From NCBI RefSeq assembly GCF_040267685.1, contig NZ_CP158367.1, forward strand, positions 2,170,001 to 2,234,000: 64,000 nucleotides of DNA, written 5' to 3'. Positions 1 through 64,000 of the stretch are shown piece after piece (the first letter of the stretch is position 1; the number at the start of each line of letters is the position of its first letter). The notes under the pieces are model-generated. The model searched no databases, had not been told where the DNA came from, and worked only from the letters and a program-made list of their open reading frames with translations. The DNA is from Proteinivorax tanatarense (lineage in GTDB: Bacteria > Bacillota > Proteinivoracia > Proteinivoracales > Proteinivoracaceae). A program made the translations under genes and the position numbers.

Positions 1-379
1 AAGGTACAGCCTGTTGCATGAACTGTCCCCTTTTTTGAATAAGCTTTACCCCTTCTTCAAAATCCAACATACCGATGCAAACCAAAGCAGAGTACTCACC
101 GAGACTAAGCCCAGCTGCAACAGTCGGTTTTATACCCTCTTTTTGAAGTAGTTTTAAGGTAGCAACACTAGTTGTCAACACCGCCGGCTGAGTATACTCA
201 GTATTGTCTAACTTATCTTGGGGACCGTTAAAGCAGATATCAGAAATACTATAACCTAAAGCTCCATCTGCCTTTTCGTATACTTCTTTACATACTTGAA
301 AGTTATCATTAAGCTCCTTTCCCATGCCAACAAACTGAGAACCTTGACCTGGGAATAAAAAAGCAATTTTTTTATCCAT
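1..379 (-). CDS. fabD: Malonyl-CoA:ACP transacylase FabD (N-terminal part, cut by window edge)
   Basis: Transfers the malonyl group from CoA to acyl carrier protein, making the extender substrate of type II fatty-acid synthesis in the cytoplasm. The 126 visible codons begin MDKKIAFLFPGQGSQ, the family's N-terminal GQGSQ loop, and include GLSLGEY, the GxSxG nucleophile motif. Start is the ATG at 379, behind AAGGAG with 10-base spacing. The rest lies outside the window. It is the last visible gene of the fab operon, separated from fabK by about 290 bases holding a palindromic repeat; fabG and fabF would be expected next but cannot be seen. Confidence 0.95.
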   Translation of the reverse strand, partial: MDKKIAFLFPGQGSQFVGMGKELNDNFQVCKEVYEKADGALGYSISDICFNGPQDKLDNTEYTQPAVLTTSVATLKLLQKEGIKPTVAAGLSLGEYSALVCIGMLDFEEGVKLIQKRGQFMQQAVP

Positions 380-457
380 AAACGGGACACTCCTTGTTTT
401 GGTAGTGTGAAGTGGGAGGTTGGAGGTGGGTATAAAAATTCATAACCCTTACCTGGG

Positions 458-487
458 TCAGGGGTGGACACAGAGATCCACCCCTAC
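458..487. repeat. Palindromic dispersed repeat, copy 1
   Basis: An inverted repeat with arms GGGGTGGA / TCCACCCC around CAGAGA. Five related copies occur at 8349-8378, 8438-8464, 11130-11158, 16215-16244 and 16299-16325. It lies in the fabK-fabD gap, which otherwise holds short GGAGGTTGG repeats (about 410-430 and 505-525) and no gene I can support. Confidence 0.75.
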
Positions 488-669
488 AAACTAGTAATAG
501 GAAATGGAGGTTGGAGGTTGGAACATCTTTGGTTAACCATATTTTTGATTTTTCCAAAGGTCGGTTTAGCCTAGTGATCCATCCATTGCCTGGAAGAATT
601 ATAATAAATAAAGTATTATTCCAAAAGTAATTAATAAGTGGTTTTACTATTTCTCACCTAAACACAAAC

Positions 670-1605
670 CTAAAACAAATCCAACCTTCCTTTAAGCTCT
701 GATAAATTCATTAAATCTTGTATTATATCCTTACAAGTCTCCTCCTTGGAGACCATTCCTGCTACCTGGCCGGCCATTAGCGATCCTTGGTCTATATCCC
801 CTTCTCTTACCGCTTTTGCTAGCGCTCCGCTTCCCAGCTTTTCAATTTTTTCGGGAGATGCTCCCTCTTTTTCAAGCTTGGCAAACTGCCTAGCCAGTTT
901 GTTTCTTAAAATACGTACTGGGTGTCCGGTGCTTCTGCCGGTTACCATAGTAAAAATATCTTTGGCATCTATAACTTTCTTTTTGTAATTAGCATGAATT
1001 ATACATTCTTCAGCAACCAAAAATCGAGTTCCAACCTGCACCCCATGGGCACCTAGCATAAAGGAAGCTGCAACCCCTCTGTTATCAGCAATCCCACCGG
1101 CTGCAATAACAGAAATATTTACAGAATCAACAACCTGCGGAACTAAGGCCATAGTAGTTATTTCTCCTACGTGCCCGCCAGCTTCATACCCTTCTGCAAT
1201 AATGGCATCTACTCCTACCCTTTCCATTCTTTTAGCTAGCGCCACTGAAGCCACAACAGGAATTACTTTTATGCCATGCTCTTTCCATTTCCCAATATAT
1301 TTACCGGGGTTTCCAGCACCTGTTGTAACCACTTTTACCCCTTCGTCACAAACTAGCTGAGCTACTTCGTCGGCGTTTTCGCTAAGAAGCATTATGTTGA
1401 CACCAAAAGGTTTGTCTGTAAGCTTTTTTACCTTTCTAATTTCCTCTTTAATAAACTCGACAGGAGCGTTGCCTGACGCGATTACACCCAAACCTCCAGC
1501 GTTAGATACTGCTGCAGCTAAGGTGCTTTCCGCAACCCAAGCCATTCCCCCCTGTATTATCGGATAATCTATACCTATGGTTTGGCAAAAAGAATTGTTT
1601 TTCAT
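670..1605 (-). CDS. fabK: Enoyl-ACP reductase II, FMN-dependent
   Basis: Reduces the enoyl-ACP double bond in the last step of each elongation cycle; replaces FabI in many Firmicutes. The 311-residue protein has the usual FabK length, starts near GIDYPIIQGGMAW, and carries AGGHVGE with His145, matching the conserved active-site His of the family. The FMN phosphate site is AAGGI...GVQVGTRF. The ATG at 1605 is preferred because AGGAGG lies 7 bases upstream; an upstream start at 1641 would overlap the preceding ACP gene. It lies in the fab operon directly after three ACP genes. Confidence 0.95.
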   Translation of the reverse strand: MKNNSFCQTIGIDYPIIQGGMAWVAESTLAAAVSNAGGLGVIASGNAPVEFIKEEIRKVKKLTDKPFGVNIMLLSENADEVAQLVCDEGVKVVTTGAGNPGKYIGKWKEHGIKVIPVVASVALAKRMERVGVDAIIAEGYEAGGHVGEITTMALVPQVVDSVNISVIAAGGIADNRGVAASFMLGAHGVQVGTRFLVAEECIIHANYKKKVIDAKDIFTMVTGRSTGHPVRILRNKLARQFAKLEKEGASPEKIEKLGSGALAKAVREGDIDQGSLMAGQVAGMVSKEETCKDIIQDLMNLSELKGRLDLF

Positions 1606-1615
1606 AGTTATCCTC

Positions 1616-1843
1616 CTATTTAGCAATCTTTTTTTCCACAAACTCTACAGCATCTCCAATTGTTTTCATAGAGGCTGCCTCTGAATCGTCAATTTCAATC
1701 TCAAATGCTTCCTCCAGCTCTACAACAAGCTGAAAAATATCCAGCGAGTCCACTCCCATATCTTCAAAAGATGTTTCTTTTGTTATTTCCTCATCTATAT
1801 CTAGTTGTTCCTCAACAATTCCTTTTATTTTTTCAAATACCAT
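1616..1843 (-). CDS. acpP: Acyl carrier protein, tandem copy nearest fabK
   Basis: Carries growing acyl chains on a phosphopantetheine arm. 75 residues, the normal ACP size, with the attachment motif GVDSLD (Ser33) and acidic helix II. It is the third of three adjacent ACP genes in transcription order, spaced about 20-25 bases apart. Its ribosome site (AGGGGGAA) is weaker than that of its siblings. It differs from the other two at only a few residues, for example IVEEQ versus IIEEQ, so a recent tandem duplication is likely. Confidence 0.95.
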   Translation of the reverse strand: MVFEKIKGIVEEQLDIDEEITKETSFEDMGVDSLDIFQLVVELEEAFEIEIDDSEAASMKTIGDAVEFVEKKIAK

Positions 1844-1868
1844 TTTAAAATTCCCCCTAATTTTTAAG

Positions 1869-2093
1869 TTATTTTGTTTTCTTTTCTACAAAGTCTACCG
1901 CATCCCCAACAGTTTTCATTGATGCCGCCTCTGAATCGTCAATCTCGATCTCAAATGCTTCCTCCAGCTCTACAACAAGCTGGAAAATATCCAGCGAGTC
2001 CACTCCCATATCTTCAAAAGATGTTTCTTTTGTTATTTCCTCATCAATATCTAGTTGTTCTTCAATAATCCCTTTGATTTTTTCAAATACCAT
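1869..2093 (-). CDS. acpP: Acyl carrier protein, middle tandem copy
   Basis: Acyl carrier protein of 74 residues with the DSLD phosphopantetheine site at Ser33. Almost identical to its two neighbours; the C-terminus ends VDFVEKKTK, one residue shorter. ATG at 2093 follows TTAGGAGG at good spacing. It is part of the fab operon. Having three co-transcribed ACPs could raise ACP dosage, or allow one copy to serve a different synthase or acyltransferase; the sequence does not distinguish these. Confidence 0.95.
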
Positions 2094-2111
2094 ATTGATT
2101 GCCTCCTAATT

Positions 2112-2336
2112 TTAATTAGTTTTTTTCTCCACAAACTCTACCGCATCTCCAACAGTTTTCATTGCTGCTGCTTCTGAATCGTCAATTTCAATTTCAAATG
2201 CTTCCTCTAGTTCTACAACAAGCTGAAAAATATCCAGCGAATCCACGCCCATATCCTCAAATGACGTTTTTTTTGTTATTTCCTCATCGACATCTAGTTG
2301 TTCTTCAATAATTCCTTTGATTTTTTCAAATACCAT
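2112..2336 (-). CDS. acpP: Acyl carrier protein, tandem copy nearest fabH
   Basis: Acyl carrier protein with the same fold and DSLD site as the two downstream copies. Two ATG codons are adjacent (2339 and 2336). The second aligns with the starts of the sister genes and sits 7 bases from AAGGAGG, so it is chosen. This copy is the most divergent of the three (LDVDEE, TKKTSF). It follows fabH by about 15 bases in the same operon. Confidence 0.93.
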
Positions 2337-2353
2337 CATTATTCCTCCTTATT

Positions 2354-3349
2354 TTATATACTCCATTTAACTGCAGCCCCACCCCAAGTGAGTCCTCCAC
2401 CAAAGCCCACCATAAGAATATTGTCCCCTTTTTTTAGTAGGCCTTTTTCGTTCATTTCATCTAGAGCTATTGGGATGCTAGCAGATGAAGTGTTGCCGTA
2501 ACGCTCAATGTTTGTATAAAGCTTATCCATATCAACGTTTAACTTTTTTGAAATATATTCTATCATCCGCAGATTAGCTTGATGAGGGATTATATATTGA
2601 ACATCTTCTATATCTAAACTATTATCATTTAGCAACTTGTTAATCCCTTCAGCCATAACTTTTACTGCAAACTTGAAAACCTCTCGACCTTCCATAGATA
2701 TAAAATTAAGGCTTCCATCCTCTCTTTTTTCCATTCCAGTTAAGCCGGTGTTATTTATCCCCAACGGTGCTGCTTTACATTTTAAAAGGTCTTCTCCCTG
2801 CCCATCAGAAGCTGAGTAAATTGATAAAAGGCCAGGTGATTCAGCGGCTGTTAAAATTGCAGCGCCTGCTCCATCTCCAAATAACACACAGGTGCTTCTA
2901 TCATTCCAGTCGCATATTTTAGACAAAGTTTCCGCCCCAATAATCAGTGCATTTTTGACAGCTCCGGTTTTTATAAATTGGGTCGCAACATTCATAGAGT
3001 AAATAAATCCAGAGCAAGCAGCGTTTATATCAAAAGCGGTTGCAGTAGAAGCTGCTAGGTTTTTCTGTACTATACATGCAGTAGATGGGGTATAACAATC
3101 TGGTGTTACAGTTGCTACTATTATCAGGTCAATCTCCTCTGGCTTTAGTCCAGAACTATCTAGCGCTTTTTGAGCAGCTTTAGTGGCGATATCAGAGGTG
3201 TTTTCATCTAAAGAGATTCGCCGCTGTGATATACCGGTTCGTGATTTTATCCATTCATCGTTGGTATCAATGACTTGTGAAAGATCATCGTTTGTTAGCA
3301 CATTTTTAGGTCCGTAACTGCCGGTAGCTATAATTTGTACTTCTTTCAT
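2354..3349 (-). CDS. fabH: 3-oxoacyl-ACP synthase III
   Basis: Condenses acetyl- or branched acyl-CoA with malonyl-ACP to start fatty-acid synthesis. 331 residues, with the Cys112 (ACSGF), His256 (PHQAN) and Asn286 (GNTSS) triad. The C-terminal GFGGGLTWG loop is typical. The ATG at 3349 is chosen because it lies just after fabT's stop with AAGGTGAG upstream; a start at 3373 would overlap fabT. Adjacent fabT and ACP genes make the assignment firm. Confidence 0.96.
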   Translation of the reverse strand: MKEVQIIATGSYGPKNVLTNDDLSQVIDTNDEWIKSRTGISQRRISLDENTSDIATKAAQKALDSSGLKPEEIDLIIVATVTPDCYTPSTACIVQKNLAASTATAFDINAACSGFIYSMNVATQFIKTGAVKNALIIGAETLSKICDWNDRSTCVLFGDGAGAAILTAAESPGLLSIYSASDGQGEDLLKCKAAPLGINNTGLTGMEKREDGSLNFISMEGREVFKFAVKVMAEGINKLLNDNSLDIEDVQYIIPHQANLRMIEYISKKLNVDMDKLYTNIERYGNTSSASIPIALDEMNEKGLLKKGDNILMVGFGGGLTWGGAAVKWSI

Positions 3350-3353
3350 GGCT

Positions 3354-3815
3354 TTACTCACCTTCTTTTCCAAGCTGGTTATTTTCCTTAAAAAACTTGT
3401 TTAATTTTTCTAAGGCCTTTATCAGCACCTGTTCCTCCTGTTCGGTAAGTCCGGAGATAGTTTGCTTAACCATTTCATTATGGAACTTCTCGTGCACTTT
3501 GTAAGCTAGCTTTCCTTTTTTGGTAAGGGTTAAATATACAATCCTTCTATCTCGTTCAGAGCGCACTTTTTCAACATAACCCTTTTTAACTAAAGAGTTG
3601 ATAGCTATGCTTAAGGTGCCGATAGTGACCTTTAGGTCTGTTGCCACTTGGGACATAGTCCTCTGTTTTTCTTTGCCCACTGCTTCTATTGTGTGCATTT
3701 CCGTAATGGATAAATCGCTAAAATCACCTATTTTTAATGCGTTTTGTTCGATAATAAGAATGTCATTAAAAAGCTCTACCAACAATTCATTTAACACCGA
3801 TACTGATTTACTCAC
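3354..3815 (-). CDS. fabT: MarR-family regulator of fatty-acid synthesis (FabT-like)
   Basis: 153-residue winged-helix protein of the MarR family. The recognition region is about residues 53-90 (TMSQVATDLKVTIGTLSIAI), followed by a basic wing (SERDRRIVYLTLT). In Streptococcus and relatives FabT represses fab genes with acyl-ACP as corepressor. Position inside the fab operon and a FabT-like palindrome at the operon promoter (4975-4991) support this role here. Start is GTG at 3815, overlapping the upstream stop as GTGA, which suggests translational coupling. Confidence 0.88.
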   Translation of the reverse strand: MSKSVSVLNELLVELFNDILIIEQNALKIGDFSDLSITEMHTIEAVGKEKQRTMSQVATDLKVTIGTLSIAINSLVKKGYVEKVRSERDRRIVYLTLTKKGKLAYKVHEKFHNEMVKQTISGLTEQEEQVLIKALEKLNKFFKENNQLGKEGE

Positions 3816-4882
3816 ATTCCTTCCCCCACTTCTCTTTTTAAATGTTGCATAAGCTCCTTTACCGAAACTATTTTTTCTATTTTATATCCATTAGTTCCGG
3901 TAAAAATCAAGCCTTCTTTAGTATTACCTTTTACGGCATTAAGTAATGCTTCAGAAATACAGTAAAGGGTAGTAGCTGGATTACACTTACTTAAACAGTT
4001 ATAGCATTTACTTATATTTTTTCTTTCGTCACTTATCTTAGATAAAAATTTATTCCTTATAGCTCTACCAGGCATGCCTACAGGGCTTTGTGTAAGCTGT
4101 ATATCACCTTTTTTGCAATTTATAAACTCATTCTTATAAGCTTTGCTTGCATCGCATTCCTCAGTTGCTATAAATCTTGTACCCATCTGCACTCCAGAGG
4201 CTCCTAGCTGCAAAAATTTTGCTATATCGCTACCGTCAAATATTCCTCCAGCTGCAATTATAGGTATTTTCTTATCCTCTTCTTCAAAGGGCCTTACTAT
4301 TTCGATTGTTTCTTTGACTATGGTTTCTAAATCTTTATTTCCACCTTCTATTAACTGATCCATGCTGAATCCTAAGTGTCCACCTGCGTCTGGTCCTTCA
4401 ACTATGATTCCGTCGGGCAGATAATTGTACCTAGACTTCCAACGTTTACAAATGATTTTTGCCGCCTTACCTGAAGAAACTATTGGTATTAGTTTGCATT
4501 TTCTTCCCTGCACCAGCTCCGGCAGTCGACTAGGTATACCGGCACCGGAAACTATTATATCTGCTCCTCCATCGACCGCTGCCTTTACCATATCATCATA
4601 GTTTGATAAAGCTACCATCAGGTTTACTGCAATGATACCTTCTGGTGCCAATTCTTTTGCCTTAGCTATTTCATTTTTCAACGCCTTTATATTAGCTTTC
4701 TCGCTGTCTGTTTCAAATTCAGGATCTTTAAACCCTATCTGCACACCAGAAATTGTTCCTATTCCGCCTTCGTTGGCAACTGCTGCAGCTAATTTAGATA
4801 GAGAAACTCCTATACCCATACCTCCTTGTATTATAGGAAGTTTTGATTGTAGGTTTCCAATTTTTAAAGGAGCTAGTTTCAT
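3812..4882 (-). CDS. Nitronate monooxygenase / FabK-like FMN oxidoreductase with C-terminal Cys cluster
   Basis: 356-residue TIM-barrel flavoprotein of the 2-nitropropane dioxygenase family. It has the family PIIQGGMGIG start, an AGGHLGF loop with the active-site His, and AAGGI...GVQMGTRF for FMN phosphate. It differs from FabK (670-1605) by insertions and a C-terminal segment with CYNCLSKC and a further Cys (LYC). It is first in the fab operon, so a lipid-linked role such as a second enoyl reductase or a detoxifying oxidase is possible; the substrate cannot be told from sequence. ATG at 4882 follows AGGAGG. Confidence 0.85.
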   Translation of the reverse strand: MKLAPLKIGNLQSKLPIIQGGMGIGVSLSKLAAAVANEGGIGTISGVQIGFKDPEFETDSEKANIKALKNEIAKAKELAPEGIIAVNLMVALSNYDDMVKAAVDGGADIIVSGAGIPSRLPELVQGRKCKLIPIVSSGKAAKIICKRWKSRYNYLPDGIIVEGPDAGGHLGFSMDQLIEGGNKDLETIVKETIEIVRPFEEEDKKIPIIAAGGIFDGSDIAKFLQLGASGVQMGTRFIATEECDASKAYKNEFINCKKGDIQLTQSPVGMPGRAIRNKFLSKISDERKNISKCYNCLSKCNPATTLYCISEALLNAVKGNTKEGLIFTGTNGYKIEKIVSVKELMQHLKREVGEGM

Positions 4883-4974
4883 TTTTGTTTTCCTCCTATA
4901 GGCTTTGAAAATATTTTGATTCCCAAAGCATCATATTAAAAAGATATTATTTTTAAGTACTTTCTGGATTTATT

Positions 4975-5018
4975 AGTTTGATAATCAAAGTATACATTAA
5001 GTAAAAACTGAATGTCAA
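4975..5018 (-). promoter_or_regulatory. fab operon promoter with FabT-type operator
   Basis: Reading on the minus strand, TTGACA (5013-5018) and TATACT (4989-4994) are separated by 18 bases, a strong sigma-A promoter. The palindrome AGTTTGATAATCAAAGT (4975-4991, core TTTGA-TAA-TCAAA) overlaps the -10 and probable start site. It matches the FabT box described for lactic acid bacteria, so repression by the fabT product of the same operon is likely. Confidence 0.85.
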
Positions 5019-5125
5019 GGCTATCGTATAAAATCGTCTGGTTAACAAGCTTTTAGTCTCTCCTTAACCCCCGTAAGTATACCGTTTTACAAGTTTGTTT
5101 TTTAGAAATTTTAACAATAAAAAAT

Positions 5126-5160
5126 AAACCCACCTTAATTTTTCAAATGAAGGTGGGTTT
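5126..5160 (-). terminator. Intrinsic terminator of the methyltransferase gene
   Basis: Perfect 11-bp stem AAACCCACCTT / AAGGTGGGTTT followed on the minus strand by ATTTTTTATT. It lies just beyond the methyltransferase stop codon. Confidence 0.85.
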
Positions 5161-5171
5161 GACGCTAAACA

Positions 5172-5834
5172 CTATTTACTTACAATTATTGTATGTTCGC
5201 CCTCTTTAAAAACAACTTCAAATTTTGCAAAACCAGCCTTGCTAAAGAGCTTTCGTTGAGTTTCCAACGAAAAAGGAATATCTATATGATATGATCCATC
5301 TTTGGGAAGACCATGTTTTTGAGCTACTTCTTCAAGGAAGTTTACTAGATTTTCTTCCTTTTCCTTGGTTACCACATAGTCCCCTTCGATATAAGTGCCG
5401 TTTGGCTTGATCGCTTCTTTAATTTTTTTGTATAGCTGTTCTTTGTCGTTATGCAGCAAGTGGTGCATAGTCATTACAGAAATGACGTAATCATATTTTT
5501 GCTGGCCTAGGTCTAGTTCAGTATATGAACCTTGAATGATATTTATTTGGTTGAGTTTATCACTATACTTTGACTTTAGTAGTTCCAACATTTTTTCTGA
5601 CATGTCTATGCAAGTTATGCGAGCGTTTGGCGCTTTTTCAAATATGCTTCTTAACTCCAAGCCTGTACCGCATCCCAAGTCAAGTATCTCTATTGTTTCA
5701 TCGGTGTTCTTTATAGGGTCTGCTACCTTTACATAGTAAGTTTCAAAGCTACCTATTGATTTATTCATATGCTCATCGTAAGAGTCTGCTCTTACGTCAA
5801 AAAACTGATTCATCTTTTCTAGATTATTACTCAT
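5172..5834 (-). CDS. Class I SAM-dependent methyltransferase
   Basis: 220 residues with a Rossmann methyltransferase core: motif I LDLGCGTG near residue 50, acidic CIDMSEKML after strand 2, and VMTMHHL at motif IV. The substrate is not indicated; small-molecule methyltransferases of the UbiE/Tam type look like this. Monocistronic, with its own terminator. ATG at 5834 follows AAGGAGAGG. A 7-codon mini-ORF with its own ribosome site precedes it (see findings). Confidence 0.85.
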   Translation of the reverse strand: MSNNLEKMNQFFDVRADSYDEHMNKSIGSFETYYVKVADPIKNTDETIEILDLGCGTGLELRSIFEKAPNARITCIDMSEKMLELLKSKYSDKLNQINIIQGSYTELDLGQQKYDYVISVMTMHHLLHNDKEQLYKKIKEAIKPNGTYIEGDYVVTKEKEENLVNFLEEVAQKHGLPKDGSYHIDIPFSLETQRKLFSKAGFAKFEVVFKEGEHTIIVSK

Positions 5835-6061
5835 GTTATTCCTCTCCTTAAATTAAAATCCAACATGTTAGCTATTTAAGGATAATTACTGGCATATTAA
5901 CACCTTCCTATAATTATATTTTCCATGATGACTGCACATGGCACTGTAACATATTTATTATATAACCATTGTTTTTAGACCACAATAATTTTCTTAAAAT
6001 TTAAAACTTATTTAAAGTTTAAGTAAAGAAGTGAAATACTAAAACGGTAGTATATAAAAAT

Positions 6062-6104
6062 GGGGCTGTATTTTAGAGATTTAATCTTTCTAAAATACAG
6101 CCCC
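6062..6104 (-). terminator. Terminator of small secreted protein gene
   Basis: A 16-bp stem (GGGGCTGTATTTTAGA and its complement) followed on the minus strand by ATTTTTAT. It sits just after the stop of the gene at 6116-6391. Confidence 0.85.
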
Positions 6105-6115
6105 TGACCAGTTAC

Positions 6116-6391
6116 TTAATTGTTATTATCTAAAATATGTTCCTTTAGAATTTCCCCTTCTTCCACCGTTATTTCACCATCTGCTACTCTTTCATTAATA
6201 CGATCTAACATTCGCTGTTGCCTATCTTCTCTTATTTCACTTCTACTATAGCTATTGCTATCATCGTCATAGTAACCATGACACCTACCACGACCCCAGC
6301 CATAGCCAGAAAAACTCTCACTAGCAAATGTAGGAACTGCAAAAACAACAATAAGTGTCAAAACCCCAGCACCAATCAATAACTTCCTCAT
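6116..6391 (-). CDS. Small secreted protein with C-terminal DGEITxEE motif
   Basis: About 91 residues: signal peptide (MRKLLIGAGVLTLIVVFAVP, cleavage near TFAS-ES), a Gly/Tyr/Asp-rich linker, and a charged helical C-terminus LDRINERVADGEITVEEGEI. The last part recurs in the proteins at 7131-7568 and 7867-8187 and resembles the helical repeat of DUF2680/YckD-type secreted proteins; that family match is from memory. ATG at 6391 is chosen over 6403 because the latter touches the AAAGG site. Its promoter shares the architecture of the response regulator's. Function unknown. Confidence 0.7.
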   Translation of the reverse strand: MRKLLIGAGVLTLIVVFAVPTFASESFSGYGWGRGRCHGYYDDDSNSYSRSEIREDRQQRMLDRINERVADGEITVEEGEILKEHILDNNN

Positions 6392-6427
6392 CAGTAAACA
6401 CATCCTTTCTATACGTTGTATACATAG

Positions 6428-6459
6428 ATTATATACCTTTAATGTGACAGGTTTGTGAT
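6428..6459 (-). promoter_or_regulatory. Promoter with 11-bp direct repeat (shared regulon site)
   Basis: On the plus strand TGTGAC-N5-TGTGAT (6443-6459) lies exactly 9 bases from ATTATA (6428-6433, a TATAAT on the minus strand). The same arrangement occurs at 7604-7635 and 10806-10837. No good -35 is present, as expected for a promoter needing an activator of the OmpR family, whose sites are direct repeats with 10-11 bp period. Confidence 0.75.
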
Positions 6460-6665
6460 AAGTTTGTTTAAGAATTGGTAGCAGGTTTTAAGAGCTAGGT
6501 ATCAATTACAATAATAAAAATGGCTTTTATTAGCTGTTTAGGCGGTAACTTTCCACTTCAACTACTAAATTACTAATATCTTAAAAGAAATAAAATAGAA
6601 AATATTTTTAAAAAAAGGTTTTAATAAAAAGATGCAGAAATAAAAACATGAAGAGGAGTGTTGTT

Positions 6666-6779
6666 TTGAAAAATCTTAAAAAATTTGTAAATTGGAGACC
6701 ATCACAAAGTTTATTCAAATTACTGCTTTCATTTGGTTTTTTTGGTGGATTTGTTAATTTCTTTTTTAATACATTTTAA
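6666..6779 (+). CDS. Short ORF, possible N-terminus of a small membrane protein
   Basis: A TTG start with GAGGAG upstream opens a 37-codon frame (LKNLKKFVNWRPSQSLFKLL...), with basic N-terminus and one hydrophobic stretch. It ends at 6779 but overlaps the next frame from 6733. Around GGTTTTTTTGG (6735-6745) a one-base shift would join both into one protein, so this may be the true N-terminus of a frameshifted gene. Confidence 0.35.
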   Translation: MKNLKKFVNWRPSQSLFKLLLSFGFFGGFVNFFFNTF

Positions 6780-7071
6780 GACAAAATTTGGGGATTCCAT
6801 TCCGGCAGATATGACAGGTTTGAAAATAGCTTTGTTTCCAGTAGTTATTCTCGATATTTTGGTGTTAATAACCAGTATTAAGAACAACGCATTTTTTAAC
6901 GTAATTGGTTTTACTATATTACTAGTGACTATTGAAATTATACCTAGGTTTGTATTGGGGTATGATTCGAAATTAGCTGAGTTAATAGCTAGCTTTTTAA
7001 TGATTGGAATAATTATTTTTGTTTTTCCATATTTTTTATGGATAAAGCATAAGAAAAAAGAAAACCTGTAG
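6733..7071 (+). CDS. Small integral membrane protein, unknown
   Basis: 112 codons in frame from a TTG at 6733, with about three hydrophobic segments (LKIALFPVVILDILVLI; FFNVIGFTILLVTIEII; LIASFLMIGIIIFVFPYFLW) and a basic KHKKKEN end. No ribosome site precedes 6733; the frame is open only from 6691. The ribosome site and probable start belong to the overlapping frame at 6666, hence possible frameshift or sequence error. No family recognised. Confidence 0.45.
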   Translation: MVFLVDLLISFLIHFKTKFGDSIPADMTGLKIALFPVVILDILVLITSIKNNAFFNVIGFTILLVTIEIIPRFVLGYDSKLAELIASFLMIGIIIFVFPYFLWIKHKKKENL

Positions 7072-7086
7072 TTGCATTTCGTTCGC

Positions 7087-7139
7087 GGTAGATAAGTAAA
7101 AAACAACCCACCTTAGGGTTGTTTTTTTACTTATCTACC
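7087..7139. terminator. Bidirectional terminator between convergent genes
   Basis: A long stem (7087-7109 with 7116-7139) with A/T tracts on both sides serves the membrane-protein gene on the plus strand and the secreted-protein gene on the minus strand, whose stop codon lies inside the right arm. Confidence 0.85.
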
Positions 7140-7568
7140 TTGACGCTCTTGTCTATTCATTCTCATGCCGCCTTTAGGGCCGTGGTGTGGGCCGTTGCCA
7201 TCCATCATGTTTGAGCGTTCTTCAATATGCTCCTTAAATTGGTTGGCCTCTTCTTCGGTAATTTCGCCTAAAGCTACAGCTTCGTCAATGCGGTCTAGCA
7301 TTTCTTGATGTCTGCTCTCTCTCATTTCATCTAGGTCTACGCCAGTATCTTCAAAAATATCATGGCAGGTTTCACCTTGCTCTCTTCTTTCTCTCATGTC
7401 TTCGTAGTCTTCGCCGGTTATTTCTGCTGCTTGCTCCATTGGAGTTACATTTTCTTCACCCCACCTAAAGCCACCACCATTTCCGATAAAACCTTCGCTT
7501 GCAAAGGCAGGCAATGTAAGTGCAGCAATCAAGCCTAGAGTTCCTACTGCAATTAAAACTTTTTTCAT
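7131..7568 (-). CDS. Small secreted protein with LDRI-DEAV-GEITEEEA motif
   Basis: 145 residues: signal peptide (MKKVLIAVGTLGLIAALTLP, cleavage near AFAS-EG), a central acidic helical part (EDYEDMRERREQGETCHDIF), the shared helix HQEMLDRIDEAVALGEITEE, and a His/Gly/Met-rich tail (DGNGPHHGPKGGMRMN) that could bind metal. Related to the genes at 6116-6391 and 7867-8187. ATG at 7568 follows GAAAGGAAG. The promoter matches that of the two-component operon, so it is probably controlled by that system. Role unknown; a Spy/CpxP-like envelope protein is only an analogy. Confidence 0.75.
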   Translation of the reverse strand: MKKVLIAVGTLGLIAALTLPAFASEGFIGNGGGFRWGEENVTPMEQAAEITGEDYEDMRERREQGETCHDIFEDTGVDLDEMRESRHQEMLDRIDEAVALGEITEEEANQFKEHIEERSNMMDGNGPHHGPKGGMRMNRQERQGR

Positions 7569-7603
7569 TTAACTCACTTCCTTTCGTTAATTGGTATACC
7601 CTT

Positions 7604-7635
7604 ATTATAGGCAGCTTTTGTGACAGGAGTGTGAT
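7604..7635 (-). promoter_or_regulatory. Promoter with 11-bp direct repeat (shared regulon site)
   Basis: TGTGAC-N5-TGTGAT at 7619-7635 (plus strand) and ATTATA at 7604-7609, separated by exactly 9 bases. It is the same layout as at 6428-6459 and 10806-10837. Confidence 0.78.
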
Positions 7636-7727
7636 AGGTTTTAAAAAAATAAGCCAGACAGCATACTTGTTAATAGAAAAAAGTTTGATAATTAGATAGG
7701 AAAATTTAGCTTGCTATAGAAGCTATT

Positions 7728-7782
7728 GTTTAACCATTGCTTAACTATAGTTCGACTACTGCTTAACCACCGTTCAACCATT
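7728..7782 (+). promoter_or_regulatory. Five tandem 11-bp repeats, probable regulator array
   Basis: Five contiguous 11-mers: GTTTAACCATT, GCTTAACTATA, GTTCGACTACT, GCTTAACCACC, GTTCAACCATT. The consensus is GYTYAACCAYT with exactly one-turn spacing. The array ends about 85 bases before the start of the secreted-protein gene. PhoP/OmpR-type regulators bind TTAACA-like hexamers at 11-bp period, so an array for several dimers is likely. Confidence 0.7.
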
Positions 7783-7866
7783 TTAATTTTTTCTCCAAAA
7801 AATACAACTTCCTAAAGCAATATGGTCATACTATAAGCAACATATTTTTTGAAAGGAAGTGTAGCA

Positions 7867-8187
7867 TTGAAAAAAATTTTAGTTTTGTTTGCAGCTTTTC
7901 TGCTATTTTTTGCTTATGCCGTACCTGCCTCTGGTCAAAGTTTAACCTGCCCCTCCTGCGTAACGAATGATGAGCAGCAGCCTGAATTAGAGCAAGAGGA
8001 AAACACAGAGGAAACCCTTGAGATGTTTGGTTTTGATGCTGAAGATATCGACGAAGAAAAAATGCAAAAAATATTTGATAAAATTGATGAGAAAGTAGCT
8101 AAAGGCAAAATCACAGAAGAACAGGCTGAAGAACTTAAGGAAAAAATCCGCGACCATGTAGAAAAATCCCAAGATGGGGTAGAGTAG
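7867..8187 (+). CDS. Small secreted protein with C-terminal KGKITEEQAEEL motif
   Basis: 106 residues from a TTG at 7867 (AAAGGAAG 7 bases upstream; the TTG at 7849 has no site). Signal peptide LKKILVLFAAFLLFFAYAVP, then a CPSC motif soon after the cleavage site, an acidic spacer, and the shared helix FDKIDEKVAKGKITEEQAEE. Third member of the local family, but on the opposite strand and preceded by a different regulatory array (7728-7782). The CPSC pair could be a metal or disulfide site. Function unknown. Confidence 0.72.
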   Translation: MKKILVLFAAFLLFFAYAVPASGQSLTCPSCVTNDEQQPELEQEENTEETLEMFGFDAEDIDEEKMQKIFDKIDEKVAKGKITEEQAEELKEKIRDHVEKSQDGVE

Positions 8188-8193
8188 TTTCAA

Positions 8194-8230
8194 AAAAAAG
8201 CGTCCCAATTTTCAATTGGGACGCTTTTTT
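8194..8230 (+). terminator. Intrinsic terminator of secreted protein gene
   Basis: Stem AAAAAAGCGTCCCAATT (8194-8210) with its exact complement at 8214-8230, ending in TTTTTT, directly after the stop at 8187. Confidence 0.9.
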
Positions 8231-8251
8231 GTTATATGGGGAAAACCGTGA

Positions 8252-8284
8252 AAAAATGCCCACGGAATTTTCGAAATTGGCTAC
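8252..8284 (+). repeat. Inverted dispersed repeat C, left copy
   Basis: A 33-base sequence (AAAAATGCCCACGGAATTTT onward) repeated in opposite orientation at 16476-16508 with a single difference. It opens the 8231-8566 gap, which contains only repeats and no gene I can support. Confidence 0.7.
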
Positions 8285-8348
8285 ATGCTGCGTCGGTAGT
8301 AGCAATTGTAATGCCTCTAGCCTCTTAAAGGCATTCTCCTTCCCCACT

Positions 8349-8378
8349 GTAGAGGTGGATCTCTGTGTCCACCTCTGA
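8349..8378. repeat. Palindromic dispersed repeat, copy 2
   Basis: Palindrome with arms AGAGGTGGA / TCCACCTCT and centre TCTCTG; 29 of 30 bases match 16215-16244. Paired with copy 3 about 89 bases on, as copy 5 is paired with copy 6. Confidence 0.75.
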
Positions 8379-8437
8379 CCTGTTTGGCTTGATCGGTACC
8401 AATTTAAAAAATACCATTAGGGATGCCATTTACTGCT

Positions 8438-8464
8438 GTGGTCGGCACAGAGACCGACCACTAC
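8438..8464. repeat. Palindromic dispersed repeat, copy 3
   Basis: Palindrome GTGGTCGG-CACAGAGA-CCGACCAC. Preceded by GGATGCCATTTACTG, a flank also found before copy 6 and in part (CCATTTACTG) before copy 4, and followed by CTACCTCTTCGAGG. The repeated unit is therefore longer than the palindrome. Confidence 0.75.
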
Positions 8465-8566
8465 CTCTTCGAGGAAAAGATTTAGCCCACTGTTTTGTTT
8501 TTTACCTCAATGTAATTTATCATGTACAAAAGGTTGAAGATTTTTTGGGTGGGGGGGAAGACCCGC

Positions 8567-8692
8567 CCAGACAGCTTAGAAGTGCCTAGATTCTAGGCGC
8601 CCGAACTCAGGATCCCGGAGCGTATCTCTTAATACGTGAGGACATTCTGAGTATCGGGAAACAACGAAGATAGGTGCTTATAAGCTGTCTGG
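8567..8692. repeat. Long imperfect palindrome / possible structured RNA overlapping the kinase stop
   Basis: Outer 22-bp stem 8567-8588 with 8671-8692 (one G-A mismatch, two G-U pairs if transcribed), inner stem 8600-8610 with 8647-8658, and apical hairpin CGTAT...ATACG (8621-8636). The right outer arm supplies the last codons and stop of the histidine kinase. No T tract follows, so it is not an ordinary terminator. Either a palindromic mobile repeat or a structured 3' RNA; family not recognised. Confidence 0.6.
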
Positions 8693-10099
8693 AAGATCGA
8701 AATAAAACACTACCCCTCCCCCCTCAACATTTTCCACTCCGAAATTACTTTTGTGTAGCTTGAGTATGTTTTGGGCTATGCTTAGGCCTAGTCCTGTGCC
8801 TTTGCTTTTTTCTCCTTTGTTGAAGCTTTCCCATATATGCTGTAGCTGCTGTTCTTTTATGTGTTTGCCTTGATTAAAAACTGACACCTTCACTCTTTGG
8901 TCCTCTTTTTTTACAGCAACTTTTATTTCACCGCCTACCGGTACATTTTTCATGGCGTTATCCAAAAAGTTTGTCAACACTTGATCGATTCTGTATTCAT
9001 CACACATCGCCTTTACTTGCTTTTGTCCGTCATACTTTAGCGCTATATCTTCTTTTTTAGCTTCTATAGCAAACTTATCTATATTTTTTTGAATTAAGGA
9101 GTGTAAATCAACTTTTTGAATATCTAGTTTTACTTTTTGTGATTCTAGCACTCCTAAGTTGACCATTTCCTTCACTAACTTGCTCATTTTATCCGATTCT
9201 TGTTGGATTATTTGATAGTAGTTTTGTCGTTCACTTTCGCTTTCATAAATGTCATCTTCCAGTGCTTCTATATACCCTTTTATAAGAGATAACGGTGTTT
9301 GTAGCTCATGGGATATCCTTGCTACAAGCTCTTTTCTCATTTTATCGATACTCTTTTCTTTAGCTAGCTCAGTTTCTAACTTATCAATAGTCATTTTTAA
9401 CTCATCATTTATGGTGTTCAATGTTTGACCCAGCTGGCCTATCTCGTCCCCTCTTGAATCCTCCCACCTTTCATCAAAATCTAGCCTTGCTATACTTTGG
9501 GCTTGGGAATTAATTTTAAATAAAGGTGTAGTGAGATTTTTTGAAAACATCCAAGCTAAAATGATGGAAACAACAAGAGCAATTAACATAGTATACATTG
9601 TAAATTTTTGGGCAATATATATTGCTTCCTCTATAGGTTGTAGAGGTGTTTGAAAAAAGTAAATATAAGATGTGCTAGGTACCAGCACCCCAATCATTTC
9701 TACGTTATTATGTCGCTGATGACCAACATTGCTTTGATACCACACTATCTCACCTGTCGTAGCCTCTTCAAACTCCTTTCTAGGAATATTGATTCTGTGC
9801 CCCATCATCATATTTGATTCCCCTGCTAACATGTTACCGTCAAAATCTAGCACAAAAACATCACCGTTTATGTTATCGGTTACCACCGACAGTAGCTCCT
9901 GGGTTTCTCTTGATTGCAGACCGTATTCTGAAATTTCTTCTTCCAATACTTTAGCACTGTTTTCTAGGTTGTTTACCTTTTGGCTTTTATAAAATGAATC
10001 AAAAAATTGAGACTGTCCTGCTATAAGTACTCCCATTATTATTATAGTAAAAACAATAAGTAGCAAAAATAGCTTGGTAAATATAGAGTTAATTCTCAT
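8678..10099 (-). CDS. Two-component sensor histidine kinase
   Basis: 473 residues: TM1 (about 10-28), extracytoplasmic sensor (about 30-165), TM2 (about 168-187), HAMP (about 188-240), HisKA with phosphoacceptor His264 in SHELQTP, and HATPase with N box NFLDNAMKN and G box GTGLGLSIA. It should phosphorylate the adjacent response regulator in response to an envelope signal. The gene overlaps the regulator gene by 11 bases (10089-10099). Its last codons lie in a palindromic repeat, which may have set the present stop. Probable targets are the small secreted proteins near 6-7.6 kb. Confidence 0.95.
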   Translation of the reverse strand: MRINSIFTKLFLLLIVFTIIIMGVLIAGQSQFFDSFYKSQKVNNLENSAKVLEEEISEYGLQSRETQELLSVVTDNINGDVFVLDFDGNMLAGESNMMMGHRINIPRKEFEEATTGEIVWYQSNVGHQRHNNVEMIGVLVPSTSYIYFFQTPLQPIEEAIYIAQKFTMYTMLIALVVSIILAWMFSKNLTTPLFKINSQAQSIARLDFDERWEDSRGDEIGQLGQTLNTINDELKMTIDKLETELAKEKSIDKMRKELVARISHELQTPLSLIKGYIEALEDDIYESESERQNYYQIIQQESDKMSKLVKEMVNLGVLESQKVKLDIQKVDLHSLIQKNIDKFAIEAKKEDIALKYDGQKQVKAMCDEYRIDQVLTNFLDNAMKNVPVGGEIKVAVKKEDQRVKVSVFNQGKHIKEQQLQHIWESFNKGEKSKGTGLGLSIAQNILKLHKSNFGVENVEGGGVVFYFDLPDSL

Positions 10100-10772
10100 T
10101 TTTAACTACCTCAAATCTGTAGCCAATTCCTCTCACTGTCTTTATTTCAACAGGAGTGTTTTGTAGCTTTTTTCTCAACCTCTTTATATGTGTATCCACA
10201 GTTCTAAGGTCACCAAAGTAATCATACCCCCACACACCATCTAGCACCAACTCTCTAGTTAAAGCATTGCCTTCATTGTTCAATAGGTAAATAAGAAGGT
10301 CATACTCTTTGGGAGTAAGTTTTATAGGCTTATCATCAATGAAAACCTGGTGTGATGTCTTGTTAATAACTAAATTACCAAAAATAACTTTATCGTCATT
10401 ATTTTTTTTGGTTCTTTTCAGCAGTGCTTTAGCTCTTGCTACTAATTCCTTAACGCTGAATGGTTTGGTTACATAATCATCTACACCTAATTCAAACCCA
10501 AACAAACGGTCATATTCCTCCGATCTTGCTGTCAACATTATTATTGGAACAGAGCTTTCCTCTCTAATCTTTTTACATATAACCCAACCATCGTAAACTG
10601 GAAGCATAACATCTAATATCACTAAGTCATATTGGGATTTATCCCATTTATCTAAAGCTTCTTGCCCATCTGCCGCAAGGGTAACTTCTGCTTTTTCTCT
10701 AGTTAAATATGTATTTATAAGCTTAGCTAAATTGTCCTCGTCCTCTACTAACAAAATTCTAGCACCTATCAT
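10089..10772 (-). CDS. OmpR/PhoB-family response regulator
   Basis: 227 residues: receiver domain with DED (11-13), phosphoacceptor Asp54, Thr81 and Lys103, then a winged-helix DNA-binding domain (TPKEYDLLIYLL; VDTHIKRLRKKL; TVRGIGYRF). ATG at 10772 follows GGGGTGAG. First gene of the two-component operon; its own promoter carries the direct repeat also found before two secreted-protein genes, implying autoregulation and a local regulon. Confidence 0.96.
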   Translation of the reverse strand: MIGARILLVEDEDNLAKLINTYLTREKAEVTLAADGQEALDKWDKSQYDLVILDVMLPVYDGWVICKKIREESSVPIIMLTARSEEYDRLFGFELGVDDYVTKPFSVKELVARAKALLKRTKKNNDDKVIFGNLVINKTSHQVFIDDKPIKLTPKEYDLLIYLLNNEGNALTRELVLDGVWGYDYFGDLRTVDTHIKRLRKKLQNTPVEIKTVRGIGYRFEVVKNEN

Positions 10773-10805
10773 AAATTACTCACCCCATTAACAGTTTATT
10801 TTTCT

Positions 10806-10837
10806 AGTATACCACTTTTTTGTGACAAAATTGTGAA
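10806..10837 (-). promoter_or_regulatory. Two-component operon promoter with 11-bp direct repeat
   Basis: TGTGAC-N5-TGTGAA (10821-10837) lies 9 bases from AGTATA (10806-10811; TATACT on the minus strand). Spacing is identical to the promoters at 6428-6459 and 7604-7635, which makes this the likely binding site of the operon's own regulator. Confidence 0.78.
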
Positions 10838-10866
10838 TTGGCAAGAACCAAAGGAGAAAAAAGGAT

Positions 10867-10902
10867 AAAAAAAAGCGGCTTAATTCCCCACCGCTTTTTT
10901 TT
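10867..10902. terminator. Intrinsic terminator
   Basis: Stem AAAAAAAAGCGG / CCGCTTTTTTTT with a 12-base loop; A/T tracts on both sides would allow it to act in either direction. It separates the two-component operon promoter from the repeat-containing region. Confidence 0.75.
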
Positions 10903-10935
10903 AGTTTACTATCATATATTTTAAATAGAAACATG

Positions 10936-11124
10936 CTAATTTAACGTTTTATTTATTGCATTTGATTTACCTAGGAGATACCTTCTTATATTCAAGGGTC
11001 CACTTTGATGACTTTTAGCTATATACTTGTGATCTACTTCTTGGTAGCTAAAAAATCGCATTAAAAATGTTCCTTTACCTTCTGTGTAACTAGCCAGCTT
11101 TATTGAGTAAGCTTTTGCATCCAT
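10936..11124 (-). pseudogene. Doubtful short reading frame starting in a repeat flank
   Basis: A 62-codon frame (MDAKAYSIKLASYTEGKG...) ending just before a terminator. The ATG lies inside the CCATTTACTG flank of a palindromic repeat and has no ribosome site, so its 5' part was probably replaced by repeat DNA. No family recognised; it may be the 3' end of a lost gene or spurious. Confidence 0.22.
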
Positions 11125-11129
11125 TTACT

Positions 11130-11158
11130 GACCGGTTGACACAGAGGTCAACCTCTAC
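11130..11158. repeat. Palindromic dispersed repeat, copy 4
   Basis: Arms GGTTGAC / GTCAACC around ACAGAG, followed by CTACCTCTATGAGGA, matching the flanks of copies 3 and 6. It forms the junction to a truncated flavodoxin-like gene. Confidence 0.65.
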
Positions 11159-11189
11159 CTCTATGAGGACAAGTGCTAGTTCATCAATA

Positions 11190-11411
11190 AAGTCCCTAGC
11201 TAAGTTTCTTAATTACGCATGCTTTAGCTGTGGTTATGGAAGCGAATGTTCTGTCGGCGGCTTTGTAGAACTTTTTCCGCAAGGTACTAAAATAACCAAA
11301 GAAATTACCCCTACCGCTGAAAATCAACATCCTGAAATTAAAGTCTGTAAAGAACGTACGATAATTCCCAAAGCTCAACAATTGGGATTTAAATTGGCAA
11401 GCCTTATCTAA
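11190..11411 (+). pseudogene. 3' remnant of a flavodoxin / NADPH-dependent FMN reductase family gene
   Basis: The frame ending at 11411 reads CFSCGYGSECSVGGFVEL, PQGTKITKEITPTAENQ and KAQQLGFKLA, resembling the C-terminal third of flavodoxin-family iron-sulfur flavoprotein/FMN reductases. The 5' part, including the FMN-binding N-terminus, is missing; upstream sequence is the palindromic repeat and unrelated codons. No credible start. Probably a gene truncated when the repeat was inserted or the region deleted. Confidence 0.5.
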
Positions 11412-11414
11412 ACA

Positions 11415-11462
11415 AAGGGGCTGTCTCTAAACAGGAATTTTCCCTGAAGAGACAGCCCCTTT
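11415..11462. terminator. Bidirectional terminator
   Basis: AAGGGGCTGTCTC...GAGACAGCCCCTT, with the stem extended by AACAGG/CCCTG. It lies between the plus-strand remnant and the minus-strand recQ. Confidence 0.85.
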
Positions 11463-11471
11463 ATTAACTAA

Positions 11472-13649
11472 TTAAAGCTTATGCTTATACATTACAACAT
11501 GTATATCATCATAGGTTACTTCATCTGATAACTCTTGCTTTATTGGTCGCAGCTTTTCGGTGCCCGCTTTTTCTATGGCAGATAGAATTTGCTCCTCTTT
11601 TGTTAAGTCATCTAAAAAGTTATCCCAGTTTACTAGTTTTCCTTGTTCATGACATTTTTTTAAATGTTTTAATATAGTGGTTGTTGTGTAACCTCGCTTT
11701 TGGGAAATTTCATCTAGCGGCAACCCATCCTCATATAGTTGGTAGGTTTGTTCATACCTGTCTTCATCAGATTGTGGTGTAGCTGTTACTGTTTCTACTT
11801 TTATATTCTTTTCCTTTGAGCTTTTTGGATTTATATCTTTTCTTTTACAGTATTCTACTATTGCGTCTATAAACTGTTGCCCATATGAATCATATTTTTT
11901 AAGTCCTACACCACTTAGTTCTATAAATTCATCTTTATCCTGTGGGTACGCTGCCGCCATTTCCTTTAATGTTTTGTCGTGAAAAATCATAAAAGGAGCT
12001 AATTCCTTTTGCTGGCTTATTTTTAAGCGCACCTCTCTTAAAGTTTCCATCAGCTCTTGATCATAATCCTGAATTACTTTTTGATCCTGTTGTTTCTCAG
12101 CTTTTGCTTTACTAGCAGGCTTTTGATAAACCAGCTCTTTTTTATGGAAAATCTTCTCTTGCCCTTTTAAAAGTGGCTTACATTTTTGCGTTAATTTTAA
12201 TACAGGGAATTTGTCGGTGGTAATATAAATATAGTCCTTAGCAGCTAATGTTAACGCTATTTCTTTAATGGATTTTTCTGTGTACTCCTTCATAATGCCA
12301 TAGGTAGATACCTTGTCTAAGCCAAAGTCTATTATTCTTTTGTTTTTTGATCCTCTAAGCACCTGGGCAATAACTGCCGTTCCGTAGCGCTGCCCTGTTC
12401 GATAAATGCAGGACAATATCTTTTGCGCCTCAACAGTTATATCTATCATTTCCGATTCACTTAAGCAGTTGCCACAGCTGCTACAGGACTTGTCCACTAT
12501 CCTTTCGCCAAAATAAGATAGTATTTCATTTCTTAAGCATTCGTTAGTGTGACAGTAGTCTATTAAGTACTGTAGATTTTGATACAGAATCTTTTGTCGT
12601 TTTGGTGAACGGGTGCCGTTTTCCACTAGTATCTTTTGTTTGACTATATCATCTGGCGAGTACAACAAAATACACTGACTGTCCTCACCGTCCCGTCCCG
12701 CTCTTCCCGCTTCCTGATAGTAGGATTCCATATTTTGGGGCATGTTGTAGTGAATGACAAATCTAACGTCCGGCTTATCTATTCCCATACCAAAGGCGTT
12801 GGTGGCGACAATGATTTTGGTCCGCCCAAAGATAAAATCCTCTTGGTGCTTTTTTCTTATATCGGAGTTCATACCGCCGTGATAGTCCGCTGCGTCTATA
12901 CCTTTTTCCTTTAGCTTTTTTGTCAAAGATTCTACAGTTTTTCTGGTAGAGCAATAAATGATGCCGCTGTCACCATTATTCTCCTGTAGGTACTTTGATG
13001 TGTAAGCTAGCTTGTCCGGAACCTTTAGCACTTGATAGAACAGATTAGGTCTATCAAACCCAGTATTTACTGAAATAGGCGCTTTAAGATTTATTAAGTT
13101 TTCTATTTCTTCTACTACTCTTTCTGTAGCGGTAGCTGTAAATGCCGCTACCACCGGTCTTTTTTCTAGGCTTTCAATAAACTTTGGTATTTGGACATAG
13201 CTTGGCCTGAAATCATGCCCCCATTGACTTATACAATGGGCCTCATCAATGGCTACCAGAGAAATATTTAGCTTCTGCAAGAAATCTTTTCCCTCACTGG
13301 TTAGTCGTTCTGGAGCAACATAAATTATTTTATATTGATTATTTTTTATCTCGTTAATTCTTTGGTTTAATTCACCTCTAGTAAGGCTGCTGTTAATATA
13401 ACTAGCTTTTATCCCCATTTCGTTAAGACTGTCCACTTGATCCTTCATCAGGGATATAAGAGGAGATATAACTAAAGTAATCCCATCTAGCATTAAAGCG
13501 GGCAGCTGATAGCATAGCGACTTTCCTCCACCTGTAGGCATAATACCTAAAACATCTTTGCCCGACACAATACCCTCTACAAGTTCCTTTTGCCCCCGCC
13601 TAAATTCATCATATCCAAAATATTTTTTCAACCCTTGAAATAAATCCAT
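11472..13649 (-). CDS. recQ: ATP-dependent DNA helicase RecQ
   Basis: 725 residues. 3'-5' helicase acting in recombination and fork repair. Helicase motifs include Walker A MPTGGGKS (38-45), DEAH (135-138) and QEAGRAGRDG (motif VI). A zinc-binding RQC segment follows (CHTNEC...CSSCGNC), then an HRDC domain (KISQQKELAPFMIFHDKTL) and a C-terminal helix-turn-helix (LDEISQKRGYTTTTILKHL). ATG at 13649 follows GGAGGGG; an upstream in-frame start at 13823 has no support. Confidence 0.96.
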   Translation of the reverse strand: MDLFQGLKKYFGYDEFRRGQKELVEGIVSGKDVLGIMPTGGGKSLCYQLPALMLDGITLVISPLISLMKDQVDSLNEMGIKASYINSSLTRGELNQRINEIKNNQYKIIYVAPERLTSEGKDFLQKLNISLVAIDEAHCISQWGHDFRPSYVQIPKFIESLEKRPVVAAFTATATERVVEEIENLINLKAPISVNTGFDRPNLFYQVLKVPDKLAYTSKYLQENNGDSGIIYCSTRKTVESLTKKLKEKGIDAADYHGGMNSDIRKKHQEDFIFGRTKIIVATNAFGMGIDKPDVRFVIHYNMPQNMESYYQEAGRAGRDGEDSQCILLYSPDDIVKQKILVENGTRSPKRQKILYQNLQYLIDYCHTNECLRNEILSYFGERIVDKSCSSCGNCLSESEMIDITVEAQKILSCIYRTGQRYGTAVIAQVLRGSKNKRIIDFGLDKVSTYGIMKEYTEKSIKEIALTLAAKDYIYITTDKFPVLKLTQKCKPLLKGQEKIFHKKELVYQKPASKAKAEKQQDQKVIQDYDQELMETLREVRLKISQQKELAPFMIFHDKTLKEMAAAYPQDKDEFIELSGVGLKKYDSYGQQFIDAIVEYCKRKDINPKSSKEKNIKVETVTATPQSDEDRYEQTYQLYEDGLPLDEISQKRGYTTTTILKHLKKCHEQGKLVNWDNFLDDLTKEEQILSAIEKAGTEKLRPIKQELSDEVTYDDIHVVMYKHKL

Positions 13650-13789
13650 TTTTTCCCCTCCATAACGGAATTTATATACATTAACGTTATCACTTTTTGG
13701 AGGAAATTTAAAGGGCAGTTTTTTGTAAGTTCTTATCTTGCTTGTGCGGCAGTGGCTGGGTAAAAAATCAGAAAGGCAATCAGGCAAAA

Positions 13790-13819
13790 GGCTGTATCCA
13801 TAGCAGTTTTGATACAGCC
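13790..13819 (-). terminator. Intrinsic terminator of the 13831-14439 gene
   Basis: Stem GGCTGTATC / GATACAGCC followed on the minus strand by TTTTGCCT, right after the unknown gene's stop codon. Confidence 0.75.
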
Positions 13820-13830
13820 CCAAATTTCAT

Positions 13831-14439
13831 TTATTCTTGCTGTTCTTCTGAGTCAACGTTAGGAAGTACTATAGGTGTAGAGGTAACTTGTACTGGAACT
13901 TTATAAATTCTATTTTGCTGAAGTGTAAATGGCTCTGTTACTATATCAAAGGTTGGATATCCTTCTGTGGTACGTAACCTTACATAAGTGTTATCAGGTT
14001 CGTTCCATGGTATTTCAAATCCTTCCCGCACATCTTGCGGCAGCCTAAATGTTACTCGATTATTTACTGCCTGAACCCAGTCAGTAAATCTTCCATCTGT
14101 TTCTTCCTGGGGAACCGCTCCTTCATAAAGTGATGCCTCCCAATCTTCAGTAGAACCAAATTCGTTAGTTCCAATGTCTAAAGTGATTGTAACTATGGTG
14201 CCAAAAATTATTCCCTTCATCGCTACTATATCCAATATCCTAATTACCAAATCCCGCAACATATGCCACTGTTCATTTTGTTCATACATTATACCAACCC
14301 TTACAAAATCCTGACCCCACTCTAACACTTCAAAAACTTCACTACCATCTAATCCTAAGGTGTCACCATTTTCATATTGTCGAGCCCAAATCCTCACTAG
14401 AGATCCAGGTGGATATTGACTTTCAAAGTTTAAACTCAT
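13831..14439 (-). CDS. Hypothetical protein
   Basis: 202 residues, no signal peptide or convincing membrane segment, acidic, with many short beta-like stretches (GSLVRIWARQYENGD, KVPVQVTSTPIVLP). ATG at 14439 follows AAGGAGGGG and a terminator follows the stop, so it is a real monocistronic gene. Middle part DLVIRILDIVAMKGIIFGTI is hydrophobic. No family recognised; its neighbours (recQ, hflX) are not functionally informative. Confidence 0.75.
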   Translation of the reverse strand: MSLNFESQYPPGSLVRIWARQYENGDTLGLDGSEVFEVLEWGQDFVRVGIMYEQNEQWHMLRDLVIRILDIVAMKGIIFGTIVTITLDIGTNEFGSTEDWEASLYEGAVPQEETDGRFTDWVQAVNNRVTFRLPQDVREGFEIPWNEPDNTYVRLRTTEGYPTFDIVTEPFTLQQNRIYKVPVQVTSTPIVLPNVDSEEQQE

Positions 14440-14579
14440 TTTTCCCCTCCTTTCTTTACTGCTACTATGTTATGTAAATATTAAGCATAGGGTCAGTAAA
14501 TAAAACAAAATATTTTGTTGCCTAATTTTCTAAGACAATCGAAAATTTCCATTAGTTATCAACTAGCTGCCTAAAATGA

Positions 14580-14609
14580 TTGATATTTCTTAATTTAGTG
14601 TGTTATAAT
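14580..14609 (+). promoter_or_regulatory. hflX leader promoter
   Basis: TTGATA (14580-14585) and TATAAT (14604-14609) with 18-base spacing give a good sigma-A promoter. Transcription would start near 14616, leaving a leader of about 280 bases before hflX. Confidence 0.7.
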
Positions 14610-14643
14610 AGCTTTAAGTTAGTTATGTTGGGAGGTTTCATTG

Positions 14644-14703
14644 ATGATTAAGGTAGCTTTCTTCCGTATTGGAAGAATCCGTTTGCGTATTTCACGCAGT
14701 TAA
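14644..14703 (+). CDS. Leader peptide of hflX (19 aa, Arg-rich)
   Basis: ATG with GGGAGG 8 bases upstream encodes MIKVAFFRIGRIRLRISRS and stops at 14703. It contains RLR, the Arg-x-Arg type motif known to stall macrolide-bound ribosomes in erm-type leaders. Hairpins and a terminator follow before hflX. Role in antibiotic-dependent attenuation is inferred; HflX homologues in Listeria are controlled by an upstream-ORF attenuator. Confidence 0.6.
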   Translation: MIKVAFFRIGRIRLRISRS

Positions 14704-14788
14704 ACTTAAATAGCATTACGCTCTTTTTAAGAGCAAACGGGATTGGTCTGCCTTTTTTAATGGAACCCTATATAATTTGAGTTTTGGG

Positions 14789-14815
14789 AGGTAGGATGAA
14801 TCTACCTTTTTTTTT
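14789..14815 (+). terminator. Candidate attenuator terminator in the hflX leader
   Basis: Stem AGGTAG (14789-14794) / CTACCT (14802-14807), extendable by G-U pairs, followed by nine T. The 3' arm can alternatively pair with AAGGTAG (14650-14656) in the leader-peptide gene, a possible antiterminator. Confidence 0.5.
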
Positions 14816-14837
14816 GCGTCTATTTTTAGAGGCATAA
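14796..14837 (+). CDS. Second mini-ORF in the hflX leader (13 aa)
   Basis: ATG preceded by GGGAGG encodes MNLPFFLRLFLEA and spans the terminator loop, 3' arm and T tract. Its ribosome site lies in the 5' arm of the terminator, so translation and hairpin formation would exclude each other. It could be a second sensing peptide or chance. Confidence 0.35.
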   Translation: MNLPFFLRLFLEA

Positions 14838-14896
14838 TATGAAAAATAATTATCATTAGACCCATTCCTGTATCAAAATAATTGGAGGGGATAAAT

Positions 14897-16159
14897 ATGG
14901 AACAAACAAAAAAAGCTATACTGGTGGGAGTAAATTTAAAAAACAACCTAGATTTTCAATACTCTATGGAAGAGTTAGCTAATTTGGCAGATGCCTGCGG
15001 TATTGTCGTGATAGAAAAAGTAGTTCAAAACTTAGATCATATAAATACATCCCACTATGTGGGAAAAGGGAAAGTAAACGACATACATCAGCTGGTACAG
15101 CAGGAGGAAAGTGATCTTGTTATATTTAACAACGAGCTTTCTCCTTCACAGATTAGAAACCTAGAAGAAGGCTTAAACTGTACAATTATGGATAGAACCA
15201 GCCTTATTTTGGATATTTTTTACCAACGGGCAAAAACAAAAGAAGCAAAACTTCAGGTGGAAATAGCACAGCTTCAGTACATGCTGCCTCGACTAAGAAA
15301 TTCTGAACTATCTTTGGAGCAACAACGGGGTGGCACAGGAACTATCATGAGAGGAGCTGGAGAAACAAAGCTGGAGCTTGATAGACGTAAAATTCAAAAG
15401 CAAATTTCTGAGCTTAACAAACAGCTTAAGGACTTAGTTGCAAGAAGACAAACACAGCGAAAACAAAGACAAAAATCTAATGTTCCGGTTATTTCGTTGG
15501 TAGGCTACACCAACGCTGGCAAATCCACTGTTATGAACTCCATGCTAGAAACCTATAACCCTGAGGCTGAAAAGTCAGTGTATGAAGAAGATATGCTATT
15601 TGCCACGCTTCGCACCTCAGTTAGAAACATTACCCTGTTTGATAATAAGTCTTTCCTATTAACTGACACAGTAGGGTTTGTAAGCGACCTACCTCACCAT
15701 CTTGTAAAAGCGTTTCGTTCAACTTTAGAAGAGGTTACAGAGTCTGACCTTTTAGTTCACGTTGTTGATTATTCAAACCCAAGTTATGAAAAACAGATTG
15801 AAGTAACTAATAGTACTTTAAGGGATATAGGAGTTAAAGATATCCCAGTAATTTATGCATACAACAAATGCGACCTTACAGATTTACGCATCCCGAAAAT
15901 TAACGGGGAGAAGGTATATCTTTCCGCTAAACAAAAAGTAGGGCTTAAAGAGCTGACCGAGCTTATCGAAAACAAAATTTTTACTGACTATGTAAAATGT
16001 GAGTTGGTAATCCCTTATGATAGAGGGGATGTAGTTTCATATTTCAACGAAAACGCCACAATCATATCCACTAGCTATGAAAAGGAAGGAACTAAGATAA
16101 AGGTTGAGTGTAAAGAGAAAGATCTAGATAAGCATCAAGAGTTTGTGCTTAGTTGTTAA
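14897..16159 (+). CDS. hflX: Ribosome-associated GTPase HflX
   Basis: 420 residues. Splits stalled or hibernating 70S ribosomes and, in some Gram-positives, gives resistance to ribosome-targeting antibiotics. N-terminal HflX domain with HYVGKGK, glycine-rich RGAGETKLELDRR before a coiled linker (about 163-195), then the G domain with Walker A GYTNAGKS (203-210), DTVGF and NKCD. ATG at 14897 follows GGAGGGG. The long leader with two mini-ORFs and a terminator-like hairpin suggests expression is induced when ribosomes stall. Confidence 0.95.
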   Translation: MEQTKKAILVGVNLKNNLDFQYSMEELANLADACGIVVIEKVVQNLDHINTSHYVGKGKVNDIHQLVQQEESDLVIFNNELSPSQIRNLEEGLNCTIMDRTSLILDIFYQRAKTKEAKLQVEIAQLQYMLPRLRNSELSLEQQRGGTGTIMRGAGETKLELDRRKIQKQISELNKQLKDLVARRQTQRKQRQKSNVPVISLVGYTNAGKSTVMNSMLETYNPEAEKSVYEEDMLFATLRTSVRNITLFDNKSFLLTDTVGFVSDLPHHLVKAFRSTLEEVTESDLLVHVVDYSNPSYEKQIEVTNSTLRDIGVKDIPVIYAYNKCDLTDLRIPKINGEKVYLSAKQKVGLKELTELIENKIFTDYVKCELVIPYDRGDVVSYFNENATIISTSYEKEGTKIKVECKEKDLDKHQEFVLSC

Positions 16160-16214
16160 AAGCAGTTTGATAGAAGATAGTTGGATGGTTGGATAGGTGC
16201 ATGAGTGTATGAGT

Positions 16215-16244
16215 GTAGAGGTGGTTCTCTGTGTCCACCTCTGA
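16215..16244. repeat. Palindromic dispersed repeat, copy 5
   Basis: Arms AGAGGTGG / CCACCTCT; nearly identical to 8349-8378. The 16160-16740 gap contains this copy, copy 6, repeat C (16476-16508), two direct repeats TTCAGCGCTTTTCCGTG (16609-16625, 16644-16660) with the second preceded by C, and low-complexity GAGTGTATGAGTGTA, with no gene I can support. Confidence 0.75.
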
Positions 16245-16298
16245 TTTTTTTGGCTCAATATCAATTAAAAACTTCCATCGGGGATGCCATTTACTGAT

Positions 16299-16325
16299 GT
16301 GGTCGGCACAGAGGCCGACCACTAC
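16299..16325. repeat. Palindromic dispersed repeat, copy 6
   Basis: GTGGTCGG-CACAGAGG-CCGACCAC, preceded by GGATGCCATTTACTG as copy 3 is. The copy 5/copy 6 pair parallels the copy 2/copy 3 pair in order and spacing (84 versus 89 bases). Confidence 0.75.
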
Positions 16326-16475
16326 CTATTTGAGGGGATATTTGGCAGAGCATTAGTTATAAAGGCATCGGCTACTGAATATTAGTAGTTAGTAATCAGC
16401 GGTCAGAAATTAGTAAGTATGCCCTGACCGGTTTTACCAATGCCTTACCTCCTATTACAGATTACCACTACTCGT

Positions 16476-16508
16476 GTAGCTAATTTCGAAAATTCCGTGG
16501 GCATTTTT
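16476..16508 (-). repeat. Inverted dispersed repeat C, right copy
   Basis: Reverse complement of 8252-8284 with one difference. The two copies face each other across 8.2 kb containing the two-component system, recQ and hflX. Confidence 0.7.
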
Positions 16509-16700
16509 AAAAGGCTCTGCTTTGGGGTCAGCGGACAGTTGGACAGCAGAAAGTTGGAAAGGTGATTGCACAACCACTTCTATTTTTGCAGTGGTTTAGT
16601 TATATATTTTCAGCGCTTTTCCGTGAGGTCTACCAAAACGGTCTTCAGCGCTTTTCCGTGCGGGGCGGTTTTTGTTTTCGATATTAGGTTTAAATTGAAC

Positions 16701-16743
16701 AAAAAAGGTAAGCTGCAGCTTTGGCTGTAGCTTACCTTTTTTT
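16701..16743 (-). terminator. Terminator of the tungsten-enzyme operon
   Basis: Stem AAAAAAGGTAAGCT...AGCTTACCTTTTTT closes the minus-strand operon directly after the stop of the ThiF-like gene. Confidence 0.85.
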
Positions 16744-17434
16744 AACTTAACTCTATTACCTCATATTCTTGGTCAAGTGTGTTTATATTTAACAACTTAT
16801 TTCTAAGCAATTCGCCTCTTGCTATTAGTAGCTTTAGCGCTTCACTTACCTGTATAGATGCTACCAAAGCAGGGGTAAAGGATGGATTTCCTAGCTCTTT
16901 TTCTACCCCGCTATTCTGGTCTGTTTTATAAATCTTGCTTAGAGTGTCATCTCCAGGTAGGATAGTTGTTACCTGGCCATACCATCCTGCTATTGCTCCG
17001 TGTATTAGTGGCATTTGTAGCTCTTTGGATACCTCTTGTAAAGTAAGCCTTGCTTCTATATTATCTAAGGCATCAATCACAATGTCATGCCCTTTAAGAA
17101 TTCTTTCCCCATTATCATCGCTAAGCTTTTCGTTAATCGGCACCACCTTTACATCTGAATTGACAAGCTGTGCCCTAGCTTTAGCTGCTTGTGATTTAAG
17201 ATTTCCTAGGGACTTAACATCGGATAAAAGCTGGCGATTTAGATTTGTCTCATCAAACCTATCGTAGTCAACGACGGTGACATGCCCTACACCTAATCTA
17301 ACAAGCATTTCTATAATATGCCCCCCTAAACCGCCACAGCCAACAACACATATTTTATACCTTTTTAAGCTATCGTTTTCTTTTTGTGACAACATGTTCA
17401 TGTTTTTAATATACCTTTTCACTTTATCCACCAC
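16742..17434 (-). CDS. ThiF/MoeB-family adenylyltransferase
   Basis: 230 residues. E1-like enzyme expected to adenylate the C-terminal Gly-Gly of a MoaD/ThiS-type sulfur carrier. Nucleotide-binding GCGGLGGH near residue 34, VDYDRFDETNLNRQ with the ATP-contacting residues, and ALDNIEAR. It lacks the paired CxxC zinc ligands and rhodanese domain of full-length MoeB proteins. GTG start at 17434 overlaps the carrier gene by 11 bases, indicating coupling. Context points to sulfur delivery for the tungsten pterin cofactor. Confidence 0.88.
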   Translation of the reverse strand: MVDKVKRYIKNMNMLSQKENDSLKRYKICVVGCGGLGGHIIEMLVRLGVGHVTVVDYDRFDETNLNRQLLSDVKSLGNLKSQAAKARAQLVNSDVKVVPINEKLSDDNGERILKGHDIVIDALDNIEARLTLQEVSKELQMPLIHGAIAGWYGQVTTILPGDDTLSKIYKTDQNSGVEKELGNPSFTPALVASIQVSEALKLLIARGELLRNKLLNINTLDQEYEVIELS

Positions 17435-17660
17435 CTACCGGCGGGAAAATAGATACAACATCTCCATCAGATAGCTCGGTATTTAGTGAACCATCTCTAC
17501 CATTAACTAAAAGTATCGCTATATCCCCTTCGTCAATCTGTAATTGTTCTGCTATTACTTTCGGGGTTACACTGCTAGTAGAAAAACTCATTGTATTTTT
17601 TTTCCAACGACCTTCTCTCAAAGTAGCAAAAAGTCTAACTTCAATTTCCACACATTCCAC
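17424..17660 (-). CDS. MoaD/ThiS-family sulfur carrier protein
   Basis: 78 residues, ubiquitin-like, beginning with a RLFATLREGR strand and ending FPPVGGG; the terminal Gly-Gly is what a ThiF-type enzyme activates. Lies between the radical SAM maturase and the ThiF-like gene in the aor operon, so it probably serves synthesis of the tungsten bis-pyranopterin cofactor rather than thiamine. Confidence 0.9.
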   Translation of the reverse strand: MECVEIEVRLFATLREGRWKKNTMSFSTSSVTPKVIAEQLQIDEGDIAILLVNGRDGSLNTELSDGDVVSIFPPVGGG

Positions 17661-17663
17661 CTC

Positions 17664-18704
17664 CTAAGGGCAAACAACTATGTTCCTAGCCCAAATACAA
17701 TCACTGCATGACGGTGAAACACCATAACAGTTTGTATCGGCATCATTTACCATGTCACACCCCTCCACCAGATCACAATCTGTACAGGATGGGTATAAGT
17801 TATTGTAGACACTATTTCTAAACTCTGTGTATTCTTTGCTTTGCCATATTGCTTGTATATCACTACAGTTTAGATCTCCAAAGCTTTTAGCCCTTATGTT
17901 TTTTTCTCTACCAAATACATATTCTTTAGAATCATGAGCAAACCGATAACAAGGTGTAACTTGACCTGTTGAAGTTATAAAAGTTGCTCCCTCTATTATG
18001 AAATTACATCGTCTTTCAGTTTTAAGCTCAATGTTGGGAATAAATAGGTTAACTCCTTTAGAAAATGAGTAGTTTCTTACTCTGCTAAACAACTGCTTCA
18101 CTTCTTTATTTTCATATCGAGTGTAAAGTATCTTGTCAGCATTTTTTTCATCTTGAGGCAGTAAGTTTGAGATAATAAGTTTTTCTATATTTAATTCTGC
18201 ACACAAATCAATTAATCCGAAAATATCATCGATGTTGTCTCGGCTAGCTACAAACTGAACTTGAACATGAGGACTTTTACTTCCTCTGCCCCTTTTGGCT
18301 TTGTCTATCTTTTTTATTCCTGTTATTACTTTGTCTAAGTTAGCGCCCCTAAGATTCTCATAGCAGTCTCTAAGACCGTCAATGGATATTACAATTACGT
18401 CAACATATTCTGACAATAGATCAATATTATTTTCATTTAATAAGGTGCCATTTGTAGTTACAGTGAGATGGTAATCCTGCAAAAGCCATAAAGCTTTTTC
18501 AAATAAAGGTGAGTATGTTGGCTCCCCTATCCCCCCTAACATTATTTCATCTAAGTTATTAACTTTACTGATTTGCTGTTTTATATTTTCTAAGAGGCTC
18601 TCTTTCATGTGCTGTGGTCTATGCGCCCAAGCTTCTCTATAACATATTTTGCAGTTAAGATTGCATTTATCGGTAAGTTCTAAGTAAACCTTTTTTAGAT
18701 TCAT
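17664..18704 (-). CDS. Radical SAM protein, probable tungsten-cofactor oxidoreductase maturase
   Basis: 346 residues with CNLNCKICY near residue 14 (CxxxCxxC for the SAM-binding [4Fe-4S]), GGIGEPTYS, and a Cys-rich C-terminal part (CYRF, CTDCDLVEGC, CSDC) of SPASM type for auxiliary clusters. Proteins of this architecture next to aldehyde:ferredoxin oxidoreductases are assigned as tungsten-cofactor maturases. ATG at 18704 follows AAGGA; stop is 3 bases from the carrier gene. Exact reaction unknown. Confidence 0.85.
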   Translation of the reverse strand: MNLKKVYLELTDKCNLNCKICYREAWAHRPQHMKESLLENIKQQISKVNNLDEIMLGGIGEPTYSPLFEKALWLLQDYHLTVTTNGTLLNENNIDLLSEYVDVIVISIDGLRDCYENLRGANLDKVITGIKKIDKAKRGRGSKSPHVQVQFVASRDNIDDIFGLIDLCAELNIEKLIISNLLPQDEKNADKILYTRYENKEVKQLFSRVRNYSFSKGVNLFIPNIELKTERRCNFIIEGATFITSTGQVTPCYRFAHDSKEYVFGREKNIRAKSFGDLNCSDIQAIWQSKEYTEFRNSVYNNLYPSCTDCDLVEGCDMVNDADTNCYGVSPSCSDCIWARNIVVCP

Positions 18705-18734
18705 ACCGCTAATCCTTTCTGATAAGTTTATTTA

Positions 18735-18767
18735 ACAAAAGGACTCCCAAAAGGAAGTCCTTTTTGT
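18735..18767 (-). terminator. Intra-operon hairpin after aor
   Basis: Stem ACAAAAGGACT / AGTCCTTTTTGT with T-rich flank on the minus strand. Being between aor and its maturase gene, it probably terminates only part of transcription, giving more enzyme than maturase. Confidence 0.65.
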
Positions 18768-18791
18768 GTCTAAGTTATATTAAATATATTA

Positions 18792-20582
18792 TTAAATATC
18801 CAGCTTTTTAAGTTTTTCTTTTGTAGGAACTCCCTCTTCATCCCAGCCTCTAACTTCATAATACTCAGGAAGAAGTTGGTCTAGCTTATGAGTCCACCCT
18901 TTTGATGGGCCATCTGGAATAGGCTCTTCTAGCAACCTCTTTGGAAGCTTATCTTGTTTTTTGTCAATACCAGCTTCTAGGTTAAATAGCTTTTCAATAT
19001 TCCAGATTCTATCTCCAGCTTCTAAAATTGTTTCTGCTGTATGGTCGGTACCACAAACAGCGTTATATAGGTCTGCATAATCCTCAGGCCCTAGAGCAAA
19101 TGAGGTAAACAGGCATAAACCTAAAGAATCTATACTAGCAGTTAAATCTTGGAATATTTTTGCCCATTGAGCTTTTCCTTCTAGAGAAAACTTATCTAGT
19201 TTTTCTGGAAGGCCCAAAATTTCTGGCGAAATCAGGTATCCCCTTACATGACAACCTCCACGGTTTGAGGTAGCATATTGAAGACCTTGCCCTTGTATAG
19301 CTCTCGGGTCATAAGCAGGAATCTCTAGTTTTTTAACACTCATAGAAAGTTCTGGAGCTCCATAAGATTCTGCTAATCTATGGGATCCTTCCGCCATTTT
19401 AGCACCCAATCCATCTGCTCTTCCAATCTTTTTCGTCCATTCAATTACAGCCTCAGTATTGCCAAACTCTAAAGGTGTACCATCAACTTCTTCATCTTTA
19501 ATATAGTCTTTTTGGTAGAGCTCCATAGCTGCAGCTATAGTAGCTCCCACAGAAATTGTATCGATACCCATTTCATTACACCAATAGTTCGCTTTTATAA
19601 CAGCTTCTAAATCTGACACACCGCAGTCCGCTCCGAAAGCCCAGATTGTTTCGTATTCCGGTCCACCAGCTTCTAAATCGCCAACTTTACAGTGCCTACC
19701 ACAGGCTATAGGACATCTATAACAGGCTGTTTTTTTAACCAAGTATTTATCAGCCAGCGTTTCACCACTTATATCTTCAGCTTTATCAAAAAAAGCTTTT
19801 TGAAAGTTGTCAGTTGGGAAAGCTCCATTTTCATTTATAATATTTACAAGTACTGCGGTTCCATAAGTAGGAAGTCCTTCTCCTGTAACTCCATTTTCTC
19901 TTATCTTTTTTACCGCTTTTGGAAATACTTCTTTTAGTTTTGCTTCGTTGTGGATTTTTACCTTGCCAGTCCCCTTAACCGTTATTGCTTTTAAATTTTT
20001 AGAACCCATAACAGCTCCTACTCCAGACCTCCCAGCTGCTCTATCTATATCATTCATGACAGCAGCCAAGTTCGATAAATTTTCGCCACCAGGTCCAATT
20101 GTCAACACTTTAGTTTTTTGAGGATAAATTTCTTCCAGCGCTTTAGTAGTTTCGGAAACTGTTTTGCCCCATAAAAAGTCTGCATCTTTTATTTCTATAG
20201 AATCATCATCGATGTTAATGTAAACAGGACTATCCGCCTTATCCTCCACTATGATAACATCATAGCCTGCCGCCTTTAATTCAGCACCCCAATAACCACC
20301 AGAGTTAGAACTAGCCACTGTGCCAGAAAGTGGTGATTTAGTCACTACCATATATCTTCCTCCTGTAGGAGTTGGAGTTCCAGTTAGTGGTCCAGCTACC
20401 ACAATAAACTTATTTTCAGGACTTAAAGGTTCTACATTAGGATCTACTTCATCAGTTAAAATTTTAGTCCCTAATCCTCTTCCACCAATATACTTTTTAG
20501 CCATAGCCAAATCTAAGTCTTCAACTTTAAAGCTTTTCTCTTTAAGATTAACTCTTAAAATCTTTCCATTATACCCATACAT
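18792..20582 (-). CDS. aor: Tungsten-dependent aldehyde:ferredoxin oxidoreductase
   Basis: 596 residues, normal for the family. Oxidises aldehydes to carboxylic acids with ferredoxin as acceptor, or the reverse. The N-terminal domain (MYGYNGKILRVNL, GGRGLGTKIL) binds the bis-pyranopterin; ACYRCPIACGRHC and a later LGLC provide [4Fe-4S] ligands. ATG at 20582 follows GGAGG. A sigma-54 promoter lies upstream and an activator gene is adjacent, so expression is probably induced by a metabolite. The leader is about 225 bases long. Confidence 0.95.
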   Translation of the reverse strand: MYGYNGKILRVNLKEKSFKVEDLDLAMAKKYIGGRGLGTKILTDEVDPNVEPLSPENKFIVVAGPLTGTPTPTGGRYMVVTKSPLSGTVASSNSGGYWGAELKAAGYDVIIVEDKADSPVYINIDDDSIEIKDADFLWGKTVSETTKALEEIYPQKTKVLTIGPGGENLSNLAAVMNDIDRAAGRSGVGAVMGSKNLKAITVKGTGKVKIHNEAKLKEVFPKAVKKIRENGVTGEGLPTYGTAVLVNIINENGAFPTDNFQKAFFDKAEDISGETLADKYLVKKTACYRCPIACGRHCKVGDLEAGGPEYETIWAFGADCGVSDLEAVIKANYWCNEMGIDTISVGATIAAAMELYQKDYIKDEEVDGTPLEFGNTEAVIEWTKKIGRADGLGAKMAEGSHRLAESYGAPELSMSVKKLEIPAYDPRAIQGQGLQYATSNRGGCHVRGYLISPEILGLPEKLDKFSLEGKAQWAKIFQDLTASIDSLGLCLFTSFALGPEDYADLYNAVCGTDHTAETILEAGDRIWNIEKLFNLEAGIDKKQDKLPKRLLEEPIPDGPSKGWTHKLDQLLPEYYEVRGWDEEGVPTKEKLKKLDI

Positions 20583-20819
20583 ATAAATTCCTCCTTTGTA
20601 TTATATATTTCTAGGCGATTACAAAACTCTTTAACACTTGATATAACAGTGTTTTTATAACCAATTTCAAATATCCCCCTTACTACTTAGCGAAATGTTA
20701 TTCTGAGCCTAGGGTGAGAATCATTTCATTTTTCAAAGTAGTATATTCTTATGGAGATTTGAAATCTTTCCATTTTGTAATTACCTAATTATATACTTAA
20801 ATAAATATATATAATTAAA

Positions 20820-20834
20820 GCAAGAACCATACCA
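20820..20834 (-). promoter_or_regulatory. Sigma-54 (-24/-12) promoter of aor
   Basis: On the minus strand TGGTATG-GTTC-TTGC: GG and GC elements are exactly 12 bases apart as sigma-54 requires. A candidate activator site lies about 150 bases upstream at 20984-20999 and the adjacent gene encodes a sigma-54 activator. Confidence 0.7.
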
Positions 20835-20861
20835 TTTTTTCATGAAAGATTAAAAAAAGAA

Positions 20862-20903
20862 AAAACATTATAATAAGCTGTTTTAAGCTTAATATAATGT
20901 TTT
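20862..20903 (-). terminator. Terminator of the sigma-54 activator gene
   Basis: Long AT-rich stem AAAACATTATA / TATAATGTTTT with an inner AAGCT pairing, between the activator stop (20967) and the aor promoter. Confidence 0.7.
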
Positions 20904-20966
20904 GTAGCTGAATTTTTTTAATCTTCACTTGAAACACACGCCCCAAAACGGAACATTTGCTGTAGA

Positions 20967-22883
20967 TTACCCCCGTCCCAAACTGGAACACTGTTCAAAT
21001 TTAGAGCAATTTATTTTGTGCTTCTTTATTTTTCGGTATAAAGTATTTCTGCCAATTCCCAAAGTTTTAGCGCTATTAGTTATGTTCCCGTTGCTGCTCT
21101 TAAGAACTTTTATTATATGTTCTTTTTCTACTTGTTCCAAGGTTAAATCATCATCTAACACTGTATAGTCAAGATCACTACCGGATTTTGTATCTATTAA
21201 ATCTAAAAAATTAGGTACCTTCTCTGTATTTAACATAAGTTCTATTAAGTTTTCTAACTCTCTTATATTTCCAGGCCAATTATAATTCAACAATTTTTCC
21301 ATATGGTTCGCAGAAATTTCAACTTGCTTTTTATTAATTCTTTTTGAAATCCTATCCATGAAATAATCTATCAATAAAGGTATATCCTCTTTTCTTTCCC
21401 TAAGAGGCATTAACTTCAATGGGAGAACATTAAGTCTATAAAATAGATCTTTTCTAAAGTTTCCTTTTTTAACTTCATCAGATAACTTTTTGTTTGTTGC
21501 GGCAATAATACGTACATCTACCACAACTTCATTTGTGCTTCCAACCCTACTGACGGTTCCCTCCTCAATTACTCTTAGTAGCCTTGTTTGCATATCTAAA
21601 GGCATTTCCCCTATCTCATCTAAAAATATCGTTCCTCCATCAGCAATTTCAAACTTACCAGGATGGCCACTCCTTTTCGCCCCTGTAAAAGCTCCTTCAG
21701 CATAGCCAAACAATTCAGATTCAATTAAGTTTTTAGGTATAGCTCCACAGTTTATTGCTACAAAAGATTCTTTCCTCCTCCTACTATGGTTATGGATAGA
21801 TTGTGCAAACACTTCTTTTCCCGTTCCACTTTCCCCCATTATTAGTATTGTAGAACGACTATCAGAAATTTTTTTAGCAAACTGAACACTTTCGACAAAA
21901 TCTTTATTTGTGCCTATTATCTTATCAAAAGTATAGATAGCTTGCCTGCCCATAATTTTATTAGCAAGTTTTCTAACTTTCTTTACTTCTTTAAAAACAT
22001 AGACCACATCCTTTAATTTCCGTTTATGATCTAAGATAGGATGCACACTTAAGTTAAGCTGCAATATGTTGCGGTTTGCTTTTACAAAAACGTCTTCATC
22101 CAAAAAACTTTCTTTCTTTTTTATAGCTTTTACAGCGTTAGACCACTCACTAAAAACATCAGAAATATTCATGTTTTTCATTTCTAGATAATCATACCCA
22201 AACAGCTCGGTAGCATATTTGTTCAGAGTTTTTATGTTTCCCTCCAAATCAGCAGTTATGATTCCAGAAGGAATAGAATCAAGCATGGTATCTAAGAAAA
22301 TTTTAACGTTTTCTAATTCAGCATTTGAGCTTTTAGCCTCGAGCATTTTTTCTATTGCATTTACTGCAGCAACGACCATTCCTAAGCTATGAGGATGAAC
22401 TGAATCACTATATCCAGTTAAATTAAGAACACCTATTATTTCCCCTTTTGTGTCTCTAATTGGTGCAGCTGAACAGGTCCAGCGATGATATGCCGTAATA
22501 AAATGGTCTGCCCCTGATACTTGGACAGGTGTTTTTTCTGTAAGCGCTAAACTCATGGCATTTGTACCTATATTCTTTTCATCCATATACGCACCTGGAA
22601 TCATTTTAAGAGAAAAAGCTTCAGATAAAATTTTATCATCACCAATAACATCCAAGATACAACCTTTTTCATCTGTTAAAATAGTAAAAAAATTTGAGCC
22701 TTTAACAAAGTCATACAATTTTGATATAAAAGGCTTAGATAAGGTAATAAATTCACGTTTGTTTTCCATTTTATCTTGCAATTTTTCATTTCCTAATATT
22801 TTTTTACTGTACTTTATTTTTTTAGACAATCCGAGGTCTATGCAACGTTGGTGAGATTCTTTAATATACCTTTTATTTATCAC
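20967..22883 (-). CDS. Sigma-54-dependent transcriptional activator, AcoR-like
   Basis: 638 residues. The N-terminus (RYIKESHQRCIDLGLS) and a GAF-like sensory domain (about 55-180) resemble AcoR, followed by a PAS domain (about 195-300). The AAA+ domain has Walker A GESGTGKE (350-357) and the sigma-54 contact loop GAFTGA (397-402). A Fis-type helix-turn-helix (NITNSAKTLGIGRNTLYRKI) closes the protein. GTG start at 22883 has only a poor ribosome site. It is flanked by aor and nhaC, both with -24/-12 promoters, and probably activates both. Its ligand is not evident. Confidence 0.93.
   Translation of the reverse strand: MINKRYIKESHQRCIDLGLSKKIKYSKKILGNEKLQDKMENKREFITLSKPFISKLYDFVKGSNFFTILTDEKGCILDVIGDDKILSEAFSLKMIPGAYMDEKNIGTNAMSLALTEKTPVQVSGADHFITAYHRWTCSAAPIRDTKGEIIGVLNLTGYSDSVHPHSLGMVVAAVNAIEKMLEAKSSNAELENVKIFLDTMLDSIPSGIITADLEGNIKTLNKYATELFGYDYLEMKNMNISDVFSEWSNAVKAIKKKESFLDEDVFVKANRNILQLNLSVHPILDHKRKLKDVVYVFKEVKKVRKLANKIMGRQAIYTFDKIIGTNKDFVESVQFAKKISDSRSTILIMGESGTGKEVFAQSIHNHSRRRKESFVAINCGAIPKNLIESELFGYAEGAFTGAKRSGHPGKFEIADGGTIFLDEIGEMPLDMQTRLLRVIEEGTVSRVGSTNEVVVDVRIIAATNKKLSDEVKKGNFRKDLFYRLNVLPLKLMPLRERKEDIPLLIDYFMDRISKRINKKQVEISANHMEKLLNYNWPGNIRELENLIELMLNTEKVPNFLDLIDTKSGSDLDYTVLDDDLTLEQVEKEHIIKVLKSSNGNITNSAKTLGIGRNTLYRKIKKHKINCSKFEQCSSLGRG
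20984..20999. promoter_or_regulatory. Candidate upstream activator site for aor
   Basis: TGGAACACTGTTCAAA, a palindrome (GAACA-C-TGTTC) inside the 3' end of the activator gene. The core ACACTGTT recurs at 24654-24661 upstream of nhaC and, inverted, at 20645-20652 in the aor leader. Confidence 0.55.
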
Positions 22884-23036
22884 CTAAACCACTCCAGACA
22901 TAATTATTTAGCCTTCCTAAATAATTTCAACAACCCACCTTTAAATTCCTCTATTTACTTTAAATTACCCACCAAAGATATATACACCAGCATACCTAAA
23001 AAGGTTTATCTAATTCTTTAAACAAAAAGCTATAAA

Positions 23037-23070
23037 AAAACAACCTACTAAAATTTAGTAGGTTGTTTTA
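23037..23070 (-). terminator. Terminator of nhaC
   Basis: Stem AAAACAACCTACTA / TAGTAGGTTGTTTT, immediately after the stop codon at 23074. Confidence 0.88.
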
Positions 23071-23073
23071 CAG

Positions 23074-24495
23074 TTAACTGGCTTTTTTCTCATCGTCAAT
23101 TGGAGGAATCTCACCCTGCCATTTTTCCATCGAGAAACCAGTTAAGCCATAGATTATTGAAATTATGAAGGCTGAAATGTTAAAGAACGCGTATGGTAAA
23201 AACGCAAAAGGACTAACCCCTAATGCTGCATACATATATGCTCCGCAAGTGTTCCAAGGGATTAAAGGAGAAGTTACTGTTGCTGAGGCTTCTACTGCTC
23301 TGGAGAGGTTTTTAGGATGGGAACCCATCTTTTTATAAGCATCTTTATACATTCTAGAAGTCAAAACTATTGACAAGTATTGGTCAGCAGTAAATAAGTT
23401 AACAAATACTGCAGTTATATGGGTAAATACAGTTAACGACGCAACAGATTTTGCAATCTTTAGAATGTTCTCTAGTATTACCTCTAAAAATCTTGCTCGC
23501 TCTAAAATGCCGCCTAAGGATAAAGCCAAGAAAATCAAAGATATAGTCCACATCATACTATGAAGACCACCAGTTGACAATAGCTCATCTACTAACTCAA
23601 CCCCAGACTCCATAACATATCCAAAGTGCATGGCATCTACTACCCCAAAAAGATCCGCTCCTTGGAACAAAAGGGCAAAGATACTACCTGCAACACTTCC
23701 ACATAACAAGGCAGGTATTGGCTTAACTTTTAACCCTATCAATACTAATACGATTACTAAGGGAATTAGCATAAATGGACTAATGTTAAAATGACTTGAC
23801 AATGTGCTGGTGATTTCTGTAATTCTACCATCATCTAGCGTACCACCAGCAAACCTTATACCAATAAGGCCAAATAACACTAATGTAATAATATATGCAG
23901 GAATAGTGACATACAGCATATGTTTAATATGCTCAAACAACTCTACTTCTCCTGTTGTTCCAGGGGCAAGGTTTGTTGTATCAGATAGGGGAGACATTTT
24001 ATCTCCTACATAAGCCCCAGATACTACAGCGCCTGCTGTCATAGCCGTTGGAATATCTAGCCCTTCACCTATGCCAACTAACGCGATACCTATCGTAGCA
24101 GCAGTAGACCATGAGCTTCCAACAAACAAAGCCACTATAGTTGTTATAATGCAAGCAGCCACCAGAAAAATTGAAGGAGATAAAATGTGCAGACCATAAT
24201 AAATCATAGTTGGAACCACTCCACCAGCAACCCAGCTACCTATTAAAGTTCCAACCACCATAAGAATAACGATAGCCGGCATCGCTAACATTATTCCTTT
24301 ATAAATTCCATCTTCAATAGTATCCCACTTTGTTCCGATTAATAACGCTATTATCGCTGCAAAAGCAGCACTTAAAAGTAGCGGAATATGAGGGTCAACT
24401 TCTAGCCTAATAATCCCATATCCTAAAACAAAAATAAGGAATATGATGGGCAAAAGGGCTTGAAAGAGCGTTGGTTTCTTAACATTATCTTCCAT
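23074..24495 (-). CDS. nhaC: NhaC-family Na+/H+ antiporter
   Basis: 473 residues with about 11-12 membrane segments. Family motifs include GSSWSTAATIGIALVGIGEG and GAYVGDKMSPLSDTTNLAPG. Members exchange sodium for protons, or couple sodium to organic acids (malate/lactate exchange). ATG at 24495 follows TAGGAGG. A near-consensus sigma-54 promoter (24583-24597) suggests co-regulation with aor, which would fit export of an acid end-product; that link is inference. Confidence 0.92.
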   Translation of the reverse strand: MEDNVKKPTLFQALLPIIFLIFVLGYGIIRLEVDPHIPLLLSAAFAAIIALLIGTKWDTIEDGIYKGIMLAMPAIVILMVVGTLIGSWVAGGVVPTMIYYGLHILSPSIFLVAACIITTIVALFVGSSWSTAATIGIALVGIGEGLDIPTAMTAGAVVSGAYVGDKMSPLSDTTNLAPGTTGEVELFEHIKHMLYVTIPAYIITLVLFGLIGIRFAGGTLDDGRITEITSTLSSHFNISPFMLIPLVIVLVLIGLKVKPIPALLCGSVAGSIFALLFQGADLFGVVDAMHFGYVMESGVELVDELLSTGGLHSMMWTISLIFLALSLGGILERARFLEVILENILKIAKSVASLTVFTHITAVFVNLFTADQYLSIVLTSRMYKDAYKKMGSHPKNLSRAVEASATVTSPLIPWNTCGAYMYAALGVSPFAFLPYAFFNISAFIISIIYGLTGFSMEKWQGEIPPIDDEKKAS

Positions 24496-24582
24496 TAACT
24501 AAATACCTCCTAATAATTTATATTTATGACAGTAATATGCAGGCCACACCTCCTTAATTTATTTTCTTATTGGAAGAATATT

Positions 24583-24597
24583 GCAAAAAATGTGCCA
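24583..24597 (-). promoter_or_regulatory. Sigma-54 (-24/-12) promoter of nhaC
   Basis: On the minus strand TGGCACATTTTTTGC, an almost perfect match to TGGCAC-N5-TTGC with the required 12-base GG to GC distance. Confidence 0.85.
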
Positions 24598-24627
24598 TTC
24601 CTCCATAGAAAGGTTAATGGGATTTTC

Positions 24628-24680
24628 AACAGTTAGTACTGTGTTATTATGAGACACTGTTCCATTTTTTTGCTATATTT
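24628..24680. promoter_or_regulatory. Candidate activator sites upstream of nhaC
   Basis: AACAGTTAGTACTGTGTT (24629-24646, inverted repeat) and GAGACACTGTTCCA (24651-24664), sharing ACACTGTT with the site upstream of aor; TTGAACA follows at 24681. They lie 30-85 bases above the -24 element. Confidence 0.5.
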
Positions 24681-24784
24681 TTGAACACCCCTTCGTTTGT
24701 TCATTATTTTGCACTTTTAAAAACACCAGCACTGCATTAATAACATACAAATAGCAAGATTTTACTAAATTTCAAGTAAGTTAT

Positions 24785-25453
24785 TTAAGAAAAAACATAA
24801 ATAAAAGTTAAAATTATAGGTTGATGAAGCAAATAAATTTTAAGTGAGTTTTGGCTTATCCATGTAATGTATTTGTTATTTAAGCTATATTTAAATGCAC
24901 TTTTTCTCTTAAAGTAGAAAATTTGATAAATAAATACCCCAAACATAAATACTCCTAAATAGGGTATCAGTGGATAATAATCAATTGACTTAAATCCGTA
25001 ACTTCTAATTCCCACTGCCAAAAAATATGGTGTATCTATTAATATGTTTTCTACCAATAAATTAAGACTAATAAGGACCAATGATAGTATTAACAATGCC
25101 CACTTGTTAATTTTATGAAACACTGGAGATAAAATCATCCCTATACCTAAAAGGTGCAAAATGCCAAAAACAACAAAATTATCAGGCATCAGTACATAAG
25201 TAACTACAGTTATAATCATGCCATATCCAAAAACTGAAATACCTCGCTTAATAGAGTTTTTGCCTAACCCACTGCTAATACCTGATACAACTATAAAAGT
25301 AAGTGCAGATACTTTACCTACCCAATACCACAGTCCATCTAGATTTATATTAACTTCAGTAAAAGCATTTAAGTCGTAAACAATATGAAAAGTAATCATT
25401 AAACCAATAGCTAACACTCTTAAAAAATCTAATTCCCAAATCCTCTCCTTCAT
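24785..25453 (-). CDS. Membrane protein, heparan-alpha-glucosaminide acetyltransferase-like (DUF1624)
   Basis: 222 residues with about seven hydrophobic segments. The start KERIWELDFLRVLAIGLMIT followed by FHIVYDLN fits the DUF1624 catalytic domain, which is related to membrane acetyltransferases. ATG at 25453 follows AGGAG; an earlier in-frame start (25513) lacks a ribosome site. Substrate unknown. Confidence 0.8.
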   Translation of the reverse strand: MKERIWELDFLRVLAIGLMITFHIVYDLNAFTEVNINLDGLWYWVGKVSALTFIVVSGISSGLGKNSIKRGISVFGYGMIITVVTYVLMPDNFVVFGILHLLGIGMILSPVFHKINKWALLILSLVLISLNLLVENILIDTPYFLAVGIRSYGFKSIDYYPLIPYLGVFMFGVFIYQIFYFKRKSAFKYSLNNKYITWISQNSLKIYLLHQPIILTFIYVFS

Positions 25454-25663
25454 TTGCTCAACTCCTAGATTATTGATTAGTTGCTTGCTACTGAGAAAAG
25501 TGTTTAATAACATTTTAGTATGATTTAATTATTTCTTTAAAGACCCTTATGTTCATTTACACCTATGACTCTATTTTATTTTTATTCTACTACAAGTAGT
25601 AAAATTAATAAAATATTTATTTTATATTCCAATTGTTCAGTAAAAGAAAACTGCAATAAAGTT

Positions 25664-25706
25664 AAAACAGGGTAGATGCTAAAGTATTTAGCATCTACCC
25701 TGTTTT
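25664..25706 (-). terminator. Terminator of the HD-GYP gene
   Basis: Perfect 18-bp stem AAAACAGGGTAGATGCTA / TAGCATCTACCCTGTTTT. The HD-GYP stop codon lies in its right arm. Confidence 0.9.
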
Positions 25707-26750
25707 AGCAATGTCTTCAATGGTAACATCATACCATTGCCTATCCCGCAAGTTCACCTTCCATGTTTTTCCATTATCATGGACTTTTAACAGCGGCCTA
25801 ATACAAGAATCCTCAAAATTCTTTAACACGACTCCAAATAAGCCATTACTTAACCTTACCTTTGTACCAACTGGGTAAGGAGCTACTTTTTTCGAAAAAA
25901 CTTCAACTATCTCAGGATCAAACATGGTTCCACCACCACCCCAAATATATTCCATCCCTTCCGATGGAGACAACGCAGTTCTATATGGTCTATCGGATGT
26001 TAAAGCATCATAAACATCTGAAACAGAAATTATTCTGCCGAACAAAGAAATTTTATTTTGATATAATTGATTGGGATAACCGGTTCCATCATATCTTTCA
26101 TGATGTTGTAGCGCACCTAAATAAGCTTGAACCGGAACATCATGTTTTTCCTTAAGGTACTTATAACCAATTTTTGTATGCTGTCTTATTATATTTATTT
26201 CTGAATCATTCAGGTCCCCTTTTTTATTAAGCACTTCTTTAGGAACAAATACCTTTCCAATATCATGCAGCAAAGCCGCTAAGCCAAGTTCATATAATTT
26301 TTGTTTACTCAGACCCATGCCAACTCCTATTACAATTGACAACACAGCCACATTTACAGAGTGATAAAAAGTGTAATTATCAAAAACCTTTAAATCAATC
26401 ATATTTACCATTAAGTTGCTATTATTTAGTATTTCATCAACAATCATTTCTACGCACTGTTGTAAACCACCTATTTCTAGATAATTTTCATCACCTACAG
26501 TGCCAGAAAATTCTTTTAACTTTTGCACAGTTTTTACCCGAAGATTATCGCTTATAATTCCACTGACGTATATCTCTTCTGTAAACTCATCTTTTATATA
26601 TACGCCGTTATATCCGATATCTCTTATTTTGTCAATATACAGCTCTTTTATTTCTACACCACGACTTAAAAGAACTTGTCCGTTTTCCCCCAATAACGTT
26701 TTTCCTAATACCATGCCTTCCCTTAAACAGTTAGTTGGCACAAATCTCAT
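25695..26750 (-). CDS. HD-GYP domain phosphodiesterase
   Basis: 351 residues. N-terminal domain of about 100 residues (LREGMVLGKTLLGENGQVLL), then an HD-GYP domain: His130, LLHDIGK (HD at 162-163), HHERYDGTGYP (216-226) and DVYDALTSDRPYR. Such proteins hydrolyse cyclic di-GMP or related dinucleotides. ATG at 26750 follows GAGGAG. Monocistronic; its target process is not evident, though three chemoreceptors lie elsewhere in the window. Confidence 0.92.
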   Translation of the reverse strand: MRFVPTNCLREGMVLGKTLLGENGQVLLSRGVEIKELYIDKIRDIGYNGVYIKDEFTEEIYVSGIISDNLRVKTVQKLKEFSGTVGDENYLEIGGLQQCVEMIVDEILNNSNLMVNMIDLKVFDNYTFYHSVNVAVLSIVIGVGMGLSKQKLYELGLAALLHDIGKVFVPKEVLNKKGDLNDSEINIIRQHTKIGYKYLKEKHDVPVQAYLGALQHHERYDGTGYPNQLYQNKISLFGRIISVSDVYDALTSDRPYRTALSPSEGMEYIWGGGGTMFDPEIVEVFSKKVAPYPVGTKVRLSNGLFGVVLKNFEDSCIRPLLKVHDNGKTWKVNLRDRQWYDVTIEDIAKTG

Positions 26751-26861
26751 GTCAATTCTCCTCAGATATTTTTTGGTATTAACATAGTAATTATAATACA
26801 AAAAATACTAGTGCGTAAACTATAAATTTGTCCTATTTTATAATAAAAGCATAAAGTAACA

Positions 26862-27563
26862 CTAATTCATTCTTATTTTTTGTTCTATTATTTTTCTAGT
26901 TCCTTCAGGAGCTACATCCCATATATAGGTGATAAGAGGTTTAGTAAAAGCTATACAGAAACTAAGCCATGCCAGGGCTATTAAATACCCACCTACTACA
27001 TCAGTAATATAATGTCTCTCTAAAAGAACTTGCCCCACCCCTATCAAAAAAGTTAGTAAAGCAAAAAAAGATATTCCTATAAACTTAATTTTTTTATTTT
27101 CTATCTCTAGGTAAATAAAATAAGCAAGTACCATAAAAAATAAAAGAGCCTTTACGCTATGGCCACTGGGATAACTATAAGAAATTTTATCTGTAAAAAG
27201 CCCCCAAATATTCATATAAGCGGTTTCCGCAATTCGTTCTCTAGCTACCATTTTTTTAATGATATATGTAATGATCACGCCGCCACTCATTGCATTTATA
27301 AGCAAAAAGTTTAAATAAAACCTTTTTCTATACAACAACACTCCTATCGCTGAAACAGTTAAAATAAAACTCACCTTAGTTCCACCCAAGGCTGTAATAA
27401 GAATCATCGTTTGTTCAACAAAGGGTGTGCATAATGAAGTTAAAAAAACATTTATATCACTATCAATAGTTTCAAAAGTACCGTTAAGTACCAGAACTGT
27501 AAATATCGCCGCTATAACTGTTAACCCCAAAGCTACAAACAAAAATTTAATATTAGTATTCAT
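26862..27563 (-). CDS. PAP2-family membrane phosphatase
   Basis: 233 residues with about six membrane segments. Signature motifs KKMVARERI (the usual KxxxxxxRP has Glu in place of Pro), YPSGHS and ERHYITDVVGG. Such enzymes act on undecaprenyl pyrophosphate or phosphatidate-type lipids. ATG at 27563 follows an AGGAGAG-type site. Confidence 0.88.
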   Translation of the reverse strand: MNTNIKFLFVALGLTVIAAIFTVLVLNGTFETIDSDINVFLTSLCTPFVEQTMILITALGGTKVSFILTVSAIGVLLYRKRFYLNFLLINAMSGGVIITYIIKKMVARERIAETAYMNIWGLFTDKISYSYPSGHSVKALLFFMVLAYFIYLEIENKKIKFIGISFFALLTFLIGVGQVLLERHYITDVVGGYLIALAWLSFCIAFTKPLITYIWDVAPEGTRKIIEQKIRMN

Positions 27564-27605
27564 TTTATTCCTCTCTCCTTACCAAGGTTAACTAACATAG
27601 ATACT

Positions 27606-30005
27606 TTACCCAAGATTTATTTTATTACCTCCCAATAACTCTCCAGTCTGAGGGTTGCAAGTTGTAAATATAATTTGATTTTTTACAGCAAACTGTTTAA
27701 TTAGTTCTATAGACTTTGCTTTTCTAGCTGGATCTAGGTCAATTAAACAATCATCTAACACTATAAAACCAGCTTGTCCGTTGTACAACACCTCTAGGAT
27801 TGCAAGCCTTAGTGCTAGTGCTACACAATCTTGTGTTCCTGCTGACAGCAGTTTTAAAGGCATATAGATGCCTTGTTTATGTATTTCTAAGTTAAATGAG
27901 TTATCTATTTTCCCTGAACTGTAATTATCTAATGTAATGACTCTTAAATACTTAACAAAACTTTCGGCTAAAGGCTGAAATGAGTTTTCATCTATTTTTT
28001 TTAGTTTCTCTTTTACTACCTCTGAAACCTTAATCAAACTTTTCCCTCTTTTTTCTATCCTCTCAAATTCATCCTTGATACTTTCTAGCTGCTTGCTTAT
28101 TTCTTCGGTAGAACTATCCGGCATATCTTTTTCTAGACTATAGTATTTATCTTTAAGTTCCATTATTTCACTTTGACAACCATCTAGCTTTGTCCTTACT
28201 TTAGTTAAATGCTGCGAAAATTGATAGGTAGTACTAAAACCATCAGGGAGAGGCGCAAGAATTTCTACTTGGTTTTCCAATTCTTTTGACTCAATTTTTA
28301 ATTCAGCAACTTTATCAAATAGTTTATCATCACTCTCATATTGTAAGGACCATTCCTCCAATCTTTCTGTGATACTTATTTTCTCTGCCTCTAGTTGACT
28401 TGCCTTGTCTCTTAATGTTGACAAATTAGATTCAATTTCCACTGCGCTTCTTTCGTTATTTACTCCTTTTAGGCACTCATATTTTTGCTTAATATCATCA
28501 TAGTTTTTTTCAGCTAATAAGAAATTTAATTCATTTTCTACATTATCTTTTTGTGTTAATAACTGCTGTTTTTTTTCTAAAATTACTTTTCCTTCCTCTA
28601 CACTGTTAACGCGGAGATTTTCTAATTTTTCTGCTAGCTGATTTTTATACTCATCAATTTCGCTTTTAAGCTTTTGGAAGTCAAACTCTCCAGATTGAAT
28701 TTCAATTGTTGTATTCTCGCCAAGTGATATCCTTAAATAGCCTTCTGCAATAAAATCATCTAAAGGTTTAAACTCTTTTTCTTGTTCTAGATCCTTTGTT
28801 ACTTTTATGGGGACTTCACTTTTTATTATTTTGCCCTGCATCTTGCCAGCTTTCATTGCAGTTTGGCATGTCTGAATTTTATTTAAAAGCTTTTCTAACA
28901 TCCTAATATCATCAGATGTTATAGTTGGAATTTCTTCTAGCTTTTGTTTTACTTCTTGTAATTTAACTTTATTCTCGTTAACCTTGGCTATAATCTGCCC
29001 TAAATTCTCTTTTTCTTTCAATTTGTTCAAGTCTAATAGTTGCTTTTCTTCTAATTTAATTTCAGATTTTACTTGCGTTAGCTTCTCTTTTATATATTTA
29101 AGCTTTTCTTTTTGCTGTGGCCACTTTAAAATTATTTGTCTTAACTTTGTTTCTAGTTCTTTATTTCTTTCTAACTTTGGCTCAATTAATGCTCTTTTAT
29201 TAATATCGGCTTCAATTTTACTATGGTTTTCTACTTCATCTTTTAAGCTTTTCTTTTCATCCTCTATGTTCCGTAGATTCTGTCTAATTTTTGTAAGTTT
29301 ACTTTCCACCGCTTTACTAAGGTTTAGCTCTTGTTGTAAGTCTTGTATTTGGTAATATTTCTCTAAAAGCTTACCTACTCCTTTTTGAAAACGTTTATTA
29401 GGGTTTTGTGGCCCCCATTTTTCAATATCCCATCTGCCAAATATCTCATGATATTCAGCATTTATACTTTTTTTAAGTTTGTCAACTGAAACACCGTCAA
29501 GCTCCATAACTACCCTTCTTAAAACGGAACTCAAATCCCCAGTAGCTTCATCTTGTAAAATTAAATTTATAGCATTTTTTAAATCCTTTTGCTTTGAAAA
29601 AATTATATTACTATAAGTTTTTTCCCCAAACTTTAATAATTTTTTTAGCTCAACTTCAATTGTTTTCGGCTCTTGTAAAACTATTTCATTTTCTAACATC
29701 ATCTTACTATAACTTGAAGCTCCCCAAGATTTTTCTAAACTATAGCTTTTACCCTTCCACTCAATTTCTACTTTCCCATCAAAATAATCCCCATTAGGTT
29801 TAGGCGTGAATCTTTCTCTAAAGTCTAAGTCATTTCCTTGTCTTCTTAGCTTATGATTTTTAAACAAGGTAAAGTAAATACCTTCTACTACCGTGCTTTT
29901 ACCCGCCTCATTCGGACCAATTATAACATTCAAGCCATCTTTTAATTCAATATCGACATTTTTCAAACCACCGAATTGAGTGCAACTATATTTTTTAATT
30001 TTCAT
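27606..30005 (-). CDS. SbcC/Rad50/YhaN-like ATPase
   Basis: 799 residues: N-terminal ATPase half with Walker A GPNEAGKST, long coiled coils (about 200-650), and the C-terminal half LLSAGTQDCVALALRLAIL (signature) with FIVLDDCLIDLDP (Walker B). Shorter than typical SbcC (about 1000). Overlaps the nuclease gene by 11 bases. Expected to form a DNA end-processing nuclease complex with it. Confidence 0.9.
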   Translation of the reverse strand: MKIKKYSCTQFGGLKNVDIELKDGLNVIIGPNEAGKSTVVEGIYFTLFKNHKLRRQGNDLDFRERFTPKPNGDYFDGKVEIEWKGKSYSLEKSWGASSYSKMMLENEIVLQEPKTIEVELKKLLKFGEKTYSNIIFSKQKDLKNAINLILQDEATGDLSSVLRRVVMELDGVSVDKLKKSINAEYHEIFGRWDIEKWGPQNPNKRFQKGVGKLLEKYYQIQDLQQELNLSKAVESKLTKIRQNLRNIEDEKKSLKDEVENHSKIEADINKRALIEPKLERNKELETKLRQIILKWPQQKEKLKYIKEKLTQVKSEIKLEEKQLLDLNKLKEKENLGQIIAKVNENKVKLQEVKQKLEEIPTITSDDIRMLEKLLNKIQTCQTAMKAGKMQGKIIKSEVPIKVTKDLEQEKEFKPLDDFIAEGYLRISLGENTTIEIQSGEFDFQKLKSEIDEYKNQLAEKLENLRVNSVEEGKVILEKKQQLLTQKDNVENELNFLLAEKNYDDIKQKYECLKGVNNERSAVEIESNLSTLRDKASQLEAEKISITERLEEWSLQYESDDKLFDKVAELKIESKELENQVEILAPLPDGFSTTYQFSQHLTKVRTKLDGCQSEIMELKDKYYSLEKDMPDSSTEEISKQLESIKDEFERIEKRGKSLIKVSEVVKEKLKKIDENSFQPLAESFVKYLRVITLDNYSSGKIDNSFNLEIHKQGIYMPLKLLSAGTQDCVALALRLAILEVLYNGQAGFIVLDDCLIDLDPARKAKSIELIKQFAVKNQIIFTTCNPQTGELLGGNKINLG

Positions 30006-31113
30006 TTTGACACTCCTCCATCAGTTCATATGCCAAATGTAGAGCATCGTTATCAGTTTCTAGCAGCTGATTAAGTACCTGATATGGGAACGAACCCTTT
30101 GAATATTGTTGTTCAATATCTTCTTTAGTTAGTTGTAATTTTAAATTTTCAAGCCTTACTTCTAGATAACCAAACTTTTCCCTAAACTTATTTTGATAAT
30201 GCTGAGTTTGCTCTAATACCTCTCTTTTAACTCTACCTTTTGGCGCAAGTCTGACAATTTTTCTATCAGTATCCTCCATATCTAGCTCTTGAAAAAGCTT
30301 GCTGAGACATTGTTCACTCTCTAATTTATGTTCAATGTCATAAAAGCGATAGATACCGGTCTCCACCCTTTTTGCAGAGGTTTCTTTAGAATCATTTATT
30401 GTTATTACCCATGCGTTGCCACCATGGTTACAGTCCAGCCCATCAGGTTCTGAAGTTCCAGAATTAAATATTCTACGATTAATAACCTTTTCTTCTGAAG
30501 GATAGGGTAAATGAGTATGACCTAATAGCCATAAATCTAAGCCTATATCATCTAGTTCTTTTTCATCCATATTGTAATATTTTTGTTCAATGTCCGGCGA
30601 GAGACCGTTAAGGGCTCCATGGGCAATACCTATATTCCATGTGGTTGGCTCTTTGATTTGTAGTTCTTTAATCCATTTAAGAGCATTATCGGATGAGTGT
30701 TTTTTGTTGCAGTATGCAGGGTAAAGTGTTAAATCGATATCATTATTACTTAGATTATAAGGCTCATATGTATTTAACACTATAGTATTCTCTCCAGCAA
30801 AATCTTTAAAGTCCTTCCATAAATCAACCACATCATCATGGTAATCATGGTTCCCTGGAAGTACAACAACTGTTCCAGAAAACTGTTCTAATATTTTAGC
30901 AGCATTTTCTTTGTCCTTTTTTGCCACTTTTACTCTATCAAATAAGTCCCCTGCTACAGCAAATAAGTCACACCTTTCAGAATTTGCTTTATCTACCATA
31001 TTTTTCAAATTGTCAACTCTTGCTTTCACTAAGCTTGAACGTATTTTCTCGGGATAACTATTAAACTTAAGACCGATATGATTATCTCCTGTTAAAAATA
31101 TTTTAAGATGCAA
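29995..31113 (-). CDS. SbcD/YhaO-like metallophosphoesterase (DNA repair nuclease)
   Basis: 372 residues with calcineurin-like metal motifs TGDNHIG, VAGDLFD, LPGNHDYH and LGHTHLP. N-terminal catalytic domain and a C-terminal region that would contact the SbcC-like partner. Start is TTG at 31113 with AAGGGGG upstream. Translationally coupled to the ATPase gene. The GDNHIG variant (usually GDxH) is intact. Confidence 0.9.
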   Translation of the reverse strand: MHLKIFLTGDNHIGLKFNSYPEKIRSSLVKARVDNLKNMVDKANSERCDLFAVAGDLFDRVKVAKKDKENAAKILEQFSGTVVVLPGNHDYHDDVVDLWKDFKDFAGENTIVLNTYEPYNLSNNDIDLTLYPAYCNKKHSSDNALKWIKELQIKEPTTWNIGIAHGALNGLSPDIEQKYYNMDEKELDDIGLDLWLLGHTHLPYPSEEKVINRRIFNSGTSEPDGLDCNHGGNAWVITINDSKETSAKRVETGIYRFYDIEHKLESEQCLSKLFQELDMEDTDRKIVRLAPKGRVKREVLEQTQHYQNKFREKFGYLEVRLENLKLQLTKEDIEQQYSKGSFPYQVLNQLLETDNDALHLAYELMEECQNEN

Positions 31114-31126
31114 GTTCTTTTCCCCC

Positions 31127-31855
31127 TTAAAATTTTATCAAAAACAATCCCATTACCATCACCATAACTAAAGTCAGCTTGGTAAAAAAAATTTCATCTA
31201 CTTTATTCCCCAATTTAATTCCGACTATTGTCCCCAGTAATAAACCTGGTAACAACAATATGGTATACTGAATTACTTCAGTTGTTATTAAACCACCTAC
31301 AACATAGGTGGGTATTGTTACAATGTTTACTAACCAAAAATAAAGAGTAAGATTTGCCCGAAACACTTGTTTTTTAACCCCTTGATTTGTTAGAAAAATT
31401 ATTATCGGTGGACCTCCGATTGAAGCACTACCATTAAATAATCCACTTACTATACCAACGGGAATTTGAGTAAGTTTTTCCCTTTTCACCTTAATTTTTA
31501 TGCCGTAAAAATTCAATATAGCCGAGAGCGTCAGGATGATACCGATAGCAATTTTTAAAGTGTTTTCATCAACAACTTTAAGTAAGTAGGCTCCAAAGGG
31601 GGTGCCAATTACACCAGCTACAACTAATACCCAAATCCCTTTAAAATTTATGTGTTCTTTAAGGTTCTGCAAAATCATTGAGTTTAACACCAAACTATAT
31701 ATAATTAACATCGGAACAATCACTTGAAGTGGAAGAAAAATCCCCAGAAGGGGAAGAGATATTATTGAAAAACCAAAACTTGCAATTCCTTGAGTAGTAG
31801 CGGCCAAAAAAATAATTAGTATGCCTAATAAAATCTGTAGCACAGAGATGTCCAT
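31127..31855 (-). CDS. TauE/SafE-family sulfite/anion exporter
   Basis: 242 residues with eight predicted hydrophobic segments and two repeats of the family's Q-G-x-x-SFG / FNGSASIGGPP motifs. Members export sulfite, sulfonates or related anions. ATG at 31855 follows AAGGAG; the 31885 start has no site. It is 13 bases before the nuclease gene and may be co-transcribed with it by chance of position. Confidence 0.87.
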   Translation of the reverse strand: MDISVLQILLGILIIFLAATTQGIASFGFSIISLPLLGIFLPLQVIVPMLIIYSLVLNSMILQNLKEHINFKGIWVLVVAGVIGTPFGAYLLKVVDENTLKIAIGIILTLSAILNFYGIKIKVKREKLTQIPVGIVSGLFNGSASIGGPPIIIFLTNQGVKKQVFRANLTLYFWLVNIVTIPTYVVGGLITTEVIQYTILLLPGLLLGTIVGIKLGNKVDEIFFTKLTLVMVMVMGLFLIKF

Positions 31856-31928
31856 TTTTTTCTCCTTCCCAGCACAAAATAGCACTAAAATAATTATAAC
31901 ATACTAATTTTTTTGTGCTAGAAAAAAA

Positions 31929-31952
31929 GCAACAAGTCCATGGACTTGTTGC
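31929..31952 (-). terminator. Terminator of the LacI-family regulator gene
   Basis: Perfect 24-base palindrome with arms GCAACAAGTCCA, followed on the minus strand by seven T. Confidence 0.88.
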
Positions 31953-31972
31953 CTATATAAAGGGGGAGATAG

Positions 31973-32995
31973 TTAGCCTTCTGTTGACTGTCTTTTGTGT
32001 ATGGTGTAAGGTGTTATAATTTTTTTACCTCGCACCTCTTTTTCCATAGCTTGTACTACCAATTTCATCGATTCCTCACCCAACTTAGCTGCATTTATAT
32101 CAACTGAAGTAATGGGAGTATTTGCATATCTTGATAAAATACTGTTGTTAAAGCTTGCTACTGCAATATCTTCAGGTATATTAACATCCAGACTCTCAAA
32201 AACCTTAACAGCTCCGTAGGCAACTAAATCATCAGCCACAATTACTGCATCTGGTTTTTCTTCCATCTCAGCTATAATACTACCATACTCGTAACCCGTT
32301 TGTTCATCGAAGCTACCTGTATATAGTAGGCTTTCATCAAATTCTATATTGCTTTCTAAAAGAGCTCTTTTATAACCTTCCACACGCTTTTTAGTGACAA
32401 TCAATTTTTCGTCACCCACTATCATAGCAATTTTCTTTTTACCCTTCATGCTCAGATAGGTTGTTACTTCATAAGCAGCCATGTAATTATCATTGTCTAC
32501 ATGGTTTATCTGGCCTGCGAACCCATCAGGAGATCCAATTAAAGAAAAGGGAAAATCAAGGGAGGTTAGGTATTGGATACATTTGTCATTTACTTTGCTA
32601 GACATTAAAATTATTCCATCTACTTTAGAACCTAGTATAAAATGTTTAATTACTTCTAACTCTTCGTCTATCTCGGAATTTGTAGAAAGAAGTAAATCAT
32701 ATCCAGTGTTAGAAGCCCCTTTTACAATGCCCCTTAAAGCTTCAGGAAAAAAGGGATTAAGAAATATATCCTGAGATGTTGTTGGCATTATTACCCCTAT
32801 TGCACCAGCTTTTTTACTAGCCAATGAACGGGCAATAGCATTGGGATGGTACCCCATCTCATCCATATACTTTAATACCTTTTCCCTGGTAGGCGGGCTT
32901 ATTTTGGGGTTATTAGATATAACCCTTGAAACAGTAGACGGTGATACTCCCGCTTTTTGTGCTACATCATTTATGGTAACAACCTTTTTATTCAA
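31973..32995 (-). CDS. malR: LacI-family repressor of the maltodextrin regulon
   Basis: 340 residues: LacI helix-turn-helix (TINDVAQKAGVSPSTVSRVI) with hinge helix PNAIARSLASKKAG, then a periplasmic-binding-protein-like ligand domain. TTG start at 32995 has AGGGAG 8 bases upstream and is preferred to GTG at 33004. It follows the ABC importer genes; LacI-type operators lie before both the importer and the glucan-breakdown operons, so it very likely represses both and responds to a maltodextrin. Confidence 0.9.
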   Translation of the reverse strand: MNKKVVTINDVAQKAGVSPSTVSRVISNNPKISPPTREKVLKYMDEMGYHPNAIARSLASKKAGAIGVIMPTTSQDIFLNPFFPEALRGIVKGASNTGYDLLLSTNSEIDEELEVIKHFILGSKVDGIILMSSKVNDKCIQYLTSLDFPFSLIGSPDGFAGQINHVDNDNYMAAYEVTTYLSMKGKKKIAMIVGDEKLIVTKKRVEGYKRALLESNIEFDESLLYTGSFDEQTGYEYGSIIAEMEEKPDAVIVADDLVAYGAVKVFESLDVNIPEDIAVASFNNSILSRYANTPITSVDINAAKLGEESMKLVVQAMEKEVRGKKIITPYTIHKRQSTEG

Positions 32996-33074
32996 GTTCC
33001 TCACTCCCTATTTCCAGCCGATGCATTTTAATCTATATTAAAATTATATACCTTATTTTTAGAAATGGAAAGAA

Positions 33075-34160
33075 CTAGTTGATTCTTTGCCCAGTTTTAG
33101 TGTCGAAAAAGTGAAGAGCATTTATATCAAAACCAAACGAATGTCTTTCTCCATCTTCATAATGATAATGTCCCGGCGTAGAAATTACAAGGTTAGTCCC
33201 GTCATCTAACTTAGAATATAATATTTTTTCTTTACCTAGCATCTCAACTACTTCTACGGTACACTCAAAATTATCTCCAATATGCCCTCCACTTTCAAAC
33301 CTCTCTGAGCGAATTCCTACAGACACATCTTTTCCTTCATATGAAGCTAAATTTCTCTTGTCGTTATCGTTAGGTGTGATTTGAATAATTCCGTCTTGTC
33401 CAACAAATTTACCATCTTTTATAGAGCCTTCTAAAATATTCATGGTAGGAGAGCCTATAAATTGCGCAACAAAAATATTTTTTGGTTTATTATAAAATTC
33501 TTCTGGTTTTCCAACCTGCTGTATTTTTCCGTCATTCATTAGAATGATTTTGTCAGCCATTGTCATTGCTTCAGTTTGATCATGGGTTACATAGATAGAT
33601 GTTGTGCCTAATGTTTTGTGAAGTTTAACCAACTCAACACGCATATGTTCCCTAAGTTTGGCATCAAGGTTTGATAGAGGTTCGTCCATCAGAAAAACCT
33701 TTGGTTTTTTAACCATTGCACGCCCTAAGGCAACTCTTTGACGCTGTCCGCCAGAAATTTCTGCTGGTTTAGCATAAAGTTCTTTTTTTATTTTCAACAA
33801 CTCCGCCGCCTCAATAACCCTTTCCTCGATTATTTTCTTTCTTTCTTTTTTTAACTTTAGCGAAAAAGCCATGTTTTCAAATACTGTCATATGAGGATAC
33901 AGTGCATATGATTGAAATACCATCGCAATATCTCTGTCTTTAGGAGCTACAGCATTAACTCTCTTTTCATTAAATAGCAAATCTCCTTCTGTAACAGAGT
34001 TTAACCCTGCAATCATACGTAACAATGTAGTTTTCCCACAACCTGACGGTCCTAATATTACACAAAACTCTTTCTCATCTATTTCTAAGTTTACATTTTT
34101 TAGAGTAAAGTCCTCTTGGCTTTCATATTTTTTCCCTATATTCTTCAAGGTAACTTTCAT
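33075..34160 (-). CDS. malK: Maltodextrin ABC importer, ATP-binding subunit
   Basis: 361 residues of the MalK/UgpC/MsmX type: Walker A GPSGCGKTT, Q loop QSYALYPH, signature ISGGQRQR, Walker B VFLMDEPL, H loop VTHDQ, and the C-terminal regulatory OB-type domain. Powers the importer formed by the two permeases upstream. Could also serve other sugar importers, as MsmX does in Bacillus. Confidence 0.93.
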   Translation of the reverse strand: MKVTLKNIGKKYESQEDFTLKNVNLEIDEKEFCVILGPSGCGKTTLLRMIAGLNSVTEGDLLFNEKRVNAVAPKDRDIAMVFQSYALYPHMTVFENMAFSLKLKKERKKIIEERVIEAAELLKIKKELYAKPAEISGGQRQRVALGRAMVKKPKVFLMDEPLSNLDAKLREHMRVELVKLHKTLGTTSIYVTHDQTEAMTMADKIILMNDGKIQQVGKPEEFYNKPKNIFVAQFIGSPTMNILEGSIKDGKFVGQDGIIQITPNDNDKRNLASYEGKDVSVGIRSERFESGGHIGDNFECTVEVVEMLGKEKILYSKLDDGTNLVISTPGHYHYEDGERHSFGFDINALHFFDTKTGQRIN

Positions 34161-34210
34161 AAAGGTTCCTCCTCAATCTACATTTTGTAATAGTAAGCTT
34201 TTTAGAAATC

Positions 34211-35302
34211 TTAACCTTTTACAGAGCCCTTTGCCAAGCCAGAAACCAGCTGGTTTTGTAAAGCTAAAAACAAAATAACAATCGGTATGGCAGTCAGCAA
34301 GCCTCCTGCAGCAAAAGCAGGCTGATTCATAGTTCTATGATCTGACATTAAAGTAAATAGACCCGCTGCCAACGTATAAGATTCAGTGCTTGTTAAAAGC
34401 ACCCTCGGCAACAAGAAATCCATAAACGGTCCTATAAATGACCAAAGTGCTATTATTGTCAACATAGGTCGTGCTATAGGCATTATTATCAACCAATACG
34501 TTTGTAAATCTGAACAACCGTCGATTCTAGCAGCATCATCTAGTTCAGTGGAAATTGAATCGATATAGCCTTTTAACACAAAGGTATTACCGGCTATAGC
34601 CCCACCTGAATATATTAATATCAACATCATCTGTCTGCTAAAGAAGGGAAAAACATTTGAAACTATAGAATGTAAAGTAAAGAAAGCCACAATACCCGCA
34701 AAGGTGGGTATTGTTTGCACAAGCATAATTCCCATTAAAGTAGGTTTTCTCCCTTTAAATCGATACCTTGAATATGCATAACCTGTTAGCGAAACTACTG
34801 CCACAGTAATTATCGCAGTTGCTCCAGCTATAAAAATTGTGTTTTTTACCCATGTTAAATATAAAGTCTCATTAAAAAGATACTCAAAATGTCTAAGAGA
34901 AAACTCAAAATCATAATTCATGACAATATGACTTTGTTGTAGTCCATTAAATGCCGAAATAACCATCTGATAAAGAGGCCATAACACTATAAAAGCCCAG
35001 GTAGTTAATACCATATAGGTAAAAACTAACTTTATAAACCCGAAGAAAGTCAGAGGCGGTCTATCAGAAAGATATAGTGATTTGTTAGCCGCTTTTCTTC
35101 CCTTTAAATAATATATAAAGGCTCCAATTAAGTTACCAAAAAAAACTATTAAAAACCACAGAACTTTTCCATTTTTCTTATCAAAATTCTCTTTTGGAGT
35201 TCTAATAACTTCTGCCATCATTGATATCCAAAAGACCACTAAACTAATTCCTATTGTTGCTATTAAAACATATAAAAACAAAGTGATCAATAAAGAAAAC
35301 AT
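34211..35302 (-). CDS. malG: Maltodextrin ABC permease MalG with N-terminal PLDc_N-like extension
   Basis: 363 residues. The C-terminal 280 are a MalG-type permease: six membrane segments and the EAA loop ELDDAARIDGCSDLQTYWLI contacting the ATPase. The N-terminal about 75 residues add two hydrophobic segments (VVFWISMMAEVIR; KVLWFLIVFFGNLIGAFIYY) like the PLDc_N membrane domain. Usual MalG is about 280 residues, so this is a fusion. ATG at 35302 is used; the frame is continuous and no frameshift is seen. Confidence 0.92.
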   Translation of the reverse strand: MFSLLITLFLYVLIATIGISLVVFWISMMAEVIRTPKENFDKKNGKVLWFLIVFFGNLIGAFIYYLKGRKAANKSLYLSDRPPLTFFGFIKLVFTYMVLTTWAFIVLWPLYQMVISAFNGLQQSHIVMNYDFEFSLRHFEYLFNETLYLTWVKNTIFIAGATAIITVAVVSLTGYAYSRYRFKGRKPTLMGIMLVQTIPTFAGIVAFFTLHSIVSNVFPFFSRQMMLILIYSGGAIAGNTFVLKGYIDSISTELDDAARIDGCSDLQTYWLIIMPIARPMLTIIALWSFIGPFMDFLLPRVLLTSTESYTLAAGLFTLMSDHRTMNQPAFAAGGLLTAIPIVILFLALQNQLVSGLAKGSVKG

Positions 35303-35318
35303 TCCCCAACCTCCCTAT

Positions 35319-37415
35319 TTATAGTCTCTCCTCTTTAAATGCCTTAGAATTTTTTAGCCCCACATATCCAAACAATAGCAATCCAAATGATATAACCACC
35401 ACTATTGCAGATCCTATTGCCTGTTGTTGATTATTCATAGTTAACTTATATATATAAGATATCAGTATGTCTGAACTCCCCGCAAGGTTTCCGTAAACCG
35501 ATGGTTCATAAGGTCCGCCACCATTAAAAAACTTTATTATGGAGAAATTATTAAAGTTAAAGACATATTGAGTTATGAGAAGTGGTGCTGTTTGGAATAA
35601 CACAATTGGGATTGTAATTCTTTTAGTTTTTTGCCAGTCAGACGCTCCGTCAATATCAGCAGCTTCATAAAGATCACTGGGTATAGCCTGAAGAACACCA
35701 GTAGTAAGCAAAAACACATAAGCACTGCCTAGCCATCCCTGTAAAAAGATAAGAAACATTCTTGTCAATTGAGGATCGGATTTAATTCTAATGCGTTCAA
35801 TATTTAAAACGCTTTCTAACGCCTCAGTTAATATCCCATTAGGAGAGGTCATTATGCTAAAAAACATTATTGTTATAAAAGCAGGAACTGCCCAAGGCAA
35901 CAAATATATTGTTCTAAAGAATTTTTTGCCCCTTACTCTGTCATTGTTCACCAATAAGGCTAAAACAAATCCGAGAAGAATTGCTAGGGTTGTAGCTGCT
36001 ATTGTCCATACAAGAGTCCATCTTAAAACAAGCCAAAAAACAGACCCTGCTAACCCTTCGCCCATAGCAATCATGCGATAGTTATCTAACCCTATCCAAG
36101 TAAACCTAGTTTGGGCTTGTGGGCTCATGTTGGTAAATGAAATTAAAATAGTGGTAATAAGCGGTACTAGCACAACAAAAACTATAATAATCAATGAAGG
36201 TATCGATACTAAATAAGGGAAACCATTTTTACTAATACTAGTTGTAACCTCGTACCAATTTTTAGGACGTATGCCCGTTATTTTCTCTTTTTCTACCTTT
36301 AGCACATCTTTATAGGAAACAAAAAGCAACGCTAAACTAATAACAACTAACAAGATAGCGATTATACCCTCAATCATAAATATCAAAGATTGATAAATTC
36401 TTGGTCCACCTTCAGCAAGAGTAATAAGTCCAGCTATTCCATCACCTTGATAATTCCCATAACCTAAAGCATAGGGAATGGCTGCAAAGTAAATGAAAAA
36501 AGTTGCTAAAAAGAATAATAGCCCTTTTTCAATCTGCTTGTTTAAAATCTGCCCCAACCCCGGAATTAAAAAGGTTAAGTAGGCTAAAACAGGCTTGGTT
36601 TTTGTGGTTTCCATAGGCGTTTTTCTTCGCAAATCTGCTATGTCAGCTTGTAGAACATTAAGTTGTCTTTTAACGCCATTTTTAAGCTCAAATTGTGCCT
36701 TTTTGATTTCTTCCCTGTTTGATTTTTCTGGTATTTCATAAGTCTTCATACTTATATTTAGTTTATACTTCTTTTTTAACTCCTGGTACCCTATTAGTTC
36801 AGCCTTTTTCGATATTAGACCTTTCTTTCTTCTCTCTTTAAGTCGTTTTTTTTCCTCTTTTAAGCATTGTTTTTGCTCTTGTTTAAACCTTTTCAACTCT
36901 TCATTTTTGCGTTTACTTTCATTTGGATCCATATTTTTTTTATCTATTTGAAGTTCTTGTAAAATCTTTAAATTTTTCTTATAATCTTTGATAATTTCAG
37001 GCAGTTGCTCAACACAGAACTTGCTTTCACCATAAGCCAATTCAGCATCATAGCATAAATCTTTAAATTCCCGATAAAACCCTAATTTCTCTTGGTGTAC
37101 AAATAAATCCGTTTCCAGCTTTTTTAGTTTTCGGGGACTGCCCTTTTTTAGACCGCTAACAAACTTACTCTTTTTATTTTTTAAGTTTTGGAGGAATTCT
37201 TTCTCTTTTAGCTTAAATTCTTCTAAATCTATAATGTAGGGATGCTTATCCTTGTTCTTAATTAGAGAATCTAATTGGTCTTTCAACTTCTTTTTAGTTT
37301 CACCTTCGGAATCTTTTACTTTTTTCTGTAATAAAGCTACGTCTAACAAATATAAATTTTTCCTTTTATATTCATTGCCAATATCGTCGTACAAAAATTC
37401 TTTATGATTTGCCAA
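35319..37415 (-). CDS. malF: Maltodextrin ABC permease MalF with long coiled-coil N-terminus
   Basis: 698 residues, against about 430 for usual Gram-positive MalF. Residues 1-270 are highly charged and coiled-coil-like (KQEQKQCLKEEKKRLKERRK). Then comes a short membrane module with IPGLGQILNKQIEKGL, and from about residue 400 a MalF core with the EAA motif YEAADIDGASDWQKTKRITI. The N-terminal part is predicted to be cytosolic. Co-transcribed with malE, malG and malK. Confidence 0.92.
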   Translation of the reverse strand: MANHKEFLYDDIGNEYKRKNLYLLDVALLQKKVKDSEGETKKKLKDQLDSLIKNKDKHPYIIDLEEFKLKEKEFLQNLKNKKSKFVSGLKKGSPRKLKKLETDLFVHQEKLGFYREFKDLCYDAELAYGESKFCVEQLPEIIKDYKKNLKILQELQIDKKNMDPNESKRKNEELKRFKQEQKQCLKEEKKRLKERRKKGLISKKAELIGYQELKKKYKLNISMKTYEIPEKSNREEIKKAQFELKNGVKRQLNVLQADIADLRRKTPMETTKTKPVLAYLTFLIPGLGQILNKQIEKGLLFFLATFFIYFAAIPYALGYGNYQGDGIAGLITLAEGGPRIYQSLIFMIEGIIAILLVVISLALLFVSYKDVLKVEKEKITGIRPKNWYEVTTSISKNGFPYLVSIPSLIIIVFVVLVPLITTILISFTNMSPQAQTRFTWIGLDNYRMIAMGEGLAGSVFWLVLRWTLVWTIAATTLAILLGFVLALLVNNDRVRGKKFFRTIYLLPWAVPAFITIMFFSIMTSPNGILTEALESVLNIERIRIKSDPQLTRMFLIFLQGWLGSAYVFLLTTGVLQAIPSDLYEAADIDGASDWQKTKRITIPIVLFQTAPLLITQYVFNFNNFSIIKFFNGGGPYEPSVYGNLAGSSDILISYIYKLTMNNQQQAIGSAIVVVISFGLLLFGYVGLKNSKAFKEERL

Positions 37416-37428
37416 TGTAATCCCACCT

Positions 37429-37881
37429 TTACAAGGTTTTGCTTTTTTCTATCACATTTATTAATGATAATAAAGTTATTAATAAAACAAGATAACCAGC
37501 TAAGTTGAAATAATAAAAGATGGAATAAAAATTCCATTCAAACAACACATAAGCCATAGATCCTGAAACCAAAACCGACCAAATAAAAATAAACAACCCA
37601 TTTATCTTCAGTTTGTAATAAGCAAAATATGAATGAATACTGATAGATATTGGAACAACTAACTTAAACATAAAATATATTAAATTAGCTGATATATATG
37701 CATTAAACGCCTCATCGGTAGAAATATTAATCCCTTCGTAAGCAGCTTCCATCCACTGCTGAAACATATTTACATCCTTAACAGCCATTAACGTTTCTAA
37801 GGCAGTGGAAAATATAATTATAGAACTTGAAATCAATATATAATACAGATGTTTTTTAGGTAGCTTTGTAAGTGATTTCAT
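37429..37881 (-). CDS. Small membrane protein in the maltodextrin operon
   Basis: 150 residues with four hydrophobic segments (YYILISSSIIIFSTALETLM; LIYFMFKLVVPISISIHSYF; GLFIFIWSVLVSGSMAYVLF; FNLAGYLVLLITLLSLINVI). No family recognised. It lies between malE and malF with short spacing on both sides, so it may be an accessory part of this unusual transporter. Confidence 0.72.
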   Translation of the reverse strand: MKSLTKLPKKHLYYILISSSIIIFSTALETLMAVKDVNMFQQWMEAAYEGINISTDEAFNAYISANLIYFMFKLVVPISISIHSYFAYYKLKINGLFIFIWSVLVSGSMAYVLFEWNFYSIFYYFNLAGYLVLLITLLSLINVIEKSKTL

Positions 37882-37912
37882 TTTTCACCCTCACTTTATC
37901 TGGTAAAAATAA

Positions 37913-37947
37913 TGGGAAGAAAGGCTACACCTCTACCCCTCTTCCCA
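37913..37947 (-). terminator. Hairpin after malE, probable partial terminator
   Basis: Stem TGGGAAGA / TCTTCCCA followed on the minus strand by a T-rich stretch, between malE and the next operon gene. Such hairpins usually keep binding-protein mRNA more abundant than permease mRNA. Confidence 0.6.
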
Positions 37948-37959
37948 AAAGTTCAGTAC

Positions 37960-39267
37960 CTAGAAGCTTGCCATCATCGCTTCAAATGAAGATTTTATTT
38001 GTTCATAAGCTTCCTCTGCTGTTTCAGGTTCAACATTATCCCATGATAAAAGACCATTTTTCCAAGTATCCCACACTTGCCCCCACTCAGTAAATAGTGG
38101 ACGAGCAGGTGCTTCGTCATAAGAAGATATAACAGCTTCAATAACTTCTTTGTCAGTTTCAGACAAATCTGAATCCATAAAAACAGAAGCTTCTACATTT
38201 TCCATAATTTTACCAGTTTCTGCGAAAAATTCAACTGCATAATCTGGGTTAACAATCTCTTCCATGAAAGCTTGGGCTAGTAACATTTTCTCTTCCTCTA
38301 CTTCAATGCGAGCGTTTGCAACCATTCCCCAGCCACCTTGCCAGTGAGCTAACGGGTTACCGTTAATTGTAACTTGATTCATTGGGAAAATTGCTAAATC
38401 TTCACCATCATTCGCTTGCTCAGAAAGGTTATTTGTTGACCATGGACCTTCCAATCTTATTGAGGTGTTTCCACCAGATGTGAATTGATTGTCCATATAA
38501 CCCCATGCATCGTCTTCATCCCACATTGAAGTACCTGCTTCATTATGCGATTTCCAGTAGTCAAATAGAGCTGTAAAAAACTCTTGTTGATCTTGAGTAA
38601 GTTCATCAAAATCTGCAGTTAGGTCAGAATACAGGTTGCCAGAGTCATCTTGACCTAATAGTTCAATATCTGCGGAGTTTGTCAACGCCACTCCAAACCA
38701 TGCATCAAAAGCAGGAACGAGCATATCTTCATGTTCTAGTTCTGTAAACTCAATGGTATCATCCAAATCTATACCTGCTGCCTCTGCATTAGCTTTATTA
38801 CCAAAATTTATTAGCGTTTCAATGTTCATAGGAAAAGCTAGATATTCGCCATCAATCTGGAAGTTTCCACCAAGTCCAGCATCATAATCGCCAAATCCTC
38901 CTACGTTTTCTGCCATTGTCAGTGCATCAATAGGTGCTATAGCATTGTTTGTATTTAGACCATATATTCTGTCAGCCGGTATGGCAAACACATCGGCCAC
39001 ATCAGTGTTCGTTGCATCAGTTGAATCCAACACATCTAAATGGTCAAAAGATCCAGTAACAATCCATTCAATTTCAGAATCAGGATTTCTTTCTAGCACT
39101 CTTTCTCTAGCACCTTCGTAATAATCAAGCCATTCCTCTTCAACCTGTACAGAAATCGTAGCATCTAGACCTTCAGCAACTCCTACTTCTTCCCCACCAT
39201 CACCACCGCATGCAGCTAGTGGTAAAGCCAAAAGAACAATAAGTAACAAGCTAAAACTTTTTTTCAT
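37960..39267 (-). CDS. malE: Maltodextrin-binding lipoprotein
   Basis: 435 residues: signal peptide with lipobox LPLAAC, then a solute-binding protein fold of the sugar family, strongly acidic. PMNIETLINFGNKANAEAAG and a GGNTSIRLEGPW region match maltose-binding relatives. ATG at 39267 follows GGGAGG. First gene of the importer operon, with a LacI-type operator in its leader. Confidence 0.9.
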   Translation of the reverse strand: MKKSFSLLLIVLLALPLAACGGDGGEEVGVAEGLDATISVQVEEEWLDYYEGARERVLERNPDSEIEWIVTGSFDHLDVLDSTDATNTDVADVFAIPADRIYGLNTNNAIAPIDALTMAENVGGFGDYDAGLGGNFQIDGEYLAFPMNIETLINFGNKANAEAAGIDLDDTIEFTELEHEDMLVPAFDAWFGVALTNSADIELLGQDDSGNLYSDLTADFDELTQDQQEFFTALFDYWKSHNEAGTSMWDEDDAWGYMDNQFTSGGNTSIRLEGPWSTNNLSEQANDGEDLAIFPMNQVTINGNPLAHWQGGWGMVANARIEVEEEKMLLAQAFMEEIVNPDYAVEFFAETGKIMENVEASVFMDSDLSETDKEVIEAVISSYDEAPARPLFTEWGQVWDTWKNGLLSWDNVEPETAEEAYEQIKSSFEAMMASF

Positions 39268-39333
39268 TTTAAATCCTCCCCAAACCTGTTTTTTTAATGT
39301 CACCTTCCTACGAGTGCACTACAGTCCGCATTG

Positions 39334-39408
39334 TGCATACGCTTGCATGGACGGCAAAAAATTATTTGCTTTCAATAACATTATACATTTTAAATTGAGA
39401 AATAGCAA
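39334..39408 (-). promoter_or_regulatory. Importer operon promoter and LacI-type operator
   Basis: On the minus strand TTGCTA (39403-39408) and TATAAT (39380-39385) with 17-base spacing. The operator TGCATACGCTTGCA (39334-39347) lies about 25-45 bases downstream of the start site, where a LacI-type repressor would block elongation or initiation. Confidence 0.8.
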
Positions 39409-39525
39409 TAATTTTTTATATTTTTTCTAATTAAAGTAAATACCGTGCAAACAAACTATATATAAGCTAACATCCTATAAAAGAACTAGAAATTATTGTT
39501 TGTTATACCTTAATTTTAATTTTTG

Positions 39526-39539
39526 TGCAAACGCTAACA
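39526..39539. promoter_or_regulatory. Second LacI-type operator upstream of the importer operon
   Basis: TGCAAACGCTAACA, 192 bases from the proximal operator and directly after malP's stop. Two sites at this distance could allow DNA looping. Confidence 0.6.
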
Positions 39540-39543
39540 TAGG

Positions 39544-41907
39544 TTAACTTTTGCTTATTTTCCAGATTTCATCAGCATATTGCTTTATTGTTCTATCGGA
39601 ACTAAACTTACCGGCATTGGCCATGTTTATCCAGCATTTTTTTGCCCAAGCCAGCCTATCCTGGTATGCCTCATTAACTTTTTGTTGCGCTTGTCTATAA
39701 CTATCAAAATCTTTCATTAAAAAGTACTGATCAGGTCTATGCCAAGAAGCCCCTTTAAATATAGAATCATGAAGTTCAGCAAACATCCCTGTATCACCAT
39801 CTGTAAAAGTTCCGTCAATTAAGGTATCAACAACTCTTTTAAGACCTTTTACCTTTTCGTATTCCTCTTTTGGATTATAGGAATCTTTAATTTTCTCGAT
39901 GTCTTCTACCCTTAGTCCAAAGATAAAGTTATTTTTTTCTCCTGCTTCTGCTACAATCTCCACATTTGCCCCATCGTAAGTTCCAATAGTTGGAGCACCG
40001 TTAAGCATAAATTTCATGTTACCAGTTCCTGAAGCCTCTTTTCCAGCAGTGGAAATCTGTTCAGACACATCTGCAGCTGGAAATAATTTTTCAGCATATG
40101 ATACTCTATAGTTTTCAACAAAAACAACTTTAATTTTGCCGTTTATATCTTTATCGTTGTTGATAAGTTTTGCTATTTCGTTAATATATTTAATTATACC
40201 TTTGGCTCTAAAATAGCCAGGTGCAGCTTTAGCTCCAAAAATAAATGTTCTGGGGTGAATATCAAACCCAGGCTCTTCCTTTAATCGATAATAAAGGTCT
40301 AGAATATAAAATGCTTTTAACAACTGTCTTTTGTACTCATGCAAGCGTTTGATTTGAATATCAAAAATGGAGTTTCGATCAATTTTTATACCCTCATGCT
40401 CTTCTATATAGTCAGCAAGCTGATTTTTCTTGCTTTGTTTAATGTTTACAAAGTCTTCTAAAACCCCTTTATCGTCACCAAGCTTCTCCAACTTTTTAAG
40501 CTCTGTTAAATTAGTAATCCAGTCATCGTTGCCTAAATGCTTTGTAATATAGTTTGAAAGTTCAGGATTTGACTGCAGCAACCAACGACGCTGTGTAATC
40601 CCGTTTGTTTTATTGTTAAATCTCTCTGGAAACAGTTTATACCATTTAGTCAACTCTGATTCTATTAACAAGTTTGTGTGCAGTTGTGCAACACCGTTAG
40701 TTGAGCTTGTACCATAAATTGACATCCAAGCCATCTTGATACAATCTCCACTAATTATTTCGTAATCAGCAAGCTCTTCGTCTTTTATACCTTTTGCATT
40801 CAATTCTTTTTTTAGTTGGGTATCAATTTTAACAATTATATCATAGATGGTAGGAAGTAAGCTCTGGTATAAGTGTACAGGCCATTGCTCTAAGGCTTCA
40901 GCCAATAAGGTATGGTTCGTATATGCAAAAGATTCAACCACTATACCCCATGCTTTATCCCAACTTAAATTTTCATTTATTGTTAATATCCTCATTAATT
41001 CTGGAATGGCCACTGCAGGATGAGTATCATTTAGTTGTATGCTGTGTAGTTCCGAGAAGTTATCAAAAGATGAATATTTTTCTTTATGTTTTCTAATTAA
41101 ATCCTGTAAAGAAGCAGATACAAAAAAGTACTGTTGTTTCAACCTTAGTTTTTTGCCTTCATCATTTGAGTCATTTGGGTAAAGTACTTTGGATATTGTT
41201 TCAGCATCATTTTTTTCTTTTACTGATTGATGATAGTTCTGATTGTTAAACTCTTCAAAATCAAAGTTGTTCAAAGCTTCTGATTTCCAAAGTCTTAGAG
41301 TGTTTATGGTGTTTTGTCCATATCCGATAATTGGGGTGTCATATGGCACTGCTAAAACATCCCCGTTGGAAAAGCTTACTATTACCGCTTCATCATCCCG
41401 TCTGATTGACCAAGGATCGCCATGTTCTAACCAATTATCACCCTGTTCTTTTTGAAACCCATCTTCAAAGGTTTGTTTAAAGATTCCAAACTCATATCTG
41501 AGTCCATAACCAGTTAACGGTAAATCTAAAGTGGCTCCGGAGTCTAAAAAGCATGCAGCTAGCCTCCCTAGCCCTCCATTCCCAAGCCCTGCGTCATCTT
41601 CTGCTTCTTCAATTACATTATAATTCACATCAATCTCTTCTAATATTTCCTCAACTTCAGATTTCAACTTCATATTTATCAAATTGTTTGTCAAAGCACG
41701 TCCCATAAGAAACTCTGCCGATAAATAGTAAGCCTGTTTTTTACCTTCAAATTTTTCATTGGATTTGATCCAGTTAGGTACAAGCTCCTGCATTGTAGAT
41801 TTAGATAAAGCAATGTACTTTTCTTTACTTGTGCAATCTTTTAAATTCTTCCCAAATTCCGATAGTGCATAACCTTCCATGTTCTGTAAAATTCGTTGTT
41901 TCCCCAT
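39544..41907 (-). CDS. malP: Maltodextrin/glycogen phosphorylase
   Basis: 787 residues of GT35. Releases glucose-1-phosphate from alpha-1,4-glucans. N-terminal EFLMGRAL, and the PLP site EASGTGNMKFMLNGAPTIG with the Schiff-base Lys in GNMK. ATG at 41907 follows GGGAGG; an upstream in-frame ATG at 41922 would overlap malQ. Last gene of the glucan operon, four bases after malQ. Confidence 0.94.
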   Translation of the reverse strand: MGKQRILQNMEGYALSEFGKNLKDCTSKEKYIALSKSTMQELVPNWIKSNEKFEGKKQAYYLSAEFLMGRALTNNLINMKLKSEVEEILEEIDVNYNVIEEAEDDAGLGNGGLGRLAACFLDSGATLDLPLTGYGLRYEFGIFKQTFEDGFQKEQGDNWLEHGDPWSIRRDDEAVIVSFSNGDVLAVPYDTPIIGYGQNTINTLRLWKSEALNNFDFEEFNNQNYHQSVKEKNDAETISKVLYPNDSNDEGKKLRLKQQYFFVSASLQDLIRKHKEKYSSFDNFSELHSIQLNDTHPAVAIPELMRILTINENLSWDKAWGIVVESFAYTNHTLLAEALEQWPVHLYQSLLPTIYDIIVKIDTQLKKELNAKGIKDEELADYEIISGDCIKMAWMSIYGTSSTNGVAQLHTNLLIESELTKWYKLFPERFNNKTNGITQRRWLLQSNPELSNYITKHLGNDDWITNLTELKKLEKLGDDKGVLEDFVNIKQSKKNQLADYIEEHEGIKIDRNSIFDIQIKRLHEYKRQLLKAFYILDLYYRLKEEPGFDIHPRTFIFGAKAAPGYFRAKGIIKYINEIAKLINNDKDINGKIKVVFVENYRVSYAEKLFPAADVSEQISTAGKEASGTGNMKFMLNGAPTIGTYDGANVEIVAEAGEKNNFIFGLRVEDIEKIKDSYNPKEEYEKVKGLKRVVDTLIDGTFTDGDTGMFAELHDSIFKGASWHRPDQYFLMKDFDSYRQAQQKVNEAYQDRLAWAKKCWINMANAGKFSSDRTIKQYADEIWKISKS

Positions 41908-41911
41908 TTTC

Positions 41912-43390
41912 TTACCTCCCATAAATTTTTGTTAAATCACATATTTTTTTAGCAAGACTATCTGTAAGATCTTTTTTGTTCACTCGCCAAACCCAATTTC
42001 CTCCAATAGTGGATGGTACATTAAATCGTGCTTTGTCATCTAAGCCCAAGAAGTCTTGCAAAGGGGCGACAGCTAGCCAAGCTACTGAACTCCAAGCTCC
42101 CCGTATAAAACCCCAGTTAAGTCCTTCATCATAATTTAATTTTAAATAATTTACTGCATAATAAAAGTCATTTTTGGGCACATTATCGAACCATCCCATA
42201 GCTGTATGGTTGTCATGGGTTCCTGTGTAAACTACACAGTTGTTATTATAATTGTGAGGCAGATAATCACTTTCCTCTCTAGTATCAAAAGCAAATTGTA
42301 AAACTTTCATTCCGGGAAAGCCAGTTTGTTTTATTAACAGCTGTACATCTTTGGTTATATAGCCTAAATCTTCAGCTATTATATTTAATTCTCCCAATTC
42401 TTTTTTAATAGCACTAAAAAGTTTGATGCCAGGTCCTTTAGTCCACTTCCCGTCTATAGCTGTTTTCGCACCATACTTTACCTCCCAGTATGAATCAAAC
42501 CCTCTGAAATGGTCGATTCTTAAACAATCAAATAATTCAAAACTATGTTTAATACGACTAATCCACCACTTATATCCTTGCCTCTCCATTTCAGCCCAAT
42601 CATAAATTGGATTCCCCCATAATTGCCCTGTTTCAGAAAAAGCATCCGGTGGACACCCAGCAACTGTTTTTGGATGAAGATTTTCATCTAAATTAAAAAT
42701 TTCTGGATTTCCCCAAACATCTGCACTGTCCTCAGCTACATAAATAGGCAAATCTCCGATAATACTAACTCCATTTTTATTAGCATAATCCTTTAATTTT
42801 TTCCATTGTTTTAAGAAAAAATATTGAGTAAAGACCCAAAAATAGATTTCATCTTGGTTCTCAGCTTCAAACTTATAAACCGCTGCAGATTTGGAATCTT
42901 TGTAAGCTAATGGCCAGCGCTGCCATGATTCATTTTTATTTTTTGCTTTAATAGCCATGTAAAGAGAAAATTCTTTAAGCCAACTCTCATGCTGACAATA
43001 AAAGTCTTTTAATTCTTTGTCTAACTCATTCTTGCCTTTAGCATAAGCCGCGCGTAAAATTTTCATTTTGTTTTCATATAGCAAGCCATAATCAACTTTG
43101 TAAGCTTCACTTCCCAGGTTATAGTTCTCCACCTCTTCTTTGCTAATATAACCTTTATCTATAAGTTCATCAATATCAATAAAGTATGGGTTTCCAGCAA
43201 AAGCTGAAAAACACTGGTAAGGGGAGTCCCCGTAACCTGTAACTCCTAAGGGAAGTATTTGCCAATTTTTCTGTCCAGCTTTTACTAAAAAATCAACGAA
43301 ATCATAAGATTCTACTCCAAAGTCTCCTATGCCATATTTACTAGGCAAAGACGAGATATGCATTAAAATTCCGCTAGTACGCTCTCTCAT
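41912..43390 (-). CDS. malQ: 4-alpha-glucanotransferase (amylomaltase)
   Basis: 492 residues of GH77. Disproportionates maltodextrins so that phosphorylase can use them. Family start RTSGILMHISSLPSKYGIGD, and catalytic motifs RIDHFRGF (nucleophile Asp), IIAEDLG (acid/base Glu) and YTGTHDNHT. ATG at 43390 follows AGGTGG. Lies between the alpha-glucosidase and malP genes. Confidence 0.95.
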   Translation of the reverse strand: MRERTSGILMHISSLPSKYGIGDFGVESYDFVDFLVKAGQKNWQILPLGVTGYGDSPYQCFSAFAGNPYFIDIDELIDKGYISKEEVENYNLGSEAYKVDYGLLYENKMKILRAAYAKGKNELDKELKDFYCQHESWLKEFSLYMAIKAKNKNESWQRWPLAYKDSKSAAVYKFEAENQDEIYFWVFTQYFFLKQWKKLKDYANKNGVSIIGDLPIYVAEDSADVWGNPEIFNLDENLHPKTVAGCPPDAFSETGQLWGNPIYDWAEMERQGYKWWISRIKHSFELFDCLRIDHFRGFDSYWEVKYGAKTAIDGKWTKGPGIKLFSAIKKELGELNIIAEDLGYITKDVQLLIKQTGFPGMKVLQFAFDTREESDYLPHNYNNNCVVYTGTHDNHTAMGWFDNVPKNDFYYAVNYLKLNYDEGLNWGFIRGAWSSVAWLAVAPLQDFLGLDDKARFNVPSTIGGNWVWRVNKKDLTDSLAKKICDLTKIYGR

Positions 43391-43400
43391 AACATTCCAC

Positions 43401-45542
43401 CTACAATTTAATTTTTTTAAGTTTAACATTGTTGCTTTCATCTATAATGGTAAGGTCTATCTCTTTGATAGATGGGTTTGTGTTGCTAACTTCTACTTTG
43501 AAGTCACCCTTATTTCTAGTTATTTTTATGTTAGTGCTAAATGACTTTCCTTGCAGATATTGATAGGAAACGCCGTCATCGTCATATAGATTATATTCCG
43601 CCTTTGACTCAACATAGGCTAGTACTTTTAGTTTCTCCTGACTTAGCTGCTTAACGTTCATAGAAGGGGTAACCAGAGGAACAATAGAGTTTTTTCTTAA
43701 AAAGAATTTAAAGTCCTCCAGTCCATAATCTAAGTAGTGAATACCACTATTTTTGATTTGTAAGCTTTCACAATCTTTGCCAAAAGAAACTTCCGCCATT
43801 TTCTCGGGAAGATAAACAAATCTTCCTTCATGATTAGCCTTGCAAACCGGGGCAATCATTATTTCATTACCTAAAAAAAGTTGGTCTTCAGCTTGCTTAG
43901 ATAGTTGGTCAGAAAATTCAAAGGATAACGGCTTAAACATCACTTTATATTGATTAACAGATTTCATATATTCAGAATATATAAACGGCAATAAGCTATA
44001 CCTTGCTTCTATTAACTTTTTAGAAGTTTCCATTATTTTATCTCCAAATGCGTAAGGTTCTTGGTTTACGCATCCTATGGCGGAGTGATTTCTAAGAAGA
44101 GGTGTAAATACACTAAATTGCATCCACCTAACTAACATTTCACCATAACAATCATTACCAAAACCACCTGTATCAGCCCCTGTATAAAAGAAGCCACACA
44201 TATTTAAGGATGGCATATTTTTAATGTTTTGTTCTAAATGAGACCAAAAAGAACAGTTGTCCCCAGTCCAAATACCTCCGTACCGATGGGTTCCAATGCT
44301 GGAAGCCCTAGATATAAGAACGAATCTCTTATCATTTAATAAACTACTCAAACCTAAACTAGCTGATTTTGTCATGTAATGACCATATAGGTTATGAACT
44401 TCATGGTTAGATTTTAACTCATCCCCTACCTGATGGTAAAAGCTACGATAGTATTCTTCTCTATTAGCTAAGTTGCAGAACTTATCTTTTAGGTCAAAAA
44501 AGGAAAAGACATTTAAATTCTTACCTTTAGATTCTGTAGCTAGGTCGATTGCCTCGTCAAGAGATTGTTCATCATAAAAAATAGCTGGCTCATTCATATC
44601 GTTCCATACACCTTCTATACCACTATCAGTTAAAAGCTTATATTTTTCACCAAACCATTTTTGTGTATCTTCTTTAAAAAAGTCTGGAAAGTGAACCTGT
44701 CCAGGCCATACTGCCGCTGTATAAGGATTGCCTTCTTTGTTTTTACAGAAATGATCTCCAGAAATACCTTCCTCATATACATCGTAACCTTTCTCAACTT
44801 TTACACCGGCATCAATAATTGGTATAAGATAAGTCCCTTCTTTCTTGAGCTGGTTTACAAACTCTTTAAAACAATCAAATCTTTCATTAGATATACTAAA
44901 ATCCTTAAAATCCTCCATATAATCCAAATCAAGATAAATACCTTCCAAAGGGATCTTATTTTCTACAAAAGTATTGCGTACCTCCAACACTTCTTTTTTA
45001 TTTTTATACCCCCACCGGCTTTGAAAATATCCAAATCCCCATTTTGGGGGAACGTAAGCTTTACCGATAATTTTTAAAAAATTTGATATTATAGTCTCTA
45101 TTTTTTCCCCTTCAATAATATACAAAGTAAAATCATGACCTGAAATTGAAATATTTAAAGAGTCTAAATTGGAAAAACCTACGTCGTATGTTATACGAGA
45201 AGGATAATCTATAAAATAGCCACAATTAGTTTCCCCAGATATAATAAAAAAGTTATGAGCTCCATACAGTGCCTTTTTTTCCTCAGTATGGCTTGGTTCA
45301 TCTGTGCAGTAAGATTCATAGATTCTTCCTCGCTTATTGATTCCCCCTAAATTTCCACCGAAACCATAAACAACATCTTCCTTTTTCAAATTAAGATCAA
45401 TAGTGCAATTTTCCTCATTGAAAAAAGGTTTAACAACTTCTGCAACATCTTTTCTAATTTTTTTCCCTTTTACAGCATCAGTTTCCACAGGATTTCCGTA
45501 CTGAAAAACTTTAATCCCATTATCCATTATAAAAGTCTTCAT
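43401..45542 (-). CDS. GH31 alpha-glucosidase
   Basis: 713 residues. Family GH31 with nucleophile Asp in GVWNDMNEPAIF and acid/base in HRYGGIWTGDN, N-terminal beta-sandwich and C-terminal beta domains. No signal peptide, so it hydrolyses imported maltose/maltodextrins in the cytosol. ATG at 45542 follows GGAGGTGGGG. First gene of the operon with malQ and malP; a perfect LacI-type operator overlaps its promoter region. Confidence 0.93.
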   Translation of the reverse strand: MKTFIMDNGIKVFQYGNPVETDAVKGKKIRKDVAEVVKPFFNEENCTIDLNLKKEDVVYGFGGNLGGINKRGRIYESYCTDEPSHTEEKKALYGAHNFFIISGETNCGYFIDYPSRITYDVGFSNLDSLNISISGHDFTLYIIEGEKIETIISNFLKIIGKAYVPPKWGFGYFQSRWGYKNKKEVLEVRNTFVENKIPLEGIYLDLDYMEDFKDFSISNERFDCFKEFVNQLKKEGTYLIPIIDAGVKVEKGYDVYEEGISGDHFCKNKEGNPYTAAVWPGQVHFPDFFKEDTQKWFGEKYKLLTDSGIEGVWNDMNEPAIFYDEQSLDEAIDLATESKGKNLNVFSFFDLKDKFCNLANREEYYRSFYHQVGDELKSNHEVHNLYGHYMTKSASLGLSSLLNDKRFVLISRASSIGTHRYGGIWTGDNCSFWSHLEQNIKNMPSLNMCGFFYTGADTGGFGNDCYGEMLVRWMQFSVFTPLLRNHSAIGCVNQEPYAFGDKIMETSKKLIEARYSLLPFIYSEYMKSVNQYKVMFKPLSFEFSDQLSKQAEDQLFLGNEIMIAPVCKANHEGRFVYLPEKMAEVSFGKDCESLQIKNSGIHYLDYGLEDFKFFLRKNSIVPLVTPSMNVKQLSQEKLKVLAYVESKAEYNLYDDDGVSYQYLQGKSFSTNIKITRNKGDFKVEVSNTNPSIKEIDLTIIDESNNVKLKKIKL

Positions 45543-45586
45543 ACCCCACCTCCATCTATAGTACCTAATATTCATTAATTTTTGCG

Positions 45587-45642
45587 TGCAAGCGCTTGCG
45601 CACTTTATATACTAAATATACCATATGTGATTTTTTTGTAAA
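45587..45642 (-). promoter_or_regulatory. Glucan operon promoter and LacI-type operator
   Basis: Minus strand TTTACA (45637-45642) and TATATT (45615-45620) with 16-base spacing. The operator TGCAAGCGCTTGCG (45587-45600) has the perfect 12-base palindrome GCAAGCGCTTGC just after the start site. Probably bound by the LacI-family protein at 31973-32995. Confidence 0.82.
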
Positions 45643-45774
45643 GTCCCTATTTTTATAAACAGAAAGAGCCACTCTATTATCAATTACAAATTTCTGGTAA
45701 ATAAGTACTAATTTAGAAGGTTTTTTAGTAAAAAAGTAGAATTATAAATTAAAATGTCTTTAGGAGGTGCTTTA

Positions 45775-47229
45775 ATGAACAACAAGTTTGTTATTGGGGC
45801 TAATAAAAGTTTGATTTGGCTATGTTTTTTTATTGGAATTTTATCATCTATAATAACTTATCTAGTTGAGTCACATATAGTAATCCCTTTCATTGTATTA
45901 GTTAGCTGGCTGGCGCTAACATTTGCTTTTTTAACTTATAGAAAAGATCCAGCAAATCCATGGGTTAAATATGTTTTAGCTGTACCGATGATGACCACAT
46001 ATACTATGGTTGCTATCACTGGTAGTAGTATCGCTTTTATATTCGCTTTTCCTTTGATGGGCGCTTTTGCGGTTTTTGGAGATAAGCTATTGACTTCCGG
46101 AGTCTTTACAGTAGTAATCGGCGTCAACGTAGTAAACGCTATAATAGGCAAATATAGCACTGAAAATTTTTTTGTGATTATTGCTGTAGTTGTATTAACA
46201 TGTATAGTTCAGTTTGTTAACTCAAACATAATCGAAAAGTCTAACAAGGAAAACAGTGAATTTATTAGTCAATTAAAGCTAGAAAAGGAAAATAGAGACA
46301 AAATCATAGCCTCAATTTTAGGTACTACCGAGGAACTCACTATTTCATCAGAAAGTCTTAAAAATACGTTAAAAGAAACAGGCGTATCCATTGAAGAAGT
46401 ATCTAAGGTGATTGAAGAAATTGCCAAAAGCTCGTCAGTTCAAGCTAGTGATACAGAGGAAGGCGCAAAAGAGTCTGAACTTTTATCCAATGGAATTGAT
46501 GAAATAGTCACAGTTACAGAAAGTTTAGGTGAAATCTCTGGCGAAACTGAAGGTTTAAAAAATCAAGGTCTTTCAATAATCGCAAAACTAGATGAAAAAA
46601 CAAAAGAAAGTAATCAATCAATTATGATGTTAAGGGATATGGTTAAAAAAACAAACCAAAGTACAGAGGCTATTAATATAGCAATAAGCTCCATTAGTGA
46701 CATAGCGCAACAAACCAACCTTCTAGCCTTGAACGCTAGCATTGAAGCAGCAAGAGCAGGAGAAGCTGGTAAAGGTTTTGCGGTAGTTGCTGATGAAATT
46801 CGAAAATTAGCTGAACAATCGTCTAAATCTGCTGATGAAATTAACAGTGTGATTACTAACCTTAAGGAAGATACAGACCTAACCTATGATAAAATGGAAG
46901 GTACTATTGAAATAATTGATTCTCAAACCAATGCCATTGAAAACACCCATTCTATCTTTAACAGCTTAGCTGATTCTATAGAGATAACTAAAGAAAAAAT
47001 AAACGTTCTTAAAACTACCGAAGATAAAATGCTAAAAACTAAAGAGACGATTATGGCTGTTTTGCAAAACCTCACTTCTATAGCTCAACAAAATGCAGCT
47101 AGCACTGAAGAAGTCTCAAGTTCTGTTGAAGAACAGTCCTCATCTATCACGGGTATAGCTAAAATAGGCGAAAATCTAGATAATCTTGCTCAAAAGTTAA
47201 AAAATACAGCAGAAAAATTTAATAATTAA
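45775..47229 (+). CDS. Methyl-accepting chemotaxis protein, paralogue 1
   Basis: 484 residues. About six N-terminal hydrophobic segments (residues about 10-155) with no large extracytoplasmic loop and no HAMP domain, then a cytoplasmic signalling domain with the hairpin tip [20 protein letters not shown]. Probably senses a membrane or energy signal and controls CheA. ATG at 45775 follows TTTAGGAGG. Paralogues of exactly the same length lie at 48709 and 55081. Confidence 0.9.
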
Positions 47230-47300
47230 GTACTCTAAATATACAGGTGACATCTAAAACTTTCACTGGAGTTTAAATTTTTACAGTATTCAGCCCAAAA

Positions 47301-47335
47301 AGTCCCATTGACTATTGCAATTAGTCAATGGGACT
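47301..47335 (+). terminator. Terminator after chemoreceptor 1
   Basis: Stem AGTCCCATTGACT / AGTCAATGGGACT followed by TCTGCTTTTTC. Confidence 0.75.
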
Positions 47336-47482
47336 TCTGCTTTTTCTAACTTTAATGTTTTTATCTAAACTTCCCTAATATGAACTTAGTCAACATAGAA
47401 ACCAAGGCAATAGCATTTCTCCCTATGAAGTGTTAAAATCTATATTAGGTTTGCCTAATATTTTATCAGGAGTTGTGATTGT

Positions 47483-48484
47483 ATGATTATAAAAATTTGC
47501 CCGGGATTAGCTTTAGCTGCTGCTCTTGCTGCTTTTTCTGTTTATGTCACTGAGCTCTTGCCTTACCACTTAATTGGAGCTAGTGTGTTATCCCTTATCA
47601 TTGGTATGTTTATTAACCCCTTTATCTCAAAACATGATTGTTTCAACACTGGAATTAACTTTACGTCAAAAAAGGTATTGAAATTTTCCATTATACTAAT
47701 GGGCCTTTCATTAAGCTTTTCACAAGTTGTTGAGGTGGGAAGAATATCTCTTGTAGTTATGATTTTTACTTTGTTAACCGCTTTTTTAGGCGGGTACCTA
47801 GTTGGTAAACTCCTCAAATTAGATTGGAAGCTAGCAGGTCTTCTATCCGCAGGAACCGGTATATGCGGCGGATCTGCTATAGCAGCTGTGGGCCCGGTTA
47901 TAGAAGCTGACGATAGTGCCATGGCTTATGCTATTTCTGCGACCTTTGTTTTTGACATTTTAATGGTTATTCTGTTTCCAATTATGGGAAATTATTTTAA
48001 CATGACTGATTTAGGATTTGGTCTTTGGACAGGTACAGCTATAAATGATACATCTTCTGTGGTAGCAGCGGGATATTCTTTTTCTGATGTTGCTGGTAAC
48101 TATTCCGTTATAGTAAAACTCACTAGGACCTTAGCGATTGTTCCAGTTGTACTTGTTTTTTCAGTTATCCATGCTAAGATAGCTAAAAAAGAATCCAATG
48201 ATAATTCCAAGGTTAGCATTATTAAAATTTTTCCATGGTTTATTCTTCTATTTATAGCAATGGTAGCAATAAAAAGTACAGGTATTATTCCCGATCCTAT
48301 AACTGTCTCTATATCAAATTTTAGTAGGTTTCTAATGGTTATGGCATTAGGTGCCATTGGCTTAAAAACCAGCTTTAATAAACTTATCCAAGCAGGGTTT
48401 GCTCCTTTGTTGCACGGATTTACCATTTCTATGGCAGTAGTAGTAGTTTCATTTGTAATACAAGTATTTTTAGGTCAAGTATAA
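47483..48484 (+). CDS. YeiH-family (UPF0324) putative sulfate/anion exporter
   Basis: 333 residues, about ten membrane segments. Family features: GTGICGGSAIAAVGPVI, TAINDTSSVVAAGYSF and KLTRTLAIVPVVL. Members are annotated as putative sulfate exporters; the function is poorly tested. ATG at 47483 with AGGAG upstream. It has its own terminator and separates two chemoreceptor genes. Confidence 0.88.
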   Translation: MIIKICPGLALAAALAAFSVYVTELLPYHLIGASVLSLIIGMFINPFISKHDCFNTGINFTSKKVLKFSIILMGLSLSFSQVVEVGRISLVVMIFTLLTAFLGGYLVGKLLKLDWKLAGLLSAGTGICGGSAIAAVGPVIEADDSAMAYAISATFVFDILMVILFPIMGNYFNMTDLGFGLWTGTAINDTSSVVAAGYSFSDVAGNYSVIVKLTRTLAIVPVVLVFSVIHAKIAKKESNDNSKVSIIKIFPWFILLFIAMVAIKSTGIIPDPITVSISNFSRFLMVMALGAIGLKTSFNKLIQAGFAPLLHGFTISMAVVVVSFVIQVFLGQV

Positions 48485-48530
48485 AGTAAAACAACCATAA
48501 AAGGATTGTTATTGCTTAAACAATCGCTGT

Positions 48531-48561
48531 AAAGGCTGACTAATATTTTTAGTCAGCCTTT
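48531..48561 (+). terminator. Terminator after the YeiH gene
   Basis: Stem AAAGGCTGACT / AGTCAGCCTTT followed by CTTG. Confidence 0.75.
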
Positions 48562-48708
48562 CTTGTTAATAGTTTTTAAAACTGTCTTATTGAATATCTA
48601 ACTTAAATTTGAAGGAGGTTTGTAGAAAAATGTCGAATATGTAAATAATATAAAGATGTTAGAAATAGAGCAATCATTTTTATTATATATTTTTAGGGAG
48701 GTTTTTTT

Positions 48709-50163
48709 ATGAATAATAAGTTTATAGCAACCGCAAACAAAAGTTTAATGATCTTATGCTTTTTTATAGTTCTTCTATCATCACCGGCATCTTTTGTCAC
48801 AGAAGGTACTCACATTAGTACAACACTTTCACTAGTATTTGCATGGATAGCTCTAGCATACTGTATGTTTTTATTTAAAAAAGATTCTGCTAGTAAGTAT
48901 ATCAAATACATATTAGCATTTTTTTACATGGCTACTTATATTGCTGCTACTTTAACTAGTGCGGAATACTTAGCTTTTCTATTTGCCTTTCCTTTGATAG
49001 GCGCTTTCTCAGTTTTCGGTAATAAAAAGTTAACAGGTGGAGTTTTAGCTATAGTTTTGTCAGTAAATGCCATAAATGTTTTTTTAGGAGCTTATCCCGA
49101 CGGCGGTGTCGTTTTAATTATAACTGTTATTATGCTAACTAGTGTTGTACAGTTTGTTAACACAAGTATCATTGGCAGGTCGAGTCAAGAAAACAGTGAA
49201 TATATTTCCAAAATGGAGCAGGAAGAACAAAAAAAGAATAACATTATAGAATCACTTATCAAAACAACAAATCAACTAGCAAGTTCTTCAGACCATCTTA
49301 AAAACACAGTTAAAGAGTCAAGCATCTCTATTGAAGAAGTTGCTAAGGTAGTTGAGGAAATTGCAAAAAGTTCTTCTGTTCAGGCCGATGATACAGAAAG
49401 TGGTGCTAAAGAGGCACAAAACCTTTCTTCTAGCATTGATGACATAGTAGAAGCGACAGAAGAGTTAGGTGGAATCTCAACTGAAACCGAAAATCTTAAA
49501 AATGATGGTCTTTCGATAATAAACCAATTGAATAACAAAACTAAAGAAAGTAATGATGCTATAAGCTCTCTTAGAAAAATGATTCAAAGTACCAACGATA
49601 GCACAGAAGCTATAAATATTGCTAGTAGCTCTATCAGCCAAATAGCCCAACAGACCAACCTATTAGCTTTAAACGCTAGTATAGAAGCCGCAAGAGCAGG
49701 AGAAGCTGGAAAGGGATTTGCCGTTGTAGCTGACGAAATAAGAAAGTTAGCTGAAGAGTCTGCGAAGTCCGCTGATGAAATCAACAATGTAATAGGAGAT
49801 CTTAAAGAAAGTACAGACCAAACCTTTGATAAAATGGAAGGCGCTATTGATATCATCAACTCCCAAACCTCCTCTATCAAAGATACCCAAAATATATTTA
49901 ACACATTAGCCAGTTCCATAGAAGCTACAAAGGAAAAAATAAATGTGTTAAGTACCACTGAAAAAGATATGCTTAACATGAAAGAAAGTATCTTGAGTAT
50001 CCTAGAAAATCTTACGTCTATAGCTCAACAAAATGCAGCTAGCACAGAAGAAGTTTCTAGTTCCGTGGAGCAACAATCATCTGCCATGGATGGGTTAACA
50101 GATATTAGTTCAAATCTAGATAACTTAGCTAGAAATCTCAAATCTACAGCTGATAAATTTTAA
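48709..50163 (+). CDS. Methyl-accepting chemotaxis protein, paralogue 2
   Basis: 484 residues with the same layout as paralogue 1: six hydrophobic segments, then a signalling domain with [20 protein letters not shown] and a C-terminal ALxSTADKF end, without a CheR/CheB-tethering pentapeptide. ATG at 48709 follows GGGAGG. The membrane part is more divergent than the signalling part, which fits different signals feeding one kinase. Confidence 0.9.
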
Positions 50164-50179
50164 TTTTTTAATACAAAAC

Positions 50180-50208
50180 AAGGAGTTCCCGGTAATTGGG
50201 AGCTCCTT
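50180..50208 (+). terminator. Terminator after chemoreceptor 2
   Basis: Stem AAGGAGTTCCC / GGGAGCTCCTT followed by ATTTATATTT. Confidence 0.78.
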
Positions 50209-50246
50209 ATTTATATTTAAAGATAAATTGTCTAGCACATTCACTC

Positions 50247-51800
50247 TTACAAAATATTTTTTTGATAATCGTAAATCTTATGAGACATTTGGATATGGAA
50301 AACTGTTTCAGCATCTTCAAAGTCAATTAGAGTCATTTCTTTTATTTTGTTTATTCTATATGTCATGGTGTTGCGATGGATAAATAATTCTTTTGCCGTT
50401 CTATTAACATTCTGGTTATTTTTCAAGTATTTAAAAAGAGTGTTTAGATAATATGTATCATTATTTCGATCATATTGCTCTAGCTTTTGAATGACCGGAT
50501 GGCTATATTGTTTTAAGTCTGTAATACCATTATTTTTATTAAGCTTATCTAACAAAAGATAAAACTCATGCTTCTCACAATAGAAAATTTTATCTTGCTC
50601 ACAAATTTTCTCTCCAACCTCTAAAGCTCTTAAGGTTTTTTTGTATTGTAAAGAGAGATCCAGTATATTTGTAAATGTTTTACTTACACCAATGGTCAGG
50701 TCATGTTTTTCAAGAAAGTTTAGCAATCTTTTTTCTACCTCAGAGTCTATAGGCTCATCATCATCAGAGCTTATAAGAGAAACTACACAGTCCTTGTAAA
50801 ATACCGAATAAATGCTAGAAAAAATCTTATTCAATCCATTTTTTAAGTTTTCCCTATAAAACCTTGAAGGATTATAGCTTAAAATATCAAACACCAAAAC
50901 CTTAAAGTTCTTTTTCATTTTTAACTCAGATCTTTTTATTCTTTCTTCAATTAGTTTGTGATCGTCGATTTTCTTGTCTAGGATATCCAACAAAAGATTT
51001 TCATACATTAGCCCCACCATATTACTAAAATCCTTATTGTTGTTAATTTCTTGTGCGATCACAGTACTTAGTAGCGCTAAAAATTCATGTGTTTTGTATG
51101 TAAAATGTTCCTCACTTTGAAGCACTATCAAATAGCCCACTAGTTTTTCTCCAATAATCACCTTACTAACTAACTTGTCGTTAGGACTGGCATAACAGTT
51201 TACTACAAAAGGTTTCTCAGTGTTAGGAGATTTTACTAATGCATCTATTTTCTTAACTTCTGAAATAAATTCGAAGCTACAATATCCTAACCTTATATTT
51301 TCCTGCCAAAATTTCTCTTTTATTTGATCTGCTTTACTATAAGCAATTACTCTATAACTGTTATCAATTAGTATTACAGGATTATTTAATATTTCCGAAG
51401 ATCTTTTTATAATATATTTTAATCCCCTACTGTGAATTAAGGTATTGAGGAGATTAGTGGCATTTCTCATAGATTGAATATTATCTATCAGTTGTGGTTT
51501 TATAACGTTAAATACCTCAAATAAATCTGCCTGTGCAGGAAGAAGAAAGTAGTTCCCTTTAGTTAATACAGTTGAGCTGGAAATTTCCATATCTTTTATC
51601 AATATAAAACTTCCTTTTTCTTCTTTAAGGTTGCTATTTAACAATTGAGATGCTTTCCCTAAATATAACACAGTACTTTCTATTCGCTGTGTTTTTTCCG
51701 TTATAAAACTGATATCATCGATTTTTGTATCCCCTTGATTGTTAATAAATGTACAATCATAACTGGTTAAAATGCTATAAATTTCACCTAGACTTACCAC
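50247..51800 (-). CDS. PucR-family transcriptional regulator
   Basis: 517 residues. N-terminal PucR-type sensory domain, a central GGDEF-like region, and the C-terminal PucR helix-turn-helix (NRTAKELFIHRNTMTYRINK). GTG start at 51800 has AGAGAGGTGA upstream. Divergent from the flavoenzyme/SDR operon at 51942, which it probably controls; the ligand may be that pathway's substrate. Confidence 0.87.
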   Translation of the reverse strand: MVSLGEIYSILTSYDCTFINNQGDTKIDDISFITEKTQRIESTVLYLGKASQLLNSNLKEEKGSFILIKDMEISSSTVLTKGNYFLLPAQADLFEVFNVIKPQLIDNIQSMRNATNLLNTLIHSRGLKYIIKRSSEILNNPVILIDNSYRVIAYSKADQIKEKFWQENIRLGYCSFEFISEVKKIDALVKSPNTEKPFVVNCYASPNDKLVSKVIIGEKLVGYLIVLQSEEHFTYKTHEFLALLSTVIAQEINNNKDFSNMVGLMYENLLLDILDKKIDDHKLIEERIKRSELKMKKNFKVLVFDILSYNPSRFYRENLKNGLNKIFSSIYSVFYKDCVVSLISSDDDEPIDSEVEKRLLNFLEKHDLTIGVSKTFTNILDLSLQYKKTLRALEVGEKICEQDKIFYCEKHEFYLLLDKLNKNNGITDLKQYSHPVIQKLEQYDRNNDTYYLNTLFKYLKNNQNVNRTAKELFIHRNTMTYRINKIKEMTLIDFEDAETVFHIQMSHKIYDYQKNIL

Positions 51801-51941
51801 AAATATCACCTCTCTACCAACATTATAGTGCATAACGCACAAAAAAAGCAATATGTTTTGTTACCATTTAACATGGTAAAACGATGATGTTTTTGATAAA
51901 TTGTTCACAAGCACCAAAAAACTACGATGAGGAGGATTACT

Positions 51942-53879
51942 ATGAACTATAAGAAACTTTTCTCCAAAGGTCAAATTGGAAAAATGCCGCTAAGGAACAG
52001 AATAGTTATGCCTGCTATGGGAACTGCTTTAGCTGGCAGTACTGGAGAAGCTTCTCCAGACATTATTAAGTATTATGAGGAAAGAGCTAAAGGTGGTTGT
52101 GGGCTTATAATTACCGAAATAACTAGGGTATGTGATGATTACGGAGTTGGAGTTGCTAACCAACTTTCCGCAACTAAACCCCAACACATCGCAAGCTTAC
52201 AAAAGCTAGCCAGAACACTGCACAAATATGACACAAAAGTATTTGTCCAGCTTCACCACCCTGGCAGAGAGACATATTCCAGACTTATAGGTGGCAAGCA
52301 AATTGTTGCACCTAGTGCTGTAATGTGTAAAGTAACTCAAGAAATGCCAAGAGAACTTACTACCGAGGAAGTTGAAGGCTTAGTTAGAAAGTTTGTTACC
52401 AGTGCAAAAATGGCCCAAATGGCTGGAATCGACGGGGTAGAACTTCATGCAGCCCATGGATATCTTATTAATCAATTCTTAAGTCCTTACACTAACAAAC
52501 GAACTGATAAATATGGTGGGCACTTTGCAAACAGGATGCGTTTCATATCGGAAATTATGGTTGGTATTAGACATATTTGTGGACCTGATTTCCCAGTCAG
52601 TGTACGAATTAGTGCCGACGAGTTTGTTGAGGGTGGCATTAATCTTGAAGAAGGAGTAAAAATTGCTCGTTATTTGGAAAGCATAGGTGTCAATGCTCTT
52701 AACGTAAGTGCTGGCATTTATGAAACTTCTGCGACAATTGTTGAACCAATGTCCTACCCACAAGGTTGGAAAAAGCATCTTGCCGAAGCAGTCAAGAAAG
52801 CTGTTAACATCCCAATAATTGCTGTCAATGTTATTAGAGAGCCACAATTTGCTGAAAATTTATTGGACAGTGGCAATGTTGACTTTGTTGGACTTGGTAG
52901 AGGATTACTTGCTGATCCACAATGGGCTAATAAAGCTAAAGAAAATAAAGATAAAGAAATTAGGCGTTGTATATCTTGTGTATACTGCTTTGAGCAGCTA
53001 ACTACAGGGGGAGTACTAAAATGTGCAGTAAACCCAAAAATGGGAAGAGAGCTGGAGTTTGAAAATCTTCCTGAAACTGGTGACAACAAAGTAGTAGTAA
53101 TAGTAGGTGCTGGTCCAGCTGGACTTGAAGCAGCTAGAGTTCTTAAGCTAAGAGGTTTTAGACCGATCGTTCTTGAAAAAGAAAATGATCTCGGTGGTGC
53201 TTTGCAAATAGCAAAGAAACCTCACCTAAAAGACAAAATCCAATGGTTGATAGATTATTACCAAGAACAAGTAAAGATTTTGGATATTGAAATAAACTTT
53301 GGAGTCAAAGCCACAGTAGAAAACATTAAAGATTTAGATCCCTATGCAATCTTTGTAGCTACTGGTGCTAGGCCAATAATACCTCAAGTTCCTGGTGCAA
53401 ATAATGAAAATGTATTTACAGCAGACGACGTTCTTAAAGGAATAGTTAGCGTTAAAGGCGAAAAAGTTGCTGTTATTGGCTCTGGCATGACCGGATGTGA
53501 AGCAGCAGAAATGTTAGCTATGGACGATAACGAGGTAGCTATTATCGAAATGCAAAAAGAAATTGCCGGTAACGTATACAAGCTCAATCGCTATGACATT
53601 ATGTCTAGACTAACTAAACATAAAGTTGAAATGCTTCCATGTAAAAAGTTGTTACAGATAACTGATCAAGGAGTAGCTTTGATGGATACCTTTACATCAG
53701 CTACATCTCTAAAACAAGCTGATAAAATCATTTTGGCTTTAGGAGTGCAGCCTAACAGCGAACTTATATCAAACTTAGAAGAAGATTTCGAGCGTGTTTA
53801 CGCTATAGGTGATGTTGCAAATCCAGGTCGCATCGGCGATGCAACCCGTCAAGGATTTGAAAAAGCGTCGATATTATAA
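51942..53879 (+). CDS. Old-yellow-enzyme/2,4-dienoyl-CoA reductase-like FMN/FAD/[4Fe-4S] enzyme
   Basis: 645 residues. N-terminal FMN barrel (PLRNRIVMPAMGT, HAAHGYLINQFLSPYTNKR), iron-sulfur ligands CISCVYC...C, then FAD/NAD(P) domain with VGAGPAGLEAA and VIGSGMTGCEAA. Same architecture as 2,4-dienoyl-CoA reductase, BaiCD/BaiH and trimethylamine dehydrogenase relatives; it reduces an activated C=C bond, substrate unknown. ATG at 51942 follows GAGGAGG. Operon with the SDR gene 34 bases on. Confidence 0.9.
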   Translation: MNYKKLFSKGQIGKMPLRNRIVMPAMGTALAGSTGEASPDIIKYYEERAKGGCGLIITEITRVCDDYGVGVANQLSATKPQHIASLQKLARTLHKYDTKVFVQLHHPGRETYSRLIGGKQIVAPSAVMCKVTQEMPRELTTEEVEGLVRKFVTSAKMAQMAGIDGVELHAAHGYLINQFLSPYTNKRTDKYGGHFANRMRFISEIMVGIRHICGPDFPVSVRISADEFVEGGINLEEGVKIARYLESIGVNALNVSAGIYETSATIVEPMSYPQGWKKHLAEAVKKAVNIPIIAVNVIREPQFAENLLDSGNVDFVGLGRGLLADPQWANKAKENKDKEIRRCISCVYCFEQLTTGGVLKCAVNPKMGRELEFENLPETGDNKVVVIVGAGPAGLEAARVLKLRGFRPIVLEKENDLGGALQIAKKPHLKDKIQWLIDYYQEQVKILDIEINFGVKATVENIKDLDPYAIFVATGARPIIPQVPGANNENVFTADDVLKGIVSVKGEKVAVIGSGMTGCEAAEMLAMDDNEVAIIEMQKEIAGNVYKLNRYDIMSRLTKHKVEMLPCKKLLQITDQGVALMDTFTSATSLKQADKIILALGVQPNSELISNLEEDFERVYAIGDVANPGRIGDATRQGFEKASIL

Positions 53880-53913
53880 ATATATCAAAACTATACGTTA
53901 AGGAGGTAGAAAA

Positions 53914-54768
53914 ATGAAAGAATTTAAAAACAAAACTGCTGTTATCACCGGTGCCGCCAATGGCTTTGGTTTAGAAGTAGCAAAAGAATGTGCTAGAAGA
54001 GAAATGAAAGTAGTGATGGCCGATATAGACTCAGAGGATCTAAAAAAATCTTCTCAAATCGTAAAAGATTTAGGTGCAGAAGTTTTAGCTGTTGAGATGG
54101 ATACATCTGTACTTGAAGAAATGGAAAATTTAGCTAAACAAACATTAGATACCTTTGGCTCAGTAGATTTATTATTTAATAATGCAGGAGTGGTTGCCTC
54201 AGGCTCAGTTTGGGAAATGCCTATAAAAGATTGGGAATGGATTATGGGGGTAAATGTCTGGGGAATGATGTATGGATTAAAAGTTTTTGTTCCTATTATG
54301 TTAAAACAAAAAACTCCTTGCCATATTGTCAATGTTTCTTCCGTAGCCGGTTTACTAACAACGCCAAGCATGCCAGCTTACCACACAACTAAATTCGCTG
54401 TTGTAGGAATGACCGAGTCTGCTAATTATCAACTTCAAGCGATGAATGCCAACATTAAAATGTCGCTATACTGCCCAGGCTTTGTACAAACTGATTTGCA
54501 TAACTGTCATAAACGTCGTCCTCAGCGCTATGCTCTTGACGACAATCCTTACTACCAAAGTGCCAGCTACAAAATAGGTCTAGAAAAAGCTAAACATGTA
54601 ATCACAACAGGTATTCCAATAAACTCAGTTGCTCAAAGTGTATTCACCGCCATCGAAGAAGAACAGTTTTACATTTTAACTCACCCTCAATATAACCCAG
54701 TTATCGGGATGAGAGTTAAAAATATGCTAGAAGGTAAAAATCCTTCAGCAGAATTTTTTAGGAGATAA
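53914..54768 (+). CDS. Short-chain dehydrogenase/reductase
   Basis: 284 residues. SDR motifs: TGAANGFG (NAD(P) binding), NNAG, and catalytic YHTTK preceded by NVSS. C-terminal region longer than minimal SDRs. Likely oxidises or reduces a hydroxy/keto group of the substrate whose C=C bond is handled by the preceding enzyme. ATG follows AAGGAGG. Confidence 0.9.
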   Translation: MKEFKNKTAVITGAANGFGLEVAKECARREMKVVMADIDSEDLKKSSQIVKDLGAEVLAVEMDTSVLEEMENLAKQTLDTFGSVDLLFNNAGVVASGSVWEMPIKDWEWIMGVNVWGMMYGLKVFVPIMLKQKTPCHIVNVSSVAGLLTTPSMPAYHTTKFAVVGMTESANYQLQAMNANIKMSLYCPGFVQTDLHNCHKRRPQRYALDDNPYYQSASYKIGLEKAKHVITTGIPINSVAQSVFTAIEEEQFYILTHPQYNPVIGMRVKNMLEGKNPSAEFFRR

Positions 54769-54776
54769 AACAACAT

Positions 54777-54815
54777 AAAATGAGCTGTCTCAATATAAGG
54801 AGACAGCTCATTTTA
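54777..54815 (+). terminator. Terminator of the flavoenzyme/SDR operon
   Basis: Stem AAAATGAGCTGTCTC / GAGACAGCTCATTTT with following TATCTTTTTC. The 54816-55080 gap holds only the AT-rich upstream region of the third chemoreceptor gene. Confidence 0.88.
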
Positions 54816-55080
54816 TCTTTTTCTCAAATATACTAAAGCCTTACAATTAACCTTTTTATCTTAAAGAAAGCTCGTCTAAAAGATTCGCTTAAATAAACCA
54901 AAAATGAACCCCCATTAAAAAACATACAAATAATTATGTGTAATTACTTGTGTATGTTCTAAAATATGTAGAAAAGTTATTTATTAAGACCTATGCTATT
55001 TTGCATTAATTTTAGAGGTTTTTGTCATGTTTCGTCGAATGTTGTATCTAATAAAAAGTTTTAAGAAGGAGGAAAGAAAA

Positions 55081-56535
55081 ATGAACAACAAATTTATAAA
55101 AGCTTCTAACCAAGGTTTAATGTCTCTTTGTTTTATTATTGTTTTGTTAGTATCCTTAACCACCTTCTCATATGATACCATAGATATCGGAATCTATATT
55201 CTAATATTAATATCTTGGATAACATTAGGGTACAGTTTTTACCGCTTTAAAAAGAATTCCGCAGATAAATATATAAAGTATATCTTAGCTTTATCATTTA
55301 TGGGTACTCATCTCTATACTACAGTAACTTCTACCGATGTACTATCTTTCACTTTTGCCTTTCCGTTAATAGGCGCCTTTGCTATTTATGGCAATAAAGG
55401 CTTAACTGCCTCTGTTTCTTCTGTTATTATCATTGCTAACCTTATTAATATTTTATCAGGCAAATTTGAACAACAACATGTAGTTAACATCATTGTTGTA
55501 ATAACCTTAACCATCTTTGTTCAATTTGTAAACACTGCAATAATAGGAAAATCTAGCAAAGAAAACAGTGATTACATAAAGAAAATGGAAGAAGAAAAGC
55601 GCAAAAAAGATAAAATAATAACATCGTTAATAAATACAACAGAGGAGCTTGCAAGTTCCTCTCACACCCTTACAACAACTGTAAAAGAAACGTCTACTTC
55701 CATAGATGAAGTTTCAAGGGTAATTGAAGAAATAGCAAAAAGTTCTTCAGTCCAGGCTGAAGATACCGAAGAGGGTGCAAAGGAAGCTGAAGGCTTATCA
55801 AATAGTATGGAGCAAATAATTTCAGCCACGAATAGTTTAAGAGACATCACTACTTCCACAGAAACTCTAAAAAATAACGGTCTTAATACTCTTAAAGACC
55901 TTAACGCCAAGACTAAAGAAAGTAATGAAGCTATATCACTGCTTAGGGAAATGATAGATAAAACAAACACCAGTACCGAATCAATTAATATAGCAAGTAG
56001 TTCTATCAGCGAAATAGCGGAACAAACAAATCTTTTAGCATTAAATGCCGGCATTGAAGCTGCCAGAGCTGGTGAAGCAGGGAAAGGTTTTGCAGTTGTC
56101 GCAGAAGAAATAAAAAAATTGGCGGAACAGTCGGCTAAGTCTGCCGCTGAAATCAACAATGTTATCCAAACTCTTAAGGAAAGTACAGACTTAACCCATG
56201 GAAACATGGAAAAAGCTTTAGAAATTATAAACTCACAAACAAACTCTATTGAACAAACCCAATCAGTATTTAATGATTTAGCTGATTCCATTGAAAGCAC
56301 TAAATCAAAAGTCAATGTCCTTAAAGATACAGAAGAAAATATGATACAAATGAAGGAAAAGATTTTAGATTTAATTCAAAATCTCAGTTCAATAGCACAA
56401 CAAAATGCAGCCAGCACCGAAGAAGTTTCCAGCTCAGTACAAGAACAGGCAACTTCAATAGATGGTATAACTTCTATCAGCGTGAAACTGGATAAACTAG
56501 CTCAAGAATTAAAAGAAACTGCTGATGATTTTTAG
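55081..56535 (+). CDS. Methyl-accepting chemotaxis protein, paralogue 3
   Basis: 484 residues, collinear with the other two. The hairpin tip reads [16 protein letters not shown], with Gly replacing the usual Ser, and [15 protein letters not shown] at 55081 follows GAAGGAGG; the upstream start at 55027 has no site. The hairpin after the gene lacks a T tract and is followed directly by a group II intron remnant. Confidence 0.9.
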
Positions 56536-56546
56536 ATTAATAAAAT

Positions 56547-56578
56547 AAGCTCTTCCCTTTTAGATAAGGGAAGAGCTT
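56547..56578 (+). terminator. Terminator stem after chemoreceptor 3, T tract missing
   Basis: Stem AAGCTCTTCCCTT / AAGGGAAGAGCTT, but the following bases are AGGGAGTATA rather than T residues. The intron remnant begins immediately after, so the T tract may have been lost when the intron was truncated. Confidence 0.55.
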
Positions 56579-56580
56579 AG

Positions 56581-56838
56581 GGAGTATAAATAATTCCTCC
56601 CATAAATCTACCACATTACTCCTTACGATTCGGGTAGTGTTCGACTTTGTTTTGTACTACAAACTCGTCCGTCCTAAGCAAGCCTTGTATGTGGTTTGTG
56701 TTCCTCAGACCGGGATTTTGCTTAAGGCTTCCTTCAGATTCCACCTCACGATGGACACCCTTGCCTTTGGCTAGTGGTTCCCACTACCAAGCCCACAGCG
56801 GACTTTCACCGCCAAGTTAACGCACATGCTGGGCGCAC
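56581..56838 (-). mobile_element. Group IIC intron remnant (domain I only)
   Basis: Read on the minus strand it begins GTGCGCCCAGCATG, then GGTGAAAGTCC, CAAGGGTGTCC, GTGGAATCTGAAGGAAGC, GGTCTGAGGAACAC, GAGTTTG and ACAAAACAAAGTC. These are domain I landmarks of bacterial class C group II introns (Oceanobacillus type). No reverse transcriptase, domain V or VI follows; the rest is deleted. It sits directly downstream of the protease terminator, the usual target of class C introns. Confidence 0.85.
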
Positions 56839-56841
56839 AGT

Positions 56842-56879
56842 AAAAAACACCTGCAGACAAAAACCTGCAGGTGTTTTTA
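56842..56879 (-). terminator. Terminator of protease 1
   Basis: Stem AAAAACACCTGCAG / CTGCAGGTGTTTTT. Duplicated exactly at 60945-60982. Confidence 0.9.
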
Positions 56880-56880
56880 C

Positions 56881-59800
56881 CTATTTAAGAAGCCCTCTTA
56901 ACGCTTCTTCAACTTCAGCATTTATAGCGGCATTGCCACCAGCTATATAGTAACGATTGAAATCTTCACCATTTACATCCAAATACTCACTTGTTACAGT
57001 CGGAAGGGAGGGTTCTCTAGATAGAACAACAGTACCATTCTTTTTAGCTGCTAATGCCGCAGCTGTTAGTGAGTCGGCAAAGGAAGTTCCCGACGACACA
57101 AATACTGTGTCAGTTTCTATCTTCTCAGCAACTGCTATCGAAGTTTCATAGCGATCATCTCCACTAATTCGCTCAGCATTAGGTAGATTTTCCATAACTT
57201 CATCTGAAATTACCGCTTTTCCACCAATTACTAATGTGCTTTCAACATTATGATCTTTAATAAATTCTAATGTATCTTCTTTAGCATCTTCAGTATCAAC
57301 TAATAAAATAGGTGCATTGTTATTAGCTGCTAGCGGTGCTGCAGATAATCCATCAGGGAAGTTGTTTCCGTAAGCAACAACCACTTGCTTAACTTTTTCT
57401 GTATCTCCTACTACTTTCTCAGAAATTAGTTTAGCAGTTTCAAAACGATCTTCACCGCCAATTCTTTCAACATCTAAAGACATCTGTTTAAGCTGGTCTT
57501 TAATGTCATCAGAAACAGCGTTCTTACCTCCTAAAATGATTACATTCCCTGCTCCTAGTCTCTCAATTTCACCTAAGGTATTGTCAGATAATGTGTCTGT
57601 TTGTGTGAGTAAGATTGGTGCATCTAATTTCTTTGATAACGGAACTCCTGCTAAAGAGTCTGCAAAATCATCAGCTCTTGCAAGAATTACTGTATCAGAT
57701 TGTTCCCAACCATATTTTGAAATTTCAGTAGCTGTTTCAAATCTATTATCTCCAGCTAATCTCTCTACATATTTCTTAAAGATTTGTAAATCGTGTCCTT
57801 TTACTTCGTTATCAGCATTAACAACTATTTTAATATCATTATAACCATCTTCTATTTCAATAGCAGCTAGTGCCAAACCATCAGAACCTACTTCTATAAG
57901 CTGCTGTTTTTCTCCATTCACTGTATAAGTTACAACAGCTCCCGACTCTGCTTCGGTTTTTATATACACAGAATCGCTAGTTATATAAGGCGTCTCATAT
58001 AAATCTTCTAAGGAGTAAATTGGCTTATCAATTTTAACTACAGTAACTTCTTTAGAGCTTGTTACGCCATAAGGAGTTGTAGCTTCAATTAAGAATGTGT
58101 TTTCTCCTTTTTCTAAGGTTACTTCTAATCCAACACCTTTATCAAGCTCAATAGCTTTTTTTCCATCAATTAGTACTTCGGAATCTACATCTGTAGATAC
58201 ATTTAATGTGTAGTCTTTGTCTTTAGAGTAGCTTTTACTTTCTAAGTTTATATTAGGAACCTCCGTATTAACCTCAAATGTTTCATAAACCAGATCCATA
58301 TCACCAGCATCTGGCATTGGTAAGTTAGGAATTCCCCACTCTGCGTAAACTTGTAAAATATATTCACCATCTTCTAATTCTCCTAGGTTAGTGTTATGCA
58401 AAGTCCAAGTTCCTGCAGAGAGACCGTTTTTAGCTTCACTAACATTATGAACTAAATTACCTTCTCTATCCAATACATTTACTTCAACAAATTCTGCAGC
58501 CATTCCTAGAGTAAAGGTAATATCAACAGAGTCAGTTTGGCTTAGTTTTCTGTCCATACGAAGGTCACTTGTAAAGAAATCTTCTATTATTCCCTCGTAA
58601 TAGTAAGCTGTTACTTGAAGGCTGTCAAAGTATTCTTCATCTTCTCCCTCTAGTTCTATTCCTTCAGTTGGTGTTAGCATTAGATAGCCTTCATGCGGGC
58701 CTTCTTTAAGATCTTCTAAGTTAAAGTTAACATCAAATTCAGCTTCGCTATTAGCATCTACAGTAATTTGGTCTACAAAAGTAGCTTCTAATGAATCTGA
58801 AATAAGCTCGATATCATAGGTTATTTCTTCGTCGCTTGTATTCTTAACTGTAACAGTGTTATCTTCACCAGATACGTTTAAGCTTAAGCTACCTGGCACA
58901 GCAACACCTCGTGATTTAGCTGCAGCTTGCAAGTCCATAATTCCTGACCCTTGAGTTGTTACCGCATATTTTTCATCATTTTCGTCTTCCAACCACCAAG
59001 GAGTGTTCATAAGAAGAGCTTTTGTCTCTTCTACAGTTAAATCAGGTTTAAGCTGTCTCAGTAGTGCCACTCCACCAGCTACGTGAGGAGCAGACATACT
59101 TGTTCCGCTCATAGCTCCATAAGAATTATCACCTGATAGCGGTGCTGTAATTCCATCACCTGGAGCTGTAATGTCTGGCTTTAATGTATATGATGATGTC
59201 GGTCCAGCAGAACTAAAGTCAGACATTAAAAATTCTGGGTCTAAAAGATCTAGGGCAATTTTAAGTCCTGGATTTTTTTCCTTCTTTTCCAAAATATCCA
59301 ATGCTAAAGCTTTTTCTACACCAAATAATGGTAATGGCATCTCTCCTCCAATTGAAATACCGCCAGGCTCGAAAACTAAAAGACCTTCAGCACCACTTTC
59401 CGCTGCATAAATAATATCTGGAAATGCCCAGTTTCCAGCGTTAAAGTCTGCCCAATCAGCAATTAGGATCTTATCTTCCACGTCAAGCTCAGTCCACCCA
59501 GCTTTACCTCTGGTGTCAATTATGCCATACATCTCATTATCTGGTGCTGGGCCATCAGATGGGTTAATGTTGCTATCATAAACAGTACCATCCTCTAATG
59601 TTATAGAACCTCCAGCAATTTCTCCATAACTACCAACAGAAATTACTTGATCACCTGTAGACGGTGAACCTGTTGTCGGAAATTCATGCCCGTCATTACC
59701 TGCAGAAGCAACTACAACTACTCCTGCTTCTGCAGCTTGGTTTGCCGCTAAAGCTGTAGGAAAGTTAGGACAAGAAATAGAGTTACCTAAGCTTAAGTTT

Positions 59801-60672
59801 ATTACATCAGCTCTAGGTAAATCCCCTCCTGGATTAACAGCCCATTCAATTCCTGCTATAGTCCAACTAGTTAATCCTCTTCCATCATCTCCTAATGTTT
59901 TTATTCCATAAAGGTTAGCATCAGGGGCTACTCCTTGGTATTTGTTCTCACCACGTTGTATAGGATCCCCTGCTACAGTTCCGGCAACATGGGTTCCATG
60001 GTCTTGCCTATCCATCCAATCTTCATAGTCTACATTTCCATCTTCGTCCTCTGTAAAATTAACCCCCCCTAAGACTTTATGTTCAGGTCCAAATTTACCT
60101 TCAGTACCAAAAGCATCATGTGTCCAATCAATACCTGTATCAATGACAGCAACAACCATATCTTCACCGGTAACACCGTCACCTAAATCCCAAAGATACG
60201 GAGCATTTGTCCATTCTACTGATTCATCAGTTTGGGGTTCTACTGGTATACCAGGTACAGATTTTTCAGGAAGAGTTGGCACTTCCACCTCTACATCAGG
60301 AAAAACTGCTTTAACTCCTTCTAGTTCCTCTAATTGGGCTACATCACTAAAAGATATAGTAGAGCTAAAACCTGAAATAGTATGAGTATAAACATGCTTT
60401 GGGTTTAATTCTATACCTTTACTGTTAGCTTTTTCAAGCACACTTAACCTATTACTATTAATATTTTGCTCATATAAGCGTACACTATTTGTACTTAACT
60501 CTCCCTTACTTTTTAGTTTCATCTCGTATTCAAGAATCGGCTTATCTTCAAGCTGTACAATAACGTCAACCATTTGGTCTTGATCTCCTAGTTCAACTCT
60601 GGTCATAGCCATACTTGATCCGGAAAAAAGTAAAAGTAGTGATAACGATAAAGCTAATAATTTTCTTAACAA
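56881..60672 (-). CDS. Secreted S8 subtilisin-like protease with three cell-wall-binding (CWB2) repeats
   Basis: 1263 residues: signal peptide (1-22), inhibitor I9 prodomain (about 33-130), S8 domain with Asp178 (VIDTG), His225 (DHGTHVAG), Asn326 (SAGND) and Ser525 (SGTSMSAPH), interrupted by a PA insert (about 360-480) as in Vpr/lactocepin-type proteases. Beta-sandwich domains follow (about 600-970), then three CWB2 repeats from RLAGDNRFETA (971) to the end, anchoring it to wall polymers. TTG start at 60672 with GGAGGTG 7 bases upstream. Degrades extracellular protein. A near-copy lies upstream in transcription. Confidence 0.95.
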   Translation of the reverse strand: MLRKLLALSLSLLLLFSGSSMAMTRVELGDQDQMVDVIVQLEDKPILEYEMKLKSKGELSTNSVRLYEQNINSNRLSVLEKANSKGIELNPKHVYTHTISGFSSTISFSDVAQLEELEGVKAVFPDVEVEVPTLPEKSVPGIPVEPQTDESVEWTNAPYLWDLGDGVTGEDMVVAVIDTGIDWTHDAFGTEGKFGPEHKVLGGVNFTEDEDGNVDYEDWMDRQDHGTHVAGTVAGDPIQRGENKYQGVAPDANLYGIKTLGDDGRGLTSWTIAGIEWAVNPGGDLPRADVINLSLGNSISCPNFPTALAANQAAEAGVVVVASAGNDGHEFPTTGSPSTGDQVISVGSYGEIAGGSITLEDGTVYDSNINPSDGPAPDNEMYGIIDTRGKAGWTELDVEDKILIADWADFNAGNWAFPDIIYAAESGAEGLLVFEPGGISIGGEMPLPLFGVEKALALDILEKKEKNPGLKIALDLLDPEFLMSDFSSAGPTSSYTLKPDITAPGDGITAPLSGDNSYGAMSGTSMSAPHVAGGVALLRQLKPDLTVEETKALLMNTPWWLEDENDEKYAVTTQGSGIMDLQAAAKSRGVAVPGSLSLNVSGEDNTVTVKNTSDEEITYDIELISDSLEATFVDQITVDANSEAEFDVNFNLEDLKEGPHEGYLMLTPTEGIELEGEDEEYFDSLQVTAYYYEGIIEDFFTSDLRMDRKLSQTDSVDITFTLGMAAEFVEVNVLDREGNLVHNVSEAKNGLSAGTWTLHNTNLGELEDGEYILQVYAEWGIPNLPMPDAGDMDLVYETFEVNTEVPNINLESKSYSKDKDYTLNVSTDVDSEVLIDGKKAIELDKGVGLEVTLEKGENTFLIEATTPYGVTSSKEVTVVKIDKPIYSLEDLYETPYITSDSVYIKTEAESGAVVTYTVNGEKQQLIEVGSDGLALAAIEIEDGYNDIKIVVNADNEVKGHDLQIFKKYVERLAGDNRFETATEISKYGWEQSDTVILARADDFADSLAGVPLSKKLDAPILLTQTDTLSDNTLGEIERLGAGNVIILGGKNAVSDDIKDQLKQMSLDVERIGGEDRFETAKLISEKVVGDTEKVKQVVVAYGNNFPDGLSAAPLAANNNAPILLVDTEDAKEDTLEFIKDHNVESTLVIGGKAVISDEVMENLPNAERISGDDRYETSIAVAEKIETDTVFVSSGTSFADSLTAAALAAKKNGTVVLSREPSLPTVTSEYLDVNGEDFNRYYIAGGNAAINAEVEEALRGLLK

Positions 60673-60944
60673 AATAACACCTCCAAAAAATTTGTCAATT
60701 CACTTTTTCTACATTTTAACAATTTTTCCTGCAATATTTTTGAAATTTAACTAACTTTTTTTACATTTTCTAATTTTTCTTCATTTATGTGGTATTTTCT
60801 CTTACTTGTATAGCTTTAATCAAAGATTATGTCGCTGTTTTATAACTTTTTTACAGTTTATTTTATAAAAAATATAATCAATATAGTTAAGGAGAAGTTT
60901 TTAAACTTGTCCCACTCATTACAGCACCCTTCAGATTATGCACT

Positions 60945-60982
60945 AAAAAACACCTGCAGACAAAAACCTGCAGGTGTTTTTA
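60945..60982 (-). terminator. Terminator of protease 2
   Basis: Identical hairpin to 56842-56879, here without an intron behind it. The gap 60673-60983 otherwise holds the AT-rich upstream region of protease 1, with no gene I can support. Confidence 0.9.
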
Positions 60983-60983
60983 C

Positions 60984-63900
60984 CTATTTAAGAAGCCCTC
61001 TTAACGCTTCTTCAACTTCAGCATTTATAGCGGCATTACCACCAGCTATATAGTAACGATTGAAATCTTCACCATTTACATCCAAATACTCACTTGTTAC
61101 AGTCGGAAGGGAGGCTTCTCTAGATAGAACAACAGTACCATTCTTTTTAGCTGCTAATGCCGCAGCTGTTAGTGAGTCGGCAAAGGAAGTTCCCGACGAC
61201 ACAAATACTGTGTCAGTTTCTATCTTCTCAGCAACTGCTATCGAAGTTTCATAGCGATCATCTCCACTAATTCGCTCAGCATTAGGCAGATTTTCCATAA
61301 CTTCATCTGAAATTACCGCTTTTCCACCAATTACTAATGTGCTTTCAACATTATGATCTTTAATAAATTCTAATGTATCTTCTTTAGCATCTTCAGTATC
61401 AACTAATAAAATAGGTGCATTGTTATTAGCTGCTAGCGGTGCTGCAGATAATCCATCAGGGAAGTTGTTTCCGTAAGCAACAACCACTTGCTTAACTTTT
61501 TCTGTATCTCCTACTACTTTCTCAGAAATTAGTTTAGCAGTTTCAAAACGATCTTCACCGCCAATTCTTTCAACATCTAAAGACATCTGTTTAAGCTGGT
61601 CTTTAATGTCATCAGAAACAGCGTTCTTACCTCCTAAAATGATTACATTCCCTGCTCCTAGTCTCTCAATTTCACCTAAGGTATTGTCAGATAATGTATC
61701 TGTTTGTGTGAGTAAGATTGGTGCATCTAATTTCTTTGATAACGGAACTCCTGCTAAAGAGTCTGCAAAATCATCAGCTCTTGCAAGAATTACTGTATCA
61801 GATTGTTCCCAACCATATTTTGAAATTTCAGTAGCTGTTTCAAATCTATTATCTCCAGCTAATCTCTCTACATATTTCTTAAAGATTTGTAAATCGTGTC
61901 CTTTTACTTCGTTATCAGCATTAACAACTATTTTAATATCATTATAACCATCTTCTATTTCAATAGCAGCTAGTGCCAAACCATCAGAACCTACTTCTAT
62001 AAGCTGCTGTTTTTCTCCATTCACTGTATAAGTTACAACAGCTCCCGACTCTGCTTCGGTTTTTATATACACAGAATCGCTAGTTATATAAGGCGTCTCA
62101 TATAAATCTTCTAAGGAGTAAATTGGCTTATCAATTTTAACTACAGTAACTTCTTTAGAGCTTGTTACGCCATAAGGAGTTGTAGCTTCAATTAAGAATG
62201 TGTTTTCTCCTTTTTCTAAGGTTACTTCTAATCCAACACCTTTATCAAGCTCAATAGCTTTTTTTCCATCAATTAGTACTTCGGAATCTACATCTGTAGA
62301 TACATTTAATGTGTAGTCTTTGTCTTTAGAGTAGCTTTTACTTTCTAAGTTTATATTAGGAACCTCCGTGTTAACTTCAAATGGTTCATATACCACATCC
62401 ATATCACCAAATCCCGGAATTGGGAAGTTAGGTAACCCCCACTCTGCTTGTACTTGTAATATATACTCACCATCATCTAATTCTCCTAAATTAGTATTGT
62501 GTAGTGTCCAAGTTCCAGCAGATAGACCACTTGGAGCTTCAACTATATTACCAAGTAGATTACCTTTCCTATCCAATACATTTACTCCAACAAAGTCTGC
62601 CGCCATCCCTAGGGTAAAGGTAATGTCCACAGAGTCAGTTTCGCTTAATTTTCTATCCATATGAAGGTCACTTGTAAAGAATTCCTCAATAATTCCTTCG
62701 TGGTAATAAACTGTTACTTGAAGGCTGTCAAAGTATTCTTCATCTTCTCCCTCTAGTTCTATTCCTTCAGTTGGTGTTAGCATTAGATAGCCTTCATGTG
62801 CCCCTTCTTCAAGACCTTCTAAGTCAAAGGTAATATCAAATTCAGCTTCGCTATTAGCTTCTACAGTAACTTGGTCTACAAAAGTAGCTTCTAAGGAGTC
62901 GGAAATAAGCTCGATATCATAGGTTATTTTTTCATCACTTATGTTCTTAACTGTAACAGTGTTATCTTTACCGGTTACATTTAGACTTAAGCCACCTGGC
63001 ACAGCAACTCCTCTAGAAAGAGCTGCAGATTGTAAGTCCATAATGCCTGATCCTTGAGTAGTTACTGCATATTTTTCATCATTTTCGTCTTCCAACCACC
63101 AAGGAGTATTCATAAGAAGAGCTTTTGTCTCTTCTACAGTTAATTCTGGTCTAAGTTGCCTAAGAAGAGCCACACCACCAGCTACATGAGGAGCTGACAT
63201 ACTAGTTCCGCTCATTGTTCCTATTCCCATGTCAGGAACTGCAGCAGTTATACCATCACCAGGAGCTGTAATATCTGGTTTTAATGTGTAAGAAGATGTA
63301 GGACCAGCAGAACTAAAACCTGACATAAGAAATCCTGGATCTAGAACGTTCAATGCCATAGTAAGCTCTGGATTTTGTGCATGCTTACTTAAAATTTCCA
63401 AAGCCATATCTGCAGGTATGCCAAAAAATGGAATGTCAAAAGTTCCTCCTACACTTATACCTCCAGGACGATAAGTAATAATACCTTTGGCACCCTCTTC
63501 TGTTACAAAGTTGACCTCCGCAAGACCCCATGGGTCATCCCAATCAGCAAAGACAATCTTATCTTTTACATCAAGTTCTGACCAGTCAGAAAGTCCAGCA
63601 GTATTTACAATCTCATACATTTCTCCATCTGGATCTGGAGAATCTGATGGGTTTATGTTTTTATCATAAATAGTACCGTCTTCCAATGTTATGGTACCAT
63701 TAATAATTTCACCATAACTACCTACAGAAATTACTTGATCGCCTGTAGATGGAGAACCTGTTGTTGGAAATTCATGCCCATCGTTACCTGCTGAGGCAAC
63801 GACTACTACGCCAGCTTCTACAGCTTGGTTTGCCGCTAAAGCCGTAGGGAAATTAGGACAAGAAATAGAATTACCTAAACTCATATTAATTACGTCTGCT

Positions 63901-64000
63901 CTAGGTAAGTCCCCACCTGGATTTACAGCCCACTCTATGCCAGCTATAGTCCAGCTTGTTAACCCACGTCCATCATCACCTAAGGTCTTAATTCCATAAA
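60984..64000 (-). CDS. Second secreted S8 protease with CWB2 repeats (5' end beyond window)
   Basis: At least 1005 residues visible. The open frame continues past 63884 to the window edge through GIKTLGDDGRGLTSWTIAG, so the signal peptide, prodomain and catalytic Asp/His are outside. Visible are SAGND, a PA insert, catalytic Ser in SGTSMSAPH and three CWB2 repeats. The C-terminal about 460 residues are nearly identical to protease 1 (for example REASLP versus REPSLP), while the PA insert differs strongly (DIPFFGIPADMALE versus PLPLFGVEKALALD), suggesting different substrate range. Confidence 0.93.
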   Translation of the reverse strand, partial: YGIKTLGDDGRGLTSWTIAGIEWAVNPGGDLPRADVINMSLGNSISCPNFPTALAANQAVEAGVVVVASAGNDGHEFPTTGSPSTGDQVISVGSYGEIINGTITLEDGTIYDKNINPSDSPDPDGEMYEIVNTAGLSDWSELDVKDKIVFADWDDPWGLAEVNFVTEEGAKGIITYRPGGISVGGTFDIPFFGIPADMALEILSKHAQNPELTMALNVLDPGFLMSGFSSAGPTSSYTLKPDITAPGDGITAAVPDMGIGTMSGTSMSAPHVAGGVALLRQLRPELTVEETKALLMNTPWWLEDENDEKYAVTTQGSGIMDLQSAALSRGVAVPGGLSLNVTGKDNTVTVKNISDEKITYDIELISDSLEATFVDQVTVEANSEAEFDITFDLEGLEEGAHEGYLMLTPTEGIELEGEDEEYFDSLQVTVYYHEGIIEEFFTSDLHMDRKLSETDSVDITFTLGMAADFVGVNVLDRKGNLLGNIVEAPSGLSAGTWTLHNTNLGELDDGEYILQVQAEWGLPNFPIPGFGDMDVVYEPFEVNTEVPNINLESKSYSKDKDYTLNVSTDVDSEVLIDGKKAIELDKGVGLEVTLEKGENTFLIEATTPYGVTSSKEVTVVKIDKPIYSLEDLYETPYITSDSVYIKTEAESGAVVTYTVNGEKQQLIEVGSDGLALAAIEIEDGYNDIKIVVNADNEVKGHDLQIFKKYVERLAGDNRFETATEISKYGWEQSDTVILARADDFADSLAGVPLSKKLDAPILLTQTDTLSDNTLGEIERLGAGNVIILGGKNAVSDDIKDQLKQMSLDVERIGGEDRFETAKLISEKVVGDTEKVKQVVVAYGNNFPDGLSAAPLAANNNAPILLVDTEDAKEDTLEFIKDHNVESTLVIGGKAVISDEVMENLPNAERISGDDRYETSIAVAEKIETDTVFVSSGTSFADSLTAAALAAKKNGTVVLSREASLPTVTSEYLDVNGEDFNRYYIAGGNAAINAEVEEALRGLLK

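Follow-up and report, generated by a model that had tools for sequence, protein, structure and literature searches.

A probable hflXr-type attenuator before hflX in Proteinivorax tanatarense and the wider RNA family to which its leader belongs

The window, a stretch of 64,000 nucleotides from Proteinivorax tanatarense (G000:C1:2170001-2234000), lies on one 3.09-Mb contig and carries hflX on its plus strand at 14897-16159 (TIGR03156, 449 bits). Upstream of the gene, on the same strand, is a leader whose elements, checked in the sequence along its whole length, were all found as a preliminary description had given them: a promoter, a GGGAGG, a 19-codon ORF, hairpins, a terminator stem with nine T and the hflX start. 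The promoter (14580-14609) is made up of a -35 TTGATA, an 18-bp spacer and an extended -10 TG-TATAAT; with 11/12 in a consensus scan it was the top-scoring match within the 3 kb scanned, and TGxTATAAT is also kept upstream of the leader of the sister species (G001). The Shine-Dalgarno sequence GGGAGG (14630-14635), likewise kept in the sister species, precedes a leader ORF of 19 codons and a stop, MIKVAFFRIGRIRLRISRS (14644-14703), which is predicted to be translated and in which 5 of the 19 codons encode Arg. This ORF contains an Arg/Lys-x-Arg/Lys (+X+) motif. The Arg motif had been assigned to codons 13-16; in the register shared with related leaders the homologous motif is instead R11-I12-R13, overlapped by L14-R15, that is, codons 11-15 (14674-14688). 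Further downstream are a hairpin, P3, GCUCUUUUUAAGAGC (14720-14734), seen in folding and in a covariance model, and an intrinsic terminator (14786-14815), seen in sequence and folding, with its stem at 14786-14810 and its nine T at 14807-14815, 80 bases upstream of hflX. The minimum free energy of the leader is -58.4 kcal/mol, compared with -43.7 +/- 4.1 in dinucleotide shuffles; since this is 3.6 sd below the shuffles and none of 200 was equally stable, the structure is not due to chance.

Folding of the leader gave two alternative structures. In the OFF fold, the spacer after the Shine-Dalgarno sequence, GGUUUCAUUGA (14634-14644), pairs with UUAAUGGAACC (14757-14767) to form P1, which is present in the minimum free energy fold; AAGGUAG in codons 3-5 of the leader ORF (14650-14656) pairs with CUGCCUU (14748-14754); and CCGUUUG, covering the I12-R13-L14 codons (14679-14685), pairs with CAAACGG (14734-14740) to form P2. 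In the ON fold, an antiterminator strand, GGAUUGGUCUGCCUUUUU (14740-14757), pairs with 14786-14803, onto which its freed 3' part folds with -16.3 kcal/mol. This strand contains UCUGCCUUUU (14747-14756), an upstream copy of the 3' arm of the terminator, UCUACCUUUU (14801-14810), and both copies therefore compete for one 5' arm. The preliminary description had proposed that AAGGTAG pairs with the 3' arm of the terminator. The complementarity holds, AAGGTAG and the CTACCTT of that arm being exact reverse complements, but the first partner of AAGGTAG should be the earlier copy CTGCCTT (14748-14754), which would make it an anti-antiterminator. A leader from Bacilli (L132), whose ORF MISKAAFFHSGRIRLHVMCR belongs, like that of the window, to the long type, has two copies that both read GGUCUGCC, and its counterpart of AAGGUAG is AAGGCAG.

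The pairings that involve the leader ORF are conserved and covary among related leaders. P1, which joins the Shine-Dalgarno spacer to the stretch after GUCURCC, had a mean of -11.9 in 89 leaders versus -6.8 +/- 0.3 when permuted (0 of 5000 permutations, z -16.8), and it exceeded within-family permutation too. P2 pairs the Arg-codon strand with a conserved AACGGG element across leaders, in covariant sets such as CCGUUU/AAACGG, CCGAUU/AAUCGG, CCGACU/AAGCGG and CCGGAUG/CAUUCGG. In 71 of the 89 leaders, versus 42.6 expected (0 of 5000 permutations), the base at the wobble position of the second Arg codon makes a standard pair with its partner, and the P2 duplex energy is -9.18 versus -8.27 +/- 0.16 permuted (0 of 2000); shared ancestry stays in these permutation tests of P1 and P2, and the effect is also seen within gene families. 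A terminator-like hairpin follows the core in 79 of 100 related leaders (4.1 in shuffles), and in 52 of 74 leaders, compared with 26.2 by random placement, the best core-to-downstream duplex lies over a terminator 5' arm. This longer core-to-terminator duplex outperformed a general pairing of the A element with a second downstream CCCGUUUAC copy, a weak candidate for which 31 of 3000 permutations reached the observed value. Conservation among relatives, which the preliminary description had set as a test of its own reading, is borne out both by the ORF in the sister species and by the covarying pairings.

The preliminary description had further proposed that a ribosome on the Arg codons would free an antiterminator, and had suggested folding the leader with and without ribosome coverage. 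Carried out by equilibrium folding, this gave a terminator probability of 0.97 for the free RNA. A single ribosome on codons 11-15 left the fold OFF and the probability at 0.97, since at the motif it sits too far downstream to cover either P1 or AAGGUAG. In short leaders, the more usual type, the start of the ORF lies under the stalled ribosome itself. When two queued ribosomes were placed about ten codons apart, the terminator probability varied with their positions between 0.12 and 0.97; the lowest value came with the antiterminator formed, and several placements remained above 0.7. A single ribosome thus does not throw the switch in these folds, and two queued ribosomes do so in part. We infer that queued ribosomes or the cotranscriptional order of folding must matter for the switch in the window.

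The hflX gene downstream belongs to the HflXr clade rather than to the housekeeping one. In a maximum-likelihood tree its product falls in a clade of 40 rows (support 100/96) that includes Listeria valentina hflXr and members from Paenibacillus, Lactobacillaceae and Lachnospiraceae, and three genomes with two hflX copies (G574, G843 and G845) have one copy in each clade. This split agrees with the published one into an hflXr and an lmo1296 clade (PMC6310831). The sister species carries the same leader, with the ORF MIKVAFFRIGRIRLRFLSS, before an hflX that is 89% identical. No second true HflX was found in the window genome. In three genomes of the same family (G002-G004), which were compared by identity while the tree took in other rows, only an HflX of 41-42% identity to that of the window was found; the HflX proteins of Bacilli, another class, reach 60-65%. 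That the window genome has only an HflX of the HflXr clade and these searched family relatives only the more distant type may, as far as sequence comparison goes, reflect replacement or transfer. No recognisable +X+ leader was found near hflX, within the available flank, in Lysinibacillus, Solibacillus, Psychrobacillus, Indiicoccus and Clostridioides (C. difficile) (L033-L036, L055); the genes of Lysinibacillus, Solibacillus, Psychrobacillus and C. difficile are of the HflXr clade or related to it.

Homologs of the leader were searched for with a covariance model, R1, made from five leader cores of Bacilli, none of them from the genus of the window. R1 was built on the 3' core only, since whole-leader MAFFT alignments misaligned the leader ORF. 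It matched the window leader at 14694-14753 on the plus strand (31.4 bits, E 2.7e-7 in 278 kb) and, of 400 genomes from the class of G033, it hit 104. The conserved core consists of the UAAUUGAAUA stop-codon hairpin, a CUCUG..CAGAG hairpin and AACGGGAUUGGUCURCC. In 94 of 100 aligned leaders there is a +X+ ORF whose end falls in a fixed register, the first basic residue being mostly at codon 5 or 6. A second model, R2, was trained on 100 leaders, that of the window included; in a phylum sample, 17 of 399 genomes had a match, a few of them probably by chance. Among the 399 phylum genomes, a strict DNA pattern found only the window and one chance match inside a coding gene. A second pattern found two true leaders in 81 genomes of the family of G033 and missed G033 itself, because it required GG[AG]A where G033 has AGGA.

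To see what lies behind the core, the downstream proteins were clustered for 115 leaders, training and window leaders included. The clusters were HflX (32), ABC-F (21), Mph (19), Erm (18), Mef-like and other MFS (9), RlmA-II (7), Lmr(B)-like MFS (5) and singletons (4). Representatives were assigned by NCBIfam to Msr ABC-F, Mph(B), Erm, Mef(A/B), 23S G745/G748 methyltransferase and Lmr(B); one of the four singletons is a macrolide esterase (L217), and one MFS protein (L158) has its best scores to Tet families. A resistance-type gene therefore stands behind the core in about 112 of the 115, nearly all of the macrolide/lincosamide kind. The leader peptides MTHSIRLRFPTLNQ, MTHSMKLRFPTLNQ and MTHAMRLRFPTLNQ, for example, precede mef, mph and msr-type genes. 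The window genome itself has a second R2 match (L226) outside the window, at C1:1064809-1064868 on the minus strand (67.5 bits), with the ORF MGFCRLRFPTLNIK; the gene behind it encodes an Msr-family ABC-F protein (626 bits over partial sequence). Leaders of the family also lie before an Mph(B)-like gene in G002, of the same family, before an ABC-F gene in G006, of the same class, and on plasmids (L260-L262), before mef(F)-msr(G) in Macrococcoides canis, before an msr-type ABC-F gene and before mph in Planococcus. The record with the msr-type ABC-F plasmid leader is labelled Stenotrophomonas.

These results indicate that the hflX leader is very likely a ribosome-dependent transcription attenuator of the hflXr/ermK kind, and very probably a switch turned on by a ribosome stalled by a macrolide-type antibiotic. 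This reading is favored because the genes downstream of the RNA family are macrolide and lincosamide resistance families, and because an independently built model matched the leader and the sister species conserves it. Against it stand the equilibrium fold, which a single ribosome leaves OFF, the position of the +X+ motif in the window, at codons 11-15 rather than the usual 5-8, and the divergence of the window core, which scores 31 bits compared with 50-88 for many others; moreover, not every +X+ motif stalls ribosomes (PMC8298421). In the absence of drug, ribosomes would clear the leader ORF and the RNA would close into the OFF fold, with P1 (the Shine-Dalgarno spacer on 14757-14767), codons 3-5 on CUGCCUU and P2 (the Arg codons on CAAACGG) in place, so that the terminator would form and hflX would be off. 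A ribosome bound by a macrolide or lincosamide would stall at R11-I-R13-L-R15, probably with a second one queued at the start codon, and the OFF pairings would be blocked. The freed strand GGAUUGGUCUGCCUUUU (within 14740-14757) could then capture the terminator 5' arm at 14786-14803; polymerase would read through, and the HflXr made would split the stalled ribosomes. For the hflX locus, we infer the stall, the inducing drug, the readthrough and the resistance from the anatomy and from the relatives of the leader.

Other explanations must be weighed against this one. The preliminary description had spoken of translational attenuation, in which a stall mainly frees the ribosome-binding site of hflX rather than blocking termination. 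When the full-length RNA is folded, part of the hflX Shine-Dalgarno sequence (14884-14890) is indeed paired, and two ribosomes open it somewhat; tlrB (PMC6851288) and cplR (PMC10201436) combine transcriptional and translational layers. However, the unpairing, seen by folding alone, shifts modestly, a strong nine-T terminator lies 80 bases before the gene, and terminators accompany most related leaders (79/100). The anatomy is that of transcription attenuation, masking of the Shine-Dalgarno sequence is at most a weak extra layer, and a mainly translational switch is unlikely. CCCATTCC (window 14862-14890) can pair imperfectly with the Shine-Dalgarno sequence GGAGGGG, a possible translational layer with weak support from folding.

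An unregulated, fixed leader and terminator retained by descent could account for likeness between the two species compared in the genus, since an ordinary 5' region could stay conserved between two, but it would leave unexplained why P1 and P2 covary across 89 leaders, why a model from another class of the phylum matches the window and why the core is associated with resistance genes; we regard it as very unlikely. Still harder to credit is an arginine-starvation attenuator in which the five Arg codons among the 19 of the leader report charged tRNA-Arg: hflX is not an arginine-supply gene, the same core precedes macrolide and lincosamide resistance genes, and it is the +X+ spacing near the N terminus that is conserved and not the number of Arg. 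The attenuator reading keeps those parts of the preliminary description that sequence, folding and tree support, namely an Arg-x-Arg leader peptide, mutually exclusive pairings and a terminator upstream of a gene of the HflXr clade.

Several known leaders resemble that of the window. Attenuation of Listeria hflXr has been proven by mutation, and Listeria monocytogenes rli80-hflXr likewise combines an HflXr-clade gene and a short +X+ ORF with a terminator, an antiterminator and an anti-antiterminator (PMC6310831); the RNA core of the window leader is also present in the L. valentina counterpart (L040). The window leader, known from sequence alone, differs in having an ORF of 19 codons with its motif at codons 11-15, compared with 14 codons in Listeria, and in an extra hairpin and an A-tail pairing inside the ORF. 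The motif uORFC-6-1, with 51 examples mostly in Bacillales and primarily before hflX (PMC8632094), is by its description also a structured RNA with an Arg-Leu-Arg leader ORF; the window, in contrast, belongs to another class, and the same core precedes other kinds of gene. ermK is under transcription attenuation (PMC4335068), and the peptide type of ErmDL (MTHSMRLRFPTLNQ; PMC10314930) and ErmK from ermK/ermD of Bacillus licheniformis (PMC4335068, PMC8298421) recurs in several leaders of the family (L168, L171 and L183); in ermK/ermD itself the gene differs from that of the window and the motif is at codons 6-8. The B. subtilis tlrB (RlmA-II) leader, under dual transcriptional and translational attenuation (PMC6851288), has a +X+ peptide before a macrolide-resistance gene; its 9 residues, MIIQFIRYR, set it apart from the window, to which it is likened by peptide and gene type alone. 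The Streptococcus pneumoniae mef(E)/mel leader (MTASMRLR; PMC4335068) is likened by its +X+ peptide and by transcription attenuation alone. Between the mef(E) and ermK leaders no RNA homology was seen beyond the peptide (PMC4335068).

The likeness of the peptides among mef, msr and erm leaders is already known, and in the literature searched, largely without subscription papers, we found no description of one RNA core across these gene families. The hflX leader is well conserved and very probably an attenuator of the hflXr type, which would extend this control to another class of the phylum, and the family is wider than we found described; this wider family matters more than the single hflX locus. 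Leaders studied gene by gene, such as those of ermK and hflXr, share one core, which is also found before mph, msr, mef-like, rlmA-II, lmrB-like and esterase genes, and a common mechanism could consequently be tested once rather than per gene. The core may also serve as a search tool for inducible resistance genes and singles out uncharacterised genes that are predicted to be induced by drugs. It precedes a PRK08263-like short-chain dehydrogenase in two genomes from different families (L192 and L247), a candidate for an uncharacterised macrolide/lincosamide resistance gene; neither leader shows a +X+ motif clearly at the register where one is expected. Alpha/beta hydrolases lie behind two weaker core matches (L245 and L217), that of L245 being without a clear family. 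We lean towards the view that one homologous RNA sensor module has become linked, on chromosomes and plasmids across Bacillota, to eight or more unrelated families of macrolide/lincosamide-resistance genes, and that the dehydrogenase, seen twice, and the alpha/beta hydrolase behind the module are undiscovered resistance genes.

None of the 4227 Rfam models matched the leader at gathering score, and permissive thresholds also gave no meaningful match to it. Elsewhere in the window, a Group II intron domain (RF02001) lies at 56584-56755 on the minus strand.
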